In this document: piece by piece, positions 1-64,000 of the stretch
Position numbering within the stretch: position 1 is the first letter of the stretch
Layout of the letters: every line of letters starts with the position of its first letter
NCBI RefSeq assembly: GCF_038751955.1
Contig: NZ_JBCEXH010000002.1
Span: forward strand, 248,001 to 312,000
Length of the DNA stretch: 64,000 bases
Direction: 5' to 3'
Source of the DNA: Methanocalculus natronophilus
Lineage (GTDB): Archaea; Halobacteriota; Methanomicrobia; Methanomicrobiales; Methanocorpusculaceae
Program-made: the position numbers and the translations under genes
The notes under the pieces: model-generated
Seen by the model: only the letters and a program-made list of their open reading frames with translations
Told to the model about the DNA's origin: nothing
Databases searched by the model: none

Positions 1-387
1 TGTTGCAAGATAGGCAATACCAATCCCAACTGACGCAATAAACGGTGCCATACCATACCCGGCTGCTTCTGCCACCTTCTTCAGAGAACCTTCGCCTTTG
101 AAGAGCATGCTCACAAGATAGAAGACCACAGCTGCGAGTATCCAGAACATAATTCCGGCAATAAAACCACCGACTGCTCCAAAGATTCCAATGACCGCAC
201 CATAGCCTTCCATTCCACCCTCAAACATCGGGGTCATCAGTGAAGACATCTGGTAACCGCCCAGTGCAGAGAGGAGAGCATACACAAAGACGATACCAAG
301 GGGCATACCAAGTGCCGCTTCCTCTTGTGCATGCTCCCTGAAGTACTCATCGGGCCTGAAGAGGATAGTGAGAAGATCTGATCCCAT
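1..387 (-). CDS. Yip1-domain membrane protein (C-terminus beyond window)
   Basis: Reading the minus strand from the ATG at 387 gives 129 codons open to the window edge, so the C-terminus is missing. The protein starts MGSDLLTILFRPDEYFREHA and then shows alternating hydrophobic segments separated by short loops (LGMPLGIVFVYALLSALGG, a Gly-rich AVIGIFGAVGGFIAGIMFW stretch, and VVFYLVSMLFKGEGS). The pattern 'polar amphipathic start, then several membrane helices with a KGEGSLKKVAEAAGYG loop' is typical of archaeal Yip1 family membrane proteins, whose role in archaea is unknown. Family assignment is from pattern recognition only. Confidence 0.7.
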   Translation of the reverse strand, partial: MGSDLLTILFRPDEYFREHAQEEAALGMPLGIVFVYALLSALGGYQMSSLMTPMFEGGMEGYGAVIGIFGAVGGFIAGIMFWILAAVVFYLVSMLFKGEGSLKKVAEAAGYGMAPFIASVGIGIAYLAT

Positions 388-487
388 AACTACGTATTCA
401 CCACCAGCGCCGGAGGCCGGCTACCTGATATTATTTAGTATTGATTCGTTTTATTTGCTGATAAAAATATGGTGCAGCAGACGATAC

Positions 488-498
488 AAAAAAAAAAA
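488..498 (-). terminator. poly-T terminator candidate after the acetolactate decarboxylase gene
   Basis: Eleven consecutive A on the plus strand read as T11 on the minus strand, 75 nt beyond the minus-strand stop at 573. Archaeal termination often needs only such a T tract. The rest of 388-572 holds no recognisable gene; a short GC hairpin (GCCGG/CCGGC, 408-420) lies nearer to the Yip1 start. Confidence 0.5.
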
Positions 499-572
499 GT
501 GTTGCTTCTGGCTTCATGTGGGCTTCTGGATTCACGGTGGCAACGAAGCGGCTTTCATGCTTTTCTGAGAGA

Positions 573-1397
573 TCACCCAACATCCGGCCGCTCCACAACC
601 GCACGTTCATCCGAGAGATCCTGGGTGAGATCTGCAGAAATAAATCCTCCCTCCTCCGGGAGCCGTATCAGGAGGGCGGTTTTTTCATCAAGACCCACGT
701 TTGCGGATTCAAGTGAGAAATCAACGATATGGCCTCCGGTATGCCGGTCATCACTGACAAAGTGGAGGTGGTAATCCGGGACATTCAGCCCTCCCATATA
801 CTCAGGAAGGAGGAACCCGACTGCTGTACCACTGATATCTGTATGTGTTGCCACATACTGATCTGCCAGGGCATCGATGAGACGCGGATACGGCTTCTCC
901 TGGCGGTGGGGTGCACGAAGTGTCACCGACGAGAAGACACCGTCGATACGGATGGCATACATCAGGTTTTCTGACCTGATCACCTCGTTGATATGATCCT
1001 CAAAATCCTGGTATCCTGCGGTTGAAAGATCCGGGACGATGATATCTGCGTCAAAGAAGGTCACCGCAGCAAGCGGTGTTGTGAGATCATCTGGGGCAGT
1101 CACAAGTGATCCATCTGCCCTGGCCTGGTAGACAGTTCCATCCACAAGGATAAGTTCGCCATCCAGGGAATCAAACGTCCCGATCCCGAGATCGCCATAC
1201 CAGATCAGGTCCGAGACCGGCAGAACACCATCATAGACACTCTCAAGGAGTGCGTCGATTGTTGAGACCTGGAAGATGAGATCACCTTCCTCAATACCGG
1301 TATCACTGGAGACTGCTGCAAAAAGTGCAACCCCCCCTGCTCCAATGACAATCCCGATGATGAGGGAGATGATGATGATTTGGATCTTTGTCTGCAT
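573..1397 (-). CDS. Acetolactate decarboxylase, membrane-anchored
   Basis: The 274-residue product matches alpha-acetolactate decarboxylase (AldC/BudA; acetolactate to acetoin plus CO2). The family's zinc ligands are visible as H210, H212 and H223 in YHLHF...DDRHTGGH, with the spacing known from the Brevibacillus enzyme. FQVSTIDALLESVYDG near the start and the Arg-containing RAPHRQEKPYPRL segment (about 161-172) also fit. Unlike cytoplasmic forms it begins with a strongly hydrophobic helix (about residues 7-29), so the catalytic domain is probably outside the membrane, or tethered to it. It stands alone with a poly-T terminator. Acetolactate is an intermediate of branched-chain amino acid synthesis; a fermentative role would be unusual in a methanogen. 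Family call firm, role inferred. Confidence 0.88.
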   Translation of the reverse strand: MQTKIQIIIISLIIGIVIGAGGVALFAAVSSDTGIEEGDLIFQVSTIDALLESVYDGVLPVSDLIWYGDLGIGTFDSLDGELILVDGTVYQARADGSLVTAPDDLTTPLAAVTFFDADIIVPDLSTAGYQDFEDHINEVIRSENLMYAIRIDGVFSSVTLRAPHRQEKPYPRLIDALADQYVATHTDISGTAVGFLLPEYMGGLNVPDYHLHFVSDDRHTGGHIVDFSLESANVGLDEKTALLIRLPEEGGFISADLTQDLSDERAVVERPDVG

Positions 1398-1509
1398 AGC
1401 AGTCTATTTTCTGGTCCGACTATTTTAGCAGATCGCTACCCGGAATAAACATCAGAGAAATTATGATATCATCGAACAAGTACAATTGGATCAGTTTTCG
1501 TGGGGGCAG

Positions 1510-1932
1510 ATGCAGATGTATACAGCCAGGAATTTTCCGGCAGGTATTGAGAATCTTCCTGATGTCATGGGGTTTCTCGACTCAGTGCTTGAGGAGGCAG
1601 ACATTGATGGTGCTCCGGCATTCAATCTCCAGCTGGCAGTTGATGAGGCATTCACCAATATCGCCTCATATGCATATGAGGATGAAGTGGGGAACGTTCA
1701 AATCCGGATTTCTGTCAATGGTGAAGCTGTCGTCGTTTCGCTCATCGATTCCGGAAAACCCTTTGATCCACTGAAGATTGAGCCTCCTGATATCACGCTC
1801 GGTATTGATGAGCGGAAGGTTGGGGGTCTTGGAATCTATCTCATTCGGAAGATGACTGATTCGGTCACCTATGAGCGGAAAGATGGACAGAATATCCTCA
1901 CCATGACAAAAAATCGTGAAGAGAGCATATAA
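1510..1932 (+). CDS. RsbW-like ATP-binding (HATPase) regulatory protein
   Basis: A small stand-alone histidine-kinase-type ATPase domain of the serine/threonine anti-sigma-factor kinase class (HATPase_c_2). The N box reads LAVDEAFTNIASYAYED, followed by a G1 box VSLIDSGKPFDP and a G2 segment RKVGGLGIYLIRKMTDSV. In bacteria such proteins phosphorylate STAS antagonists; archaea lack sigma factors, so the partner is unknown. The frame is open from 1486, but the conserved part begins with QMYTARNFPAGIENLP, so ATG 1510 or 1516 is more likely; a GGGGG at 1502-1506 is well spaced only from 1516. It is divergent from the decarboxylase and ends 3 nt before the convergent CDF gene. Confidence 0.82.
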   Translation: MQMYTARNFPAGIENLPDVMGFLDSVLEEADIDGAPAFNLQLAVDEAFTNIASYAYEDEVGNVQIRISVNGEAVVVSLIDSGKPFDPLKIEPPDITLGIDERKVGGLGIYLIRKMTDSVTYERKDGQNILTMTKNREESI

Positions 1933-1935
1933 TCC

Positions 1936-2883
1936 TCACTCATTCCTTTCGGGACAGATATAAACCCCGCAATCCTCGCATATCTCGTGGCAGGGTTCCA
2001 TATGAATTGTGACATGAACCCGTGGAAACTCGGCTTTGAGTTCCTCTTCCAGTCGATCTGCAAGCTCATGAGCGGTGCTGAGCAGGGAGTCCTGGTTGAA
2101 CATCAGGTGGAATTCGATGAAGCGCTCAGGCCCTGACCGTCTTGTCTTCAGACCATGAAAATTGACATATTCGGAGCAGTAGCCAGTGAGGATTGTCTGT
2201 ATGCGGCGAACCTCCTCTTCAGGAAGCCGGTTGTCAAGGAGATCACCAAGTGATTTTTTGATCAGGCTGATACCGGTTCGAATGATGACAAGACCAACTG
2301 CAAGCGCGATGATTGCATCAAGGAGCAGGATGCCGGTCAGATAGATCAAAAGCAATCCTGCAAAGACACCAACTGAAGTAAAGACATCTGTTCTGAGATG
2401 CCAGGCGTCTGTCTCAAGTGCAATCGACTCAGTCTTCCGTGCGATCTTCATCATCCTCTGGGAGATAATGGTGTTTGCCAGTGCCGATACGCCGACAGCC
2501 ACCATGCCGAGCCCGAGGAGATCAGGATCAAGCGTGCTTTCGCCACGGATGAGAGCACCGGATGCCTCATAGATGATAAAGAGTGCAACAAGTATGATCA
2601 GTGTTGCCTCAATAAGCCCTGAGAGCGACTCGAATTTGCCATGCCCAAATGCGTGCTGATCATCAGGAGGGCGTCCGGATTTTCTGACTGCAAAAAATGC
2701 TATTGAAGATGCGACGATATCGGTTGCAGAATGGACTGCATCCGAGATGATGGCAACTGAACCGGTGATTGTGCCGATTACCAGTTTCAGGATGACAAGA
2801 ATGGTGTTGCTTGCGATTGCTATACCTGCAATCTGCTTCTTCTCGCGTGTGGACGGATCTGCCTGTGGAGGGAGCATGGGCAT
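1936..2883 (-). CDS. Cation diffusion facilitator (zinc-type) transporter
   Basis: The 315-residue protein has the CDF plan: about six membrane helices and a cytosolic C-terminal domain with the LxxRxxG and HxHhEP-like region (HVTIHMEPCHEICEDC). The metal site shows H51-x3-D55 in TM2 (SDAVHSATD) and H-x3-D in TM5 (DAWHLRTD); an HD-HD arrangement is characteristic of zinc-selective members. The protein ends with four cysteines within about 17 residues (C-x3-C-x2-C-x4-C), which may bind or sense metal. It probably exports Zn2+ against a cation gradient. A TATA-like AAATATATGC lies at 2971-2980, about 90 nt upstream. Confidence 0.9.
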   Translation of the reverse strand: MPMLPPQADPSTREKKQIAGIAIASNTILVILKLVIGTITGSVAIISDAVHSATDIVASSIAFFAVRKSGRPPDDQHAFGHGKFESLSGLIEATLIILVALFIIYEASGALIRGESTLDPDLLGLGMVAVGVSALANTIISQRMMKIARKTESIALETDAWHLRTDVFTSVGVFAGLLLIYLTGILLLDAIIALAVGLVIIRTGISLIKKSLGDLLDNRLPEEEVRRIQTILTGYCSEYVNFHGLKTRRSGPERFIEFHLMFNQDSLLSTAHELADRLEEELKAEFPRVHVTIHMEPCHEICEDCGVYICPERNE

Positions 2884-3011
2884 GCTTCCTGATTGGTTAC
2901 ACAGAAGAGAGGAAAAATATTGGTATTGGAGGGGTTAGTCTGATCTGGGATACCAACGCAGAGCACTACAAAATATATGCGATTTTTATTCTATTTTTTG
3001 TGCGTATATCT

Positions 3012-4145
3012 TCACTCCCCCCACAGCCGCTCCACCGCCTCTTCCAGCCGGTCCATCGAGGTTGCGTAGCTCAGCCGCACCCAGCCGGGTGCCCCAAATG
3101 CCGATCCAGGCGTCACCGCAACATGCTTCTCCTCAAGCCACGATGAGGCAGTGGCGACATCATCTCCCCCGACCTCTGCAAACGCATAGAACGCACCATC
3201 AGCCGGAGCAGACCGGTATCCTGCTTTTTGAAGGGATGCCATCATAAACGTTCGCCGTTTCGCAAACTCTTCCCGCATCTCCAGGACACAGGACTGATCA
3301 CCCTTCAGTGCAGCAACCCCACCCCACATCACAAACGTCATCGGGTGGGAGACCGAGTGCTGCTGGATCCGGTTCATGTAACTGATGACCTGCGAGGGGC
3401 CGGCCGCATACCCAAGCCGCCATCCGGTCATTGCATACGCCTTTGAGAACCCGTTTACAGTCACGGTACGCTCTGCCATATCATGAATCGAGGCAAGCGG
3501 GATATGTTCAGCACCATCATAGACAAGTTTCTCATAGATCTCATCTGATAACGCAAGGAGATCGTGATCTGAACAGAGATCCGCAATCATCCCAAGCGAT
3601 GAACGCGTCAGGACCGATCCAGTCGGATTCGATGGCGAGTTCACGATGATCATCCGTGTTGCAGGCGTGATCGCTTCCGCAAGCGACTCCCCCGGCTGGA
3701 ACGTCACCGGATCAAGCGGGTAGTGGACTGCCTGTGCCCCTGCCATCTGCAGGCAGGGTTCATACGAAACCCAGGACGGGTCAAGGATGATCACCTCATC
3801 ACCCGGATTCAGCACCGCCTGGCAGCAGAGCCGGATCGCATCCTTTGCACCGGCAGTCACGATGCAGTCAGCAGGTGATGCAGGAATGCCGTTTTCGGTT
3901 GAGAGTTTATCAGCAACCGCATCCAGCAGTTCGGGGATGCCGCGTGAGGGTGCGTAATGCGTCTCCCCACGCCGGAGGGCATCTATTGCCGCCTCAGTGA
4001 TATGGGGGGGCGTTTCGAAATCCGGCTCACCAATAGAGAGGCTGATGACATCGATCCCGTTTCGTACCATCTCCTTTGCACGATCCGCAATCGCCATTGT
4101 GGCTGATGGTGTTATCGCACCAATAGTATCTGACAGCTGCCTCAT
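3012..4145 (-). CDS. Class I/II PLP aminotransferase (aspartate aminotransferase-like)
   Basis: Fold-type I aminotransferase of 377 residues, the usual length for archaeal aspartate/aromatic enzymes. Visible landmarks are [13 protein letters not shown] (36-49), the [11 protein letters not shown] glycine region, [10 protein letters not shown] (169-177), [12 protein letters not shown] and the PLP-lysine motif [17 protein letters not shown] with K235. The ATG overlaps the ribH stop by 4 nt (ATGA), so it is co-transcribed and probably translationally coupled with the riboflavin genes. The amino donor and acceptor cannot be read from sequence. A second enzyme of the same family lies at 47484-48710. 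Confidence 0.88.
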
Positions 4146-4549
4146 GTCAATCGCTGGACAAGCTTGACCGCAGACTCAACCGCTCTCCGGGCATAATCGA
4201 CCCGCTCCTGCGCCTCAAGCCGGGTCATCCCGGGACCCGATATCCCAAGAGCCACTGGTTTCTCAAATTCAAGCGAGAGATCAATGATCTTGCGTGCCGC
4301 ATGCTGGACAACAATCTCGTCATGGCCGGTTGCTCCCTCAATGACACAGGCGATGGTGACAACCGCATCGACATTCCCGTCCTTGAGCATCTTCTTGATA
4401 GCAAGCGGCATATCATATGCACCAGGCACAAATGACCGCTCAATCACGTCAGCCCCAAGGAACTTCGCATGTTCTTCTGCCTCAATCTCCATCATATACG
4501 TGATATCGCGGTTGAATTCCGCAACTACAAATCCAAGTTTTATCGTCAT
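4142..4549 (-). CDS. ribH: 6,7-dimethyl-8-ribityllumazine synthase
   Basis: The 135-residue product condenses 5-amino-6-ribitylaminouracil with dihydroxybutanone phosphate to lumazine, the penultimate riboflavin step. The family signature is clear: [10 protein letters not shown] near the N-terminus, [18 protein letters not shown] in the middle and [15 protein letters not shown] with the catalytic-type His. It sits 15 nt downstream of ribC and overlaps the next aminotransferase gene by 4 nt. The same ribitylaminouracil is a substrate of CofH, encoded 10 kb away, so this block also feeds the deazaflavin branch. Confidence 0.95.
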
Positions 4550-4564
4550 AGTACCATCTTCTCC

Positions 4565-6153
<1,589 letters not shown>

Positions 6154-6205
6154 CCTGATCGTCCGTACTATAAGAAGATAAACGTCTTAATAGATAGTGA
6201 AGACC

Positions 6206-6595
6206 ATGGTCGACGTAGCTGTCATCGCCGGATCACAATCAGACGAGGCAATCATCCGCAAAGTCTGCGCAACACTCGAAGAATACGGGATCACCTACGA
6301 CCATCAGGTGATATCCGCACACCGTGACCCCGAAAAGCTGGGAGAATACATCAAAGCAAGCGATGCCCGTCTCTTCATTGGAATTGCCGGGATGTCCGCA
6401 GCCCTTCCAGGCGTTATCGCCTCAAAAACCAAAAAGCCGGTTATTGGCGTCCCGGTTTCCGGAAAAGTTATGGGAGGGCTTGATGCTCTCCTCTCAATCG
6501 CCCAGATGCCAAAAGGCGTCCCCGTGGCATGCGTCGCCGTAGATGGCGGCGAAAATGCGGCACACCTTGCCGCGCGGATCCTCGGGATCGCCTGA
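6206..6595 (+). CDS. purE: N5-carboxyaminoimidazole ribonucleotide mutase (PurE)
   Basis: Short PurE protein of purine biosynthesis, interconverting carboxylated AIR forms. The substrate loop reads [11 protein letters not shown] and the catalytic-type segment [38 protein letters not shown] and [37 protein letters not shown] complete the fold. The frame allows GTG at 6197, but ATG 6206 gives the usual [13 protein letters not shown] start and has GTGA 5 nt upstream. purA and other pathway genes are elsewhere in the window, not in this operon. Convergent with thiC, 10 nt apart. Confidence 0.94.
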
Positions 6596-6605
6596 TTGGG
6601 TTCCC

Positions 6606-7874
6606 CTACTCTTTTTTCGGGAGGAGATCCGAAACCAGTTTCACAGCACAGATATCCCCGCACATCGAGCAGGTCTCTGTCTCTCCATCACGGTCATGGA
6701 TCGAGCGGGCATACTCCGGAAAGAGGGCTGCCTGGTATTGTGCATCCCAGTCGAGATCACGCCGCGCACGCGCCATAGCCATCTCAACAGGGAACGCGTC
6801 CACGCCGCCACGGCGCGCAATATCACCTGCATGAGCCGCTATCCGTGCAACCCGGGTCCCTTCGATGATATCATCTTCATCAGGAAGCGCAAGGTGCTCT
6901 GCCGGTGAGACCATGCAGAGGAAATCTGCGCCCGCAGATGCGGCAATCGCACCACCGATGGCACCGACGACGTGATCATACCCTGCTGCGATATCGGTGA
7001 CGAGCGGGCCGAGGAGGTAAAGCGGTGCTGAGTCCGTCACCTCTTTGATCACCTTGACATTCCAGGCAACCTCGTGGATCGGGATATGTCCCGGACCCTC
7101 GATCATCCGCTGGACACCCGCCAAACGCGCCTGTTTTGCAAGCCGTCCAAGCGTCAGGTACTCTGTCGCCTTTGCGAGCCGTCCGCTGTCAACCAGGGCG
7201 CCGGGGCGCATCCCGTCACCCAGGCTCAGGGTGACATCTTCTTCGGCAAGGATCTCAAGGAGATAGTCATATTCTGCATACAACGGGTTCTCCTCACCTG
7301 ATTCAACCATCCATGCGACATGGAACACCCCGCCTCGGGAGACGACACCAAGCATCCGGGGATCGGTTCTGAGTGCATGGAGCGCATCATGGTTCACCCC
7401 GCAGTGGAGTGTCATGAAATCCACGCCCTGCCTGCATTGATCCCGGATCACCGAGAAGAGAATATCTGCGGTGAGGTCCTGTGCTGTGCCGGCCCGCCGG
7501 ACAGCCTCATAGATCGGGACTGTCCCAACAGGAGCCGGAAGAGAGAGGATCTCTCGTCTGATCGCTTGCAGATCCCCTGCGGTTGAGAGATCCATCAGCG
7601 CATCTGCTCCCTCCATCAGGGCAGCCCTGGCCTTGATCATCTCAAATTCCGGATCACAGCGGACAGCGGATGTCCCGATATTCACATTCACCTTAACGCG
7701 ACAGCCTTCTCCTATTGCAGAATACCGAATCGTTCTTCGTGGATTGGCAGGAACCACAATACGGCCGTCTGCAATAGCCCCTGCCATACGGTCAGGTGAG
7801 ATGCCTTCAGAAACAGCCAGATCCAGAAGCTCAGGTGGGAGGCCCGATCGGCACTGCCTGACAAGTGAGTGCAT
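6606..7874 (-). CDS. thiC: Phosphomethylpyrimidine synthase (ThiC), short archaeal form
   Basis: Radical-SAM enzyme converting AIR to the thiamine pyrimidine HMP-P. It carries the C-terminal cluster motif CSMCGDICAVK (Cys-x2-Cys-x3-Cys), the metal/substrate segments IPIYEAVRRAG, TLHCGVN, SLGDGMRPG, EGPGHIPIHEV and LGPLVTDIAAGYDHVVGAIGGA. At about 422 residues it is the compact archaeal form without the bacterial N-terminal extension. The frame opens at ATG 7883, but ATG 7874 lies about 25 nt from a TATA-like TAATAAGT on the minus strand, consistent with a leaderless mRNA. No room exists for a TPP riboswitch: the divergent neighbour starts at 7909. Confidence 0.94.
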   Translation of the reverse strand: MHSLVRQCRSGLPPELLDLAVSEGISPDRMAGAIADGRIVVPANPRRTIRYSAIGEGCRVKVNVNIGTSAVRCDPEFEMIKARAALMEGADALMDLSTAGDLQAIRREILSLPAPVGTVPIYEAVRRAGTAQDLTADILFSVIRDQCRQGVDFMTLHCGVNHDALHALRTDPRMLGVVSRGGVFHVAWMVESGEENPLYAEYDYLLEILAEEDVTLSLGDGMRPGALVDSGRLAKATEYLTLGRLAKQARLAGVQRMIEGPGHIPIHEVAWNVKVIKEVTDSAPLYLLGPLVTDIAAGYDHVVGAIGGAIAASAGADFLCMVSPAEHLALPDEDDIIEGTRVARIAAHAGDIARRGGVDAFPVEMAMARARRDLDWDAQYQAALFPEYARSIHDRDGETETCSMCGDICAVKLVSDLLPKKE

Positions 7875-7908
7875 AAATACCATCTGTCTTCAGCACTTAT
7901 TATCCTGC

Positions 7909-8511
7909 ATGCAGATCCAATGGATACCCGGAAGCGGGTGGCAGGCAAACTCCTATCTCTTCGGGGACACTCTCATCGATGCGGGCATCGTCCCCATGGC
8001 AGTCGAGCGGTACCGCGACCAGATCAAGACGATTATCCTGACACACGGCCATTTTGATCATATCGCCCATCTCAGTGAAATCAAGGCAATGACAGGAGCA
8101 GAGGTCTGCATCCACCAGCTTGATGCCGGCGCTCTCCGATCTGATGCCGAAAGCCTCTCCTGCAACTTCGGTGCACGGCCACCCATGGTTGTCCCGGATA
8201 CCATCCTCGCAGACGGCGATTCGGTGGGGGATCTCCGCGTCATACACACCCCCGGCCATACAAGAGGGAGCATCTGCCTCTATCATGAGGAGACACGCGC
8301 ACTTATTTCAGGAGATACCGTCTTCCCGAATGGTTCATTTGGAAGGACAGATTTCCCCGGAGGAAGCACAGCAGATCTCATGAGATCAGTCGAACGTCTT
8401 GCCACATTCGGGATCGAATCCCTCTATCCTGGCCACGAACGGCCGGTCACTGAAGGTGCGGGCAGACATCTCCTGGCAACACAGCAGTATCTCAGATCAT
8501 ACCATGGGTGA
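7909..8511 (+). CDS. MBL-fold hydrolase (glyoxalase II-like)
   Basis: The 200-residue metallo-beta-lactamase-fold protein shows the dinuclear metal motif LTHGHFDHIAHLSEI (HxHxDH), a later His in HTPGHTRGSICLY, the bridging Asp in LISGDTVFPNGSFGRTDFPGG and a C-terminal LYPGHERPVTEGAG. This is the glyoxalase II/persulfide dioxygenase-like group; substrate unknown. The frame is open upstream into the thiC gene, but MQIQWIPGSGWQANSYLF at ATG 7909 matches the family start. Its last 8 nt overlap the next gene, so the two are probably co-translated. Confidence 0.87.
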   Translation: MQIQWIPGSGWQANSYLFGDTLIDAGIVPMAVERYRDQIKTIILTHGHFDHIAHLSEIKAMTGAEVCIHQLDAGALRSDAESLSCNFGARPPMVVPDTILADGDSVGDLRVIHTPGHTRGSICLYHEETRALISGDTVFPNGSFGRTDFPGGSTADLMRSVERLATFGIESLYPGHERPVTEGAGRHLLATQQYLRSYHG

Positions 8512-8989
8512 ACCACCCCGCCCTGAAGGACGGCGTCTTCCCGCACCGTCCCCTTCACCTCCGCACAATAAAGGGGTGTATACGCTTATCCTCAGATCCA
8601 CTGGCAGAGAGGTCCCGGTCGGGAGGCTTGGCAGCATCCATCTGCCGGAAGCATATCTCATCTATGTCGGATCGGCACTCGGGCCGGGGGGGCTTGGCCG
8701 GGTGCAGAGGCATCTGGCTATGCCGGGAAGCGGCAAACGACACCACTGGCATATCGATTATCTCCTCCTGGATGAATCGATTTGGTGTTCTGCAACGATT
8801 ACCGCAACAACAGAAGACCCCTGCGAATGCCTGCTCGCAAACACAATCGGTGGTCAAAATATACCTGGTTTTGGCTGCTCAGACTGTTCCTGCCGATCCC
8901 ACCTCTTTCTCCGGCATGATGACCCGGTTGAATCCATAGAAGCAGCCTTCTCTGCACTTGGCCTTGAGCCCATGATCACAAGGTATTAG
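8504..8989 (+). CDS. DUF123 GIY-YIG-like nuclease-domain protein
   Basis: About 161 residues from ATG 8504. The core matches the DUF123 (COG1833, 'Uri superfamily endonuclease') group, a variant of the GIY-YIG fold: GVYTLILRSTGREVPVGRLGSIHLPEAYLIYVGSALGPGGLGRVQRH, HHWHIDYLLLDE and a Cys-rich C-terminal NIPGFGCSDCSCRSHLF. Members are associated with thermophilic and methanogenic archaea and are presumed nucleic-acid enzymes without a demonstrated role. The start codon lies within the end of the MBL hydrolase gene (8-nt overlap). Confidence 0.8.
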   Translation: MGEPPRPEGRRLPAPSPSPPHNKGVYTLILRSTGREVPVGRLGSIHLPEAYLIYVGSALGPGGLGRVQRHLAMPGSGKRHHWHIDYLLLDESIWCSATITATTEDPCECLLANTIGGQNIPGFGCSDCSCRSHLFLRHDDPVESIEAAFSALGLEPMITRY

Positions 8990-9013
8990 TAAGCGTACGA
9001 GAAGGATACCCCT

Positions 9014-9568
9014 ATGAAGGTTCTTGGGATATCCGGAAGTATGAGAGCACAGGGAAACACTGCCATCCTTGTGCAGGAGATTCTAACCCACGTTGCAGAG
9101 AAAGGTGTTCCGACAGAGTTTCTCACACTCTCGGGAAAAGAGATTAAACCCTGCATCGGGTGCGAGAAATGCAAAGAAGAGAAATGGTGCACCATCAGAA
9201 ACGATGACTGGTCGGGACTGGCAGAGAAGATGATCAAGGCGGATGTCCTCGTCATCGGATCTCCCACCTACTACTTTGATGTCTCCGGGCAGGTGAAGAA
9301 CCTCATTGACCGGACCTATTCACTCTGGCATGACCGCAGACTTGCAGGCAGGAGTGCTGCTGCCATTACTGTCTGTGCAGACAAGGGAGGCGCCCGGGCA
9401 CTTGAGACACTGGAAGCATTCCTGTTAACCCACGAGTTCGGCTACCTCGGCCATATCATCGGGAGGGGGGCAGCAGCTGGTGATATCCGATCCGATACCG
9501 TTGCCATGAGTTCGGCAAAACCGGTTGCTGATCGGATCGTCTCCTACTTTGGAACCCTGGACGACTAA
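9014..9568 (+). CDS. Iron-sulfur flavoprotein (Isf-like NADPH-dependent FMN reductase family)
   Basis: Flavodoxin-like fold of 184 residues beginning MKVLGISGSMRAQGNTAILV, the FMN phosphate loop. A compact cysteine motif C47-x2-C50-x2-C53-x5-C59 (PCIGCEKCKEEKWC) is the hallmark of Methanosarcina-type iron-sulfur flavoprotein, which binds one 4Fe-4S cluster and passes electrons between ferredoxin and FMN. IGSPTYYFDVSGQVKNLIDRTYSLW is the conserved flavin-binding segment. Physiological partners are uncertain; a role in oxygen or peroxide detoxification has been proposed for the family. Confidence 0.88.
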   Translation: MKVLGISGSMRAQGNTAILVQEILTHVAEKGVPTEFLTLSGKEIKPCIGCEKCKEEKWCTIRNDDWSGLAEKMIKADVLVIGSPTYYFDVSGQVKNLIDRTYSLWHDRRLAGRSAAAITVCADKGGARALETLEAFLLTHEFGYLGHIIGRGAAAGDIRSDTVAMSSAKPVADRIVSYFGTLDD

Positions 9569-9588
9569 AAAGTGGAGGGCAGGAGAGA

Positions 9589-9891
9589 ATGGAACACCAG
9601 GTTATCCCCCTCACAACCAGTACCGCAACCGGCTATGCCACAAAGGTAGGGCCGGTTACGCTTGTATTTATCAAAACCGAATCCGGGATGATCGGGTGCG
9701 GTGCCTTTGATATCACGGCACTTGAGCGGTTCGGGGTTCCGGCAGCCACGATGAAATCCAGCGTAAAACCGATGGTAGAGTCTATTGAAGACCTGCTTTT
9801 GGCTTCAGTGCATACTGTGAATCATCCTGGCTATGAACGCGGAATCAGGATCGGAATGCAAGCAAGAGAGGCGCTGGAACTCCTCGGTTGA
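9589..9891 (+). CDS. DUF1805 (YunC-like) protein
   Basis: A 100-residue protein with the DUF1805 signature: VGPVTLVFIKTESGMIGCGAFDITALERFGVPAATM. Structures exist for bacterial YunC but no function is known. It follows the iron-sulfur flavoprotein by about 20 nt in the same direction and is probably in its transcription unit. The conserved Cys in GCGAFD is the most likely functional residue. Confidence 0.78.
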   Translation: MEHQVIPLTTSTATGYATKVGPVTLVFIKTESGMIGCGAFDITALERFGVPAATMKSSVKPMVESIEDLLLASVHTVNHPGYERGIRIGMQAREALELLG

Positions 9892-9930
9892 CTTTTTCTG
9901 ATACGTGTGCGGATGGTAAAAAAATTGGTT

Positions 9931-10506
9931 TCAGAGACCAAGGCCGTCCAGGAAGAGCCGGTGAAGCCGTACGTCGCCTCCCAGTTCCGGATGGAACGAA
10001 AACGCCATATGCAGGCCATGCCTGATGGCAACAATCCCCTGTGGCAGGGATGCAAGCACCTCTGTTCCATACCCGACACGGGTTGCAACCGGTGCCCTGA
10101 TGAAGATCCCATGAAACGGGGTGTCAAGGCCAATACAGTCAACATCAGCCTCAAAAGACTCCTTCTGGCGGCCGAAGGCGTTCCGTTTCACGGTCATGTC
10201 CATGACACCAAGTGGCTCAAAGAGGCTGTCATTCTGCACCTCTGTTCCGAGGAGAACCATACCTGCACAGGTGGCAAAGATCCCGCCTTCATACTGCTGG
10301 AAGGGCTTCTGCATTCCCGCCTTCTGGATCAGCCGCATGATGGTTGTTGATTCACCACCGGGAATTGCAATCCCATCAAAAGAAGGTATATCAGAGGCAT
10401 CCCTGAATATGGAAACAGAGCCTTTATCCTGAAGTGCGCGGCGGAATGCCTCAACATGTTCCAGTACATCGCCCTGGAGGGCAAGAACACCGATATTACC
10501 AGCCAC
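9931..10506 (-). CDS. pdxT: Pyridoxal 5'-phosphate synthase, glutaminase subunit
   Basis: Class I amidotransferase that releases ammonia from glutamine for PdxS. Seen: [18 protein letters not shown], the oxyanion-type PGGESTTI, the nucleophile in [13 protein letters not shown] (C80 counting from the GTG) and the His-Glu pair in [13 protein letters not shown] 10506 gives 191 residues, the family length; it overlaps the end of pdxS by 11 nt, so PdxS and PdxT are coupled in the order pdxS-pdxT. The longer open frame to 10569 would add residues not seen in the family. Confidence 0.93.
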
Positions 10507-11392
10507 GGGTCTGCAGCACCTCATCCGGTCTGAGGGTATGGATATCGATGCCCGGCATCGCCTCTCCAAGGCCGCGGCTTACGTCTGCAATCACATTGGG
10601 ATCATTGAAGTGGTGAACTGCCTCAACAACCGCTTTTGCCATTGTTGCAGGCTGTTCTGATTTGAAGATACCGGAGCCGACAAAGACACCGTCTGCACCA
10701 AGCTGCATCATCAGTGCGGCATCCGCAGGGGTGGCGATACCACCGGCAGAGAAGTTCACAACCGGCAGGCGGCCACGTGAAGCAGCATCATCAACGAGCT
10801 CAAACGGCGCTTCGATCTTCCGTGCATAGGCGGTCCGTTCAAGGGCATCCATACCCTTCAGCATCCGGATCTCCGACTGGATGGCACGCATATGCCGTAC
10901 AGCCTCAACGACGTTTCCTGTGCCGGCTTCACCTTTTGTCCGGATCATCGCAGCCCCTTCATTGATCCGCCTGAGCGCCTCACCGAGATTTCGGGCACCG
11001 CAGACAAACGGTACCGAGAACCCGCTCTTCTCAACATGGTACTCCTCGTCTGCCGGTGTCAGAACCTCGGATTCATCAATCATATCCACACCGAGTTCCT
11101 GGAGCACCTGGGCCTCGACGAAATGACCGATCCGGATCTTTGCCATCACCGGTATCGAGACGGCTTCAGTGATCTCGATGATCTTTGCCGGATCGGCCAT
11201 CCTGGTGACACCGCCTGCCTTCCTGATATCGGCAGGCACACGTTCAAGTGCCATCACAGCAACCGCTCCTGCTTCCTCAGCGATAACCGCCTGTTCGGCA
11301 GAGACGACATCCATGATAACACCGCCTTTCTGCATGGATGCAAACCCCCGCTTCAGAAGCTCTGTTCCAAACCTCAGGTCTTCAAGTTTCAT
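10496..11392 (-). CDS. pdxS: Pyridoxal 5'-phosphate synthase, synthase subunit
   Basis: Highly conserved (beta/alpha)8 enzyme making PLP from ribose 5-phosphate, glyceraldehyde 3-phosphate and ammonia. Landmarks: [36 protein letters not shown], the Schiff-base lysine in [16 protein letters not shown] (K85), [15 protein letters not shown] and [14 protein letters not shown]. Length of 298 residues is standard. With pdxT it supplies the PLP needed by the aminotransferases and lysine 2,3-aminomutase encoded elsewhere in the window. Confidence 0.96.
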
Positions 11393-11489
11393 CTTAAGAA
11401 ATATGGATCTGCTCAGCCATTAAAACATAGTATCACCGCATCAGGCGGATCGCTTTTGCCATCCAAAATCCCGGGCAGGGGATCTCCGG

Positions 11490-12440
11490 CTACCCCCATA
11501 GAAGAGGAGATATGAGCGAAAGACCGGGGAGAATCCAGATGAGAAGAAGCAAGAACGCAAAAAAAAGCGTTACTCCCCTGACTGCAGCAATGACGCAGCT
11601 CCCCCCCTTGAGCAGACTGCGGGCAGGCTCACCAATCAGGTAGCCACCAGGTTTTGTAAACGCAATCCCGCACCCCCCTGCAATGGCTGCCATTGGTATC
11701 CCGCCATTTGGACCGGGGCGTTTTCGTGCATCACGCCTGAGGATCGAGAACGCGTCTCTTCCCCGTCCATAAACCCCAAACCAGCAGAGGAGGAGGCATC
11801 CGGCAATCCGTGCGGGAATATAGGAGAGGAGATCATCTGCCCTGGCAGGGAACCATCCAAGACGCTCCCGCTCATCCCGGTACCCGAGCATCGCATCCAT
11901 TGTGTTTGCTGCACGGTAGAGTGCCGCACCCGGGAGGCCAAGGATGGCAAACCAGAAGAGTGGTGCGAGTATCGAATCCACCAGGTTCTCTGCGACCGAT
12001 TCGTATGCCGCGGACCTGACCTCTTCATCCGAGAGTGTTTCGGTGTTTCGTGAGACCATCATCGAGGCTGCAGTCCGGCCGGCACCCGGATCAGTTGCCA
12101 GCCCCGCTTCAACTGAGCTGGCGTGTTCTTCCAGGGAGCGCCATGCAAACGTGGATTTTAAGAGGAACGGGCCTGCCAGAAGGTACAGCCACCATGGAGC
12201 GAACCACTCCACCAGGAGAAACGGCAGCGTGAAGAGGAGCGAAGTTCCAGCCCAGCAGATGATCCCGGCAAGCCTCTGGATGCCCGGCCGGTATACAGAC
12301 GGGCGTCCCCACCACCCAATGACCCTGCCAATGAGGGCAACCGGATGAAAGGGTGTATGGGGATCACCAAGGCACCTGTCAAGTACGAGGGCTGCTGCCA
12401 GGACGAATGCTGGAATCAGGACGTATCCGGAGAACGGCAT
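11490..12440 (-). CDS. cbiB: Adenosylcobinamide-phosphate synthase
   Basis: Integral membrane protein of 316 residues that attaches the aminopropanol arm in cobalamin synthesis. Family segments are LDRCLGDPHTPFHPVALIGRVIGWW, ARTAASMMVSRNTETLSDEEVRSAAYESVAENLVDSILAPLFWFAILGLPGAALYRAANTMDAMLGY and DDLLSYIPARI. It overlaps the preceding membrane-protein gene by 25 nt and is the last gene of a purA-trm112-DUF-cbiB run. Corrinoids are essential for methanogen methyl transfer. Confidence 0.94.
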   Translation of the reverse strand: MPFSGYVLIPAFVLAAALVLDRCLGDPHTPFHPVALIGRVIGWWGRPSVYRPGIQRLAGIICWAGTSLLFTLPFLLVEWFAPWWLYLLAGPFLLKSTFAWRSLEEHASSVEAGLATDPGAGRTAASMMVSRNTETLSDEEVRSAAYESVAENLVDSILAPLFWFAILGLPGAALYRAANTMDAMLGYRDERERLGWFPARADDLLSYIPARIAGCLLLCWFGVYGRGRDAFSILRRDARKRPGPNGGIPMAAIAGGCGIAFTKPGGYLIGEPARSLLKGGSCVIAAVRGVTLFFAFLLLLIWILPGLSLISPLLWG

Positions 12441-12973
12441 GCAATGACAATCCCGGCAAGCAGGAGCAGGACAATAAGCGAGGTTGCAAATGCGTCAACA
12501 GGAGCAAGGATCCCGCCCCGGAATGAGAGCCAGACCAGGTAGATGATACAGGCGATGATACAGGGGAGGAGTGCAAGGAGCGGGGGTTTGATTGTGGCAG
12601 AAGCATCCTCTTCCAGCTCATAGGTCTCAGCAACAGGTGCAGGCATCACCACCGGGCAGGCCTTGCTTACCACCGCCTTCAACCGTGCCGAGCGTGCCCC
12701 ATAACCGGTGATAAGCTCCAGATCAAAGACTCCATCTCCTGATGAGTCGCGTATCGGGATCCGGTATTCCATATCACCGTCAATAAAGAGGTTTTCATGG
12801 AAGAAATCAGTATATGCCTGTCCGTTCTGCGTTCTGATCGTCGCATGGGTGGGAGAGCCATGGTTTTTCAGGTGGAGAACAAGATCACTCCCGGCATCAA
12901 TTGGAGCCTCACGGGCAGAGAGTTCAACCGAGTTGACCCCACGCCGGTTCAGATGGGCAAGAACGATGGTCAT
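12416..12973 (-). CDS. Conserved archaeal membrane protein (DUF7524-like)
   Basis: The 185-residue protein has a hydrophilic N-terminal domain with a beta-rich, CARDB-like look (LVLHLKNHGSPTHATIRTQNGQAYTDFF, YRIPIRDSSGDGVFDLELITGYG), followed by two hydrophobic segments (about 129-150 and 160-178) separated by about ten residues. The layout resembles the archaeal family called DUF7524, but I am not certain of that. Function unknown. It follows trm112 by 9 nt and overlaps cbiB, so it is expressed in that operon. Confidence 0.6.
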   Translation of the reverse strand: MTIVLAHLNRRGVNSVELSAREAPIDAGSDLVLHLKNHGSPTHATIRTQNGQAYTDFFHENLFIDGDMEYRIPIRDSSGDGVFDLELITGYGARSARLKAVVSKACPVVMPAPVAETYELEEDASATIKPPLLALLPCIIACIIYLVWLSFRGGILAPVDAFATSLIVLLLLAGIVIACRSPDTS

Positions 12974-12982
12974 ATGGGCTGA

Positions 12983-13174
12983 TCACCCCTCTTCTGGAAC
13001 AGGTTCTGGAGGGAGGAGGTTTGGTATCCCCTCGTGAATCGGAAAGTCAAGGCTGCATGCATCACACCGGAGTGTGCCTTCAAGAACCTCTTCATCATTC
13101 TCTTCGGTTGCGGTCAGGGCGATATCGCCTTTGCAGACCGGACAGCAGAGAATATCCATAAGCCATCGTTTCAT
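12983..13174 (-). CDS. Trm112-family methyltransferase activator
   Basis: A 63-residue zinc-ribbon protein: MKRWLMDILCCPVCKGDI ... LRCDACSLDFPIHEGIPNLLP. Four cysteines in two CxxC pairs and the 'FPI.EGIPNLL' tail are the Trm112/YcaR signature. In archaea Trm112 binds and activates several methyltransferases acting on tRNA, rRNA and release factor. The ATG overlaps the purA stop by 4 nt. Too short to hold any other domain. Confidence 0.88.
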   Translation of the reverse strand: MKRWLMDILCCPVCKGDIALTATEENDEEVLEGTLRCDACSLDFPIHEGIPNLLPPEPVPEEG

Positions 13175-14181
13175 CGCTTTCTCCTCAGGTCTATTATTTG
13201 TGAGAGTTCCGGCCCTGTAGAGATGATTGTAACAGGGCGTCCCACATCCTCCTCTACCTGCCGGATGAAAACCTTTGCGGTTTCGGTGAGCTGACCATAG
13301 TCTGTTGCCCCATAGCAGGCAGGATCAACCCGGTCAATTCCGGTGACCGCAACCTGGGTGCAGCCGTTTATCATAGCCGAGTAGCGAGCCATAGCCCCGT
13401 CCCAGTTCCCGATCCTCCGCTCGCGATGGGTCACGGTGCCGTATTCGATTATACCTTTTTCATGAGACTGGTCAAGACTCATCTCAGTCGAGAACGGACC
13501 TTCACCGACCCGTGTCGGGAATGCCTTGAAGACAACGATCACATCGTCTATCCTGGTCGGGCCGACACCGCAGTCCGCTGCAATCTGGGATGCCGAGGTG
13601 TCTTTGCTTGTCACATACGGGTATGTTCCGAAATAGAGCGATATGCCAAAACCCTGGGTACCCTCGATGAGCACCTCCTCACCATTCTCAATTGCCCTGT
13701 TCACCTTCTCCGCAACATCGGTGATATATGGTGCAAGTTCCGGGAGATCCTTTGCCTGGCGCGACTGGCGAAGCACCCGATCCGAATTGGCAGGACCGCA
13801 GCCCGTCCCGGTGCTCCCGATCGTCTTCATCAGGTATTCGCTCGCCTGATCTCTCTCGATATGCTCCTCCTCGATGATTCCGCATCGTCCATCGATATAG
13901 GTCCTCTCCGAGGCATCAATTAGGTCAACCTCCCGAAGAAAAACCCTCGGATCCACCAGGACCCCGGGGCCGATACAGAGATCGGCTTTTTCAAAAACAA
14001 AGCCGGATGGAACCATCCGGACGCCAAATTCCTTCTCTTTGATCTTTACGGTGTGGCCGGCGTTTGGTCCGACACCGCCACGTGCTATAACTGTTGGATT
14101 GTCTTTATACGCGATATGGGCAACAATCTTGCCTTTACCCTCATCGCCAAAAAAACCACCCACAATAATTGTACAGGGCAT
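13171..14181 (-). CDS. purA: Adenylosuccinate synthetase, short archaeal form
   Basis: GTP-dependent IMP to adenylosuccinate ligase. The GTP loop reads GGFFGDEGKGKIVAHIAY and the IMP/GTP segments GGVGPNAGHTV, IGSTGTGCGPANSDR and IEGTQGFGISLYFGTYPYVTSKDT are all present. Archaeal enzymes are about 340 residues, lacking parts of the bacterial protein; 336 residues here agrees. First gene of the purA-trm112-DUF-cbiB operon; about 130 nt separate it from the divergent signal peptidase gene. Confidence 0.95.
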   Translation of the reverse strand: MPCTIIVGGFFGDEGKGKIVAHIAYKDNPTVIARGGVGPNAGHTVKIKEKEFGVRMVPSGFVFEKADLCIGPGVLVDPRVFLREVDLIDASERTYIDGRCGIIEEEHIERDQASEYLMKTIGSTGTGCGPANSDRVLRQSRQAKDLPELAPYITDVAEKVNRAIENGEEVLIEGTQGFGISLYFGTYPYVTSKDTSASQIAADCGVGPTRIDDVIVVFKAFPTRVGEGPFSTEMSLDQSHEKGIIEYGTVTHRERRIGNWDGAMARYSAMINGCTQVAVTGIDRVDPACYGATDYGQLTETAKVFIRQVEEDVGRPVTIISTGPELSQIIDLRRKR

Positions 14182-14311
14182 AAGCGTATCAGTACCTTTC
14201 TGTTGAGAAAGGTGATAAAATAATCACCTTCAAACAAACCAGTCATTTTTCATGAGTATTTTTAACCATACGGAAACCATCAAGAACAGTGCTGGACAAC
14301 AATAGAGGCAG

Positions 14312-14977
14312 ATGAGGGAGAAAGATCTGCAGGAAACACCTGCCGTGGGGGAGCAGTCACTCCTGAAACGGTTTTGCGAAAGTTCGCATCCCGCAGTATC
14401 ACTTGGCCGTGATCTCCTCTGGGTCGCCTGTGTTGTCGGAGGAGTGGCACTGCTGCTTTTTGCCGCATCCGGGACATGGCCCGCGGTTGTGGCTGTAGAG
14501 TCCGGGAGCATGCTCCCTGATATGCGGGTTGGAGATCTTGTCTTTGTTGCCGCACCTGATCGCTTTGGGCCGCTTGTCACATCAGCCGAAGGAGCAGAAA
14601 CAGGGCATCTCTCATTTGGCAGTCCGGGAGATGTCATCGTCTTCAGGCCAAATGGCGATGATTCGGTCCATCCAATCATCCACCGGGCGATCATCAGGAT
14701 AGACGAGGCTGAGGCTGAAGAGCTCCTCGAATTTCGTGATCCCCACGCCGGAATAGTCACAAAAGGCGACAACAACCCGGTGATCGACCAGCTTACAACC
14801 CATACGAATCTGGGCAGGATCGAGCCGGTGAAAGATGAATGGATCATCGGAAAAGCGGTCTTTGCAATTCCTCTCCTTGGGTACCTGCCCCTGCATATCG
14901 TGGAATTTGCCATAGTGATCATCGCCATCATTATCATCCAGGAACTCATTGCAGTTCGAAGGAAAGAGAAGAAGTAG
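14312..14977 (+). CDS. Signal peptidase I, archaeal/ER-like
   Basis: Serine protease of the S26 family that removes signal peptides outside the membrane. The nucleophile is S66 in VAVESGSMLPDMRVGDLVFV; the second region HPIIHRAIIRI supplies the His used by Sec11-type enzymes in place of bacterial Lys, and VTKGDNNPVIDQ carries the conserved Asp region. One N-terminal (about 36-55) and one C-terminal membrane helix (about 193-213) are visible. It lies 9 nt before cofH in the same direction, although the two are functionally unrelated. Confidence 0.9.
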   Translation: MREKDLQETPAVGEQSLLKRFCESSHPAVSLGRDLLWVACVVGGVALLLFAASGTWPAVVAVESGSMLPDMRVGDLVFVAAPDRFGPLVTSAEGAETGHLSFGSPGDVIVFRPNGDDSVHPIIHRAIIRIDEAEAEELLEFRDPHAGIVTKGDNNPVIDQLTTHTNLGRIEPVKDEWIIGKAVFAIPLLGYLPLHIVEFAIVIIAIIIIQELIAVRRKEKK

Positions 14978-14986
14978 GGAATCAAT

Positions 14987-16072
14987 ATGATAGAGACAAA
15001 ACAACTGCTCGACGACTGCCTGGGAGGCCACCGGCTTACCCCTGAAGAGGCGCTTCATCTCCTGAAGACGACCGGACGTGAGATCTATCCCATCTGTCAT
15101 GCAGCAGATCTCCTCCGTGAAGAGAAGGTCGGCAATGTCGTGACCTATGTGAGAAACCAGAACATCCATATTACCAATGTCTGCAAGAATCTCTGTGGGT
15201 TCTGTGCGTTTGGAAAGCGAAAGGATGATCCGGATGCATTCTTTGATGATCCGGAACGGATCCGGGAGAAGGTGAGGATCGCCTGTTCCAGAAACATCAC
15301 CGAGATCTGTCTCCTCTCCGGCGTCCACCCCGACTATACCCTTGATACCTATGCAGATATCATCAGGACTGTCCGCGATGAGGCTCCCATGATCGATATT
15401 CATACCGCCAGTCCCGACGAGGTCGCCTTTATTGCAGAAAAAAGCGGTGTACCGACGACTGAGGCACTTGAAACGCTCAGGGAGGCTGGCCTTGGCACCC
15501 TCCAGGGTACTGCTGCTGAGATCCTGGTGGACGATGTCCGGAAGGTGATCTGCCCGGCCAAAGTCGATACCGCAACCTGGGTCCGGATCATCAGGGAGGC
15601 TCACCAGGCAGGCATCCGGAGCACCTCAACGATCATGTACGGATCCGCAGAGTCCCCGGCAGACCGGATCACCCATCTTCAGATTCTCAGGGAGATCCAG
15701 GACGAGACCGGCGGGTTTACCGAACTGGTTCCTCTCTCTTACCTGCACGATAATACAGAGCTCTACAGGCGGGGACGTGCACCAGCAGGTGCAACAGGCA
15801 GGGAAGATCTCCTGATGATTGCAGTCTCCCGCCTCTTCCTTGATAATTTCGACCATATTCAGGTGCCATGGGGTAAATTCGGCATCAAGCTCACCCAGAT
15901 CGCACTTCTGTCAGGTGGAGATGACCTCGGGGGCACGATGTTCTCAGATGATGTCTCTGTCGAGGCAGGGGGATCAGAAGCAGGGTATCTTGATCCGGTG
16001 CTCATGAAGCATATCAGTGAGGATATCGGCAGGACCCTTATCCAGCGGACAACAAAATACGCCCATTTGTGA
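14987..16072 (+). CDS. cofH: Radical-SAM F420 biosynthesis protein CofH
   Basis: CofH transfers the hydroxybenzyl group of tyrosine onto ribitylaminouracil, making the precursor that CofG cyclises to the F420 chromophore Fo. The radical-SAM cluster motif is C66-x3-C70-x2-C73 (NVCKNLCGFCAF), after YVRNQNIHITN. Further family segments are LLSGVHPDYTLDTYADIIRTVRDEAP, LGTLQGTAAEILVDDVRKVICPAKV, STSTIMYGSAESPADRI and the C-terminal VEAGGSEAGYLDPVL. CofG is not in the window. Methanomicrobiales can carry more than one CofH-like protein, so this could be a paralogue. Confidence 0.88.
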   Translation: MIETKQLLDDCLGGHRLTPEEALHLLKTTGREIYPICHAADLLREEKVGNVVTYVRNQNIHITNVCKNLCGFCAFGKRKDDPDAFFDDPERIREKVRIACSRNITEICLLSGVHPDYTLDTYADIIRTVRDEAPMIDIHTASPDEVAFIAEKSGVPTTEALETLREAGLGTLQGTAAEILVDDVRKVICPAKVDTATWVRIIREAHQAGIRSTSTIMYGSAESPADRITHLQILREIQDETGGFTELVPLSYLHDNTELYRRGRAPAGATGREDLLMIAVSRLFLDNFDHIQVPWGKFGIKLTQIALLSGGDDLGGTMFSDDVSVEAGGSEAGYLDPVLMKHISEDIGRTLIQRTTKYAHL

Positions 16073-16110
16073 AGAGTTTGTGAAGAGATAGAAACCCCAA
16101 CCCTCTGCGG

Positions 16111-16117
16111 TTTTTTT
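16111..16117 (+). terminator. Poly-T terminator candidate after cofH
   Basis: T7 lies 39 nt after the cofH stop, following a GC-rich CCCTCTGCGG. A second T7 follows at 16150-16156. Either could end the signal peptidase-cofH transcript. Confidence 0.5.
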
Positions 16118-16159
16118 ATGAACGGCACCAGGAAGAGCAGTAGCTGACGTTTTTTTCAG

Positions 16160-16480
16160 ATAAAATAAAGGGGGAGAAGATTGGTTGGTATATGCCCGCA
16201 CGGCACAGGAATAACTGATATCTCTTATGATACTGAAGGTGGCGTGCCCCCTCTGCTGCCGGACCTGTCCGGATGGGATCAATTGTGTATGGACATCCTT
16301 GTGATCGCCACTTGAGAGGTGTGTAGCCGGACACTATTGGTTGAAATTCATGCCTTGAATTCTGAAAAGTCCGCATACAGAGGGGGCAGGACGCACGCCT
16401 TCCGCAATGGATGGGCGATACCGGAATCACAGGGTATCCCGGTTGTCCATACATACCTTTGTTAATTAGGTTTAAAAAAG
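16160..16480. other. Intergenic region with extensive complementary segments; candidate structured RNA
   Basis: The 494-nt gap between cofH and the HTH/PAS gene has no convincing ORF. It holds several perfect complementary pairs: TGCCCCCTCTG (16245-16255) with CAGAGGGGGCA (16378-16388); GTGGCG (16239-16244) with CGCCAC (16306-16311), which would cross the first pair as a pseudoknot or be its alternative; AATTCA/TGAATT around 16345-16361; CCGGAC/GTCCGG at 16259-16272; and GATACC/GGTATC around 16417-16438. A TATA-like TTTTTTAAAC on the minus strand (about 16470-16480) and a T-rich minus-strand stretch near 16160-16172 would suit a minus-strand RNA of about 275 nt. It could equally be a forward RNA or 5' leader. 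No known RNA family was recognised. Confidence 0.4.
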
Positions 16481-16566
16481 TTTCTCCCATTGCCGTGCAT
16501 TGGTGCTAAGTGCGATGCCGGGCAATATCGAAATGGATTTATCCAGAAGACTCCATATCTACTAAA

Positions 16567-17928
16567 ATGCCATCCCAGTCTGCTGACATAACGGGAATTA
16601 CCGATCTCCTCAGGAAAGCACCGCGCGGCATGTCAGTCGGCGAGATAGCAGATGCCATTGGAATAAACAGAAATACCGCAGCCCGCTACCTGGATATGCT
16701 CCTTGTTGCCGGAAAAGTCGAGATGAGAACCTTTGGCAAGGCAAAAGTCTTCTTTCTCTCCCAGAGAATCCCGATCAGTGCAATGCTCAACACCTCTTCA
16801 GATCTCGTGATGGTACTCGACCATGACAGCCGTATCATCCTTGCAAACGATCCAATACTCTCCTTCTCAGGCACGCTGAAAGAGGATATCATCGGCAAAA
16901 AGCTGGAAGAGACACCGCTGTCTCTCTTTTCCCATCCAAGGCTGACAGAATATCTCAGTTGGAGAAACGGCAATCCTGAATCAGTCGATGTGATCCGGCT
17001 TTTGAGAGGAGATGATGAGTGCTTCTTCCGACAGAAGATCGTCACTACCGTCTTTGATGATGGCATCCCCGGCATCACGATGATTCTTGAGGATATCACC
17101 ACCCAGAAGAAGGCAGAGGAGGCACTCCGGAGAAGTGAGGAGATGTTCAGGACACTTGTCTCGGATATCAGTGATGTGATCTGGGCGGCTGACGAGACCG
17201 GGGCTATCACCTATATCAGTCCCCGTTCAGAGGCGATATGCGGTTTCAGGCCTGAAGAGATGGTCGGCAGACGTTTTACTGACTTTATGCATCCAAAAGA
17301 GGTGGAATCATTCAGGCGGACAATTCATACTGCCATCCGGAACCAGAGAGCGTGGCCACTTGTTGAATGCAGTATCAGGAAGCCGGATGGTGAGAGTATT
17401 GCAATTGAATTATCAGCCAACCCGATCACCGTCACTGATGCAGACGAACAACTTCTTTTCCTCGGATACCGGGGAGTGTTCAGGGATGTTACCGAGAGAA
17501 ACCGTGCAGTCAAGCACGTCCGCCAGTGGAAGGATTTTCTCAATTCCATTGTTGAGAATATCCCGGATATGGTAGCAGTTGAAGATCTGGACACCCACAC
17601 ACTTGTCTTTTTCAACCAGGCAGCAGAGGAGTTCATCGGGCTGCCCCGGGAGTTCCTGGTCGGGCAGAAACCTGATAAAATCTTTCCAAAGGAATTTGCA
17701 GAGGAATGGGCAGAGACAACAGCTGCTGTCATCAGATCGCAGGGAATTCATGAGGAGATCCAGCAGTACCCGCTCTCTCCCGGAGACGATGTGTTGATTC
17801 TGAAGACAAAAAAGATACCCATCTTCTCAAGCAGAGGCAAAATACGAAATATTCTTGCCATCACCACCGATATAACAGGGGAAAAAGCAGGAATTAATCA
17901 GGAAATCCAGCCAGACGCAGCCAAATGA
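16567..17928 (+). CDS. HTH-PAS sensory regulator (no kinase domain)
   Basis: From ATG 16567 about 453 residues. The N-terminal 70 residues form a winged-helix/HTH of the IclR or MarR type (LLRKAPRGMSVGEIADAIGINRNTAARYLDMLLVAGKVEMRTFGKAKVFFL), followed by three PAS units: about 78-195 (ILANDPILSFSGTLKEDIIG), 210-325 (ITYISPRSEAICGFRPEEMVGRRFTDF) and 335-445 (FFNQAAEEFIGLPREFLVG). No histidine kinase core or GGDEF domain follows. It is likely a one-component regulator whose PAS units sense a small molecule or redox state and control DNA binding; target unknown. The frame is open to 16510, but the conserved start is MPSQSADITGITDLL. The histidine kinase gene follows by 12 nt. Confidence 0.83.
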   Translation: MPSQSADITGITDLLRKAPRGMSVGEIADAIGINRNTAARYLDMLLVAGKVEMRTFGKAKVFFLSQRIPISAMLNTSSDLVMVLDHDSRIILANDPILSFSGTLKEDIIGKKLEETPLSLFSHPRLTEYLSWRNGNPESVDVIRLLRGDDECFFRQKIVTTVFDDGIPGITMILEDITTQKKAEEALRRSEEMFRTLVSDISDVIWAADETGAITYISPRSEAICGFRPEEMVGRRFTDFMHPKEVESFRRTIHTAIRNQRAWPLVECSIRKPDGESIAIELSANPITVTDADEQLLFLGYRGVFRDVTERNRAVKHVRQWKDFLNSIVENIPDMVAVEDLDTHTLVFFNQAAEEFIGLPREFLVGQKPDKIFPKEFAEEWAETTAAVIRSQGIHEEIQQYPLSPGDDVLILKTKKIPIFSSRGKIRNILAITTDITGEKAGINQEIQPDAAK

Positions 17929-17940
17929 ATCCCGTCTCCC

Positions 17941-19665
17941 ATGAGGGATAAAAATAAAGATATGGTGAACCCCGGCAATCCAGAATCTATATACAGTTTT
18001 AATAGCAACGTTTCCGTTATCACAGAGAGAGGCAATGAAGAGAGTTACGGCATGGCTTCCAACCAGGCAGATACCCTAGCCTCAGCTATCGACCCGGCGT
18101 CTGCTGATCGGGATTTTGAGTACTGTTTTTTTCAGGAGATCTTTGAATCCTCACCAGACTGCATCCTCCTCCTGGAGAACGGGAGTATCAGGAGGGCAAA
18201 CGCAGCTGCAGGAGAGTTTTTTGGAATGGATACTGATGAGCTGAGGACAAAGACGCTTTTTGACCTCTCACCAGAATATCAGCCTGACAACGAGCTATCC
18301 GGCCAGAAGATGGAGCTCTACAGAACCCAGCTTGAGCGGGGGCCGGTCCGGTTCAGGTGGGTCTTTACTGCCGCAGGCGCACTGGAACGTACAGCGATTG
18401 TGACCTTAACTCCGATACGGGTTGGGAGCATCATACGGGTTATGGTGCATGCAAGGGATGTCACGCCCCTGCTCATTGCGCACCAGAAGATCGAATCGCA
18501 GTACCGGCTTCTTCAGATGACAAATGCCGTAATATCCGCAATGCATAGTGAGGAGAGTACACGGGAGGCCCTGAAGATCGTTGCAGATGAACTCGACAGT
18601 CTCTTTGGCAACATCGTGACTGCGGTCTATCTCATCTCTTCGGATGCAAAAGTAGCAGAATGTGCAATTCTCAGGGAAAATATCCCTGATTTTGAAGAGC
18701 TACGGGGCTACAGTACCATTCCTGTCCATAAAGAACCCTATGCAGAGGTATTCCAGAGAGGAAACCCTCTTTTTGAGGAGATCCGGGATCTTGAGACCCC
18801 CGGAATGACCGGTTTTGATGCGCTTGCAAAGCGGCATTCCCCAACCGCCGTTGCCATCATCCCCCTTGTCTCAGATGACCGGGTATTTGGATCAGTCAAT
18901 CTCTTCTCAAAAGGCAGGGAGGGTTTCGATCCCGATGAAAGAGATCTGCTCGTGAGCATCGGCAGAGAGATCGGTGGAGCCATCCAGGCAGGTATGATGC
19001 GGGATGAACTGAAACAGACAAATGATATTGCCAATCTCTTCCTCGACATCCTTGTTCACGATGTCAATAATGCGCACAACACCATCGGTGGGGCACTTGA
19101 GCTACTCACTGGTGCAGGGGAAGACGAGAGAGAAACCTATACGAACCTGATCCAATCCGCACTTGATACCGCTGGTGAGATCCACCGGAACGTAATGACG
19201 ATCAGATCCATCCGGAGAGGCGGAGATGAGAACCTGAAGCCTGTTGCGATCGATCCGGTGATTCAGAGGGCAGCACCCAGGGGAGCAGACATCAGGTTTA
19301 CACAATCCGGAGCTGTCGTCTATGCCGATGAACTCCTCTCCGGGATATTCCTCAATCTCTTTGGGAACGCCCTGAAGTATGGGGGACCTGACGTGGAGAT
19401 CCAGGTGACGGTGACACAGGATGATTCAAACGTCTTTGTCACCATCGCGGATACCGGCCCCGGCATTCCGGATCAGGAAAAAGAACAGCTCTTCTCCCGC
19501 CACCTGAGAATCGGATCTGAGAAGAAAGGGCTTGGGATCGGCCTCTATATCTGCTGGACACTGGCAGAGCGGTATGGGGGTACAATCCAGGTTGCAGACA
19601 GGATACCCGGCTATCCTGAGAAGGGATCGGCATTCATCCTAGCTCTCCGCCGTGCAGAGCCATGA
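17941..19665 (+). CDS. PAS-GAF histidine kinase
   Basis: The 574-residue protein has a PAS domain (about 62-180, FEYCFFQEIFESSPDCILLLENGSIRRANAAAGEFFGMD), a GAF domain (about 195-355, ESTREALKIVADELDSLFGNIVTAVYLIS), then a phosphoacceptor-like helix LVHDVNNAHNTIGGALELL and an ATPase domain with N box NLFGNALKYGGPDVEI, G1 DTGPGIPDQEKEQLF and G2 SEKKGLGIGLYICWTLAERYGG. The H box is degenerate, with H followed by DVNN in place of E-L/F. It is preceded by an HTH-PAS protein and overlaps the YgiQ gene by 4 nt. The first 35 residues look unstructured; MASNQAD at 18052 is an alternative start. Confidence 0.82.
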   Translation: MRDKNKDMVNPGNPESIYSFNSNVSVITERGNEESYGMASNQADTLASAIDPASADRDFEYCFFQEIFESSPDCILLLENGSIRRANAAAGEFFGMDTDELRTKTLFDLSPEYQPDNELSGQKMELYRTQLERGPVRFRWVFTAAGALERTAIVTLTPIRVGSIIRVMVHARDVTPLLIAHQKIESQYRLLQMTNAVISAMHSEESTREALKIVADELDSLFGNIVTAVYLISSDAKVAECAILRENIPDFEELRGYSTIPVHKEPYAEVFQRGNPLFEEIRDLETPGMTGFDALAKRHSPTAVAIIPLVSDDRVFGSVNLFSKGREGFDPDERDLLVSIGREIGGAIQAGMMRDELKQTNDIANLFLDILVHDVNNAHNTIGGALELLTGAGEDERETYTNLIQSALDTAGEIHRNVMTIRSIRRGGDENLKPVAIDPVIQRAAPRGADIRFTQSGAVVYADELLSGIFLNLFGNALKYGGPDVEIQVTVTQDDSNVFVTIADTGPGIPDQEKEQLFSRHLRIGSEKKGLGIGLYICWTLAERYGGTIQVADRIPGYPEKGSAFILALRRAEP

Positions 19666-21584
19666 GCGCAGACCAGTCTTCAGCCCAGGGGAGAGAGCCA
19701 GGGTTCCTTCCGGTTTCTGAGAGAGAGATGGAGAAGCTTGGGATTGATGCTATTGATATCATCATCGTCTCAGGCGATGCTTACGTTGATCACCCCTCGT
19801 TTGCCCCTGCCATACTCGGGCGGAACCTCTGGTCTGCAGGCTATACCGTCGGGATAATTCCCCAGCCCGACTGGCAGCGTGATGACGCGTTCCTTGCGCT
19901 TGGATTGCCCCGCCTCTTCTTTGCTATCGCCCCGGGAAATGTCGATTCGATGGTGAATGCCTATACTCCGAACAGGAAGCGGCGGAGCCGTGACGTCTAT
20001 TCACCCGGCGGTGTCCTGAAGAGGCCTGATCGTGCCGGGATCGTCTATGCAAACCGGATCCGTTCTGCCGCACCCGGCTGCGGGATTGTGATCGGGGGGA
20101 TCGAGGCAAGTCTCCGGCGGTTTGCCCATTATGACTACTGGTCAGACTCGGTCCGCCAGTCGATAGCAGCAGATGCGCCTGTGGATCTGCTCGTCTACGG
20201 GATGGGCGAACAGACGCTCGCTTCAATTGCGAGCCGCGTGAGAAAGGGATCTGCACTCCAGGCAATCCGGGATATCCGGGGAACCTGCTGGAAGATGCCG
20301 GTGGCTGAATTTCGATCTTTTACTACCGAAGATATGGTTCTCCTGCCATCCTATACAGACGTCAGGGAAGACAGACGACGATATGCAGAGGCATATGCCG
20401 CATATGCACGCGAGCAGGATCCCTTCAGGGGCCGGGCCGTGGCGCAGCCGCATCCAAAGACGGTTATCATCCAGAACCCGCCGGCATACCCCCCTTCCCC
20501 GGATGAACTGGATGCCATCTATAACCACCCCTTCACGAGATCCGCCCACCCATCGTATAAGGAGAAGATCCCGGCACTTGAACCGGTGCGGTACTCTATC
20601 GTCACCCATCGCGGCTGCTTTGGGAACTGCTCGTTCTGTGCCATCTCCCACCACCAGGGAAGAATAATCACAAGCCGGAGCGAGAGCTCAATTCTTTTGG
20701 AAGTTGAGCGGATCAGCAGGGCAAAGGGGTTCCGGGGTACGATCCAGGATATCGGCGGGCCTTCGGCAAACATGTACGGGCTCTCCTGCCCGGCATGGAG
20801 AGAGGAAGGAACCTGTCCGGACAGGGACTGTAAACCCGACTGCCCCTCTCTCTCAACCGATCATGGTGCACTTACGAGGCTCCTTGGGCATATCCGGGAG
20901 ATGCCTGGAGTAAAGCACAGCTTCTGCGGATCCGGGATCAGGTTTGACCTTGCCCTGGCTGATAGATCAGGCTACCTCGAGGAGCTCCTTGGATACCATG
21001 TCTCAGGCCAGCTGAAGGTCGCTCCGGAGCATATCACAGGCGATCTCCTCAGGCTGATGAATAAGCCGGATAATGCTTCATTTGAAGCATTCAGAGAACG
21101 TTTTCAGCAGCTTCAGCCCGGGCAGAAGAGGAGGCAGTACCTGATCCCCTACTGGGTCTCATCCCACCCGGGATGCACCATCAGCGCTATGATCGATCTT
21201 GCCAGGTATATCCAGAAGACCGGCCTTGCACCCGAGCAGGTTCAGGATTTCACCCCTACCCCGATGACGAGATCAACTGCGATGTACCATTCGGGGATTG
21301 ACCCGATCACCGGGAAGAGCGTGCATGTTCCCCGGGATCACGAGCGCCGGATACAGCGGGCATTCCTCAGGCATAGGGATCCAGGGAACCACGAACTCGT
21401 CCGTGAAGGGTTACGTCTCGCGGGCCGGGAAGACCTGATCGGCGATGGCGCAGATGCACTTGTCCCACCTGCCAAAAAAGAAACAGCATTATCCGGGAAG
21501 CGGGAAAAGAGAGATCATGTACCGGGTACTCATCGCGGTGGTGCTGCTCGCAGGTCTCGCCACCACGGGCGCAGCCGCTTCTGA
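19662..21584 (+). CDS. YgiQ-family radical SAM protein (UPF0313)
   Basis: Large radical-SAM protein of 640 residues with a cobalamin-binding-like N-terminal region (IIIVSGDAYVDHPSFAPAILGRNLWSAGYTVGIIPQPDW) and the cluster motif C319-x3-C323-x2-C326 (HRGCFGNCSFCAISHHQGR). SFCGSGIRFDLAL, YLEELLGYHVSGQLKVAPEHITGDLLRLMNKPD and QDFTPTPMTRSTAMYHSGIDP are family-specific. The reaction is unknown. The C-terminus ends in a basic, poorly conserved tail whose last 68 nt overlap the start of the next gene in another frame. Confidence 0.9.
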   Translation: MSADQSSAQGREPGFLPVSEREMEKLGIDAIDIIIVSGDAYVDHPSFAPAILGRNLWSAGYTVGIIPQPDWQRDDAFLALGLPRLFFAIAPGNVDSMVNAYTPNRKRRSRDVYSPGGVLKRPDRAGIVYANRIRSAAPGCGIVIGGIEASLRRFAHYDYWSDSVRQSIAADAPVDLLVYGMGEQTLASIASRVRKGSALQAIRDIRGTCWKMPVAEFRSFTTEDMVLLPSYTDVREDRRRYAEAYAAYAREQDPFRGRAVAQPHPKTVIIQNPPAYPPSPDELDAIYNHPFTRSAHPSYKEKIPALEPVRYSIVTHRGCFGNCSFCAISHHQGRIITSRSESSILLEVERISRAKGFRGTIQDIGGPSANMYGLSCPAWREEGTCPDRDCKPDCPSLSTDHGALTRLLGHIREMPGVKHSFCGSGIRFDLALADRSGYLEELLGYHVSGQLKVAPEHITGDLLRLMNKPDNASFEAFRERFQQLQPGQKRRQYLIPYWVSSHPGCTISAMIDLARYIQKTGLAPEQVQDFTPTPMTRSTAMYHSGIDPITGKSVHVPRDHERRIQRAFLRHRDPGNHELVREGLRLAGREDLIGDGADALVPPAKKETALSGKREKRDHVPGTHRGGAARRSRHHGRSRF

Positions 21585-22245
21585 GGCAGTTATTGGCGAA
21601 ACGATCACCCTTGCCGGATCGGCAGCCGGAGCAGACAGGGTCTATCTCTTCATGATCGGGCCAAACCTTGATCGCGCTGGTGTTGCACTCCATGACCCGA
21701 CACTCAGGGCAGCAGCAGGGCAGTTCACCGAGGTGCAGGTCCGTTCATCGGGACGATGGGAATACAGGTGGAATACAGGGAGGGCCGGTCTTGATCCGGC
21801 TACATACACCATCTTTGCGGTAAACCAGCCCCGTGACAGGCATAACCTCCATGGTGCCACCTACAAGACAATCCCGGTGACACTGAGAAGTGCGGCGCTC
21901 ACGCTTGAGACCGGTGTTGAGAAGACCGGATCACTCCAGGTGACGGTTGAGCCATGGGGTGCCCGGGTGGAGATTGATGGTGGGTATGCCGGGGAAACCC
22001 CGCTTGCGATCCAGCTCCCAACAGGCGGGTATGCAGTTGACATCAGCTGCGAGGGGTACGACCCATTCGGGATGAATGTGACCATCTATGAGGGAAAAAC
22101 AACCTCAATAATCAGAACACTCACACCCGTACCTGAGCCGGCACCTCTGCCGCCAGAAACCATTCCAGAGACACCTGAGGCTGCAGGATGGGGTGCAGCA
22201 CTTCTTGGAGCCGCACTCTGTATCGGATACCGGATGAAGCCGTGA
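21517..22245 (+). CDS. Secreted PEGA-domain protein with C-terminal membrane anchor
   Basis: About 242 residues from ATG 21517. A signal peptide (MYRVLIAVVLLAGLATTGAAA) leads into a beta-rich domain (EAVIGETITLAGSAAGADRVYLFMIGPNLDRAGVAL) resembling the DUF3821-type domains of methanogen surface proteins. One PEGA domain follows (SLQVTVEPWGARVEIDGGYAGETPLAIQLPTGGYAVDISCEGYDPF), then a proline-rich linker and a short membrane helix with a basic end (GWGAALLGAALCIGYRMKP). It is probably a cell-envelope protein. The open frame extends to 21445, but that part lacks a signal peptide. Confidence 0.82.
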   Translation: MYRVLIAVVLLAGLATTGAAASEAVIGETITLAGSAAGADRVYLFMIGPNLDRAGVALHDPTLRAAAGQFTEVQVRSSGRWEYRWNTGRAGLDPATYTIFAVNQPRDRHNLHGATYKTIPVTLRSAALTLETGVEKTGSLQVTVEPWGARVEIDGGYAGETPLAIQLPTGGYAVDISCEGYDPFGMNVTIYEGKTTSIIRTLTPVPEPAPLPPETIPETPEAAGWGAALLGAALCIGYRMKP

Positions 22246-22253
22246 CTGATCGC

Positions 22254-22733
22254 CTAAGCCCGCTGGGCATCAGCAAAAAAGCTATCGAGAAGCCGGTTCA
22301 TATCAAGCCAGAGGACAAGACGGGCAACCTCTTCCTCTTCGCCTTCTTTTCGGATACGGATGATACCACGGAGATAATCGGCAACCTCGTCACCCAGCCC
22401 GTCTTGGGAGAGATCGATATCTGATTCTGGAACATGCATCACTGAATGGACATCGTCAACAATCATCCCGACGTTTGATCCCTGCGATGCTTCAGGAACA
22501 AGGACGATTATCTTTTGCTCACCATTAGTCTTGTCAGGGATTGATAAGAGATCGTTTAGCGAGAGTATGGTGGTTATCTCGCCCCGGAGGTTCATGATTC
22601 CCCTGATATAGGGCGGAGTCCTTGGGATCTCGGTGATCGGTTTCATCTCGACGATCTCACGGACGAGATGGATATCAAGTGCATACTCTTCTTTGCCAAG
22701 TTCAAACTCAAGAATCTCGATATACCCATCCAT
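22254..22733 (-). CDS. cheW: CheW-like chemotaxis coupling protein
   Basis: A 159-residue CheW domain: ILEFELGKEEYALDIHLVREIVEMKPITEIPRTPPYIRGIMNLRGEITTILSLNDLL and VGMIVDDVHSVMHVPESDIDLS. These are the hallmark beta-barrel segments that couple receptors to CheA. No cheA, cheY, receptor or archaellum gene is in this window, so it is an orphan here. Its stop lies 8 nt from the convergent PEGA gene. Cytoplasmic. Confidence 0.92.
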   Translation of the reverse strand: MDGYIEILEFELGKEEYALDIHLVREIVEMKPITEIPRTPPYIRGIMNLRGEITTILSLNDLLSIPDKTNGEQKIIVLVPEASQGSNVGMIVDDVHSVMHVPESDIDLSQDGLGDEVADYLRGIIRIRKEGEEEEVARLVLWLDMNRLLDSFFADAQRA

Positions 22734-22823
22734 CTTCTATCACCTAATCCCCCAAAACCAGAGGAAACCCACACGCAGCTATCTGGTTATTGATATTCAC
22801 CATCCATCTCTAATTAAAGTGTT

Positions 22824-22838
22824 CCCGGCAGAGCCGGG
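22824..22838. other. Perfect GC hairpin in the cheW/PEGA intergenic region
   Basis: CCCGGC-aga-GCCGGG, followed by TT, lies between the divergent cheW and PEGA genes, about 90 nt upstream of the cheW start. It could be an operator, part of the cheW 5' region or a weak terminator; the sequence does not decide. Confidence 0.4.
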
Positions 22839-22897
22839 TTACTGAGCGGATATGAAGATAGAACCAATAAATTGTACCTGATCAATAAAGAGAGTGG

Positions 22898-22908
22898 AAA
22901 TATATAAA
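22898..22908 (+). promoter_or_regulatory. TATA box for the five-PEGA surface protein gene
   Basis: AAATATATAAA is close to the archaeal TATA consensus. A start of transcription about 25 nt downstream falls near 22928, only about 15 nt before ATG 22943, so the leader is very short. Confidence 0.65.
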
Positions 22909-22942
22909 TAATCTCATTCCGTTTTTATTATTGGGATTTCCC

Positions 22943-24268
22943 ATGCTATTGATACGTACGATTATCATTGCCGCAGCCGCACTGCTCCTTTGTGCGGTTG
23001 CAAACCCCGCAGCCGCCCAGATGATAGGCGGAGATGTGGGAATTATTGAGGTCACCTCAGACCCAAGTGGCGCCTCTGTAAACTACGGTGGCCAGTACGA
23101 AGGAACAACACCTCTTGATATCAGGGTGTATGCCACCGGAACACCGGGACAGCAGCTTGTCATCTCAAAATCCGGGTATAAGACCTACTCAACAACTGCT
23201 CCGCATCCTGGAGCTGGAGAGACAAAATACGTCCATGCGGTGCTTGAGCCTATTGCACCCACACCAACACCGGTCTATGACGGGTACTTCTCAATCACCT
23301 CCACCCCCTCAGGTGCAACGGTCCGGATTGACGGCCATTATGTCGGTACAACCCCGATCTCAAATCACCGGGTGTCGGGTGGAACCACCCATCGTATCCA
23401 GGTTGAGTATTCGGGTTATGAGTCATGGTCTGAGAGGATTACCGCCTATGCCGGAGAGACGACCCCTGTTCATGCTGCCCTGACACGGCGGCCGGAGCAG
23501 ACCGGATCTCTTGCAATCAAGTCATCTCCATCCGGTGCTGATGTCTATGTTGACGGCTCCTATCGCGGCTATACCCCGATGACTGTTGGCAACCTCCATC
23601 CGGGTGCACATACCCTTGAACTCAGGCTTGCCGGATATGACAAGTTCTCCCAGACAGTCCAGATCTATGCTGGCCAGACGACAAGCAAGAATGTCGGACT
23701 CCAGCATAAATCTCCGAAAACCGGATCGATTGCGGTGAAGTCATTCCCATCCGGTGCTGCAATCTACCTTGATGGCAGCTATGAGGGAAACACCTACACC
23801 AATGATTACTTCGATATCATCGGTATACCTGCAGGTTCACACTCCCTTATGCTCAGAAAGCCCGGGTATGCTGACTACTCCACATATGTCTCAGTAACAG
23901 GAGGAGGCGTCAAATACGTCTCAGCAACCCTGAGCCAGCATCCCGAACCTGCAACGAACGGCAGGGTAAATGTCATGTCACAACCATCCGGTGCCGAGGT
24001 CTACATCGACAACCTCTTCCGCGGGTATTCACCGTTTGTTGTTCCCGACATTGCACCGGGCTCACACCCAATCACCCTGAAGGTCCCGGGATACAGTGAG
24101 TGGATGAGCACTGTCCAGGTCAATGCAGGAGAGACAGCCCAGGTATCGGCGACACTTACCCCAAAGCCTGCTCCACCACAGCCAACACCATCGGGAAGCC
24201 TCCCGGTAGCGGCTCTTGGAGCTGTTGCCATGCTTGGTATTCTCTTTATTGTTGCAAAGCGGAAGTAA
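22943..24268 (+). CDS. Cell-surface protein with five PEGA domains
   Basis: A signal peptide (LLIRTIIIAAAALLLCAVANPAAAQ) is followed by five tandem PEGA units, each of about 70-85 residues with the pattern 'PSGA-x-V-x-hydrophobic-DG-x-Y-x-G-x-TP' and ending in 'GY-x-x-(Y/W/F)'. They are recognisable by SDPSGASVNYGGQYEGTTP, STPSGATVRIDGHYVGTTP, SSPSGADVYVDGSYRGYTP, SFPSGAAIYLDGSYEGNTY and SQPSGAEVYIDNLFRGYSP. A proline-rich spacer and a C-terminal membrane helix ending in KRK close the protein. PEGA repeats are common in methanogen surface-layer proteins; binding partner unknown. The repeated DNA may recombine. An alternative TTG start at 22931 is less likely. Confidence 0.87.
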   Translation: MLLIRTIIIAAAALLLCAVANPAAAQMIGGDVGIIEVTSDPSGASVNYGGQYEGTTPLDIRVYATGTPGQQLVISKSGYKTYSTTAPHPGAGETKYVHAVLEPIAPTPTPVYDGYFSITSTPSGATVRIDGHYVGTTPISNHRVSGGTTHRIQVEYSGYESWSERITAYAGETTPVHAALTRRPEQTGSLAIKSSPSGADVYVDGSYRGYTPMTVGNLHPGAHTLELRLAGYDKFSQTVQIYAGQTTSKNVGLQHKSPKTGSIAVKSFPSGAAIYLDGSYEGNTYTNDYFDIIGIPAGSHSLMLRKPGYADYSTYVSVTGGGVKYVSATLSQHPEPATNGRVNVMSQPSGAEVYIDNLFRGYSPFVVPDIAPGSHPITLKVPGYSEWMSTVQVNAGETAQVSATLTPKPAPPQPTPSGSLPVAALGAVAMLGILFIVAKRK

Positions 24269-24280
24269 CCAGAAACACTC

Positions 24281-24288
24281 TTTTTTTT
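24281..24288 (+). terminator. Poly-T terminator candidate after the five-PEGA gene
   Basis: T8 begins 12 nt after the stop codon, before a start-free spacer leading to the acyl-CoA synthetase gene. Confidence 0.5.
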
Positions 24289-24394
24289 ATAACTATCGAA
24301 TCTTTTGGCAGTACTGAACACTATTCTGAACACAGTTTCCCTATTCGTTGCAATAGTCCTTCCATATTCCCGGGGTGGGAAGAATAAATACCTC

Positions 24395-26473
24395 ATGCGA
24401 CAGATCCCAAAAGAAGCCATGAGCATAACGCATACATCAGGGAGGGGTGCATACCGGCTTCTCGGGGAGTATGGGATCCGGGTGCCAAAGACCCGTTTTG
24501 CAGCAGACGAGGAGGAAGCTGTAGCCATTGCCGAAGAGATAGGCTACCCGGTTGTCCTGAAGATCGAATCCCCGGATATCCTCCATAAAAGCGATGTATC
24601 CGGGGTCATCCCTGGGATACAGAATGAGGCTGAGATCAGAGGTGAGTATCGGGATCTCATCTCCCGGGTCCGGGAAATGAAGCCAGAGGCATCAATTGCC
24701 GGTGTTGCAATTGAAGAAGAAGCGGCGCCTGGTCTTGAGATCCTCATCGGAGGAAGAACTGATCCTGCGTTTGGAAAGACGATCACCGTAGGCCTTGGCG
24801 GAACGCTTGTTGAGCTGATCAGGGATACCGCCATCAGGATTCTGCCGGTTGACGAACCAGAGATCCGATCGATGGTACGGGAGATTCGTGGATACCAGCT
24901 GATCAAAGGATTCCGTAATGAACCCCCACGGGACGAGGAGGCGCTTGTCCAGGCCATCAGTGCCATAGCCCGGCTCTTTTTGGATCACCCCGGCTTCTCC
25001 GAGTTTGATATCAACCCGCTGATCCTCTATGAGGATGGATTAATCGCTGTCGATGCCCGTTTCATCGCCGGAGCAGAGGATAAACCCGGCAAACAGGAGC
25101 ACAGGCCACTTGATAGCGGGATCCTGAAACCTCAGTCGATTGCGGTTGTGGGTGCAAGTCCTGATCCACAGAAGATCGGCTATACCATAACAAGAAATCT
25201 CCTCTCCTTTCCAGGAGCGCTCTACCCGGTGAACCCAAAACATACCGGGATCCTCGGACGGAAAGCCTGGCCACGGATACCTGAGATCCAGGATGATGTC
25301 GATATGGCCGTGATTGCTGTGCCTGCTGGTGTTGTTCCTGACATTATCCGCGACTGTGTCGAGAAGAAGGTCAGGACAGCCGTTGTGATATCGTTTGGGT
25401 TCCGTGAGTCAGGAGAAGAGGGCAAGCAGCTTGAGGAGGAGATCGTCTCGATTGCTCGATCGGGCGGCGTCAGGATCGTTGGCCCAAACAGCCTCGGCGT
25501 CATGGTGCCCCCTCATGGTATCAACTCCACCTTCAGCCAGAGTGCAGCACAGGCAGGTCCTGTTGGGTTTATCTCCCAGAGCGGGGCTTTGATCACCACC
25601 ATCATCGACTGGAGTGCTGAAGAGGAGATCGGGTTCTCTGCTGTGATCAGTGTCGGAAACCAGGCCGATATCGGGTTTGTCGATTATATCGATCTCCTGG
25701 CTGAAGATGAGGAGACAAAGGTGATAGTCCTCTATATTGAAGAGATCCGGGAGGGCCGGAGATTCTTTGATACGGTCATGCGGGTTGCAGAGAAGAAGCC
25801 GGTTGTCGCGATCAAATCCGGGCAGTCCAGAATCGGGCAGATTGCTGCTGCATCACATACCGGATCGCTTGCCGGCGATTACCAGACCTATAGGGCAGCG
25901 TTTCTGCAGGCAGGTGTTGTCCCGGCAGATTCGATCCGGCTGGCATTCCAGGTAAGTGAGATCCTCTCAACCCAGAGTCTGCCGTCCGGAGAGAGGGCAG
26001 TTGTGGTGACGAGTGCCGGGGGGTTTGCTGTTCTCTCATCAGACTATGCCGAGCGGAATGGAATCAGGCTCGTCGAACTCCCCGACTCCGTGAGATCAGA
26101 GTTTGATGAGATACTCCCGCCGGGATGGAGCGGACGAAACCCGATGGATATGATCGGTGATTCCACTGCAGGGAGATTTGCAAAAGTCTTTGATGTCCTT
26201 TTGAAAAACCAGGATTTCTGGGATATTGCAATCATCATCTCGGCACCGACTGCAATTGCCGATCCAAGGCATGTCGCACGTGAGATCATCCGCTTCTCAG
26301 AGCATACAGACAGGATGGTTCTTGCCGGGTTTCCGGGAGGCCAGTCGGTGCGGCCGGGGATGCAATTGCTCAGGAGAGGCGGTGTCCCGGCCTTTTCAGA
26401 GGTTGAAGACCTCTTCAGGTCAATCGGCGAGGTGCTTGCTGCAACCAGGAAGAGGCGCAGGGCTAATGGGTGA
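24395..26473 (+). CDS. ADP-forming acetate/acyl-CoA synthetase, beta-alpha fusion
   Basis: NDP-forming acyl-CoA synthetase converting acyl-CoA, ADP and phosphate to acid, ATP and CoA, or the reverse. The ATP-grasp (beta) domain comes first: YRLLGEYGIRVPKTRF, GYPVVLKIESPDILHKSDVSGV and FSEFDINPLILYEDGLIAVDARF (about 5-235). The CoA-binding/ligase (alpha) part follows: SIAVVGASPDPQKIGYTITRNLL, VNPKHTGILG, GPNSLGVMVP, ISQSGAL and the phospho-histidine region AASHTGSLAGDYQTYRAAFLQAGV. Many archaeal fusions have the opposite order. About 692 residues from ATG 24395; MSITHTSG at 24419 is possible. In a methanogen it may salvage energy from acyl-CoA or handle amino-acid-derived acids. Confidence 0.87.
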   Translation: MRQIPKEAMSITHTSGRGAYRLLGEYGIRVPKTRFAADEEEAVAIAEEIGYPVVLKIESPDILHKSDVSGVIPGIQNEAEIRGEYRDLISRVREMKPEASIAGVAIEEEAAPGLEILIGGRTDPAFGKTITVGLGGTLVELIRDTAIRILPVDEPEIRSMVREIRGYQLIKGFRNEPPRDEEALVQAISAIARLFLDHPGFSEFDINPLILYEDGLIAVDARFIAGAEDKPGKQEHRPLDSGILKPQSIAVVGASPDPQKIGYTITRNLLSFPGALYPVNPKHTGILGRKAWPRIPEIQDDVDMAVIAVPAGVVPDIIRDCVEKKVRTAVVISFGFRESGEEGKQLEEEIVSIARSGGVRIVGPNSLGVMVPPHGINSTFSQSAAQAGPVGFISQSGALITTIIDWSAEEEIGFSAVISVGNQADIGFVDYIDLLAEDEETKVIVLYIEEIREGRRFFDTVMRVAEKKPVVAIKSGQSRIGQIAAASHTGSLAGDYQTYRAAFLQAGVVPADSIRLAFQVSEILSTQSLPSGERAVVVTSAGGFAVLSSDYAERNGIRLVELPDSVRSEFDEILPPGWSGRNPMDMIGDSTAGRFAKVFDVLLKNQDFWDIAIIISAPTAIADPRHVAREIIRFSEHTDRMVLAGFPGGQSVRPGMQLLRRGGVPAFSEVEDLFRSIGEVLAATRKRRRANG

Positions 26474-27296
26474 GGGGTGAGTTGAGGGCCTGCAGAAGAT
26501 CCTCTTTTGTATTCACGACTGTTGAAGCCTGTTCAAGCATCAGGTTCACATGCTCGTGAGTACCGGCACACCGAAAGTCTGTTCGCAACGAGATAACCGG
26601 TATCCCGCGTGCATACGCATACCCCATCTCCCATGCGGTGCCCGAATCCGAATCAGCACCATCAATAATTGCTACCACACAGTCGGTCCTGTTCAGGGCT
26701 TCACAGTGTGTCTGGAAGATATCCCCCATCTCGTGGTGATGCCGGGATGCCGAATCGTCTCCCATCTCCTGCGGAAGGTACACCAGAAAACAGTGGGACG
26801 CAAGGAGATCACGAATATATTCGTTATACCTCCGCTCAGCTTCAGAGAAGAGAGGGGCAGCAAGGTAGACCCGGTACCGGGCGAAGTCATAGACATCGAT
26901 TGCAGGAATCTCAGGCAATTCCGAGAGGAATGCACCGCGGTGACGCATTTTCTGGTCAGGACTGTACCAGGTGCTGTTGACACCACAGGTCGGGGATGAA
27001 TCTGCACCGATGATACAGAGCGGCTCACCCTTCTCCATGATCACCCGGCGAACCCCTTTGAGAAGCTCGTCAAGATGTGATCTGAATGACTGGGTGTTCA
27101 TCCGCTCCATATAGGTTGCAGGTTTTCTCTCTCTTCCAAAGAAGAGCGTCTCCGGGCAGGGAAGGGGAACCATCTCCAGCCCGAAAGCCCTGCACCGCTC
27201 CTGGCAGCGCTCATAGGCCCTGAGATCCTCCTCTGTTGTAATTCCTTCAGCCCGGAGCAGGGGATCGAGAATGCAGGGGGCGACCATCACGTACAT
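26463..27296 (-). CDS. Fusion of a DUF523/TudS-like domain and a nucleoside 2-deoxyribosyltransferase
   Basis: The N-terminal half (about 1-130) has cysteine-containing segments: MVAPCILDPLLRAEGI, MVPLPCPETLFFGRERKP and IIGADSSPTCGVNSTW. This resembles the DUF523/2-thiouracil desulfidase group. The C-terminal half (about 145-277) is a nucleoside 2-deoxyribosyltransferase: VYLAAPLFSEAERRYNEYIRDLL, DCVVAIIDGADSDSGTAWEMGYAYARGIPVISLRTD, with the catalytic Glu in DSGTAWEMGYA. The combination suggests repair or salvage of modified (perhaps thiolated) bases or nucleosides; that is inference. Cytoplasmic, no signal. Convergent with and overlapping the acyl-CoA synthetase gene by 11 nt. Confidence 0.75.
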   Translation of the reverse strand: MYVMVAPCILDPLLRAEGITTEEDLRAYERCQERCRAFGLEMVPLPCPETLFFGRERKPATYMERMNTQSFRSHLDELLKGVRRVIMEKGEPLCIIGADSSPTCGVNSTWYSPDQKMRHRGAFLSELPEIPAIDVYDFARYRVYLAAPLFSEAERRYNEYIRDLLASHCFLVYLPQEMGDDSASRHHHEMGDIFQTHCEALNRTDCVVAIIDGADSDSGTAWEMGYAYARGIPVISLRTDFRCAGTHEHVNLMLEQASTVVNTKEDLLQALNSPLTH

Positions 27297-27378
27297 ACTA
27301 TCAGTGTTGGCGCTGCTTCCTCATGGATTGATCGTGGGAGTGCTTGATGAGGGAGCAGGAGAATACCAATAAACCAGA

Positions 27379-27873
27379 ATGATCCCCCTGATGGCGTACC
27401 GGGACAATACCTGTGATCCGAGAAAGTGTACTATCAAAAAACTTGAACGGTACGGTATGGTTCGTGTGCATACAAAAATCAGGCAGGTACCAAAGAAGAC
27501 ACTCCTCCTTGACCCGACTGCCGGTGTTGTCATCTCGCCCGCTGACCGGAGATGGGCTGGATCCATAACCGCCCTTGATTGTTCTTGGGAGGTGCTTGAA
27601 CGAGATGAGCTGACTCTTTTTCGGAATCGCCGGGCACTCCCGTTCCTTGTTGCGGCAAACCCAATTAATTTCGGCAGGCCTTTTCTCCTCTCCTCAGTCG
27701 AGGCGCTTGCCGCGGCACTCTGTATCCTTGGTGAGCGGGAGCAGGCGGAACTGGTACTCTCGAAAGTGGCCTTTGGCATCCGGTTTCTTGAGGTGAATGC
27801 AGAACCGCTTGCAGAGTATGCAGCAGCCGGGGACAGTGCCGGGGTGCTTGCCGTCCAGGCAGATTACCTCTGA
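27379..27873 (+). CDS. 16S rRNA aminocarboxypropyltransferase Tsr3
   Basis: Tsr3 (DUF367) transfers the 3-amino-3-carboxypropyl group of SAM to a hypermodified pseudouridine in helix 31 of small-subunit rRNA. The family start DPRKCTIKKLERYGMVR and the segments LLLDPTAGVVISPADR, ALDCSWEVLE, RALPFLVAANPINFGRPFLLSSVEALAAALCILG and FGIRFLEVNAEPLAEYA are all present. Length of 164 residues is typical for archaea. ATG 27391 is an alternative start. The 3' end overlaps a possible small gene on the other strand. Confidence 0.93.
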   Translation: MIPLMAYRDNTCDPRKCTIKKLERYGMVRVHTKIRQVPKKTLLLDPTAGVVISPADRRWAGSITALDCSWEVLERDELTLFRNRRALPFLVAANPINFGRPFLLSSVEALAAALCILGEREQAELVLSKVAFGIRFLEVNAEPLAEYAAAGDSAGVLAVQADYL

Positions 27874-28031
27874 TCCCCGTCTTCAGAGGCAGGCTTCAGA
27901 TCGGGATCGATCTCCTGGCGGATCCAGCAGACGAGATCCTTCATAAAATGCGTTTTCTTATACTGCTCCTCAAGCATCGTATACATGATGAGCCCGGCTG
28001 CCACAGTAACAACCGCACAAGACAAGGGCAA
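27864..28031 (-). CDS. Possible small membrane protein (55 codons, uncertain start)
   Basis: A short minus-strand frame between Tsr3 and the YkgJ gene reads MYTMLEEQYKKTHFMKDLVC then WIRQEIDPDLKPASEDGDQR and stops at 27864. From the ATG at 27986 it has 40 residues. Upstream in frame is a hydrophobic segment (AVVTVAAGLIMYTML) that would need GTG 28004 or TTG 28031 as start. With it the protein looks like a one-helix membrane protein with a charged cytosolic tail. The other reading frame just upstream also encodes a hydrophobic stretch (ITTIALVLCG), so a frameshift is possible. Composition looks protein-like; existence is not proven. Confidence 0.35.
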   Translation of the reverse strand: MPLSCAVVTVAAGLIMYTMLEEQYKKTHFMKDLVCWIRQEIDPDLKPASEDGDQR

Positions 28032-28058
28032 TCGTCGTGATCAGAGATAAAAAAAACC

Positions 28059-28550
28059 TCAGACAGAGACGGTATACCCGGCACGGCGCAGGATCAGGAT
28101 CACCGCGTCGTCCCAGTCGGAATCAGGGAGCGGGGAGAGGGCTGCAGTTTCATCCCTGAAGAGAGCGAGGAGTTTGGGATCTTCGGTTGAGAGGTGGCGG
28201 CTGCCCATGATACGGCCAAGACGCTCTCCATCTGCATTGGATATGAGGATACGCCAGCAGCCGTAGTCCCGGCAGATTGCGGGCCGGGTCAGATGGACAC
28301 AGCAGTACCCTTTGCGTTCGTCTGGATCAAAGCGGAAGAACGGGCAGGCCTCCGGCCGTTCTCCAGATGTCTCGTCGTCCAGAAAGCGGTGGAGCAGCCC
28401 GGGGCTGATCTGAACCGCTGTTCTCTCGCCGGTATAGCAGTTTCGGATGAGGTAGCGTTGTTCGCCATAGTCTTTCTCGATCTGGTGGACAGTGCCGAGA
28501 TAGCTGCAGCAGTCCCCGCACTGGCTGCATTCAAATGGGATAGTAACCAT
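28059..28550 (-). CDS. YkgJ-family cysteine-cluster protein
   Basis: The 163-residue protein carries the Zn/Fe-chelating cysteine cluster: FECSQCGDCCSYLG at the N-terminus and CPFFRFDPDERKGYCCVHLTRPAICRDYGCWR in the middle, the arrangement of the YkgJ/UPF0153 family. A metal centre is likely; no reaction is established for most members. Possible downstream partner on the same strand is the small frame ending at 27864. Confidence 0.85.
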   Translation of the reverse strand: MVTIPFECSQCGDCCSYLGTVHQIEKDYGEQRYLIRNCYTGERTAVQISPGLLHRFLDDETSGERPEACPFFRFDPDERKGYCCVHLTRPAICRDYGCWRILISNADGERLGRIMGSRHLSTEDPKLLALFRDETAALSPLPDSDWDDAVILILRRAGYTVSV

Positions 28551-28610
28551 GCCTCCTGTCGTCTGTCGATTCTATGAGCTCTTCAGAGGGATAAGGATTG
28601 GTTACAGTAC

Positions 28611-28632
28611 AAAAAACGGGGTGGAAGCCCGT
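28611..28632 (-). terminator. Hairpin plus poly-T terminator of the downstream polytopic membrane protein gene
   Basis: On the minus strand ACGGG (28632-28628) pairs with CCCGT (28620-28616) around a 7-nt loop and is followed at once by T5 (28615-28611). It sits 25 nt beyond the stop of the gene at 28657. Confidence 0.6.
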
Positions 28633-28656
28633 GTGAAGGGCAAACCCGCCATGTCT

Positions 28657-29610
28657 TCATGTGAGCAGTGCATCATCAGGAGAGAGCCTGCCAAGTACTT
28701 GGAGGGAATAGGTCCTGAAGAAGGTGACAAATGGTACCGAGACCATGAGAACCGCCGGTATTGCAATGATGAGATATGGTATTGCCAGAAGGAGAAGGAG
28801 TACAATGTTGCCTGCCGCAAGGAGCATCATGCCAATCAGTCCGATTGCAATAAACGGAAGGGCAATGACTGCAAGCACCAGAAGCGATAACAGCAGTATG
28901 ACAATGCCGGTTCCAAGCGCAGCAAGGACGCGGACAAGTACATAGACAATGAGCTGCATCCACTGCCCCTCCTGGATCCTGATGAAGGTTCTCCACCCTT
29001 CAAGCACCCCGCAGTCTCTCCTGATCATGAGGGGGGCGACAAAATCGATGGTGATGAGCTGGATAAGGGCTGCGAATAGAACAAACAATAGGAAGAACGG
29101 GATCATGAAGAGCAGGAGGAGGGCAATCGGGAAACCAATGGATGGTCCTGAAAGTATTCCTGCAGCATAGAGGATTGGAAGTGAGAGAAGGCCAAGGAGA
29201 AGGAGCAGAAGAATCGCGAGGCCAGCCTGGAAGAGAAGCAGGCGGATGCCCTTGCCTGCACGGAGCCCAAATGTCCGGGTTAGCGAGATCTCTTTTGTTG
29301 CAATGCAATCAATAAAAACAAACTGGATAATCGACTGGATCAGCCAGAAGAGCAGGCCAAGCAATCCCACCATGAGGATGAGGGCAAGGATAACCAGCAT
29401 CTCTTCCGGGAGAGTTGGAGCGGAAAAACCAGCCAGATCTCCAAAAATTTCGGTGTCAGAAGACCATGTCGGCTGCGGGAACCACCCGCCAAAGCCGACA
29501 AAAAGCGCAATGACTGCGAGGCGCAGCCATACACCTTTTCGAAACGGCCAGAGGAGATCGCGGGTTCTCTGGATTGCAGAGTCGATCTCCGTGAGAGCAT
29601 AGTAGGTCAT
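28657..29610 (-). CDS. Polytopic membrane protein (DUF7544-like)
   Basis: The 317-residue protein begins MTYYALTEIDSAIQRTRDLL then WPFRKGVWLRLAVIALFVGF, and has about six membrane helices in three clusters (about 28-45, 73-97, 123-152, 157-184, 215-245 and 250-290). A short conserved-looking loop is RTFGLRAGKGIRLL. It resembles an archaeal family named DUF7544, without assigned function. A TATA box 27 nt upstream of the ATG indicates a leaderless mRNA, and a hairpin/poly-T terminator ends the unit, so the gene is monocistronic. Confidence 0.7.
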   Translation of the reverse strand: MTYYALTEIDSAIQRTRDLLWPFRKGVWLRLAVIALFVGFGGWFPQPTWSSDTEIFGDLAGFSAPTLPEEMLVILALILMVGLLGLLFWLIQSIIQFVFIDCIATKEISLTRTFGLRAGKGIRLLLFQAGLAILLLLLLGLLSLPILYAAGILSGPSIGFPIALLLLFMIPFFLLFVLFAALIQLITIDFVAPLMIRRDCGVLEGWRTFIRIQEGQWMQLIVYVLVRVLAALGTGIVILLLSLLVLAVIALPFIAIGLIGMMLLAAGNIVLLLLLAIPYLIIAIPAVLMVSVPFVTFFRTYSLQVLGRLSPDDALLT

Positions 29611-29633
29611 ACAGGGACTGGTATGACCAGATA

Positions 29634-29641
29634 CTTTATAG
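29634..29641 (-). promoter_or_regulatory. TATA box of the polytopic membrane protein gene
   Basis: TATAAAGT on the minus strand lies about 27 nt upstream of the ATG at 29610, so transcription should begin at or very near the start codon (leaderless). Confidence 0.6.
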
Positions 29642-29660
29642 AGATTGCAGGTTGTGTTTC

Positions 29661-29667
29661 AAAAAAA
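29661..29667 (-). terminator. Poly-T terminator candidate of the response regulator/kinase locus
   Basis: A7 on the plus strand (T7 on the minus strand) lies about 45 nt beyond the kinase stop at 29712 and before the next minus-strand promoter. Confidence 0.5.
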
Positions 29668-29711
29668 CGTTTTATTTCGGCTGCGGTGGCAACAGGGACA
29701 TCTCTATTGTT

Positions 29712-31139
29712 TCAAGTGTCCTCTTCATCAAGCGGGAACAGGATTTCAAATACTGTCCCGGAGTCCCGTTTCATTGTTATTGTTCCAAGGAGCTGATTCA
29801 CCAGGTTGTTCACAAGCTGCAGACCAAGTGTCTTGGTGTTGGTAAAGTCGAGGTTTTCGGGAAAGCCGATACCGTCATCTGCAAAGCGGTAGCTGACAAC
29901 CTGATCTCTTCTCTCAAGGGTTATGGCAATCGATCCGGTTCTGCCATCCAAAAACGCATGCTTCAGGGCATTTGTCAGGAGTTCGTTTGTGATCAGGCTG
30001 AGCGGAACAGCTGTTTCTATCGTGAGAAAGATATCAGGTGCAGATATTTCTATTGAGACAGTTCCCTCTCCCATTCCTTGTGACGCAAGAACATAATCGG
30101 TCATATTGTGGAGGTACTCACCATAATTGATCCGGGAGAGGTTCCCGGAATGGTAGAGTTTCTCATGGACAAGGGCAATTGAGTAGACCCGGTTCTGGCT
30201 CTCAGATAAGAGATCGCGGACAGTTGTATCCAGGATATTCTCCTTCTGGAGCATGAGGAGGCTTGATACCACCTGCATGTTGTTCTTAACCCGGTGATGT
30301 ATCTCTTTCAGGAGGATCTCTTTGTCCCTGAGTGAACGCTTCGTCTCCTCCTCCCGCTTCTTCTTTTCAGTGATGTCATGGAAGAGTGTGCTGCATTCTG
30401 TAGATCCGGGGCTGTATATGGATACTTCAAAATGCCTCTCCAGATCGGGATGGGGATAATCAAATACCTGGGTTTCATGCATGAAAGCAGCCCTCTCAAA
30501 ACGTTCATCCCAGGCTGCTTCCAATTCGGACAGGATCTCTTTCATCTCCTTTCCAAGGATCTGATCGCGTGAAAGACCACTTATCTCTTCAAAAGCCTTG
30601 TTTGCCTCGATAATCGGGTATCTGATAGTCTTTGCACCCTGATTCCGGATAACCTGGTGATGGACATAGCCATCATGCATCGAGTCAAAGAGCGAGCGGT
30701 AGCGGTTCTCACTCTCCCGGAGTGCTTTTTCGCTTCTCTTCTGTGCAACCGCATAACGAATCGCATTTTCAAGCTCTGCAAACTGCTTTCTCAGATCCCC
30801 CTCCTTCTGAAGGTAGAAATCAACGCCGCTGTTCAGAGCCCGGATGACGACCTCTTCGTCTCCTTTCCCTGTAAAAATAATAAATGGAGTCTCATCACCC
30901 CTCTCACGAAGGTACTGCATAAAACGGATGCCATCACATACCGGCATCTGGTAATCTGATATGATTGCATCAAATCTCCTTTCAGAGAGAAGCGTGATGG
31001 CATCATTGACGTTTTCTGAGGTATGAACCGTGAAACCCCCCTTCTTTTCAAGGAATCTCTTACCAATCGTGAGGATGTCAGGTTCATCATCAACATATAA
31101 GAGAGCGATCAAAGATGCATCAGCTTCCTGAAGGGGCAT
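29712..31139 (-). CDS. Hybrid response regulator-PAS-histidine kinase (HisKA_2 type)
   Basis: From MPLQEADAS at 31139, about 475 residues. A receiver domain comes first (LLYVDDEPDILTIGKRFLE, phospho-Asp in DAIISDYQMPVCDG, FIIFTGKG). A PAS unit follows (about 145-265, ESENRYRSLFDSMHDGYVHHQ), then the HisKA_2 phosphoacceptor EIHHRVKNNMQVVSSLLMLQ and an HATPase domain with N box LITNELLTNALKHAFLDGR and FADDGIGFPENLDFTNTKTLGLQLVNNLVNQLLG. The kinase core is closely similar to that of the 903-residue protein two genes upstream, indicating tandem duplication. Receiver-first hybrids of this kind are typical of Methanomicrobiales. The frame is open to 31199. Cytoplasmic; signal unknown. Confidence 0.85.
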   Translation of the reverse strand: MPLQEADASLIALLYVDDEPDILTIGKRFLEKKGGFTVHTSENVNDAITLLSERRFDAIISDYQMPVCDGIRFMQYLRERGDETPFIIFTGKGDEEVVIRALNSGVDFYLQKEGDLRKQFAELENAIRYAVAQKRSEKALRESENRYRSLFDSMHDGYVHHQVIRNQGAKTIRYPIIEANKAFEEISGLSRDQILGKEMKEILSELEAAWDERFERAAFMHETQVFDYPHPDLERHFEVSIYSPGSTECSTLFHDITEKKKREEETKRSLRDKEILLKEIHHRVKNNMQVVSSLLMLQKENILDTTVRDLLSESQNRVYSIALVHEKLYHSGNLSRINYGEYLHNMTDYVLASQGMGEGTVSIEISAPDIFLTIETAVPLSLITNELLTNALKHAFLDGRTGSIAITLERRDQVVSYRFADDGIGFPENLDFTNTKTLGLQLVNNLVNQLLGTITMKRDSGTVFEILFPLDEEDT

Positions 31140-31268
31140 AGAGAGAAGATGGCTGTTGGCAGGATTAATACTATTGATGGATCTCTTTTGGGCTGCCAAG
31201 GCTTTGTGGAGATGAGAGAGAGGGGATCAGCCCCCGGATGGCTATTCCGGAACCTATGAGCCCGCATC

Positions 31269-32414
31269 TTATGAGCCCGCATCTGAAAGCTGCGGTACAT
31301 CGGGGTGTCTCTTCACCCATCCAGTCAGTACAATACCATCGAAGAGAAAGTCGGGATCATCAACGTGGTTGCTCAGTATACCCTGGACAGAGATGGTCTT
31401 TCCATGAACGGTCTGGAAGTTCAGCTCAAATTTCCGGGATTGTGACGGGTTTTTCAGGACCTCAAAAAAGAGCCTGCGGGCGGTTTCAAGGCTGTCCTCA
31501 TGGAGATACTCAAACCACGTTCTGCCCTGCTTCTCTTCATCCCTGTATCCGGCAAACCGGTTCAGTGACGGGCTCTCCTGGAGGAGCGTGCCATCCTGGT
31601 TCAGGATTATGATGATATCAGCCATATCATCGATGATTGATCTGAACACTTCGTCTTTCTGGCGTATCTTCTCCTCCATTCCCTTGAGCCTTGTGATATC
31701 ATGGATATGTACCGCATATTTAATCACCACCCCTCTGGAATCTGTGACCGGATGTATCCCGATATCAAACCATCTCTCTCCAAAGCGTTCTGTCGATATC
31801 ACTGACGTGTTCTGATTCGCTGGGAACTTATACCCTGCCATTTTGGGTGATATACAACCCTGGGAAACAAGATCATAAATATCCGTTCCAACCAGCTCCT
31901 CGTGGGTTTTGCCTGCACAGTCAGCAAGAGCCTTGTTTGCAGCAAGGATTGTGCCCCCTGTATCCATGAGAAAATGCATATCATCGGTTGCATTCAGCAG
32001 TACGCGGATTGTATCCTCATGCTCTCTGAGTTTTGTCTCCATCGCATGTCTGTAGAGTGCCATCTCGATTGTGGTCCTGAGTTCCTGTTCACGCACGGGT
32101 TTGAGGATGTATCCAAACGGCTCAGTCGTTTTTGCCGCATTGATGATCCTATCATCTGAAAACGCGGTCAGGTAGACGATTGGAATGTTCTTATGCCGGT
32201 TAATCTCTGCTGCTGCATGGATTCCGGTCTTCTTCCCGGCAAGCTTGATATCCATCAGGATGAGGTCGGGGTCGAGCTCTCTGGCTTTGTTTACAGCCTG
32301 CTCTGCTGTCGGAGCGATCCCGCAGACCGAATAGCCCAGGTTCGTCAGGCTTTTTTGTATTGCCATCGCGGTGACCGCTTCGTCTTCCACGATCAATATC
32401 GCTGCATTACTCAT
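31269..32414 (-). CDS. Response regulator with two PAS domains
   Basis: About 381 residues from MSNAAILIVEDEAVTAMAIQ at 32414. A receiver domain (1-125) has DLILMDIKLAGKKTGIHAA with the phospho-Asp, VYLTAFSD and YILKPV. Two PAS units follow: about 133-245 (HEDTIRVLLNATDDMHFLMDTGGTILAANKALADCAGK) and 258-370 (VFRSIIDDMADIIIILNQDGTLLQESPSLNRFAGY). No kinase domain or HTH is present, so output must be by protein interaction. Its start overlaps the stop of the upstream kinase gene by 8 nt (ATGAGTAA), which argues that it is the cognate partner. The 5' end of the reading frame extends to 32447 but lacks conserved sequence. Confidence 0.84.
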   Translation of the reverse strand: MSNAAILIVEDEAVTAMAIQKSLTNLGYSVCGIAPTAEQAVNKARELDPDLILMDIKLAGKKTGIHAAAEINRHKNIPIVYLTAFSDDRIINAAKTTEPFGYILKPVREQELRTTIEMALYRHAMETKLREHEDTIRVLLNATDDMHFLMDTGGTILAANKALADCAGKTHEELVGTDIYDLVSQGCISPKMAGYKFPANQNTSVISTERFGERWFDIGIHPVTDSRGVVIKYAVHIHDITRLKGMEEKIRQKDEVFRSIIDDMADIIIILNQDGTLLQESPSLNRFAGYRDEEKQGRTWFEYLHEDSLETARRLFFEVLKNPSQSRKFELNFQTVHGKTISVQGILSNHVDDPDFLFDGIVLTGWVKRHPDVPQLSDAGS

Positions 32415-35118
32415 TATCTTCCTCCTCCTCCTCCATACTGGCTTCAAAGGTTAGCTCAAATGCCGTTCCCGTCCCCCGTTTCAGTGTCATTGTCCCAAGG
32501 AGCTGCTTCACCAGGTTGCAAACAAGCTGCAGGCCGAGTGTATGTGTGTTGGTATAATCAAGGTCATCTGGAAGACCAATACCATCGTCAGCAAAGCGAT
32601 ATATGAATCTGTTCTCAATACGTTCCATCTGAATGTGGATAGTCCCCTCCCTGCCATCCGGAAAGGCGTGCTTCAGGGCATTGGTCAGGAGTTCGTTGGT
32701 GATGAGTGAGAGGGGCACGGCTCTGTCTATTGAGAGATAGATATCCGGAGCATCGATCTCAAGATGGATTCTCTCATCTCCCCCGTTTCTTGAAGCCAGA
32801 ATATGGCTCCCGATATCAGAGAGGTACTCGCCATAGTCTATCCGGGAGAGGTTATCCGACTGGTAGAGTTTCTCATGCACAAGGGCTATTGAATAGACCC
32901 GGTTTTCACTCTCCATGAATACCTCACGCATCAGGGGATCCGCAATGCTGTCCTTCTGCAGCATCAGGAGACTTGCAATCACCTGCATATTGTTTTTCAC
33001 ACGATGATGGATCTCCTTTATCAACGTCTCTTTTTCCCGGAGTGAACGTTGAATCTCTTCATCTTTCTTCTTCTTCTCGGTTATATCCTGGAAGAGAGCA
33101 GCGCATTCTCCCTCCTGTGGCCTGTATACCAGTACCTCAAATATATTGCCAATACCAGGCAGCTGCTCCTCAAAAGCCTGTGGCTCTCCGGTTGTTGCGG
33201 TTTTTCCACAGACTTCAACCCACTTTCTGCCTGTTGTCGGAAAGACTTCCAACACACTTCTCCCGATACATGAATCAGCTGGCAATCCGGAGACCTGTTC
33301 AAATGCGGGATTTGCTTCAATAATTTGAAAATCAACCGGGTTCCCATCATGATCAGGTATCATCTGGTACCTGGCATAGCCGTCATTTATGGACTCGAAG
33401 AGTGACTGGTAGCGTTTTTTGCTCTCTACAAGCGCCTCCTCTTCAGCCCGCTTAATATCGGTTATATCACGTGCGATACCCTCGATTGCAGTAATAGCTC
33501 CGGAATTATCCCGTATTGGGACGATATTCTGTTCAAACCAGATCATTGTGTTGTTCTTCCGATAAAAGCGGGTAATAAGTGGGGTTTTCGGGGGTTCTGA
33601 AGAATAATCCTGATTGAGAATGTGACGATCATCATGGTGGATACGCTCCCAGAGCAGTTCCGGCTTCCGATACCATTCCTCCTGGCCATACCCGGTTATC
33701 TCGCTGACCACCGGGTTTACATAGGTAATCCGGACATCTGGATAGAGAGCTATCCGGTACATGATGTCCCTGGCATGCTCGGTGAGGCTCCTGAACCGCT
33801 GCTCGCGCTCACGGAGGGAATCATCAGATCTCGTCCGGTGGATCAGCTCGCTCATCATGATCCCAAGATGTGTCAGTGCAGAGAGATCATCATCCAGATA
33901 ATCCTCTCTTTTATTGGCAACTGCAAGAACCGCAAAGATCTCCTCTCCAAACAGGATCGGAACACCCATGTACCGGGAGATCGGGACATGCCCCTCAGGC
34001 AACCCGTGCTTTGCAGGGTGTGGGGCAGCGTAGTCATTGATGAGTACCGGGAGTCGTGTCCTGACAGGCTCGCCCCAGATACCGGCTGATTCTACCGGGA
34101 ACCGGACCGGCTGGTCTTCAACAGCGCACTCATCCTTCACCTCTTCTGACCAGGCATGGATGGTCATCACCGATTCATCAGGGTTCAAAAGACCGATAAA
34201 GCCATATGGACTCTCTGTTACAGAAAGGCCGGCATCAAGGGTGGCATCCAATAGCTGCTGTTCTGTTGCACCCGACATCCTGTGGAGCGTAAGGAGTGCT
34301 TCTGCACGCCTGAGATGGTGACGAAGACGGGCCTCCGCACCCTTCCTTACCGTAATATCCCTGATGAGGATGAGCACCTCGTCTGCTACATAGGGAACGA
34401 TACGAGCCTCAAAAAACTTCTTACCTGCTGTGACAGTGAGTATATAGTCGATCGTCTGAAGCTCCTGCGTTGAGAGAGCCTTCTGAATCGCCTCAACAAA
34501 CAAAAGTCCAATCTCCTCTGACACCACCTCGGGGACAGTCTTTCCTATCAGTTCAGCCTTTGGAGAGAGGAGCAGCTTATTATCAGGCGTCAGGATATCA
34601 AGATACGTTCCTTCCGCATCACAGCGTATCAGGATATCCGGTATTGCTTCCAGGATAGAGAGCCTGAGGGATTTTGCTTCTTTAAGCAGTTTTCCATTCC
34701 GAAATTCCGCTAATTCACTTCTTCTTTTACCAACAACAATCCGAATCGCATGAGACAGTTCAGCAAACTGAACCTTCGGATCTGTGGTTTTCTGGAAATA
34801 TAAATCCGCACCACTGTTCAATGCACAAATTGCAACCTCTTCACGGCTCTTCCCGGTCAGGATAATAAATGGTGTCTGATCTGATGCCCCCCGGAGCTGT
34901 TGTAAAAAATCGATGCCATTCATCTCAGGCATCTCATAATCAGAAATAATCACGTCAAATGGTTCCCTGAGATGGTAATCCAGCGCCTCTTTCGCAGTTG
35001 TACAGGTTGTAACACAAAAGGTATCCTCCATCTCAAGAAAGAGTTTCCCGAGCTCAAGCAGTGCCGGCTCTTCATCCACATAGAGAATGGAGATCGGCAT
35101 GGAGATGGGGGGCGGCAT
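32407..35118 (-). CDS. Large response regulator-PAS-GAF-PAS-PAS histidine kinase (HisKA_2)
   Basis: The 903-residue multidomain sensor contains, in order: receiver (about 7-125; ILYVDEEPALLELGKLF, DVIISDYEMPEMNGI); PAS-like (about 145-265); GAF (about 275-430; LLDATLDAGLSVTESPYGFIGLL); PAS/PAC (about 440-560; DIMYRIALYPDVRITYVNPVVSEITGYG); PAS (about 570-690); HisKA_2 (EIHHRVKNNMQVIASLLMLQ); HATPase (LITNELLTNALKHAFPDGR, FADDGIGLPDDLDYTNTHTLGLQLV); and an acidic tail EASMEEEEEDNE. It lacks membrane segments. First gene of a three-gene minus-strand operon; the receiver may accept phosphate from another kinase, forming a relay. MPISILYVDEEPA at 35100 is an alternative start. Confidence 0.86.
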   Translation of the reverse strand: MPPPISMPISILYVDEEPALLELGKLFLEMEDTFCVTTCTTAKEALDYHLREPFDVIISDYEMPEMNGIDFLQQLRGASDQTPFIILTGKSREEVAICALNSGADLYFQKTTDPKVQFAELSHAIRIVVGKRRSELAEFRNGKLLKEAKSLRLSILEAIPDILIRCDAEGTYLDILTPDNKLLLSPKAELIGKTVPEVVSEEIGLLFVEAIQKALSTQELQTIDYILTVTAGKKFFEARIVPYVADEVLILIRDITVRKGAEARLRHHLRRAEALLTLHRMSGATEQQLLDATLDAGLSVTESPYGFIGLLNPDESVMTIHAWSEEVKDECAVEDQPVRFPVESAGIWGEPVRTRLPVLINDYAAPHPAKHGLPEGHVPISRYMGVPILFGEEIFAVLAVANKREDYLDDDLSALTHLGIMMSELIHRTRSDDSLREREQRFRSLTEHARDIMYRIALYPDVRITYVNPVVSEITGYGQEEWYRKPELLWERIHHDDRHILNQDYSSEPPKTPLITRFYRKNNTMIWFEQNIVPIRDNSGAITAIEGIARDITDIKRAEEEALVESKKRYQSLFESINDGYARYQMIPDHDGNPVDFQIIEANPAFEQVSGLPADSCIGRSVLEVFPTTGRKWVEVCGKTATTGEPQAFEEQLPGIGNIFEVLVYRPQEGECAALFQDITEKKKKDEEIQRSLREKETLIKEIHHRVKNNMQVIASLLMLQKDSIADPLMREVFMESENRVYSIALVHEKLYQSDNLSRIDYGEYLSDIGSHILASRNGGDERIHLEIDAPDIYLSIDRAVPLSLITNELLTNALKHAFPDGREGTIHIQMERIENRFIYRFADDGIGLPDDLDYTNTHTLGLQLVCNLVKQLLGTMTLKRGTGTAFELTFEASMEEEEEDNE

Positions 35119-35183
35119 ACAGAAGCAATTGGCTTTCTGAAAAATAATAGTTTTGATGAATCCGGGACGTCTGCACCATATAG

Positions 35184-35193
35184 TTTGTATATC
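35184..35193 (+). promoter_or_regulatory. TATA-like element for the small secreted protein gene
   Basis: TTTGTATATC lies about 28 nt upstream of ATG 35217, a spacing that predicts a leaderless mRNA. This supports reality of the small gene. Confidence 0.45.
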
Positions 35194-35216
35194 TCCAAAG
35201 CGTACTTAATCGCTGT

Positions 35217-35495
35217 ATGCAGAGAGTATATCTCATCTTTATAACCGTCTTCGTCAGCTCCCTTGCCATTTCAGGTGTCGCGGGGGCGTCCGGGGATCCT
35301 CCTGCGCCTCTCGGATCAATCGAAGCACTCGAAGAGTTCGTCGAATGGCTTCTTCTCCTTGGTGAAGAATTGATCCGGATCTTTGTGGATGCAATGGATC
35401 TCCTCGGACTCTCAGAAGAACGTTATGCAAAAGAGATGATTCAGTCTCTTGAAGAAGGGCTGGCTCTGGCACATACTACAAAGACTTCGAAATGA
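35217..35495 (+). CDS. Small secreted protein with amphipathic helix
   Basis: A 92-residue product not recognised as any family. Residues 1-23 form a signal peptide (MQRVYLIFITVFVSSLAISG, then VAG/ASG). The mature part, about 69 residues, starts with a short Pro-rich stretch and then a long, strongly acidic and amphipathic helix (IEALEEFVEWLLLLGEELIR and following) ending with polar residues. It lies divergent from the large sensor kinase and its last 20 nt overlap convergent ablB. A peptide signal or envelope-associated protein is conceivable, but nothing in the sequence proves it. Confidence 0.55.
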   Translation: MQRVYLIFITVFVSSLAISGVAGASGDPPAPLGSIEALEEFVEWLLLLGEELIRIFVDAMDLLGLSEERYAKEMIQSLEEGLALAHTTKTSK

Positions 35496-36327
35496 GGTGT
35501 TTGTACCAGACATTCATACTCTCAAAACCGCCCCCGATCTGCGTGTTATTCGGGAGGGTGCCTGCATACCGGTAACCACCGCGAGCAAAAAGGATATTGA
35601 TCGCGGGCTCTTCGCCCCTGCAGATCGTGTAGGCGAGATGATACCCTTCTTCTTTGACAATGGCTTCCATATGGGCAAGCAGAGCGCCTGCAGCACCAGC
35701 CCCGCGGGCAGCAGGCAGGGTTGCAAAATCAGTCATCTCGACGGTCTTTGAGGTGCTGTCCAGTTCGGCAGATGAGGCTGCAATGAGATGGCCTGCATCA
35801 CAGAGGAGGAAGAACCGGGTCTCTCCTCCCTCGATCGAGTCCGAGATGAAGTTGGGATCATCGATTGGAAACGGGTAGCTTGGGAAGACCGATGCGTAGA
35901 GTTCTGCAAGCGCCTTTGCATCCGGGACACCCGCCTCCCGGATCAGGTGTCCCTCTTTCAGTGGCGGGTTTCCTGCACCGGCACGCTGCCATGAGATCTC
36001 AAGGGTCTCGGCAACAGACGTGCCATCATGCTTCCTCCTGGACGGATCGGTATATTTCCCAAGGAAGAGACAGGCACTACCGTCCGGGAAGAAACCCGGG
36101 ATCTCTGCCTCAACCGCAAACCCGTCTCTGAGAAAGAGATCAGCCTCTGCTGCCGGTACTTTTGCAAAGACCTTGGTATACCCTTCCTTCCCGAGGGTTT
36201 CGTTTACCCATTGGAGAACCCGCTCTGTATCACCGGTATCAAGACGGATGACATAAATCCTGTTGTTGTGGGCGCCATGCTGGATGACACTTCTGCCCAC
36301 CCTGACAATAGAATCACTCTTCTTCAT
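35476..36327 (-). CDS. ablB: Beta-lysine N-epsilon-acetyltransferase
   Basis: About 283 residues from [29 protein letters not shown]. It has an N-terminal domain typical of AblB ([39 protein letters not shown]) and a C-terminal GNAT domain (about 140-280) with acetyl-CoA loop [23 protein letters not shown]. It acetylates beta-lysine to the compatible solute N-epsilon-acetyl-beta-lysine. The start lies inside the end of ablA (14-nt overlap), so both enzymes are made together. The pair is normally salt-induced in methanogens. Confidence 0.92.
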
Positions 36328-37633
36328 CTTCTCTCCTTGCCATCCGTTCAGAGTCTGCCGGGACAAGTGCAGTCGTCTCATCATAGTCAGAGAGGAGACG
36401 GGCGATACCAACTGCATGCTGCTCCTCTCCGCCCCTGAGGTTCAGCTGGAGCACACAGTCTTTGCAGTTGCGATCACAGAAGATCGTCTCGTAATGATCC
36501 GGTTCCCTGTATGTTGTGATCACACCTTCAAAATTCCTGAGAATCACCTTGTTTGTCGAGTACGAGATGAGGTATGTCGGCATCACCGGAATCTTTCCTC
36601 CCCCGCCGGGTGCGTCGATGACATAGGTGGGGACTGCAAAACCGCTTGTATGGCCGATCAGGTTCTCGATGATCTCAATTCCCTTTCCAACAGGCGTCCT
36701 GAAATGGGAGAGTCCTTCTGCGAGATCGCACTGGTAGAGGTAGTAGGGGCGGACCCGGTTCTTGACGAGCTTCTGGACAAGTGCCTTCATAATCCTCGGG
36801 CAGTCGTTTACGCCTGCAAGGAGGACTGACTGGTTGCCGAGCGGAAAGCCTGCATCAGCAAGTTTTGCAAGCGCTTTTTCAGCAGTCGGTGTAATCTCCT
36901 GGGGATGGTTGAAATGCGTATTTATCCAGATCGGCTGGTGTTTTTTCATCACCCCGATGAGACCGTCAGTGATCCTGAATGGAAGAACAACCGGGGTTCG
37001 TGTCCCGATCCGGATGATCTCAACATGCGGGATCGTCCGAAGCTCAGTCAGGATCCGGTCCAGCAGATCATCAGGCAGCATCAGGGGATCGCCTCCTGAG
37101 AGCAGGACATCACGAATCTCAGGATGATCGCGGATATAGGCGATACCTTCCTCCATCTCCTCCCATGTCGGGATCCGGTCGCGATCGCCAACCCTCCGTT
37201 TCCGGGTGCAGTGGCGGCAGTACATGGAACAGACATTGGAGACCAGGAAGAGAACACGGTCAGGATAGCGGTGGGTGATACCAGGGACCGGGCTGTCGCT
37301 ATCCTCGGCAAGGGGATCTTCGAGATCGCAGCCTTCGATGATCAGTTCATCTGCCGACGGAACTGCCTGCAGGAAGACGGGATCATTTGCATAATCCTCG
37401 GTTCTGATTAATGAGAGGTAGTATGGTGTTGCTGCAAGTGGAAACTTCGAAATTGTCTCTTCAAGTTTTTTCCGCTCATCCGGGGGAAACGTGATCCCAA
37501 GAACCTTCTCAAGGGTTCTGATATCGCGTATTGTATGAGCAATCTGCCACCTCCAGTCCCTCCATTGTGGTGCATCCTCATTGATATCGTTATGATTGAC
37601 TCCTGTATACTGGCTATTATTTGCAGATTCCAT
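36314..37633 (-). CDS. ablA: Lysine 2,3-aminomutase
   Basis: PLP- and SAM-dependent radical enzyme converting L-alpha-lysine to beta-lysine, the first step of osmolyte synthesis. Landmarks are [51 protein letters not shown] with the radical-SAM Cys-x3-Cys-x2-Cys, [54 protein letters not shown] and the PLP lysine region in [15 protein letters not shown]. Near the C-terminus [13 protein letters not shown] supplies structural-zinc cysteines. Length of 439 residues is normal. PLP can come from pdxST in this window. Confidence 0.95.
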
Positions 37634-38032
37634 GATAGGTTCAACTCTCTGAAAATAGTTCGGTAGCTTCTTTCTCCAAGATCACGCATAAATCTTTTGG
37701 ACATCGGTCTGTTTATTGAATTGAAAGATTTACAGGCGAAATAAGGGGATAGTTTTATGTAGTGCTGTTTGTTTTGAGCAGCGTATTGACCAGATATCCA
37801 GATCAATTAAGGATAAGGATTAGAAATGGCATTTTACGCATACTACCATTCTCTTTTTCAGAATTCGGGACATATACGTGATCAGCAGACCGGTTTGGCA
37901 CAAATATACGATCCGTATTTCCGGCAGGGTCAACAGGGTGATTGGGTGTTTTTTTTTGCAAAGACGGTTATTGACGCTTCTGATCAGATCCCTGTATACA
38001 GACCCGGTGATACGGGGGGGCAGACCTGAACA
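37634..38032. other. Long spacer between ablA and the nad operon
   Basis: No convincing gene; short frames here are not protein-like. It should hold the ablA promoter, expected to be osmotically controlled, and the regulatory region of nadX. A perfect 10-bp palindrome CTGTATACAG lies at 37992-38001, and a T9-10 tract at about 37950-37959 could end an unseen forward transcript. I cannot point to a clear ablA TATA box. Confidence 0.4.
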
Positions 38033-38062
38033 GTTTATACCTGATCGGTTTATACCGGATCG
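38033..38062 (+). promoter_or_regulatory. Tandem 15-bp repeat with TATA element upstream of nadX
   Basis: Two adjacent copies, GTTTATACCTGATCG (38033-38047) and GTTTATACCGGATCG (38048-38062), differ at one base. Each contains a TATA-like TTTATA. The second copy is 25-30 nt from ATG 38080, the position of a TATA box for a leaderless mRNA; the first may be an operator or a second promoter for NAD synthesis genes. Confidence 0.55.
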
Positions 38063-38079
38063 AAGCAGAATTACTACCA

Positions 38080-38838
38080 ATGATCACGGTCGGACTGCTT
38101 GGATGCGGAAATATCGGACATATTATCGCAAGGAACCAGGTTGGATTCTCCATTACCGCAGTCTATGACAGGATACCAGAAAAAGCAGAGGAGCTGGCAT
38201 CAGCATCGGGTGCTGTTGCCTTTACCGATGCCGACTCGTTTTTATCGGCAGATTTTGATATTGTTGTTGAAGCGGCATCTGTTGCTGCCGCGCAGGAGTT
38301 CGGTGAACTGATCCTGAAATCCGGACGGGATTTTATTGTGATGAGTGTCGGTGCACTCACAGATCACTCCTATCGTGAGCGTCTTATTGCAATTGCAAAA
38401 GAGATGAAGAAGAAGATCTATGTCCCTTCAGGTGCAGTGATGGGTCTTGACAATATCAAAGTCGGCAGGATCTCAGCGATCACCAGTTTCCTTCTCAGAA
38501 CAACAAAGAGCACTACATCGCTTGGGATCGAAAGCGACGAGCCGACGATGATCTTCTCAGGAAAAGCACATGAATGCATCAGGAACTATCCAAAGAACGT
38601 CAATGTATCCGAGGCTCTTACGCTGGCTGCCGGCCATGAGGTGGATGTTGAACTCTGGGTTGACCCGGACACTGATAGAAATACACACGAGATCTTTATT
38701 GAAGGCGAGTTTGGTGATGCATACATCAGGGTGAGGAACGTCCCAAGCCCGGATAATCCTGCCACAAGCTACCTTGCCGCACTCTCGATCCTCTCCCTTC
38801 TCAGGGATCTCGAAAACCCGCTGGTGATCGGAACATGA
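38080..38838 (+). CDS. nadX: L-aspartate dehydrogenase
   Basis: NAD(P)-dependent oxidation of aspartate to iminoaspartate, the first step of NAD synthesis in archaea lacking aspartate oxidase. The Rossmann motif is VGLLGCGNIGHIIARN; family segments are VVEAASVAAAQEFGELILKSGRDFIVMSVGALTD, YVPSGAVMGLDNIKVGRI and VDVELWVDPDTDRNTHEIFIEGEFGDAYIRVRNVPSPDNPATSYLAALSILSLL. Length of 252 residues is standard. First gene of the nadX-nadA-nadC operon; it overlaps nadA by 4 nt. Confidence 0.94.
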   Translation: MITVGLLGCGNIGHIIARNQVGFSITAVYDRIPEKAEELASASGAVAFTDADSFLSADFDIVVEAASVAAAQEFGELILKSGRDFIVMSVGALTDHSYRERLIAIAKEMKKKIYVPSGAVMGLDNIKVGRISAITSFLLRTTKSTTSLGIESDEPTMIFSGKAHECIRNYPKNVNVSEALTLAAGHEVDVELWVDPDTDRNTHEIFIEGEFGDAYIRVRNVPSPDNPATSYLAALSILSLLRDLENPLVIGT

Positions 38839-39725
38839 CTGGTGCAGAAGATATACTGAAACTGAAACAAGAACAAAACGCGCTCATCCTGGCTCACAAC
38901 TACCAGTTGCCTGAGATACAGGAGGTTGCAGATATTGTCGGGGACAGCCTGGAGCTCGCCATTACGGCAGCTGATGCAGAAGAGCCCCTTTTGATCGTCT
39001 GCGGTGTCCGGTTCATGGCAGAGACCGCCAAGCTCCTCTCACCGGATAAAACCGTCCTGATACCCGTCCTGGATGCCGGATGTCCGCTTGCTGATTTCCT
39101 CACCCCTGAGATGATCCGGGAGGCACAGGAGCAGCACCCGGATGCGGCAGTCGTCGTCTATGTCAATTCCAGCGTGGAGGTAAAAGCAGCTGCTGATATC
39201 ACCTGTACATCCTCAAATGCTGCGGCGGTGGTCAGGTCGCTTTCAGAAGAAACGATACTCTTTGGGCCGGATGCAAATCTTGCCTCCTATGTGCAGCAGC
39301 AGGTGCCTGAGAAGCGGATCATCCCGCTTCCGGCAGAGGGGCACTGTTATGTGCATACCGCATTTACCAAAGAGCAGATCCGGGAGGCAAAAGAGAAGGG
39401 ATGGCGGGTGGTATGCCATCCCGAATGCCTTCCGGCAATCCAGGCAGAATCAGATCTTGTCACCTCAACAGGTGGAATGGTCCGGCATGCCTGCGACTGT
39501 GAGGAATGGTTCGTCTGCACCGAGCGGGAGATGGGATACCGGCTCCAGACACTCTATCCGGACCTGATTTTCCATGTTGATTCCGGGGCCGTCTGTGACG
39601 ACATGAAGAAGACGAAGGCAGCAGATCTGCTCAGATCCCTGCAGGAAGGTGTATATGAGATTACGATCAATCCCGACATTGCTCTTCCTGCCCGGAAGGC
39701 TGTCGAGAGAATGCTCTCCCTCTGA
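38835..39725 (+). CDS. nadA: Quinolinate synthase
   Basis: 4Fe-4S enzyme that condenses iminoaspartate with dihydroxyacetone phosphate. Seen: LILAHNYQLPEIQEVADIVGDSLELA, CGVRFMAETAKLLSPDKTVLIP with the first cluster Cys, YVNSSVEVKAAADITCTSSNA with the second-site Cys, FGPDANLASYVQQQ, CHPECLPAIQAESDLVTSTGGM and the closing VDSGAVCDDMKKT. Length of 296 residues is typical. Oxygen sensitivity is consistent with the anaerobic host. Confidence 0.96.
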   Translation: MTGAEDILKLKQEQNALILAHNYQLPEIQEVADIVGDSLELAITAADAEEPLLIVCGVRFMAETAKLLSPDKTVLIPVLDAGCPLADFLTPEMIREAQEQHPDAAVVVYVNSSVEVKAAADITCTSSNAAAVVRSLSEETILFGPDANLASYVQQQVPEKRIIPLPAEGHCYVHTAFTKEQIREAKEKGWRVVCHPECLPAIQAESDLVTSTGGMVRHACDCEEWFVCTEREMGYRLQTLYPDLIFHVDSGAVCDDMKKTKAADLLRSLQEGVYEITINPDIALPARKAVERMLSL

Positions 39726-39736
39726 AGGTAATGCCT

Positions 39737-40588
39737 ATGATTCACCATGAGACCTTACGGGGGTTTCTTGCAGAAGACGCCCCCTTTGGCGACCAGACGA
39801 CCCAGGCAGTCGTCCCCATGACAGATGGCCGGGCGGCTGTTATTGCCGGGGATACCGGGGTGGTTGCGGGTATTGCCGAGGCGATCATTCTCTTCTCCGA
39901 ATGCGGCGTTGAGGCGCGGGCGCTGGCAGGGGATGGAGACTGGATCGATCCCGGCCAGCAGATCCTGGATATCTCGGGTCCGGTTCATGGCATCCTCCTT
40001 GCCGAGAGGACGGTTCTGAACCTGATGGGGAGGATGTCTGGAATTGCCACTGCCACGAAACGGTTCTCTTCCCTCATCGAATCGGTGATGCCCGGCGCCC
40101 GGATCGCCGGAACCAGGAAGACGGCGCCGGGGCTCCGGTTCTTTGATAAAAAGGCGGTCATGCTTGGTGGAGGAGATCCACACCGGTATACCCTCTCCGA
40201 TGCGATCATGATCAAGGATAATCATCTTGCACTCGTCGGGATTGAGGAGGCGATCGCAAAAGCAAGGGCTGTCTCCAGGTTCAGGGTGATTGAGATCGAG
40301 GTTGAGACGCCTGAAGACGCAATGACTGCTGCATCAGCAGGGGCGGATGCCCTGCTCCTTGATAATATGAATGCGGATTCCGTGAAAGAGACAGTAGCCC
40401 TCCTGGAAGCGCATGATCTCCGGAAGAATGTTTTCCTTGAGATCTCAGGCGGCATAACCCCGGCAAATGCCGGATCCTATGAAGGGTGCGGGATTGATCT
40501 CGTCTCGTCCGGGTGGTTGACCCACTCGGTGAAAAATTTTGATTTCAGCCTTGAGATGAGGATGGCCCTGCGGGTTATCAAATTATAA
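39737..40588 (+). CDS. nadC: Nicotinate-nucleotide pyrophosphorylase (quinolinate phosphoribosyltransferase)
   Basis: Decarboxylating phosphoribosyl transfer to quinolinate gives nicotinate mononucleotide. The family features are all present: EDAPFGDQTTQAV, LLAERTVLNLMGRMSGIATATKRF, IAGTRKTAPGLRFFDKKAVMLGGGDPHRYTLSDAIMIKDNHLAL, IEVEVETPEDAMTAASAGADALLLDNM and LEISGGITPANAGSY. ATG 39737 (MIHHETL) is preferred over 39731 because AGGT then has normal spacing. Last gene of the operon, followed by a strong hairpin terminator. Confidence 0.95.
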   Translation: MIHHETLRGFLAEDAPFGDQTTQAVVPMTDGRAAVIAGDTGVVAGIAEAIILFSECGVEARALAGDGDWIDPGQQILDISGPVHGILLAERTVLNLMGRMSGIATATKRFSSLIESVMPGARIAGTRKTAPGLRFFDKKAVMLGGGDPHRYTLSDAIMIKDNHLALVGIEEAIAKARAVSRFRVIEIEVETPEDAMTAASAGADALLLDNMNADSVKETVALLEAHDLRKNVFLEISGGITPANAGSYEGCGIDLVSSGWLTHSVKNFDFSLEMRMALRVIKL

Positions 40589-40600
40589 AGGGAGAAGTCG

Positions 40601-40651
40601 GGCAGGCGGGTTTTGCCCCCGGCCCCCCCTGCCTGCCTATACATTTTTTTT
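40601..40651 (+). terminator. Hairpin terminator of the nad operon
   Basis: GGCAGGCGGG (40601-40610) pairs with CCTGCCTGCC (40628-40637) over ten base pairs including one G-T, loop 40611-40627, and T8 follows at 40644-40651. It lies 12 nt after the nadC stop. Confidence 0.7.
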
Positions 40652-40683
40652 GAGAGAGAAAAAGAAAAGAAAGAGTTTCTGAA

Positions 40684-41505
40684 TCATCCTCTCCTCTTTT
40701 TGATGACATACCATGCAATTCCTCCGACAACTGCAAGCGGGAGAAGCGCAAAGACAGCCACGATCATCATGCCAAAGACAAAGAGAAGGGCGCTGATACC
40801 GGTATTCAAAATTCCTGAAAGGGAGAAGCCCGAATCAATCCCGATTGCCTCTCCTTCCCGGACAAAGATTTGGATCGTTGATTCATCGATCTGTGAGCTC
40901 ATCAGGTTGATCCTGCCGGTCACGCGGTCATGGTTCATCTGAGCGGTATCAATTGCCGCCTGCACCTTCAGGATCTCCTCTACCGTCTCTGCTTTCTGGA
41001 GGATCTCGGCGAGCCGGGTGAGCTGGTCTTCAAGAGCCTTCTGTTCAGCATGGAGATCGGTATATTCGGCTGTGACATCACGGGTCTTGACCTGCCGCTG
41101 TGTCAGTGTGCCGAGGCCTTCTATCTCCTGCATCACAGGATCAAAAGCATGGGAAGGCACCCTGAGGGTGATCTCAGCATAAAACTGTTCACGCCCATCC
41201 CGCATGCCACCAGAATTGAGGGAGAGCGACTGTATCCTGCCGTTGTATCGTTCTGCGATGGTGGTTATATCCCCGGTAGCACCCCTGGTGTCACGAACCC
41301 GGAGATGTATCCAGCCTTCCTTGATCACCTGGCTGTCGGGAGCATATGCTGCATCTCCCGCTACCATGGCTTCTTCATATTCGGCGGCATATCTTGCATA
41401 TGAGGGCTCCACCGTAGAGGCGGCATGATCGGAACTGACACAGCCTGCTATTGCAAGAAGCCCAAAGAGCAGCAGAATCAGGAGAATTGGAGTTCGTTTT
41501 GTCAT
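40684..41505 (-). CDS. DUF4349 lipoprotein with C-terminal membrane helix
   Basis: The 273-residue protein has a lipoprotein-type signal with lipobox LLAIAGC (acylated Cys at 22). A DUF4349 domain follows: GWIHLRVRDTRGATGDITTIAERYNGRIQSLSLNSGG ... YAEITLRVPSHAFDPVMQEIEGLGTLTQRQVKTRDVTAEYTDL. Next come a coiled-coil stretch (about 155-200, ALEDQLTRLAEILQKAETVEEILKVQAAI) and a membrane helix (about 238-266) ending in IKKRRG. Such proteins sit outside the membrane; role unknown. Convergent with the nad operon. Confidence 0.85.
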   Translation of the reverse strand: MTKRTPILLILLLFGLLAIAGCVSSDHAASTVEPSYARYAAEYEEAMVAGDAAYAPDSQVIKEGWIHLRVRDTRGATGDITTIAERYNGRIQSLSLNSGGMRDGREQFYAEITLRVPSHAFDPVMQEIEGLGTLTQRQVKTRDVTAEYTDLHAEQKALEDQLTRLAEILQKAETVEEILKVQAAIDTAQMNHDRVTGRINLMSSQIDESTIQIFVREGEAIGIDSGFSLSGILNTGISALLFVFGMMIVAVFALLPLAVVGGIAWYVIKKRRG

Positions 41506-41806
41506 ATATCACATCCTTTTCCGGATAACTATACTGTATGCCGAAGATCTCTTAAGGCTGGCGTAAGGTGGGAATATATTCGCATATATCATCCAAAACT
41601 CTGGTGATGCGGGGTGGCGGTGCATCCCGCAACCGGGATTGGATCAACTATAAGTAAAAAAAGTCGCATTTAAATACAGGAGGTGACATCAGTGGCCGGG
41701 TAAAAATACGGAGTACGTCAGGTTATTTATTCCCACTATCTGTTGGAATAATTGAATCCTCATTGCGCAGAGAGAGAAAAAAGTCTAAAAAAACAGGTGA
41801 ACAAAC
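41506..41806. promoter_or_regulatory. mgtE upstream region: hairpin, TATA elements, consensus SD with a 3-codon frame
   Basis: This leader contains a perfect hairpin ATCCCG-caac-CGGGAT (41624-41639), TATA-like CTATAAGT (about 41648-41655) and TTTAAATA (about 41669-41676), then a full Shine-Dalgarno GGAGGTGA (41679-41686) placed 5 nt before GTG 41692. That GTG begins a frame of only three codons (V-A-G-stop, ending at 41703). Strong translation signals on a micro-ORF suggest a regulatory leader for the magnesium transporter gene. No M-box riboswitch features were recognised. Confidence 0.4.
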
Positions 41807-41941
41807 ATGAATCGGCAGAATATTGGTTTCCGAATGTTTGAGAGAGAACTGGCGAGAGAAGTATGGTGGATGAGGAGAATTATTCCAACGAGTTTGTGGC
41901 TGTCTGATCCGGGATTGAGAGGAAAAGGGGGGGAGGTCTGA
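41807..41941 (+). CDS. Possible 44-residue leader peptide upstream of mgtE
   Basis: ATG 41807 is preceded at 6 nt by AGGTGA (41795-41800). The frame encodes a basic, Trp-rich peptide (MNRQNIGFRMFERELAREVW, then WMRRIIPTSLWLSDPGLRGK and GGEV) and stops at 41939-41941, 3 nt before the mgtE ATG. The mgtE ribosome site (GGGGGGAGG) is inside its last codons, so translation of the two would be coupled. It resembles no known family. It may be a regulatory leader ORF or simply a chance frame. Confidence 0.4.
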   Translation: MNRQNIGFRMFERELAREVWWMRRIIPTSLWLSDPGLRGKGGEV

Positions 41942-41944
41942 TCT

Positions 41945-43276
41945 ATGGAGATAGATAAAATCAGGGAGCTGCTTGCCAACAGAGACTGGCATACCCTTCG
42001 GACATATGCGCAGTCGCTTTCGAGGAGCGAATGGGTGGAGCTCTTCCCTGAGATGGATGATGCCGACTACGCATTATTCTTCCGGCTTCTGGACAAGGAG
42101 AGTGCTCTCCTTGTCTTTGAGTCACTCGATCCAGACCAGCAGGCACGCCTGATCACCCTGATGGAAGATCCGGAGACGCTCCGGCTGGTTGAAGGGCTTG
42201 ACCCGGATGACCAGACACGTCTCTTTGAGGAGCTTCCCGCAAAGATCACCAAGCGTATCCTCGCCCACATGGAGCCGGGAGACGCAGCTGTTATCAACAA
42301 GCTCCTCGGCTACCCTGAAGGGAGTGCCGGGAGATTTATGACATCCCGCTATATTGCGGCACGAAGAAGTGAGACTGTCGGTCAGGTGCTCCAGAACCTG
42401 CATACCAGTCCCCTCCGTCCCGATGAGATGGGAGTGATATTTGTCATCGGGATGGGGCGGCTGTACGAGGGGTATATCCGGCTTGGAAGTCTGTTGAAGA
42501 CAACACCTGATACAGAGATTGGAGAGCTTGCTTCTGATCCCGAGGTCTTCGTCCGGACAACCGATACCAGTATACGGGCAGCAGAACTTGTCTCCGAATA
42601 CGATATTCCCGCTATCGCCGTTCTTGACGGGGAAGGCCGCCTGGTTGGATCTATCACCTTCGATGATGCAATGGACCTTCTTGAGGAAGAGGGGACAGAA
42701 GATTTCCAGAAGATTGGTTCGGTCCGTGATCTCGGGGTGAATGTCAAGGAAGCAACCATATCACTCCTCTACCGGAAACGGATTCCCTGGCTCATGGTAC
42801 TTGTCCTGATGAACGTCTTCTCAGGCGCAGGGATCGCATATTACGAGGAGACCATCGAAGCTGCTATTGCACTTGTCTTCTTCCTCCCGCTCTTAATTGA
42901 CAGTGGAGGGAATGCCGGATCCCAGTCCGCAACCCTGATGGTCAGGTCTCTTGCCATTGGCGATGTCCGGATGAGAGACTGGTTCGGGCTGATTGGTAAA
43001 GAGGCAGGAATCGCAGTCGCCCTTGGTGTGACGCTTGCAGGAGCGGTGATGGTGCTTGGTATGTTCCGTGGCGGCCCTGAGATCGCTGTTGTCGTTGGAC
43101 TTGCAATGCTCATCATCATCCTTGTCGGATCGCTCATCGGGATGACCCTCCCGTTCGTCCTGGCACGGTTGAATAAAGACCCCGCAGTGGCGAGCACCCC
43201 GCTTGTCACCTCGTTCTGTGATATAACAGGTGTTCTCATCTACTTTACAATCGCCACCTGGTACCTGGGCATATAA
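41945..43276 (+). CDS. mgtE: MgtE magnesium transporter
   Basis: The 443-residue protein has the MgtE plan. An N-terminal helical domain (about 1-125; LRTYAQSLSRSEWVELFPEMDDADYALFFRLLDKESALLVFESLDPDQQARLI) is followed by a tandem CBS region (about 128-255; GSAGRFMTSRYIAARRSETVGQVL, YDIPAIAVLDGEGRLVGSITFDDAMDLL). Five membrane helices follow, with the pore signature FFLPLLIDSGGNAGSQSATLMVRSLA and SFCDITGVLIYFTIATWYL. The cytosolic domains sense Mg2+ and gate the channel in characterised members. ATG 41945 follows a GGAGG by about 10 nt. Confidence 0.95.
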   Translation: MEIDKIRELLANRDWHTLRTYAQSLSRSEWVELFPEMDDADYALFFRLLDKESALLVFESLDPDQQARLITLMEDPETLRLVEGLDPDDQTRLFEELPAKITKRILAHMEPGDAAVINKLLGYPEGSAGRFMTSRYIAARRSETVGQVLQNLHTSPLRPDEMGVIFVIGMGRLYEGYIRLGSLLKTTPDTEIGELASDPEVFVRTTDTSIRAAELVSEYDIPAIAVLDGEGRLVGSITFDDAMDLLEEEGTEDFQKIGSVRDLGVNVKEATISLLYRKRIPWLMVLVLMNVFSGAGIAYYEETIEAAIALVFFLPLLIDSGGNAGSQSATLMVRSLAIGDVRMRDWFGLIGKEAGIAVALGVTLAGAVMVLGMFRGGPEIAVVVGLAMLIIILVGSLIGMTLPFVLARLNKDPAVASTPLVTSFCDITGVLIYFTIATWYLGI

Positions 43277-43318
43277 TTTCCCCGGGCAAGCAGCCTCGCA
43301 AAGGAATACAACAATACC

Positions 43319-43324
43319 TTTTTT
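43319..43324 (+). terminator. Poly-T terminator candidate after mgtE
   Basis: T6 lies 43 nt after the mgtE stop, following a CCCCGGG-containing segment. The remaining spacer to 43540 contains no gene I can support. Confidence 0.4.
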
Positions 43325-43540
43325 CCCCGTTTGAATACAGGGAAGAGTCTCTTCTTTCGTGTATACAGTACACCTCACGTGTGTTCCACCCAAAATAATA
43401 GATCCCGTATGCCATATCCCCCCTCTGGTGGCATCACACGCAGACGTTTATCATACGCACAAGCGTTTGGCAGGGTTTATGGAAAGCCGCACCTCTTCCT
43501 GAGGGGGTATTGCTTCACTGAAATGGCAATGCTGCAAAAG

Positions 43541-43550
43541 AAAAAAAAAA
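43541..43550 (-). terminator. Poly-T terminator candidate after the pyrophosphatase gene
   Basis: A10 on the plus strand (T10 on the minus strand) begins 19 nt after the minus-strand stop at 43569. Confidence 0.55.
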
Positions 43551-43568
43551 GTGTCTAGTATCCTCTTT

Positions 43569-45593
43569 TCAGGCGAGGATGAGAAGCGGGGCAAAGACAA
43601 GTGCCACCATCGCCATCAGCTTCAGCAGGATGTTGATGGCCGGGCCCGAGGTGTCTTTGAAGGGATCGCCGACGGTGTCACCGACGACTGCTGCCTTGTG
43701 GGCTTCGGATCCCTTGCCGCCATAGTTGCCTTTCTCGATGTATTTCTTTGCATTGTCCCATGCGCCACCGGCGTTTGCCATGGTGATCGCAAGGAGGAAC
43801 CCTGCAACAAGTGACCCTGCAAGCAGGCCGCCAAGTGCTTCGGGACCAAGGAAGTATCCAACCAGAAGCGGGGCTGCAACTGCCAGGACACCTGGCGCAA
43901 TCATCTCGCGGAGAGCAGCGTTTGTGGAGATGGTAATGCAGGCGGCATAATCCGGATCTGCTTTCTCTTCCATAATACCTGCAATCTCCTTGAACTGTCT
44001 CCTGACCTCAAGGACAACCGCATATGCTGCCTTTCCGACTGCGGTCATGGTGAGTGCGCAGAAGAGGAACGGGAGCATGGCGCCGATGAGCATACCAACA
44101 AAGACGAGCGGGTTTGTCACATCAATGAGTTCGAGACCGACTGCAAGGGTGTATGCAGAGAAGAGGGCGAGTGCGGTCAGCGCAGCTGATCCGATAGCAA
44201 AGCCCTTTCCGATTGCGGCAGTGGTGTTGCCGACAGAATCGAGGGTATCGGTGATCTCACGAACCTTCGGCTCCTGGTGGGACATCTCTGCGATACCACC
44301 TGCATTGTCTGCAACCGGGCCGTATGCATCAACTGCAAGGGAGATCCCAAGTGTTGAGAGCATACCGACTGCGGCAATGGCAATACCATAGAGGCCTGCG
44401 AAGTGGTAGGCGATGCTGATTGCAATTGCGATGAAGAGCACCGGGAAGACGGTCGACTCCATACCTTTTGCAAATCCGCTGATGATGTTTGTTGCTGTCC
44501 CTGTCTGGCAGGACCGGGCAATTGAGAGTGTGGGTGGCCGTTCATACGAGGTATAGTACTCGGTGATCAGGCCGATTGCAAATCCTGCAATGAGACCGGC
44601 AACTGCTGCAAAGAAGATGCCGATATATTCCGGTCCGACGATCGTCGTCACCAGGAAGTAGGTTGCAAGCACGACCAGGATAATCGAGACGATTAACCCC
44701 TTGTTGAAGGCCATGTGGATTGCACTTGAGTCTGCCTTGTTTGTCCTGACAAAGAATGTCCCGATAATTGCAGAGATGATACCAAGTGCTGCGATCATCA
44801 TCGGGAGCAGGACAAGCTGCATCGGATCGAGTCCAAGGTACATCTCGGTATGAACCGCGGTGATACCAAGCACCATCGCGGCGATGATCGATCCGACATA
44901 ACTCTCGTACAGATCAGCACCCATACCGGCAACATCACCGACATTGTCACCGACATTGTCAGCGATGACAGCAGGGTTTCGGGGGTCGTCTTCGGGGATA
45001 CCTGCCTCAACCTTGCCGACGAGGTCAGCTCCAACATCGGCGGCTTTTGTGAAGATACCTCCTCCGACACGGGCGAAGAGTGCAATCGAAGATGCACCAA
45101 GACCAAACCCGGTTACGGTGGAGAGTACAGTCTCCTGCGGGAGACCCAGTGCGCTGAGGGCGAGATAGGCAAGCGACAGACCCAGAAGACCAAGACCGAC
45201 AACAGCCATTCCCATAACGGAACCGCTTGCAAAAGAGACACGGAATGCCTCAGCAATGCCGCGACGGGCTGCATTGGTGGTTCTGACGTTTGCCGCGGTT
45301 GCTGTGTACATCCCGATGTATCCGGCAGTTGCCGAGAGCAGAGCACCAAGGACAAAACAAGCCGCGGTCAGCGGAGAGATTCCGATTGCAAGAACGATCG
45401 TAAGAACAACGACAAAGACTGCAATCGCACGGTACTGACGGTTCAGATAGACCATGGCGCCAAGATGAATGGCGGCGGCGATCTTCTGCATAACCTCGGT
45501 CCCTGTACCTTCCTTCTTCACGGAGCGGTATGAGATGCCCGCAAAGATTAGGGCAAGCAGGGCGCAGAGAGGTGCTAGATAAATGAGATCCAT
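43569..45593 (-). CDS. hppA: Membrane-bound ion-translocating pyrophosphatase, K+-dependent type
   Basis: The 674-residue, roughly 16-helix pump couples PPi hydrolysis to H+ or Na+ export. The substrate-binding acidic motif is [46 protein letters not shown], and the second site is [32 protein letters not shown] and [22 protein letters not shown] complete the active site. [16 protein letters not shown] has Ala where K+-independent enzymes carry Lys, so it should need K+. H+ versus Na+ specificity cannot be read safely. A strong AAGGAGGT lies 11 nt before the ATG, and TATTTAAA about 60 nt upstream is the probable TATA box. Confidence 0.95.
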
Positions 45594-45962
45594 ATTTTTG
45601 GTACCTCCTTGTTCAGAATGCCTTCCATAGAAGAAGGTACGAGAAGTTTAAATATCATATGGAAAGTATCCGGATGCGCTTACGTCCATCGCCGAAGAGT
45701 GCTTCGGAGGAGACCCCCTGCGCGCGAACTGTTCCAGGGGAGCACCTATGAGGAAGGTAATGTCAGAGAGACTGAAGAATGATGCCATAGGTCTCGATCT
45801 GGGACTCGTACTGCGCCATCATCCTCGCCATCACAACGGGGGTGAGCATGAGAATAGATGCTCTCTACCGGAGCGGAAGATGAACCTTTCCATCCGGATT
45901 GCTGGTGAGGGGATGCTCCTGTGATCTGTTCCCCAAGGTGCCAGGGAAACCTGTTTTGGTGG
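45594..45962. other. Spacer upstream of hppA with five hairpin-forming segments; candidate structured RNA
   Basis: The segment between polB (DP1) and hppA contains perfect stems in series: CCGAA/TTCGG (45692-45707), CCCCTG/CAGGGG (45715-45740), ACCTATG/CATAGGT (45744-45792), GAGCAT/ATGCTC (45844-45863) and CCGGA/TCCGG (45868-45897). The AT-rich element around 45650-45659 is hppA's probable promoter and could also serve a forward RNA starting near 45680. A 28-codon minus-strand frame (45763-45849, MLTPVVMARMMAQYESQIET, then YGIILQSL) lies inside. No RNase P, SRP, 5S or tRNA features were found. Confidence 0.4.
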
Positions 45963-47369
45963 TTACGTCTGTAAAAAATCACAGACTGTTGGTTCCATTT
46001 GTTCCAGATCGACAAGAACGGCCTGGCCCGGAGTCGGGTTGATGTTCATCTGTTTCTGGAAAGCCGTCTGGGACTGCCAGGTGCCGGCATTCACTGCAAG
46101 CACACCCCTGTACCGGGAGATCCCGGTGATATGGATATGGCCGGTATGGAGTATCTCCGGCACCGGATCAATGAGAAACCGGTCTTTTTCTGTTGCAAGC
46201 ATCGGTGTTCTCCTCCCATAGGTGGGTGCAAGATGCCGGCGTTTCAGCATCGCCTCCATCATTTCGCCGGGTTCTTCGTATTTTGCGCCGGGGATGAGGC
46301 TGATGAGATCGTCAATACTCCGTCCATGGTACATCAGCACCCGGGCACCCTGGATCGAGACAACAGCAGGGTTCTCCACAAAGAGGCAGTTCTTCGGGAA
46401 GGTTGAACGGAACTCTTCTGGGATCACCGGCTGGGGCTCTGCGGCACGGACAACATCATGGTTTCCGGGAGCAAGGACAATTTTGATGCGTGAGGGAAGG
46501 GTCGAGAGCATCTCCCCAAGCTGGTCATATTGTTCATAGATATTGGTGATGGTAAGCTCCTTCTCCTGGCCGGGATAGATGCCGATCCCCTCAACAAGAT
46601 CGCCTGCAACCAGGAGGTATGTGATATCGTCTGCTTGGGTTAGCCAGTCGCAGAACCGTTCCCAGGGCTCTGCGAGAAAGGTGTCAGATCCGATATGGAT
46701 ATCAGAGATGAACGCAGCTTTCCCGCCATTCTGTGGGGTATAGGGAGCATGCTGGATTGGAATGTCGGGTCTGAAGAGCTGGTCGGCATAGAAGAGCTTC
46801 CCATCAGGTGATAGTTTTCCCCGGATCCCAAGCACTTCATCGGGGACGATCCGCTCAGCCTCGGTAAACGAGTCTCTTTTGTTATTGAAGAGGACGGGAA
46901 TGGTACCGGTTGGATCTTCCAGCTCAAGGATACGGTGGCCCTTTGCGGTTGTTCTGGCATCAATGACAAGCCCGATGATCAGTACATCACTGTCACGGAA
47001 CCGTGACGAATGGGTGAGTGCCTCTATCGGGATTGCACCGGCCCGTTTCCTGATGAGGCCGCCGAGTCTGTCGTACCGGTTCCTGAAGAGAGAGACATAA
47101 TCTTCGATCTGCCGTATGGGGCCTGTTGATCCTTCCATTCCCTCAATAATCTCAAGCACCGGATCGGCAGTGAACCTGAGTCCGTCGCGTTTTGGAGCAA
47201 GAGCCGGGATGTGGGAGGGGAGGACAACCGTACAGTCGTCCTGGAGTGCCGAGATGATGCCTGATATGAGTGCCGGATCCCCGCGCTCCCGCAGGTATGA
47301 GACGACAGCCGGATCAACCAGGTGTCCAGCCTCACAGAACCTGGCAATAATCTCCTGCTCCACGAGCAT
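45963..47369 (-). CDS. polB: DNA polymerase D small subunit (DP1, exonuclease subunit)
   Basis: The 468-residue protein has an OB-fold (about 135-205; DVLIIGLVIDARTTAKGHRILELEDPTGTIPVLFNNKR) followed by an Mre11-like phosphoesterase domain. Its metal motifs are AFISDIHIGSDTF, LLVAGDLVEGIGIYPGQE, VLAPGNHDVVRAAEPQP and ILHTGHIHITG; all catalytic His/Asp positions seem intact, so 3'-5' proofreading is expected. PolD is the main replicative polymerase of euryarchaea. The large subunit DP2 is not in the window. The gene lies about 3 kb from orc1/cdc6 and the putative origin. Confidence 0.95.
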   Translation of the reverse strand: MLVEQEIIARFCEAGHLVDPAVVSYLRERGDPALISGIISALQDDCTVVLPSHIPALAPKRDGLRFTADPVLEIIEGMEGSTGPIRQIEDYVSLFRNRYDRLGGLIRKRAGAIPIEALTHSSRFRDSDVLIIGLVIDARTTAKGHRILELEDPTGTIPVLFNNKRDSFTEAERIVPDEVLGIRGKLSPDGKLFYADQLFRPDIPIQHAPYTPQNGGKAAFISDIHIGSDTFLAEPWERFCDWLTQADDITYLLVAGDLVEGIGIYPGQEKELTITNIYEQYDQLGEMLSTLPSRIKIVLAPGNHDVVRAAEPQPVIPEEFRSTFPKNCLFVENPAVVSIQGARVLMYHGRSIDDLISLIPGAKYEEPGEMMEAMLKRRHLAPTYGRRTPMLATEKDRFLIDPVPEILHTGHIHITGISRYRGVLAVNAGTWQSQTAFQKQMNINPTPGQAVLVDLEQMEPTVCDFLQT

Positions 47370-47483
47370 AGATGAGTAGTTGGGATCTCTGATCCAATTA
47401 TACCTTGGATCAGGGTTGCCGGATGCCGTGGGTATCGCGGGCGATCCGGAGAAAAACGTCTGGAGGATCCCTCATCGTGTCTG

Positions 47484-48710
47484 TCAAAGAGACTCGATGA
47501 AGGTTCCAATCCGCTTTACGGCTTCATTGAGATCATCACGGGATGCAGCGTATGCACACCTGACATGGCCCCTGCCTGACGGGCCAAAGGCGCTTCCGGG
47601 GGCGACTGCAACCTGTTGTTCGAGTAAGAGCCGTTCAGCAAACTCTTCATCCGAGAGGCCCGTGGATTTGATTGACGGGAATGCATAGAACGCACCCTTC
47701 GGCAGGTGGCAGGAGAGGCCGATCTTGTTCAGTCCGGCGACAAAGAGGTTGCGGCGCATCCTGAATTCGGCAGCCATACGGTTTTTCGCCTCGTCTGCGT
47801 TCTTTAATGCCTCTATTGCGGCATATTGGGAGATTGTTGGGGCGCAGAGCATCACGTACTGGTGAATCTTCAGTGCGGCAGCAGCGATGTCGGGGGGGGC
47901 ACAGAGGTAGCCGACACGCCATCCTGTCATCGAATACGACTTCGAGAACCCGTTCAGTGTGATCGTCCGTTCCCAGAGATCATCTATTGAAGCCGGGGCA
48001 ACATGGGTGCCTTCATAGGTGAGTTCGGAGTAGATCTCATCAGAGAGGAGGAGGAGATCATGATCGATGATGATATCGGAGATTGCCCTGAGATCATCTC
48101 TGTTCATCACGCCGCCGGTCGGGTTATTTGGGAAGTTGATCATCAGAAGCTTCGTCTTCTTCGTCACCCTCTCCATAAGGGCATCAGGGGTCACCCTGAA
48201 CTCATCATCTGCAGGACAGGGGAGGAGGACCGGGATACCGCCAGCCAGGGTGACGCAGGGTGCGTACGATACATAGCAGGGATCAGCCACCAGCACCTCG
48301 TCTCCTGGATCAACAACGGTCCTGACCGCCAGGTCAAGGCCTTCTGAGACGCCGCCGGTGATGATGATCTCGTCCTGCGGATCATAGCTGATCGCATACC
48401 GTGAGAGGAGGGAGGAGGAGATCAGGTCACGGAGCTCTTCAAGTCCCTTATTCGAGGTGTATGCCGTCAGACCGGATTCAATTGAATCGATTCCCGCAAC
48501 CGAGACGTTCCAGGGGGTGTTAAAATCGGGCTCGCCGACCCCAAGAGAGATGACATCACTCATCGAGAGGAGGAGATCAAAAAATTTCCGTATCCCGGAG
48601 GGGGGTATTGCCTGTGCCCGCTCCGAGATATAGCTCTTTTTCAGTGGGGGGTTTCCACTCTCAGAAACTGTAGGGAAGACGGTCGACTCCTTCACTTCTC
48701 TGTAACTCAC
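47484..48710 (-). CDS. Class I/II PLP aminotransferase
   Basis: Aspartate-aminotransferase-like enzyme of about 408 residues: VISLGVGEPDFNTPWNVS, YTSNKGLEELRDLISSSL, NFPNNPTGGVMNRDDL, LSDEIYSELTYEGTHVAP and the PLP lysine in LNGFSKSYSMTGWRVGYLC. The family start is near SGIRKFFDLLLSMSDVISLG. GTG 48710 has AAGGAG seven nt upstream, giving an overlap of 50 nt with the end of the Lrp gene; ATG 48716 is the alternative. Pairing with an Lrp/AsnC regulator is common for archaeal amino-acid aminotransferases and suggests amino-acid-responsive expression. Confidence 0.88.
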   Translation of the reverse strand: MSYREVKESTVFPTVSESGNPPLKKSYISERAQAIPPSGIRKFFDLLLSMSDVISLGVGEPDFNTPWNVSVAGIDSIESGLTAYTSNKGLEELRDLISSSLLSRYAISYDPQDEIIITGGVSEGLDLAVRTVVDPGDEVLVADPCYVSYAPCVTLAGGIPVLLPCPADDEFRVTPDALMERVTKKTKLLMINFPNNPTGGVMNRDDLRAISDIIIDHDLLLLSDEIYSELTYEGTHVAPASIDDLWERTITLNGFSKSYSMTGWRVGYLCAPPDIAAAALKIHQYVMLCAPTISQYAAIEALKNADEAKNRMAAEFRMRRNLFVAGLNKIGLSCHLPKGAFYAFPSIKSTGLSDEEFAERLLLEQQVAVAPGSAFGPSGRGHVRCAYAASRDDLNEAVKRIGTFIESL

Positions 48711-49152
48711 AGCCATGCTCCTTGTAGGTCTTCATGACAATATGGGTCACGGTTCCCCTGATACTGTCAAGTGACGCGATATGTCCTGATACAAATTCCG
48801 AGACCTCCTGCATCGTCCTGCCGGTGACAATGAGCTGGAGATCATAACTGCCGGTGACGAGGCGAAGCGATCTTACTTCTGGGAACCGGGCAACCCGGTT
48901 GGCGATCCGGTCATATCCAAATTCGCTTTCGGGGCTGACTTTCACCTCGACGACTGCCATGACATCATCTACCCCTGCCTTCTTCCAGTCGATGACAGCA
49001 GAATATTTCAGCAGGATTCCTGCCTTCTCAAGAGCATCAATCCGCTGGCGGACTTCCTTTGCCGGGAGGTTCAACATCGTTTGGAGATCTTCGTCCGGAA
49101 TCCTGGAGTCGGATTCGAGGAGCTGCAGGATCTCCCTGTCTTTTGCATCCAT
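48661..49152 (-). CDS. Lrp/AsnC-family transcriptional regulator
   Basis: The 163-residue protein has an N-terminal winged HTH (about 1-55; MDAKDREILQLLESDSRIPDEDLQTMLNLPAKEVRQRIDALEKAGIL) and a C-terminal ligand-binding RAM/AsnC domain (about 65-145; VMAVVEVKVSPESEFGYDRIANRVARFPEVRSLRLVTGSYDLQLIVTG). It precedes and overlaps the aminotransferase gene, which it probably controls in response to an amino acid. 21 nt downstream of orc1 in the same direction, so it may be read from the orc1 promoter as well. Confidence 0.92.
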   Translation of the reverse strand: MDAKDREILQLLESDSRIPDEDLQTMLNLPAKEVRQRIDALEKAGILLKYSAVIDWKKAGVDDVMAVVEVKVSPESEFGYDRIANRVARFPEVRSLRLVTGSYDLQLIVTGRTMQEVSEFVSGHIASLDSIRGTVTHIVMKTYKEHGCELQRSEGVDRLPYSF

Positions 49153-49173
49153 TGGAAATTCACCTCTGGTTCT

Positions 49174-50433
49174 TTACTTGAAGAGTTCGTTTGCCTGTTC
49201 TTCATTATACCGGGAGATCTTATGCTCGACAAGCCGCTGATCGCTCATGATAACATCCCAGATCCGGTTGGTTGCCGAATCAAACGAGATCTCCTTTGTG
49301 CGTCCATATCTCCCCCTCGATATAACACGTGTTGATATGACACCAAGCATATTTAATTCACTGATGAGATCGGTTACCCGGCGGTGTGTCAGGGTTTCAA
49401 GGGAGAGTTCGCGGGTGATCTCACGGTACAGACGCATCACATCACCGCTTGTAAAGATCTTCTGGTTGATCTTGTGGAGGAGGAGCATCGCATAGAGGAC
49501 CACTTTGCTCTGTGTCGGGAGTGTTGAGATGCATTCGACCATGCTGTCTGTCTCTATCTTCTCCTGGGCAAGCCGGACGTGCCTGTCGGTTACGGAATCC
49601 TCACTTCCGCGATCGGCAAGCTCTCCTGAGACACGGAGGAGATCCAGTGCACGGCGTGCGTCACCATGTTCCTGCGCGGCGAGCGCGGCACAGAGCGGGA
49701 TGACCCCGTCTGCCAGCACCCCGTCTATAAACGCCAGCTCCGCCCGCTGCTGGAGGATATCGACAAGCTGGGGGGCATTGTAGGGAGGGAAGACGAGCTC
49801 CTCCTCGGAGAGGGAGGAGAGGACGCGTGGGTCAAGGAAATCGGTGAACCTGAGATCGTTTGAGATGCCGATGATACAGACCTTTGATCGTTCGAGTTCG
49901 GAGTTTATCCTGGTGAGGTTGTAGAGGGTTTCGTCACCGCTCTTCTTGACGAGTTTATCGATCTCATCAAGAATGATGACAAGGACACCTCCCTCATTCT
50001 CCAGGATATTTTTGAGTTCCGCATAAACCTGATCGGTTGGCCACCCTGTCATGGGGATATGGGTCCTGGTTCGGTCGGAGCTGAGTGCATCCACGTTTTC
50101 CACAAGTTTTGCAATCTGGGCAAGCACCCGGTACTGGGTGTCGATAACCTCACAATTTAAGTGGATAACCCGGCATCGTGTATTCATATGACTGCCGGCA
50201 CGTTCCAGCTCGTAGCCGACATACCGGACAGATGCGGTCTTTCCTGTGCCGGTTTTTCCATAAATCAGGATATTGGAGGGGGTTTCGTTCTGGAGGGAGG
50301 GAGCAAGAACAGCAGCGATCGAATCAATCTGGGGTGCCCGGTGGGGAAGGATTTGGGGGCGATAACTATGCCGAAGAACTTCCCTGTTTTTAAAAACATT
50401 GTTTTTTCCCAGGTATTTTTTAAAAAGACCCAT
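49174..50433 (-). CDS. Orc1/Cdc6 origin-binding AAA+ initiator
   Basis: Archaeal replication initiator of about 419 residues. Walker A is NILIYGKTGTGKTASVRYVG, Walker B VLVIILDEIDKLV, sensor-type segment KVCIIGISNDLRFTDFLDPRVLSSLSEEELVFPPYNAPQLVDIL, then a C-terminal winged helix (about 320-415) that recognises ORB DNA. MGLFKKYLGKNNVFKNREVL at 50433 fits the family; GTG 50457 would add eight residues. It is transcribed away from the ORB-rich region directly upstream, the usual arrangement of an archaeal origin. Confidence 0.95.
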   Translation of the reverse strand: MGLFKKYLGKNNVFKNREVLRHSYRPQILPHRAPQIDSIAAVLAPSLQNETPSNILIYGKTGTGKTASVRYVGYELERAGSHMNTRCRVIHLNCEVIDTQYRVLAQIAKLVENVDALSSDRTRTHIPMTGWPTDQVYAELKNILENEGGVLVIILDEIDKLVKKSGDETLYNLTRINSELERSKVCIIGISNDLRFTDFLDPRVLSSLSEEELVFPPYNAPQLVDILQQRAELAFIDGVLADGVIPLCAALAAQEHGDARRALDLLRVSGELADRGSEDSVTDRHVRLAQEKIETDSMVECISTLPTQSKVVLYAMLLLHKINQKIFTSGDVMRLYREITRELSLETLTHRRVTDLISELNMLGVISTRVISRGRYGRTKEISFDSATNRIWDVIMSDQRLVEHKISRYNEEQANELFK

Positions 50434-50590
50434 TGATTGGACGCTATCATCTGTCACCTTGTATTTCCCCTCCGCATTGCCGCTTGAAACATTCTTCAGC
50501 CAGGTTTTCTGTGATCAGGGATCTCCTCTCTTCAGGTGAGAATAATTGATCCAAAATCCATGACTAGATGACACACTCCATACTATTAAA

Positions 50591-50611
50591 CCCCACTATT
50601 TCCATTGGAAA
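50591..50611 (-). repeat. Origin recognition box 1
   Basis: Minus-strand core TTCCAATGGAAATAGTGGGG. Compared with the archaeal ORB/mini-ORB (TTCCAGTGGAAAC.AA.GGGG) it keeps the dyad and G run with two or three changes. Confidence 0.75.
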
Positions 50612-50668
50612 GATAACATAGAACTAATCCTCAACTGATGTATATGGCATTTGTTTGGGAAGTGAGAA

Positions 50669-50690
50669 CCCCTTTGTTTCCACTGGAAAC
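50669..50690 (-). repeat. Origin recognition box 2
   Basis: Minus-strand core TTCCAGTGGAAACAAAGGGG, an essentially perfect match to the archaeal ORB consensus. Best copy in the window. Confidence 0.88.
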
Positions 50691-50876
50691 CGATTGAAGA
50701 CAAAAGAGAGGTTTTGGAGCGATATTGCTGGTATAACAGAGACAGGAAGGTGATTTCCATGATCTCCTGTGGAGGGGGTTGCCTGCCGGTGGGATACTGT
50801 TCTCCTGTCTCTGTGAGAGGGGCAGGCTCTGTTTTTCCGGGGTCTTGGGAGTGTGTTGTCTGGAAGGAGACCCCGA

Positions 50877-50898
50877 CCCCTTTGTTTCTACTGGAGAA
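50877..50898 (-). repeat. Origin recognition box 3
   Basis: Minus-strand core CTCCAGTAGAAACAAAGGGG. The downstream A/G-rich half and G run are intact; the dyad has two changes. It borders the purine-rich tract. Confidence 0.75.
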
Positions 50899-51069
50899 AA
50901 ATGGGGGGCAGGAGGGGGGAAAGATACGGAGACAAAGAAGAGGGGAAGAGAAAGGAAAATATGGGGAAATAAGAGAAAATAAGGGAAAAAGAATGAGAAA
51001 AAGGAAGAAAAGAAGAGAGAAGGAAGAGGAAAAAAGAGAGGAAAAGGAAGAGAGCGGGATCAGAAGCAG
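50892..51069 (+). repeat. Polypurine tract in the origin
   Basis: About 178 nt in which well over 90 percent of plus-strand bases are A or G, composed of irregular GGAA, AGAG and GAAAA blocks. It lies between ORB3 and the AT-rich core. Such strand-asymmetric DNA can form triplex or other unwound structures; function here is inferred from position only. Confidence 0.65.
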
Positions 51070-51089
51070 GTATGTTCTGAAGGTACAAA

Positions 51090-51300
51090 ATAGAAGTCAT
51101 TTGTATCTATGTTTTTTAATGTATATATACTTTATTAAATGAATTTTAGCATGGACAAAATTAAAAAATAATCATCTATAATTCTTTATATTAAATTATT
51201 TAATTATAAACACTTATCTCTATATCTTACTATATCTTACTTTATTTTATTATATCTTATTATATTTTACTTTATCTCACTTTACCGTACCTTATCTTAC
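51090..51300. other. AT-rich duplex unwinding candidate
   Basis: Roughly 210 nt of very AT-rich DNA (runs such as TTAAATTATTTAATTATAAA) between ORB3 and ORB4. This is the natural candidate for initial strand opening. Confidence 0.7.
51211..51300 (+). repeat. Nine degenerate 10-bp tandem units in the AT-rich core
   Basis: Units fall exactly every 10 bp: CACTTATCTC, TATATCTTAC, TATATCTTAC, TTTATTTTAT, TATATCTTAT, TATATTTTAC, TTTATCTCAC, TTTACCGTAC, CTTATCTTAC. The period equals about one helical turn, so all units face the same side of the duplex. Consensus is TATATCTTAC. Confidence 0.75.
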
Positions 51301-51398
51301 CGTAACATGTCTGACCTCTCTCTCTGGCCTCTCATTCTCTTCGTTATTATACCCTGGAACAATCCCCTGAAATACTGTCCCCTCTCCCCTCCCCTCCA

Positions 51399-51420
51399 AC
51401 CTCCAGTGGAAATAAAGGGG
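51399..51420 (+). repeat. Origin recognition box 4
   Basis: Plus-strand core CTCCAGTGGAAATAAAGGGG. It is inverted relative to ORBs 1-3 and lies on the other side of the AT-rich core, inside a pyrimidine-rich stretch. Confidence 0.82.
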
Positions 51421-51600
51421 TCCCCCCTCCCTCTCCCTGTATCCCCTCTATTGTCTGACAAATCAGCATCTTGCCTGATCCCTATATGAAGGTGTTTCAA
51501 AAGAACCCTGAATATGCGTTTTTTCTATTCGAAATCGAATAATTGAGGCTTAAAGGTCTTTCAACCCGATAAATGATTCAAGGCGGTCCACATTCAGACG

Positions 51601-51621
51601 CCCCCTTATTTCCACTGGAAA
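51601..51621 (-). repeat. Origin recognition box 5
   Basis: Minus-strand core TTCCAGTGGAAATAAGGGGG. Strong match, about 180 nt beyond ORB4 and 60 nt before the 16-bp repeat array. Confidence 0.82.
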
Positions 51622-51664
51622 AATGATCAAACCAGGCCACTCCGGAACCAGGATTCCAGGTATC

Positions 51665-51744
51665 GCAACAACGCACCAATGCAACAACCCGGTAATGCAG
51701 CAATCCGGCAATGGAACAATTCAGCAATGGAGCGATCCAGCGAT
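51665..51744 (+). repeat. Five 16-bp iteron-like direct repeats
   Basis: Adjacent units GCAACAACGCACCAAT, GCAACAACCCGGTAAT, GCAGCAATCCGGCAAT, GGAACAATTCAGCAAT and GGAGCGATCCAGCGAT. Approximate consensus is GSARCAAYCCRGCAAT. They lie between ORB5 and the moaB-like gene. Iteron-type arrays bind initiators in plasmids; their role in an archaeal chromosome origin is open. Confidence 0.7.
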
Positions 51745-51843
51745 CCATGCAGATCAAAAAAAAAAGAGCCCAGGAGATAATCCAGAGAATCGTCACATCA
51801 GCAGGGAAGAAGGGCTTTTCACCTGTTCAGACAATTATATGCT

Positions 51844-52389
51844 ATGAGCCATGATCAGCACGAGGCCGGCCACCATCACCATACAAACCAGGCTGGTACG
51901 CCAACCGATCGCGTCCCAATCAGGGCGGCAGTGATCACCGTCTCCACAACACGAACAAGAACCGATGACAGATCCGGCAGGACCGCAACTGATCTCCTTG
52001 CCGCAGCCGGTATCGGGGTGGTATTCTATCGTATTGTGGCTGACCGCGAGGATGCGATCCAGGCAGCCCTCCAGGAGGCCCTCACTGAGGCAGACTGCAT
52101 CATCCTTAACGGGGGCACAGGCCTCACCCCGGATGACTGCACCATTGAAGCGGTCAAACCACTCCTTGAGAAGGAGATGCCCGGGTTTGGGGAGCTCTTC
52201 CGGCAGAAGAGCATCGCCGAGGTTGGAACAGCAGTCATCCTCTCACGCGCAACCGCCGGGATCATCTCCGGCCGGGCCATCTTCTGTATACCGGGATCAA
52301 CAAAAGCGGTCAGGCTGGCAGTTGAAGATATAATCATCCCTGAGATCCGGCATATCCTTGCCCATGCAGCCCCCAGACGGGAGAGCTAA
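51844..52389 (+). CDS. MoaB/MogA-family molybdopterin adenylyltransferase with His-rich N-terminus
   Basis: The 181-residue protein has the MoaB/Mog fold: AVITVSTTRTRTDDRSGRTATDLLAAAGIGVVFYRIVADRED, CIILNGGTGLTPDDCTIEAV, GFGELFRQKSIAEVGTAVILSRATAGIISGRAIFCIPGSTKAVRLAVEDIIIPEIRHIL. This family adenylylates molybdopterin before Mo or W insertion, needed for formylmethanofuran dehydrogenase in methanogens. An extra N-terminal segment (MSHDQHEAGHHHHTNQAG) has six His in its first 13 residues and may bind metal. It starts right at the edge of the origin and is followed by a poly-T terminator. Confidence 0.9.
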   Translation: MSHDQHEAGHHHHTNQAGTPTDRVPIRAAVITVSTTRTRTDDRSGRTATDLLAAAGIGVVFYRIVADREDAIQAALQEALTEADCIILNGGTGLTPDDCTIEAVKPLLEKEMPGFGELFRQKSIAEVGTAVILSRATAGIISGRAIFCIPGSTKAVRLAVEDIIIPEIRHILAHAAPRRES

Positions 52390-52390
52390 G

Positions 52391-52399
52391 TTTTTTTTT
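52391..52399 (+). terminator. Poly-T terminator candidate after the moaB-like gene
   Basis: T9 begins one base after the TAA stop codon. Confidence 0.6.
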
Positions 52400-52541
52400 C
52401 AACGGCGAGGGAGAGATCCATAAGGGGGAGGCCGGAGATGCGTATCCCGGTTGCCAGGAGAAGAAAAAGAGATCCCGGAAGAAGAAACTCCGGGCACTGC
52501 ACCCGTCCCCTTCCACTTCCCCCTTCTTTTCCAGAACTTCC

Positions 52542-53060
52542 TTACTTCAGGACATTCAACAGTGCGGTCCGCTCAACAACCAGTTCGGCTATCCGCCTGC
52601 GGCCGACCGCCTCAAGCTCGGGGTCTGTGATCCCAAAAAGCTCCTTGAGGACTGGTATTCGGCGATCCGGTATCTCGTCTTCATCCGGGATGATCGAGAT
52701 CCTGCTCTCCAGCTCCTCCCAGACCGGGGCGGAATCGGGGATGACTGCCACCCATGCAGTCATCTCCCCCTCATGCAGCCCGAATTTCATTGCAACTCCT
52801 GTCTGCCGCTGGCCGGATGCATACAGGAGCACCTCCATCTCAAGGCTCCTTGCGGTCATGGCCTGCTCTTCCTCAGCACGCAACGCCTGATCCAGCGCGG
52901 CACGTGCATGTATGCGGCCGGCCATCAATTCTGCGTCCATAAGGACGATCCGGACACCAAAGCGCTCCTGCAGCGCCCTGAGATCCCCGAGAAACTCACT
53001 CACAGAATCAATTCTGCATCTTCCCAACTTCAATGACCAGGCAGTATCTTCTCTCATCAT
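52542..53060 (-). CDS. KEOPS complex subunit Cgi121
   Basis: The 172-residue protein matches Cgi121: LGDLRALQERFGVRIVLMDAELMAGRIHARAALDQALRAEEEQAMTARSLEMEVLLYASGQRQTGVAMKFGLHEGEMTAWVAVIP, then a C-terminal helical part ending VERTALLNVL. Cgi121 binds the CCA end of tRNA and Bud32 in KEOPS, which makes t6A37 in tRNAs decoding ANN codons. Other KEOPS genes are not in the window. It lies downstream of hel308 in the same direction with a 240-nt gap; the adjacency of Cgi121 and a Hel308/Ski2-like helicase gene is seen in other archaea as far as I recall. Confidence 0.85.
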   Translation of the reverse strand: MMREDTAWSLKLGRCRIDSVSEFLGDLRALQERFGVRIVLMDAELMAGRIHARAALDQALRAEEEQAMTARSLEMEVLLYASGQRQTGVAMKFGLHEGEMTAWVAVIPDSAPVWEELESRISIIPDEDEIPDRRIPVLKELFGITDPELEAVGRRRIAELVVERTALLNVLK

Positions 53061-53300
53061 TCACCATTCCGTTCGTACTTGTTGGAGTAGTGGTACTTGT
53101 ATACGGGATAATGGTTACATATACCTCATCCAACGTATCGTGGTACCTCATCACCATGTTGTCAGGTCTCTTTTCAATTATTGTTTCCAACAGTCAGATC
53201 TCCTGCTCATGACCGAACCAGGGGTACCTGATACCTGGTTTTTCAGGGTTTTGATGATATCCGGGTCTCCCGTGTTTGGGCTCTTCTCTTTTTTTGGTAA
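53061..53300. other. Spacer between hel308 and cgi121
   Basis: No supported gene. A minus-strand frame at 53008-53190 overlaps the cgi121 start and is Thr-rich without family features. The spacer presumably holds the cgi121 promoter, but no clear TATA box was seen. Confidence 0.4.
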
Positions 53301-55604
53301 TCAGTCACCAAAAAAGTCCTGGATCTCCTGCTGGCCCTGCTTTCTGCCTCTCCTGGCCTGCACCCGATCACCAGACCTCTCCGGAGAAAGGGCCTTTTCC
53401 GGCCCAGGCTTTCTGCCTCTTCTGCCTGTTTCTTTCGGATCGCTTCTCCTCTCCTGCTGCCTCTCTTCGGGATACCTGGTTCTGCCGTCTGTTTTTTCTG
53501 TACCTTCACGCTCTATCTGGCCGATGATTGCTTCTGCGGTCTTCTGGCCGATGATCCGGCCAATCACCGAAACACCGGCAGCAGCAACAGAGGCCGGGGT
53601 ATCATATCCGCTGTTGAAGAGCTGACGGGCACGGACACGGCCGATTCCCCTGAGCCGGATGAGTGGCAGGAGCTCTTCCTTTATACCATGACGGATCCGG
53701 ATCTCCAGGTTGCTTACCTCACGCAGGAGATCGGGGTTCTCCCGCCGGGTGATCTCCCGCGCCCCATGGACGATCCAGCCGATCCCCTCGACAAGCCCGT
53801 GGATGTCTCCAGGTCCGATTCCAAAGCGCTCAGCAATCATCTCGATTGAGAGTTCATTGATCCAGTCATGGAGGACAAGTGCGGTCTTGATGGCGCAGAC
53901 GATCTCCTCGTACCCAAGCCATGGAATGGCATCTTCGGGCCTCCCGATGAGAAACTCCTCTTCCTGCTCTTCCATGACCACTTCGATGATGTCACGGTCA
54001 GCGGCTCTCAGATAGAGCCTGAACATATCAGGGGTTGCACAGAGGAGATGGAGGAGGCCAAACGGCGTGACGAGATCCCTTTCCTGCAGTGCGTCTGCGA
54101 TCATCACTGCAGACCGCGGGTCAAGATAGAGACGGGATGTGAGACTGCCAAGCTCTGTTCCCTCAACCCTCCCCCCGAGATCGATTATCATCTCCATCTC
54201 CTCGAGATCCCGTATCACCCGGTTGCAGATCCGGTTCAGGTGCTTCAGGTTTGCATGGCGTGCTCCATAGAAACTCCCCTCAAAGAACCCGGAGATGGCA
54301 TCGGTGTCTGTTGCTTCCCCTCCTGTTACAAGAGCAAGTATCCGGGAGAGAAGGGCGGATCGTGATGCGCACTGTGAATCGATCTCTTCTGCGCCAGCTT
54401 CAATGAACTCTTCAAAGAGCTGGTCAACCTGGGTTTTGTTCCGTCCGATAAGGACAGCCTCTCCAAAGGGGTCAAGGCCGGGCCTCCCTGCCCGTCCGGC
54501 CATCTGACGGTATTCCCTGACGGGAATTGGCACCTGCCCCTCTCCGGGGACAAACCTGTGGACGCTGTTGATGACGACCCGGCGTGCGGGGAGGTTTAAG
54601 CCTGCTGCAAGGGTGGGCGTTGAGGCGATCGCCCTGATTGTATTCTCCCTGAACCCCTGCTCCACCAGTCTCCTTGCATCCCGGGAGAGCCCGGCATGAT
54701 GGAAGGCTGCACCGTTTCTGATGCAGTCTCCAAGACTTTGGGCAACCGAGCTCTCATCAGCTTTTTCAATGCTGTCTGCAATATCGTGGAGAGCGGGATT
54801 CTCAAGGCGGAGTGCGGCGGCGATTCGTTTTGCAGCACCTTCGGCATTCCTCCGGGAGGAGACAAAGACGAGTGCCTGGCCGCCGGAATCGATTGTGTCA
54901 AGACAGAGGTTGGTATCGGGATCCTTCTTCTCTGATGGAACAACCAGTTCACACCCATCGGCAAACCGGATCGCGCCACGGAAATAGACCCCTTCCCTGA
55001 GATCGACCGGGCGCCAGTCCGACTCTATCAGTTCCGCATTGAGCCATTTTGCGAGTTCGTTGGGGTTTCCTATGGTTGCGGAGAGGCCGATTACCTGGAT
55101 AGCCGGCTTTCTCTTCCGCATTGTGGTGATCACCATCTCAAGGGTTGCTCCACGGCTCTCGTCACCGATGAGATGAATCTCGTCGATGACAACAAGGCTT
55201 ACCTTCTCTATCCAGCCTGCCCGGTTTCTCAGGAGGCTGTCAACCTTCTCAGAGGTGGCGACGATGATATCGGATCTCCCGAGGATCTCATCTTTCCTGT
55301 CAAAATCACCGGTTGCTATCCCGATTCTGACACCTTTCCCGGAAAACTCCTCGTACTTCTCACTTGCCAGAGCCCTGAGGGGGACGATATAGAGGCATTT
55401 CCCCCCTCTCTTGATCTGGTGGTGCATCGCCATCTCCGCAACAAGCGTCTTGCCACTTGCGGTAGGTATGGAAATCAGGAGGTTTTTCCCCTCAAAGAGC
55501 CCTCTCTCAATACATGCTGCCTGGGGTGGATAGAGTGTGCGGATACCTCTTGCGTAGTACTGACCCACCAGGTCCTCCGGGATCGGCAAACTCTCAAGAG
55601 GCAC
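53301..55604 (-). CDS. hel308: ATP-dependent DNA helicase Hel308 with C-terminal PIP motif
   Basis: Superfamily 2 3'-5' helicase acting on stalled forks. Counting from GTG 55604 (VPLESLPIPEDLVGQYYARGIRTLYPPQA), about 767 residues. Walker A is ISIPTASGKTLVAEMA (about 45-60), motif II DEIHLIGDESRG, motif IV-VI region GLSRDARRLVEQGFRENTIRAIASTPTLAAGLNLPARRVVI and YRQMAGRAGRPGLDPFGEAVLI. A ratchet domain and helix-hairpin-helix segment (LIRLRGIGRVRARQLFNSGYDTPASVA) follow. After the usual end comes a basic, disordered tail finishing in QQEIQDFFGD, a PCNA-interacting peptide. The frame is open to 55655, but the family start and an ORB just upstream favour GTG 55604. Confidence 0.93.
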   Translation of the reverse strand: MPLESLPIPEDLVGQYYARGIRTLYPPQAACIERGLFEGKNLLISIPTASGKTLVAEMAMHHQIKRGGKCLYIVPLRALASEKYEEFSGKGVRIGIATGDFDRKDEILGRSDIIVATSEKVDSLLRNRAGWIEKVSLVVIDEIHLIGDESRGATLEMVITTMRKRKPAIQVIGLSATIGNPNELAKWLNAELIESDWRPVDLREGVYFRGAIRFADGCELVVPSEKKDPDTNLCLDTIDSGGQALVFVSSRRNAEGAAKRIAAALRLENPALHDIADSIEKADESSVAQSLGDCIRNGAAFHHAGLSRDARRLVEQGFRENTIRAIASTPTLAAGLNLPARRVVINSVHRFVPGEGQVPIPVREYRQMAGRAGRPGLDPFGEAVLIGRNKTQVDQLFEEFIEAGAEEIDSQCASRSALLSRILALVTGGEATDTDAISGFFEGSFYGARHANLKHLNRICNRVIRDLEEMEMIIDLGGRVEGTELGSLTSRLYLDPRSAVMIADALQERDLVTPFGLLHLLCATPDMFRLYLRAADRDIIEVVMEEQEEEFLIGRPEDAIPWLGYEEIVCAIKTALVLHDWINELSIEMIAERFGIGPGDIHGLVEGIGWIVHGAREITRRENPDLLREVSNLEIRIRHGIKEELLPLIRLRGIGRVRARQLFNSGYDTPASVAAAGVSVIGRIIGQKTAEAIIGQIEREGTEKTDGRTRYPEERQQERRSDPKETGRRGRKPGPEKALSPERSGDRVQARRGRKQGQQEIQDFFGD

Positions 55605-55612
55605 CCCCGGAA

Positions 55613-55634
55613 CCCCTTTATTTCCATTGGAAAG
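55613..55634 (-). repeat. Origin recognition box 6, upstream of hel308
   Basis: Minus-strand core TTCCAATGGAAATAAAGGGG, a strong ORB match about 4 kb from the origin cluster. It lies 8 bp upstream of the hel308 GTG, between a TATA-like AAAAATAATT (about 55685-55695) and the start codon. Confidence 0.78.
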
Positions 55635-55970
55635 CTCATCCGACACAGCGATCACATCGATACATTCATATCAGGAGCCCTGAATTATTTTTCTCTCCCA
55701 TCCTTCGTCGTTATCTCTCTATTAGCTGGTAAATATGAGGTTTTTTACAATTCAAACCCCAATATGCCAGCTCTCTTTCCTGCATCCGGTAGCACCAATT
55801 GAGGGCACCACTACCCGGACTCCAACTCATGCGATCCCCCATTGCCCTGATCTCCACACTCACTTCCCAATCCGGCTTGTCGAGTACGATCTGCAAAATG
55901 TCTGGAGGCATTCACTCAATCCATGGAAAGGATACCTGGTCTATTCACGGTATCCCGATATGGCTCCTGG
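55635..55970. other. Spacer between the KH-domain gene and hel308
   Basis: About 335 nt containing the probable hel308 promoter (TATA-like AAAAATAATT on the minus strand near 55685-55695). A 66-codon minus-strand frame at 55711-55911 has no recognisable features. Nothing else is seen. Confidence 0.4.
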
Positions 55971-56513
55971 TTAGTAGTAGTAGCCGATCAGATCCTGTTT
56001 CGCCTCTTTCTTCCTCTTGTCGAGGAAGCCAAAGACGCTTGCATGGTCTGCGCCCTCAACAAGCATCTCGATTGCTTTTCGTGACGTCTGCACCGGCTCG
56101 GGAAGCCCGATGATCCCGACAGTCTTTCCATAGATTGATACGGCTGTGCCGGTCATGCTCTCGATCTGATCACGGGCTTTTCCGTCCCTGCCGATGATCC
56201 GCCCGCGGAGCCGGTTCATCTTCTGGGGGGTGTCAGCAACATTTGAGAGATCGAGGATATCAAGGATGATATCTTCATCTTCAAAGAGCCGGAATGCCCT
56301 CTCTGGTGAAAAACCTCTTCCGAGAGCCCGTATTACCTCGGTTGCCCTGAGCACGCCGACTGCGTCCTCCCCGTCAACCGTAACCACGCCTTCGGCGCTG
56401 TCTACCTGTATCTCAGCACCCGACTGCTCTTCAATAGCCTTCCGGGTTGCGCCACCTTTTCCAATGATGACCCCGATACGATCGGCAGCCACTTTCAGTT
56501 CCTGGATAGTCAT
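55971..56513 (-). CDS. KH-domain rRNA-processing protein (archaeal Dim2/Pno1-like)
   Basis: About 180 residues from MTIQELKVAADRIGVIIGKGGATRKAIEEQSGAEIQVD. Two KH domains are visible by their GxxG loops: VIIGKGGATRKAIEE (about 14-28) and RGRIIGRDGKARDQIESMTGTAVSIYGKTVGIIG (about 104-138). Dim2/Pno1 homologues act in small-subunit rRNA maturation and assembly. The gene lies 21 nt after rio1, whose product works in the same process; the pair is a conserved archaeal arrangement. The frame also opens at 56528. Confidence 0.9.
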   Translation of the reverse strand: MTIQELKVAADRIGVIIGKGGATRKAIEEQSGAEIQVDSAEGVVTVDGEDAVGVLRATEVIRALGRGFSPERAFRLFEDEDIILDILDLSNVADTPQKMNRLRGRIIGRDGKARDQIESMTGTAVSIYGKTVGIIGLPEPVQTSRKAIEMLVEGADHASVFGFLDKRKKEAKQDLIGYYY

Positions 56514-56534
56514 AGTATATGCTCTCAAATTTTT

Positions 56535-57341
56535 TTATGGGGTGAAGAAGTCTTCACCAACGATCCCTCGCAAGATCTCGTGTTCATCCTGTATCTTGCA
56601 CCGGTTCCCGAAATACCTGTTGATGTTTTTGATATCCCGGAAGAGGAAGCGGTGGGCAGAGGGGTGCTCCGGGGTCACTGCCTGGCCCATATCAATCAGC
56701 CAGAGCCTCCCGTCTCCATGGAGGATATTATACTCTGAGAGATCCCCATGGATGAGCCGTGCCTTCTGGTAGAGATCGGTAATGATGTTCAGGATTTCGG
56801 TATACGCTGCCTCGGCATCGCCTGGTGGTGCAAGCCTCAGCTGGGGATAGGGAACTCCTTCCCTTCCCAAAAACTCCATGATCAGGATATTCCGATCAAA
56901 GGTGATCGGTTCAGGCACAAAAATCCCCGCTTCATGTGCACGGGAGAGGTTTGCGTACTCTTTCCGTGTCCATGCGAAGATGATCTCTTTTTTTGTCTTC
57001 CTGATACTGGCAAACCGCGGATCCCCGAGAATGTATTCGCTCATGGCATTGAAGTTCCCGGTCCGGATCCGGTAGATCTTGATGACGCAGTCAATGCCTC
57101 CCTCCCGCTCTGCAATGAAGACGTTGGCCTCCTTGCCGGTGGAGATTGATCCCCCAAGAGCGGTGAATTCTTTTTTGTTTGCAAGCTTGTAGAGTGCATG
57201 GAGCGTCACCTCATCAAAGACCTCGTCTCTGACCTTCCGCTGGTCGGTATCCCGTATCCTGATACCCATCCGGGAGAGCTCACGGTCGAGCTTCTCTACC
57301 CGGAGATCTGTTTTTTTGGCTTCCTCTCCCCGCCGGACCAT
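56535..57341 (-). CDS. rio1: Rio1-type atypical serine protein kinase
   Basis: The 268-residue RIO kinase has its phosphate loop in SISTGKEANVF (66-75), the ATP lysine in CVIKIYR (K88), the catalytic Asp in LIHGDLSEYNIL (D200, N205) and the metal Asp in LIDMGQAV (D217). STGKEANV and the LIDMGQAV segment place it with Rio1. It acts as an ATPase in late maturation of the 30S subunit. Translationally close (6 nt) to tyrS upstream and to the KH gene downstream. Confidence 0.94.
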   Translation of the reverse strand: MVRRGEEAKKTDLRVEKLDRELSRMGIRIRDTDQRKVRDEVFDEVTLHALYKLANKKEFTALGGSISTGKEANVFIAEREGGIDCVIKIYRIRTGNFNAMSEYILGDPRFASIRKTKKEIIFAWTRKEYANLSRAHEAGIFVPEPITFDRNILIMEFLGREGVPYPQLRLAPPGDAEAAYTEILNIITDLYQKARLIHGDLSEYNILHGDGRLWLIDMGQAVTPEHPSAHRFLFRDIKNINRYFGNRCKIQDEHEILRGIVGEDFFTP

Positions 57342-57347
57342 CTCCTC

Positions 57348-58304
57348 TTATCCCCGTTTCGTGCTCATAATAAACTCGTATGCTGGTTGGAGCACCTCGG
57401 CAAGTCCTTCTGCACAGGCGTTCTTTGCATCCATTGGATGGATCTCTCCTGCTGCAAATGCCGCCTCAAATGCCTCCATGGAATCGAACCCGACGTCGCC
57501 ACCGTATTTTTCAGGTCTTTTGATCTCGATTCTTCCAAGACGCGGGAAGATATGGTGTGTAAAGATCTCTATGATCGGGTTCTCGTGGATCTCGGGCGGA
57601 CAGTAGGCCTTTTTGATCTTCTTCCTGATCTCCTCCTCGGAATCAGCAACAGATATGACGTTTCCGGCTGACGACGCCATCTTCTTCCCGTCCAGGCCCT
57701 GGATGATCGGGGTGTGGATGCAGACGGGCGGTTTCTTATCGATTGCCCCGAGATGTTCGCGGGCGAGCATATGGATCTTCCGCTGGTCGATCCCCCCGAC
57801 GGCGGCATCGACATTGAGTGCTGCAATATCAACCATCTGCATGATCGGGTAGACCATCTGTGACACGGTTGGTGCCTCCATTGCCCGGCCAACCTCATCC
57901 ATGCTCCGTTTTGCCCGGTTCAGTGTCACCTGCTGGGAGAGTTCGAGGACATCCAGCTGATAGTCGGGGTTCAGCTGGAGATCGGTCCCGATCACAAATT
58001 CCGCTCCCTTGAGCCCGACTGCCTCAATACAGGCCCTGTTATATTCTGCAAGCTCCCGGACCTCTTCCAGTGTTCCTTTCCGGTTGAGGAACGCGTGGAG
58101 ATCGGCGAGGAGAACGACCACGTGAAAACCCGCCTCTTTCATATCGATGAGTTTGTTGATGGTGACGAGATGGCCGAGATGGATCTCTCCTGACGGTTCG
58201 TATCCTGCATAGACGGTTTTTTTCTGCTGGGAGAGGGTCGTGCGAAGCTCTTCTTCCGTGATGATTTCCACGGTATTCCGCGCCACGAGATCAAATGGAT
58301 CCAT
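57348..58304 (-). CDS. tyrS: Tyrosyl-tRNA synthetase
   Basis: Class I aminoacyl-tRNA synthetase, archaeal/eukaryal short form of 318 residues. Seen: EELRTTLSQQKKTVYAGYEPSGEIHLGHLVTINKLIDM with the HIGH-type HLGH, VVLLADLHAFLNRKG, YPIMQMVDIAALNVDAAVGGIDQRKIHMLAREHL and the KMSKS-type GKKMASSAGN. First gene of the tyrS-rio1-KH operon; its start overlaps the divergent open frame at 58295 but not the likely ATPase start. Confidence 0.95.
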   Translation of the reverse strand: MDPFDLVARNTVEIITEEELRTTLSQQKKTVYAGYEPSGEIHLGHLVTINKLIDMKEAGFHVVVLLADLHAFLNRKGTLEEVRELAEYNRACIEAVGLKGAEFVIGTDLQLNPDYQLDVLELSQQVTLNRAKRSMDEVGRAMEAPTVSQMVYPIMQMVDIAALNVDAAVGGIDQRKIHMLAREHLGAIDKKPPVCIHTPIIQGLDGKKMASSAGNVISVADSEEEIRKKIKKAYCPPEIHENPIIEIFTHHIFPRLGRIEIKRPEKYGGDVGFDSMEAFEAAFAAGEIHPMDAKNACAEGLAEVLQPAYEFIMSTKRG

Positions 58305-58525
58305 GGCATACTATTTGGCAACCTGAGGTGTTTAATGTGTGGGAAAAACGCGCCCCCGGAATGGCTGAACCACGAAGCCCGGGTTCCGATCCGGCAACAC
58401 CTCTCTCTTTATTTCGGTTGGTGCCAATTGGAAGCGCCAATCGGAGGCGGTATGAGAGAGCGGCAGTACACTTGCCAGAGGGCATTCACTCACATGCTGC
58501 GGGGCTTGCAGCTATTGCCCGGATA

Positions 58526-59791
58526 ATGGAAGAAGAAGGTATCGTGGAAGAAGAAGCCATCGTGAAAGAAGAAGCCTGCAGGAGCGTGAACGAAACCAAC
58601 CGGGTGGATACCTGGGAAAAAGCCAAAAATCCCAACGAGCCGCCTGCCTGGACAGAAACAGGGGAGAACCCCTTCAATTTTTGCGATCCCGTCTCAGACG
58701 ACCGGTTTATCAATCGAAAAGAGGAGCTCTTTCGGCTGAAATCATATCTTCGAAACGGCAGAGACGTTCTCCTCGTCTCGCCCGGCGGGTATGGCAAGAC
58801 GTCCCTTATCCTCCGTGCATTGCGGGATCTTGACGGATCTGTGATCGGGATTCTTCCTGACGCAGCTGCGCTTCGCTCCCCTGCTGATCTCGCAACTGCC
58901 CTTTCCAGGAGCAGCAGCCCTCGCTCATCCCTCTCCAGGCTGCGATCCACCATACAAAGGCTTCTCCTTGGAATAGAACTGAAGATAACCATTGAAACGG
59001 ATCCTGCAATTACTATCTCTCCTGTATATGCCGGATCTGCAGAAACCTGGAAGACTGCCCTTTCTCTCCCGGTTCGACTTGCCAGGGAGAAGAACTGCAG
59101 GGTTGTTCTTGTCTTTGAACACTTTGCCCTGGCCGCTGGTACTGTTTTGCTTCAGTATCAGCTGAAAGAAGCATTGTATCATCTGAAAGAGGCATTTGGT
59201 GAGAAAAGCAATGTCTCCTGCTGCTTTCTCCTGGACAGGCCACATATGATCTCCCGTCTCTTCGGCTCCCCTTCAGGCCCGCTCTCTGCATCCGCTGCCC
59301 TTCTCTCCCTCCCCCCTCTTCCAATGGAGGCAACAGCACAGGCAATCGCGAGAATGTTTTGGGAAAGCGGTATCAGAACAGCTCCCGGTCTCCCTCAGAC
59401 GATCTGCGAAAGGGTGAGGGGCCATCCCCGCTCTCTCATGCGCATCTGCTATGAACTCTGGCAGCGGGGGTCTTCAGGGATCACTCCTGATGAGGATGAT
59501 CTCGATGATATTCTCAGGGGGCTGGTTGCCGAGGCGGATCTCCTGTACTCGTCTCTCTACTGGTCTCTCCCAACAAACCAGCGAAAGGTTCTCCTTGCGG
59601 TAGCTGCTGGAGAGGAGAAACTCTATGCCGGAGCATGTATGCGGCGATTTCATCTTGCATCGGCTGGCAGTGTCCATGCCGGTCTCCGCGGCCTTCATGC
59701 GGCAGGCCTGGTCTGGAGGGCCGGGTCGGGATACTGGATCCCGGAGACGCTCTTTCTCCTCTGGATCAGGGAAAGAAATGGCTTGGAATGA
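58526..59791 (+). CDS. STAND-like ATPase with winged-helix end
   Basis: About 421 residues from ATG 58526. It begins with acidic quasi-repeats (EEEGIVEEEAIVKEEA), then NPFNFCDPVSDDRFINRKEELFRLKSYLRNGRDVLLVSPGGYGKTSLILRALRDL. This is the archaeal ATPase layout, with Walker A SPGGYGKTS (about 85-93). The expected Walker B is VVLVFEHFALA (about 193-203), with Glu-His in place of Asp-Glu. A C-terminal helical/winged-helix part (about 345-421) ends WRAGSGYWIPETLFLLWIRERNG. Such ATPases are used in signalling or defence; no partner gene is adjacent. The 200 nt between tyrS and this ATG hold no other gene. Confidence 0.75.
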   Translation: MEEEGIVEEEAIVKEEACRSVNETNRVDTWEKAKNPNEPPAWTETGENPFNFCDPVSDDRFINRKEELFRLKSYLRNGRDVLLVSPGGYGKTSLILRALRDLDGSVIGILPDAAALRSPADLATALSRSSSPRSSLSRLRSTIQRLLLGIELKITIETDPAITISPVYAGSAETWKTALSLPVRLAREKNCRVVLVFEHFALAAGTVLLQYQLKEALYHLKEAFGEKSNVSCCFLLDRPHMISRLFGSPSGPLSASAALLSLPPLPMEATAQAIARMFWESGIRTAPGLPQTICERVRGHPRSLMRICYELWQRGSSGITPDEDDLDDILRGLVAEADLLYSSLYWSLPTNQRKVLLAVAAGEEKLYAGACMRRFHLASAGSVHAGLRGLHAAGLVWRAGSGYWIPETLFLLWIRERNGLE

Positions 59792-59822
59792 AAAAAGGTG
59801 TCAGGAGATGATTTTGCCAGTC

Positions 59823-60845
59823 TTACCGGATCGGCGTGAACCCAAGTGAATGGTTGGTGAGCGCAATTGATTCTTCTGCATCGGTAATGGTGCCCATCAT
59901 CGCCCGGATACAGTCGATCGTCTCCACCACCACGTCTGCTTCCTGGTGAATTGCCTGGAAGAAGGTGAGATCGTCTCCATCAACAGCTATCGACTCCTCG
60001 AATACGCCGTTCTCCCAGAGATCTGATCGTGGCCGGCCCAGGTCCATCACGTATTCTTTCAGTTCAGCCGTGGATGTGATCCCGGTCTCTTTCCTGATAA
60101 GCCCGATCCTGGGGTTCTTCCTGATCAGCTCAAGAATCCTCTCCCGGTCTCCTGGTTTTTCCAGATCCATCTGGACAACATGCATATGCATCATCGTTGT
60201 CGGCACAATCAATGCCGTTGTCACTATCCTGGTATCCGGGAGAACCGACTGGACATCAGGGCCGTGGTGGGACGGTATCGTCACGGGGTTTAAGACGATT
60301 GCGTCAATCGGCCCCCGCTTGATATCGCCCGGATCGCCGCCGCGGCGGATCATCGTTGCGCGTGTCTTTCTGATGCCAAACTCGTCGCCGATGAGCTTGA
60401 TCATCCGGCAGAGACCGGTGGTGTTGCAGGAGACAACCCGTGCATAATCCCTTTGAATGGCGTCTGGGTAATTGCATGATGAAGAGAAGGAGAACCCTGC
60501 AACCTCGTGGTCCTCGCCGCCCTGCCAGATGGCCTTAATACCGGCTTTCTCATACAATGCACGGTTCTTTGCACCAACGCCGCCGGGTGTTGCGTCCACA
60601 ACGATGTCGCAGGCAGCAAGCATCTCCTCAACCGATCCTGCAACAGGCAGCCCTGCCTTCTCAAATGCATCCTTCTTTGTGATATCTGCGATATACAGTG
60701 GGAACCCACGTGCTTTTGCGACATATGCCTCGCTTGATGGCTTTGTCTTGGATACCCCGACAACCGTCATATCCGGCTGGCAGGTGACTGCATCAGCAAC
60801 CCGTTTTCCAATCGTTCCAAACCCGTTAATTGCAACCCGAATCAT
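59823..60845 (-). CDS. Type II (archaeal) glyceraldehyde-3-phosphate dehydrogenase
   Basis: About 340 residues from MIRVAINGFGTIGKRVADAV at 60845. The NAD(P) motif, the active-site Cys in VVSCNTTGLCRMIKLI, TRATMIRRGGDPGDIKRGPIDAIVLNPVTIPSHHGPDVQSVLP and VPTTMMHMHVVQMDLEKP are all archaeal type II features. In methanogens it works mainly in gluconeogenesis. The open frame extends to 60926, but the extra 27 residues do not resemble the family. It follows the gene at 60926-61540 by about 80 nt. Confidence 0.94.
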   Translation of the reverse strand: MIRVAINGFGTIGKRVADAVTCQPDMTVVGVSKTKPSSEAYVAKARGFPLYIADITKKDAFEKAGLPVAGSVEEMLAACDIVVDATPGGVGAKNRALYEKAGIKAIWQGGEDHEVAGFSFSSSCNYPDAIQRDYARVVSCNTTGLCRMIKLIGDEFGIRKTRATMIRRGGDPGDIKRGPIDAIVLNPVTIPSHHGPDVQSVLPDTRIVTTALIVPTTMMHMHVVQMDLEKPGDRERILELIRKNPRIGLIRKETGITSTAELKEYVMDLGRPRSDLWENGVFEESIAVDGDDLTFFQAIHQEADVVVETIDCIRAMMGTITDAEESIALTNHSLGFTPIR

Positions 60846-60925
60846 ATCCATGAATGCTAAGTTTGGCATTATTAAGTTTCTCTCTCTTGGAATTCCAAGT
60901 AGGTCTGGAGTGTTCACCTGGAGCA

Positions 60926-61540
60926 TTATGTATCTTCGCTTGCAAATTCAGAGAAGAATTCATCTGATACAAGTGCACCAGCCCCTGCCTCATCGACCAT
61001 CAGCTGGGCATCAAGGGTGATCCAGGTCTTCGTCCGGTGTATGGGGTTTGTCGGGCAGAAACCCTCGGCCCTGAAACTGAAGGGGATGCCTTCCGGCGTT
61101 ATGCAGTGGATGACGTCTGCTTTCAGCGGGTAAAAGGAGAGTCCGTCCCGCTCAAGGCAGGGGAGGCTTCCGTAACTGAGCGTCTCCAGTTTCGTGACTT
61201 CTGCTCCATCAAAGAGCATGACGAGATCGCGCCCGACTGCCTGGTCAATCAGGTCGACCCCGACCCCGGAGTCAGGGCTGTAGCGGTTGCCACGGATAAA
61301 GAGTGCGATTCCTGCCTCACCGAGCTCTCCTTCATCCTCAAGGCAGAACCCGCCGGTATCGAGTACAACCGGCAGTGAAGACGCATTCCGCAGCTTGAGG
61401 AGGGTAAACCAGAGCCTGACCCCGCGTGTGGTGGTGCAGTCGTATTCGTATGCAAAATCGACAATATGGGACCCGCGTATCGCACCCGCTATCTCTTCAA
61501 TGATCTCACGGTTTTCTGGTTCCATATGAGTATACTGCAT
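60926..61540 (-). CDS. Unrecognised conserved-looking protein
   Basis: About 204 residues that I cannot assign. The sequence is evenly globular with no signal or membrane segment: IIEEIAGAIRGSHIVDFAYEYDCTTTRGVRLWFTLLKLRNASSLPVVLDTGGFCLEDEGELGEAGIALFIRGNRYSPDSGVGVDLIDQAVGRDLVML, then a part with DVIHCITPEGIPFSFRAEGFCPTNPIHRTKTWITLDAQLMVDEA. Two cysteine-containing segments and several Asp/His are candidates for a metal site. It is immediately upstream of GAPDH in the same direction, which may be coincidence. Start uncertain: GTG 61549, ATG 61540 or ATG 61525. Confidence 0.6.
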   Translation of the reverse strand: MQYTHMEPENREIIEEIAGAIRGSHIVDFAYEYDCTTTRGVRLWFTLLKLRNASSLPVVLDTGGFCLEDEGELGEAGIALFIRGNRYSPDSGVGVDLIDQAVGRDLVMLFDGAEVTKLETLSYGSLPCLERDGLSFYPLKADVIHCITPEGIPFSFRAEGFCPTNPIHRTKTWITLDAQLMVDEAGAGALVSDEFFSEFASEDT

Positions 61541-61667
61541 CGCCTGCACGCTATCCGGATACTCAGTCTCTCCCCTTCAAACTACATCAAGATACCTGAA
61601 ACCAGATACCACAACCCTGTACCCTTGAGCATAACTGCTATGTAGGAGACCGCTCCTGATCAGTGGT

Positions 61668-62228
61668 ATGGCAGATACCGCTCTTCTGATAGTTGATATG
61701 CAGAACGATTTTGCAGGCAGGGACGCTCCCCTCAGGGTGGCCGGAGCTGATGCAATCATCCCGCAGATACAGGCTCTCCTGCATCATTTCAGGAGAGAAG
61801 ATCTCCCGGTGATTCATATCCTCAGGGTACACCGGATGGATGGTGCGGATGTCGAACATTTCCGGAGGGAGATCTTTTCCAAAACCCCGTTTGCGGTTGC
61901 CGGGACACAAGGTGCTGAGGTGATTGCTGATCTCTCCCCGGTGCCGGGGGAGTATATCATATCAAAGACGCGGATGAGCGGTTTTATGGGGACAGATCTC
62001 GATCTGCTGCTGCGATCGGCAGGCATCAGAACTGTTGTGGTCTCTGGTATCCAGACACCCAACTGCATCAGGACTACAGTCTTTGATGCAATGGCATATG
62101 GATATGATACCGTCGTTGTCTCTGATGCAACCGCTGCTGCCACACCAGAGATCCATGAGACAAATCTCCGTGATATGGCAGCAATCGGGGTCTCTCTCAC
62201 CACGACTCATGCATATCTCTTTGGATGA
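61668..62228 (+). CDS. Isochorismatase-family cysteine hydrolase (nicotinamidase-like)
   Basis: The 186-residue protein shows the catalytic triad of the family: D10 in LLIVDMQNDF, K100 in IISKTRMSGF and C133 in VVSGIQTPNCIRTTVFDA. The cis-peptide and substrate-pocket segment VVSGIQTPNC is typical of nicotinamidase/isochorismatase enzymes. With nadXAC elsewhere in the window a nicotinamide salvage role is possible, but the metal-binding DxH motif of true nicotinamidases is not obvious, so the substrate is open. Confidence 0.88.
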   Translation: MADTALLIVDMQNDFAGRDAPLRVAGADAIIPQIQALLHHFRREDLPVIHILRVHRMDGADVEHFRREIFSKTPFAVAGTQGAEVIADLSPVPGEYIISKTRMSGFMGTDLDLLLRSAGIRTVVVSGIQTPNCIRTTVFDAMAYGYDTVVVSDATAAATPEIHETNLRDMAAIGVSLTTTHAYLFG

Positions 62229-62313
62229 TTTCTGACCTTGGGAAATTCGATCATAGGATCCCTTTTGGTGAGACGAGACTATCAAGTAGTTTTGGGTTGA
62301 TACCGGGTACACC

Positions 62314-63510
62314 ATGCAGGCAAAAGTACCGGTATCGGAACTCAATTCCCGTCTCCTCCGGTTCCGGCAGCGGATGGAGAGATCAGCTCCTGACTGGGAG
62401 CTTGCGGCCTTCTTTGGAAAGATCAACCAGTACTACTTCACCGGGACAATGCAGGATGGTCTCCTGCTTGTTCCACGCGATGGCGATCCCGTCTACTGGG
62501 TACGCCGGAGTTATGACCGGGCTCTTCTGGAGTCACGATTCCCTGATATCAGGGAGATGCAAAGCTTCAGGGATGTGGCAGGTGCAATGGGCTCGTATCC
62601 CAAAACCTGCCATATCGAGACGGAGATCGTCCCGATAGCCCTCCTTGACCGGTTCAAAAAGCATATTCCGGTGACGCAGTTTGCATCTCTTGACACCCAG
62701 ATCGCGTATACAAGAGCAGAGAAGAGCAGCTATGAGATCGAACGGATGAGGCGGTCAGGTGAAATCCACCGGTATGTGCTTGAGGATCGCGTCCCCGAAC
62801 TCCTCTATTCCGGGATGAGCGAGGCGGATCTCGGCTGTCTTCTCCATACGACCCTGATCGAGGAGGGCCATCACGGGATCATCCGGTTCTCGATGTTTGG
62901 AAACGAGATCGTCCTTGGCCAGATCGCCTTTGGCGATCATTCAATCGCCCCGACATATTTCAATGGCCCTGGCGGGGCAGTCGGCCTCTCTCCGGCAGTC
63001 CCGCTGCTTGGGTCGCGTGAGCGAAAACTGCGGAAAGGCGACCTGGTCTTCCTGGATGTCGGGTGCGGGTATGAAGGCTACCATACCGATAAAACCATGA
63101 TCTACCAGTTCGGCAGCCCCCTCCCCGATGAAGCCCTCACCGCTCACGAGGCCTGCCTTAATCTCCAGGAGAAGGCCGCATCACTTCTCCGTCCGCACGC
63201 AATACCAGCAGATATCTATAAATTGATCCTCGAATCGGTTGAAGAAGAGTATCTCCCGAACTTCATGGGTTTTGGCAGGAGGCGTGTTCCATTCATCGGC
63301 CATGGCGTCGGCCTGGAGGTTGATGAATACCCGGTCATTGCAGACGGGTTTACAGAACCCCTTGCAATCGGCATGACGATTGCCCTTGAGCCAAAGATCG
63401 GGATCGCCGGTGTCGGGATGGTCGGAGGCGAGAATACCTATCTTGTCGGGGCAGGCGGAGGAGAGTCGATCACCGGCACGAGCCCGGGGCTGATCGAGGT
63501 GGGGTTTTAG
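62314..63510 (+). CDS. Xaa-Pro dipeptidase/aminopeptidase, M24 family
   Basis: The 398-residue protein has a creatinase-like N-terminal domain (about 1-140; RLLRFRQRMERSAPDWELAAFFGKINQYYFTGTMQDGLLLVP) and a pita-bread C-terminal domain. Metal ligands are seen in VFLDVGCGYEGYHTDKTMIY (two Asp), FIGHGVGLEVDEYP (His), TIALEPKIG (Glu) and MVGGENTYLV (Glu). The enzyme removes the N-terminal residue before proline, or splits Xaa-Pro dipeptides. Cytoplasmic; monocistronic to judge by flanking spacers. Confidence 0.91.
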   Translation: MQAKVPVSELNSRLLRFRQRMERSAPDWELAAFFGKINQYYFTGTMQDGLLLVPRDGDPVYWVRRSYDRALLESRFPDIREMQSFRDVAGAMGSYPKTCHIETEIVPIALLDRFKKHIPVTQFASLDTQIAYTRAEKSSYEIERMRRSGEIHRYVLEDRVPELLYSGMSEADLGCLLHTTLIEEGHHGIIRFSMFGNEIVLGQIAFGDHSIAPTYFNGPGGAVGLSPAVPLLGSRERKLRKGDLVFLDVGCGYEGYHTDKTMIYQFGSPLPDEALTAHEACLNLQEKAASLLRPHAIPADIYKLILESVEEEYLPNFMGFGRRRVPFIGHGVGLEVDEYPVIADGFTEPLAIGMTIALEPKIGIAGVGMVGGENTYLVGAGGGESITGTSPGLIEVGF

Positions 63511-63525
63511 CCCCCCCTTTTGGAT

Positions 63526-64000
63526 TCAGATTCCCGAATAGATTCCCGAACCAATAAGCCAGTCCGGGCCTGCCGGTACCACATAACAGAGTTTTACGCT
63601 TTCAAGGCCGGTTGCGGGGCTTGTGTGGGTGACATAGACAAATCCTCCACCCTCTTCTGCAACCATTATCTCCCATGCAACAGCCCTGACCCCGTACCTG
63701 TCCTCAAAGTCGAGCCGCTCTGATCCGATCTTTGCTGGCTGGTAGGGGAGGGCAAGTGTGGTGCCGTCATACCCATAGGCGAAGATGTAGTCATCCAGAA
63801 GCCCAAACTCTCCATCCTGGTCATTGAAGGCTGCAAGTGCCTCCTCTTTGCCATGTGCGTTCGCATACTCCCGTGCATGGTGGACACGGAGCACCAGTGC
63901 ATCCCGGTCAGCTTCAGAAAACTCTGCCCTGATGCCGGAGAGATAGATGCCTGATCCAACAAACCAGGTCTCATCGACCGGCTGGACATACGAGAGTTTC
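63526..64000 (-). CDS. Cache-domain protein (N-terminal part beyond window)
   Basis: The open minus-strand frame runs from the window edge to 63526, about 158 codons. Two repeats of a Cache (dCache/Cache_2) motif are visible: KLSYVQPVDETWFVGSGIYLS and the C-terminal VKLCYVVPAGPDWLIGSGIYSG. Between them are EALAAFNDQDGEFGLLDDYIFAYGYDGTTLALPYQPAKIGSERLDFEDRYGVRAVAWEIMVAEEGGGFVYVTHTSP. Cache domains bind small ligands outside the cell. It ends right after the Cache repeat, with no kinase or methyl-accepting domain, so it is probably a secreted or anchored ligand-binding protein. Confidence 0.8.
   Translation of the reverse strand, partial: KLSYVQPVDETWFVGSGIYLSGIRAEFSEADRDALVLRVHHAREYANAHGKEEALAAFNDQDGEFGLLDDYIFAYGYDGTTLALPYQPAKIGSERLDFEDRYGVRAVAWEIMVAEEGGGFVYVTHTSPATGLESVKLCYVVPAGPDWLIGSGIYSGI

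Follow-up and report, generated by a model that had tools for sequence, protein, structure and literature searches.

A conserved ORB at the 5' end of hel308, a probable Orc1/Cdc6 operator in Methanocalculus and related methanogens

Within the stretch of Methanocalculus natronophilus DNA analysed (64,000 nucleotides, referred to here as the window), a full archaeal origin recognition box (ORB), as judged by its sequence, is located at the 5' end of hel308, a gene for an Hjm-type, fork-repair DNA helicase. The motif is conserved and specific, and it is probable that it represents a conserved operator of hel308 recognized by Orc1/Cdc6. The sequence TTCCAATGGAAATAAAGGGG shows no mismatches to the ORB consensus TTCCANTGGAAANNAAGGGG, with an intact dyad core (TTCCANTGGAAA) followed on its 3' side by the G-string AAAGGGG, which the origin copies also have. 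The gap between the motif and the GTG at 55604–55602 is eight bases, which confirms an earlier sequence-only reading which had described a strong minus-strand ORB 8 bp upstream of this codon. The flanking genes were also identified correctly in that reading as hel308 and orc1/cdc6 (NCBIfam NF002654 and NF001625; see Table 1).

Table 1. Features of the window discussed in the text (positions are those of the window).
Feature	Position	Strand	Remarks
ORB at hel308 5' end	55613..55632	minus	TTCCAATGGAAATAAAGGGG, followed by TT at 55612-55611
hel308 (Hjm-type DNA helicase)	53301..55646	minus	NCBIfam NF002654, 959 bits against a cutoff of 887; start predicted from eight Methanocalculus sequences
orc1/cdc6 initiator gene (canonical Orc1-1 type)	49174..50457	minus	NCBIfam NF001625, 587 bits
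Origin ORB	50591..50610	minus	2 mismatches; window scan and genome search
Origin ORB	50669..50688	minus	0 mismatches; window scan and genome search
Degenerate origin ORB	50877..50896	minus	2 mismatches; window scan
Origin ORB	51401..51420	plus	1 mismatch; window scan and genome search
Origin ORB	51601..51620	minus	1 mismatch; window scan and genome search
KH-domain RNA-processing gene	55971..56513	minus	NCBIfam NF010332; upstream of hel308, same strand
GTG named as start in the earlier reading	55602..55604	minus	In frame; no start codon from motif to LPIP in L013 and L016
Most upstream in-frame GTG of the hel308 ORF	55653..55655	minus	Out of frame in two relatives

When the window was scanned at up to 2 mismatches to the consensus, only the hel308 ORB and five origin sites were detected, the latter all lying between orc1/cdc6 and the next gene. 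In shuffled window sequence, 0.03 sites had exactly 2 mismatches, and no site had 0 or 1. When the 20-mer was used to search the complete genome (2.0 Mb) and up to 3 mismatches were allowed, only the hel308 site and four origin sites were returned, all within 2 mismatches. The hel308 ORB does not lie in the origin, flanking the AT-rich unwinding region beside orc1/cdc6; the nearest origin ORB is approximately 4 kb away. This is the distance to the origin given in the sequence-only reading, although the emphasis placed on it was misdirected, as the site tracks hel308 and not the origin. The KH-domain gene upstream of hel308 is a conserved neighbor of hel308 in most genera. It should also be noted that a 498-amino acid ORF (58295–59791, plus strand), which contains a P-loop (GGYGKTS) and matches no NCBIfam model, adjoins a tRNA-ligase-like gene, the identity of the latter being read from its sequence only.

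To determine its distribution, the 5' regions of hel308 were compared at 106 loci, representatives of 31 genera of the order (which we take to be Methanomicrobiales), a locus being counted as positive when ANTGGAANNNAAGGGG, which comprises the right half and the G-string, matched with no more than 3 mismatches. The element was found at 95 of the 106 loci and in 25 of the 31 genera, including all eight Methanocalculus sequences and 23 of 24 loci of the sister genus in the family, presumably Methanocorpusculum. The suggestion that hel308 promoters of related methanogens be checked for ORBs is thereby answered, the motif occurring in the same place. A family-wide pattern search likewise showed an ORB 3.5–9 kb from the origin group in successive genomes, which the hel308 coordinates place at the hel308 start. 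The element is missing or decayed at hel308 in G025, G034, G039, G047, G049, G069, G113, G146, G154, G158, and G161. Six sampled genera are without it, so the site is not essential; its loss correlates only partially with a short gap between the KH-domain gene and hel308. Elsewhere in the phylum, 40 regions upstream of hel308 were examined in other families, and every match in them had 5 or more mismatches.

Specificity was assessed by a census of the exact core ANTGGAANNNAAGGGGT in 26 near-complete genomes. It occurs 91 times, with 57 occurrences at origins (within 6 kb of orc1), 21 at hel308 and 13 elsewhere. One exact core lies within 120 bp of the hel308 start in 21 of the 26 genomes, and 10 of the 12 genera in this census possess the exact hel308 site. 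With the 13 other sites as background, the chance of one falling in such a 240 bp window is approximately 5e-5 per genome, though a formal binomial value is not to be read as a probability, the genomes being related. A chance match was ruled out by this genome-wide specificity together with the conservation. As for further conserved targets, none of the 13 exact sites left over in the 26 genomes recurs across genera; recurrence is seen only within a genus. Exact ORB-like sites away from both the origin and hel308, each common to two genomes of a genus, were noted in g13 (L170 1241 and L171 1197) and in g6 (L166 1183 and L167 1200), one example lying downstream of a gene whose product starts MRPVFVSG. 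These are possible genus-specific Orc1 sites.

In most genera outside the Methanocalculus family and the Methanoculleus-like genus g6, a second element was found, namely the dyad TTTCCANTGGA in inverted orientation. It lies 64–67 bp upstream of the ORB, with at most 1 mismatch, in 32 loci. This spacing is unchanged where the pair sits approximately 13–50 bp further from the start codon (g13, g19, and g30), so that dyad and ORB shift together. Between them is an A+T-rich, TATA-like peak 29–22 bp before the ORB, reading TTTATAAA in the clearest cases and weak in Methanocalculus and g6. The ORB of most genera is thus approximately 25 bp downstream of a TATA-like box. Archaeal transcription starts at a usual distance after the TATA box, which would put the start at the ORB's left boundary in most genera. 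The element therefore overlaps a putative core promoter at a conserved geometry. The sequence-only reading had placed the ORB between promoter and start codon; this holds for most genera, where it lies between the TATA-like box and the start codon, but not for Methanocalculus, where it is probably inside the coding sequence.

The hel308 sites also differ from those of the origins in their left half. In the two-element families, the half-site TTCC is intact in three of 37 hel308 sites versus 80 of 86 origin sites, indicating that a distinct form of the ORB is maintained at hel308. In the Methanocalculus family and in genus g8, the left half is complete and the upstream dyad is missing, and here one full-strength site seems to replace two weakened ones. 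Exceptions to this split are g19, which has both, and g6 and g25, which have neither.

The coding status of the motif in Methanocalculus was examined with the eight available sequences, in all of which the hel308 reading frame continues uninterrupted across the ORB. A GTG at 55646–55644 is common to all eight, with an in-frame TGA directly upstream of it in L016 and L017. In L013 and L016, no start codon is present between the motif and the conserved LPIP residues, where Hel308 begins in other genera. The most upstream in-frame GTG (55655) is an unlikely start because it is out of frame in two relatives. The start in Methanocalculus is probably GTG 55646, approximately 15 codons upstream of that of the sister genus, with the ORB among the extra codons (55613–55646). 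The sequence-only reading had taken the motif to lie outside the coding sequence if GTG 55604 is the start; this does not hold, as the motif is very probably coding. It had further held that translation from 55655, making the motif coding, would count against a regulatory role. The motif does appear to be coding, by way of GTG 55646 instead, but the role is not thereby refuted, given the conservation at the DNA level described below.

In Methanocalculus, the ORB encodes S(N/S)GN(K/E)GV near the N-terminus of Hel308. All seven third codon positions inside it are invariant among the eight sequences, versus 42 of 224 in the subsequent codons, which shows that selection acts on the DNA. No fully invariant window of six codons was found among the codons after the ORB. 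Variation within the ORB codons is confined to the dyad centre and a single base preceding the G-string, and these positions vary among the origin ORBs as well. In the sister genus, as in most others, this element lies outside the coding sequence. It therefore appears that an operator-like DNA element was absorbed into the N-terminus of Hel308 in Methanocalculus, which would be a case of a DNA operator turned coding sequence with its synonymous sites frozen.

The candidate binder of the ORB is the product of the orc1/cdc6 gene of the window, canonical by sequence. Its closest solved structures are 2qby_A and 2v1u_A, which we take to be Saccharolobus Orc1-1 and Aeropyrum Orc1, respectively, and the winged-helix segment RGRYGRTKE is kept, so that ORB recognition is expected. 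At the opposite end of hel308, the C-terminus of the protein (53301–53360, ending QQEIQDFFGD) carries a PIP-box-like peptide, Q-x-x-I-x-x-F-F. Similar Hel308 tails (QSTLFRFG or QATLFDFG) are found in many other genera of the order, which suggests binding to the sliding clamp.

The proximity of hel308 to the origin raises the possibility that the site belongs to the origin as a distal, outlying ORB which aids initiation and overlaps hel308 only by adjacency. In most of the 26 genomes, hel308 is indeed 4–11 kb from orc1, and in many genera another origin-side ORB group lies approximately 2 kb downstream of orc1. However, in genus g18 (five genomes), G065, G132, and G067, hel308 is approximately 20–45 kb from orc1 and on the opposite strand, and in all of these the ORB and dyad are still present at the gene with 0–2 core mismatches, the origin ORBs remaining beside orc1 (shown for g18). 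Conversely, the hel308 ORB was lost in genomes where hel308 still abuts the origin, e.g., G034, G039, G113, G146, and G158. The position of the site is also fixed to the hel308 start and the second dyad, not to the origin. Retention at distant hel308 genes and loss beside retained origins argue against an origin part and were the main grounds on which an origin fragment was ruled out, leaving this reading with a low probability; a promoter operator is favored over it. Slightly less improbable, though still unlikely, is that the operator is read by another protein, either a distant Orc1 paralog acting as transcription factor or an unrelated regulator of the TCCANTGGA dyad. The Methanocalculus genome encodes two distant Orc1 paralogs, either of which could be the binder instead, and the hel308 sites of the two-element families consistently lack the left half-site kept in the origins. 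There is also a precedent in Saccharolobus Orc1-2, a known DNA-damage transcription regulator (PMC9738581). Against this, the right half and G-string at hel308 equal those of the origin ORBs, and the known Orc1-2 motif, ANTTTC, differs.

It is very improbable that the hel308 site serves as a sink that lowers free Orc1 in the manner of Haloarcula hispanica oriC2D or E. coli datA. Titration of Cdc6 by ORBs located outside the origin is possible in Haloarcula (PMC3936714), but hel308 has a single ORB instead of a cluster (11 ORBs in oriC2D), and that ORB is locked to the promoter geometry. The least probable reading of all is conservation purely as protein-coding sequence or purely as a ribosome-binding or RNA element. 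The motif does encode a peptide in frame in Methanocalculus, and in many genera the G-string lies approximately 5 bp before the ATG. Conservation for coding only was ruled out by the invariance of third codon positions where the motif is coding and by the non-coding orthologs in the sister genus and most others. A ribosome-binding or RNA element was ruled out by the variable distance to the ATG (approximately 4 to 55 bp), the position of the partner dyad upstream of the TATA-like box and a search of Rfam, which gave no match.

A separate observation concerns the ORB group approximately 2 kb downstream of orc1, which was located in several genera (L174–L179 and L182; e.g., G062:C1:1961703-1961912 and G091:C1:1198273-1198490). 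It follows genes for an AsnC-type regulator and an aminotransferase and precedes purA where visible (names read from sequence), its position not being fixed to the purA start. The group resembles Haloarcula oriC2D and, by analogy, may titrate the initiator. No such site was detected in the 64-kb window at up to 2 mismatches.

Returning to the proposed Orc1/Cdc6 operator, its ancestral form is envisaged as the inverted dyad approximately 65 bp upstream and an ORB of right half plus G-string, together flanking the TATA box, with the ORB covering the transcription start. This pair would have been reduced to one full-strength ORB in Methanocalculus, Methanocorpusculum and one further genus. Initiator bound on the transcription start would most likely block RNA polymerase; through the upstream dyad, binding could in addition be cooperative or the DNA bent across the TATA box. 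Hel308 output would then track the amount of ATP-bound free initiator, with more helicase made once depletion or remodelling of the initiator sets in, be it after firing or during fork stress. The sign of regulation, activation or repression, is not fixed by sequence alone. As a protein on the transcription start should block the polymerase, repression, relieved when active initiator falls, is slightly favored, given Orc1 binding. Orc1 as the binder, the TATA box and start site, repression over activation and the signal are what we infer. The chances are about even for the fuller proposal, in which the initiator itself, with no dedicated paralog, controls hel308 across the order through two weakened ORB halves flanking the TATA box, the operator having been absorbed into the N-terminus in Methanocalculus. 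If this is true, the state of initiation would be wired directly to the capacity for fork rescue. With an ORB retained at a single repair gene in 25 genera and present there in 21 of the 26 near-complete genomes, a direct link from initiator to repair would become testable.

In bacteria, DnaA boxes in promoters, as in the autoregulation of dnaA, make the initiator a regulator of transcription, and datA of E. coli is a dense cluster of initiator sites that regulates initiation. The hel308 ORB resembles the former in having predicted initiator sites placed in a promoter, although the DnaA binding domain and motif are unrelated and the present case is from the domain Archaea. With datA and oriC2D it shares only the location of an initiator site outside the core origin; those are dense clusters regulating initiation, whereas hel308 in Methanocalculus has one promoter-locked site. 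In Haloarcula hispanica, oriC2D is an ORB cluster which restrains its origin, and possible transcriptional roles for Cdc6A were also proposed (PMC3936714). ORBs have also been noted inside the PolD DP1 gene of Thermococcales (PMC2643942). No report of an ORB at hel308 was found in the literature searched, subscription journals being mostly outside its coverage. In that literature, the role described for archaeal Orc1 initiators is at origins, and the sole demonstration of transcriptional control concerns the non-initiator paralog of Saccharolobus. This paralog, Orc1-2 of Saccharolobus islandicus, regulates DNA-damage-responsive genes through the DDRE motif ANTTTC (PMC9738581). The likeness to hel308 lies in an Orc1-family protein, here a candidate, acting as transcription factor at promoters of DNA-damage-type genes. 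However, Orc1-2 comes from a different phylum and is a dedicated non-initiator paralog with a short non-ORB motif and many targets. The order-wide consensus at hel308 is the ORB and not the ANTTTC hexanucleotide of that regulon; the motif is the origin's own, and hel308 is the one conserved non-origin target found. Like an archaeal origin ORB, the hel308 ORB has the dyad and G-string and matches the consensus of the origin ORBs of the same genome. It differs from these in lying at the promoter or start of a gene instead of beside an AT-rich unwinding element, and, in most genera, in its weakened left half-site and its pairing with a second dyad approximately 65 bp away. From these comparisons we infer that the hel308 ORB, with its putative function, is a variant of initiator-controlled promoters and not a new kind of system.
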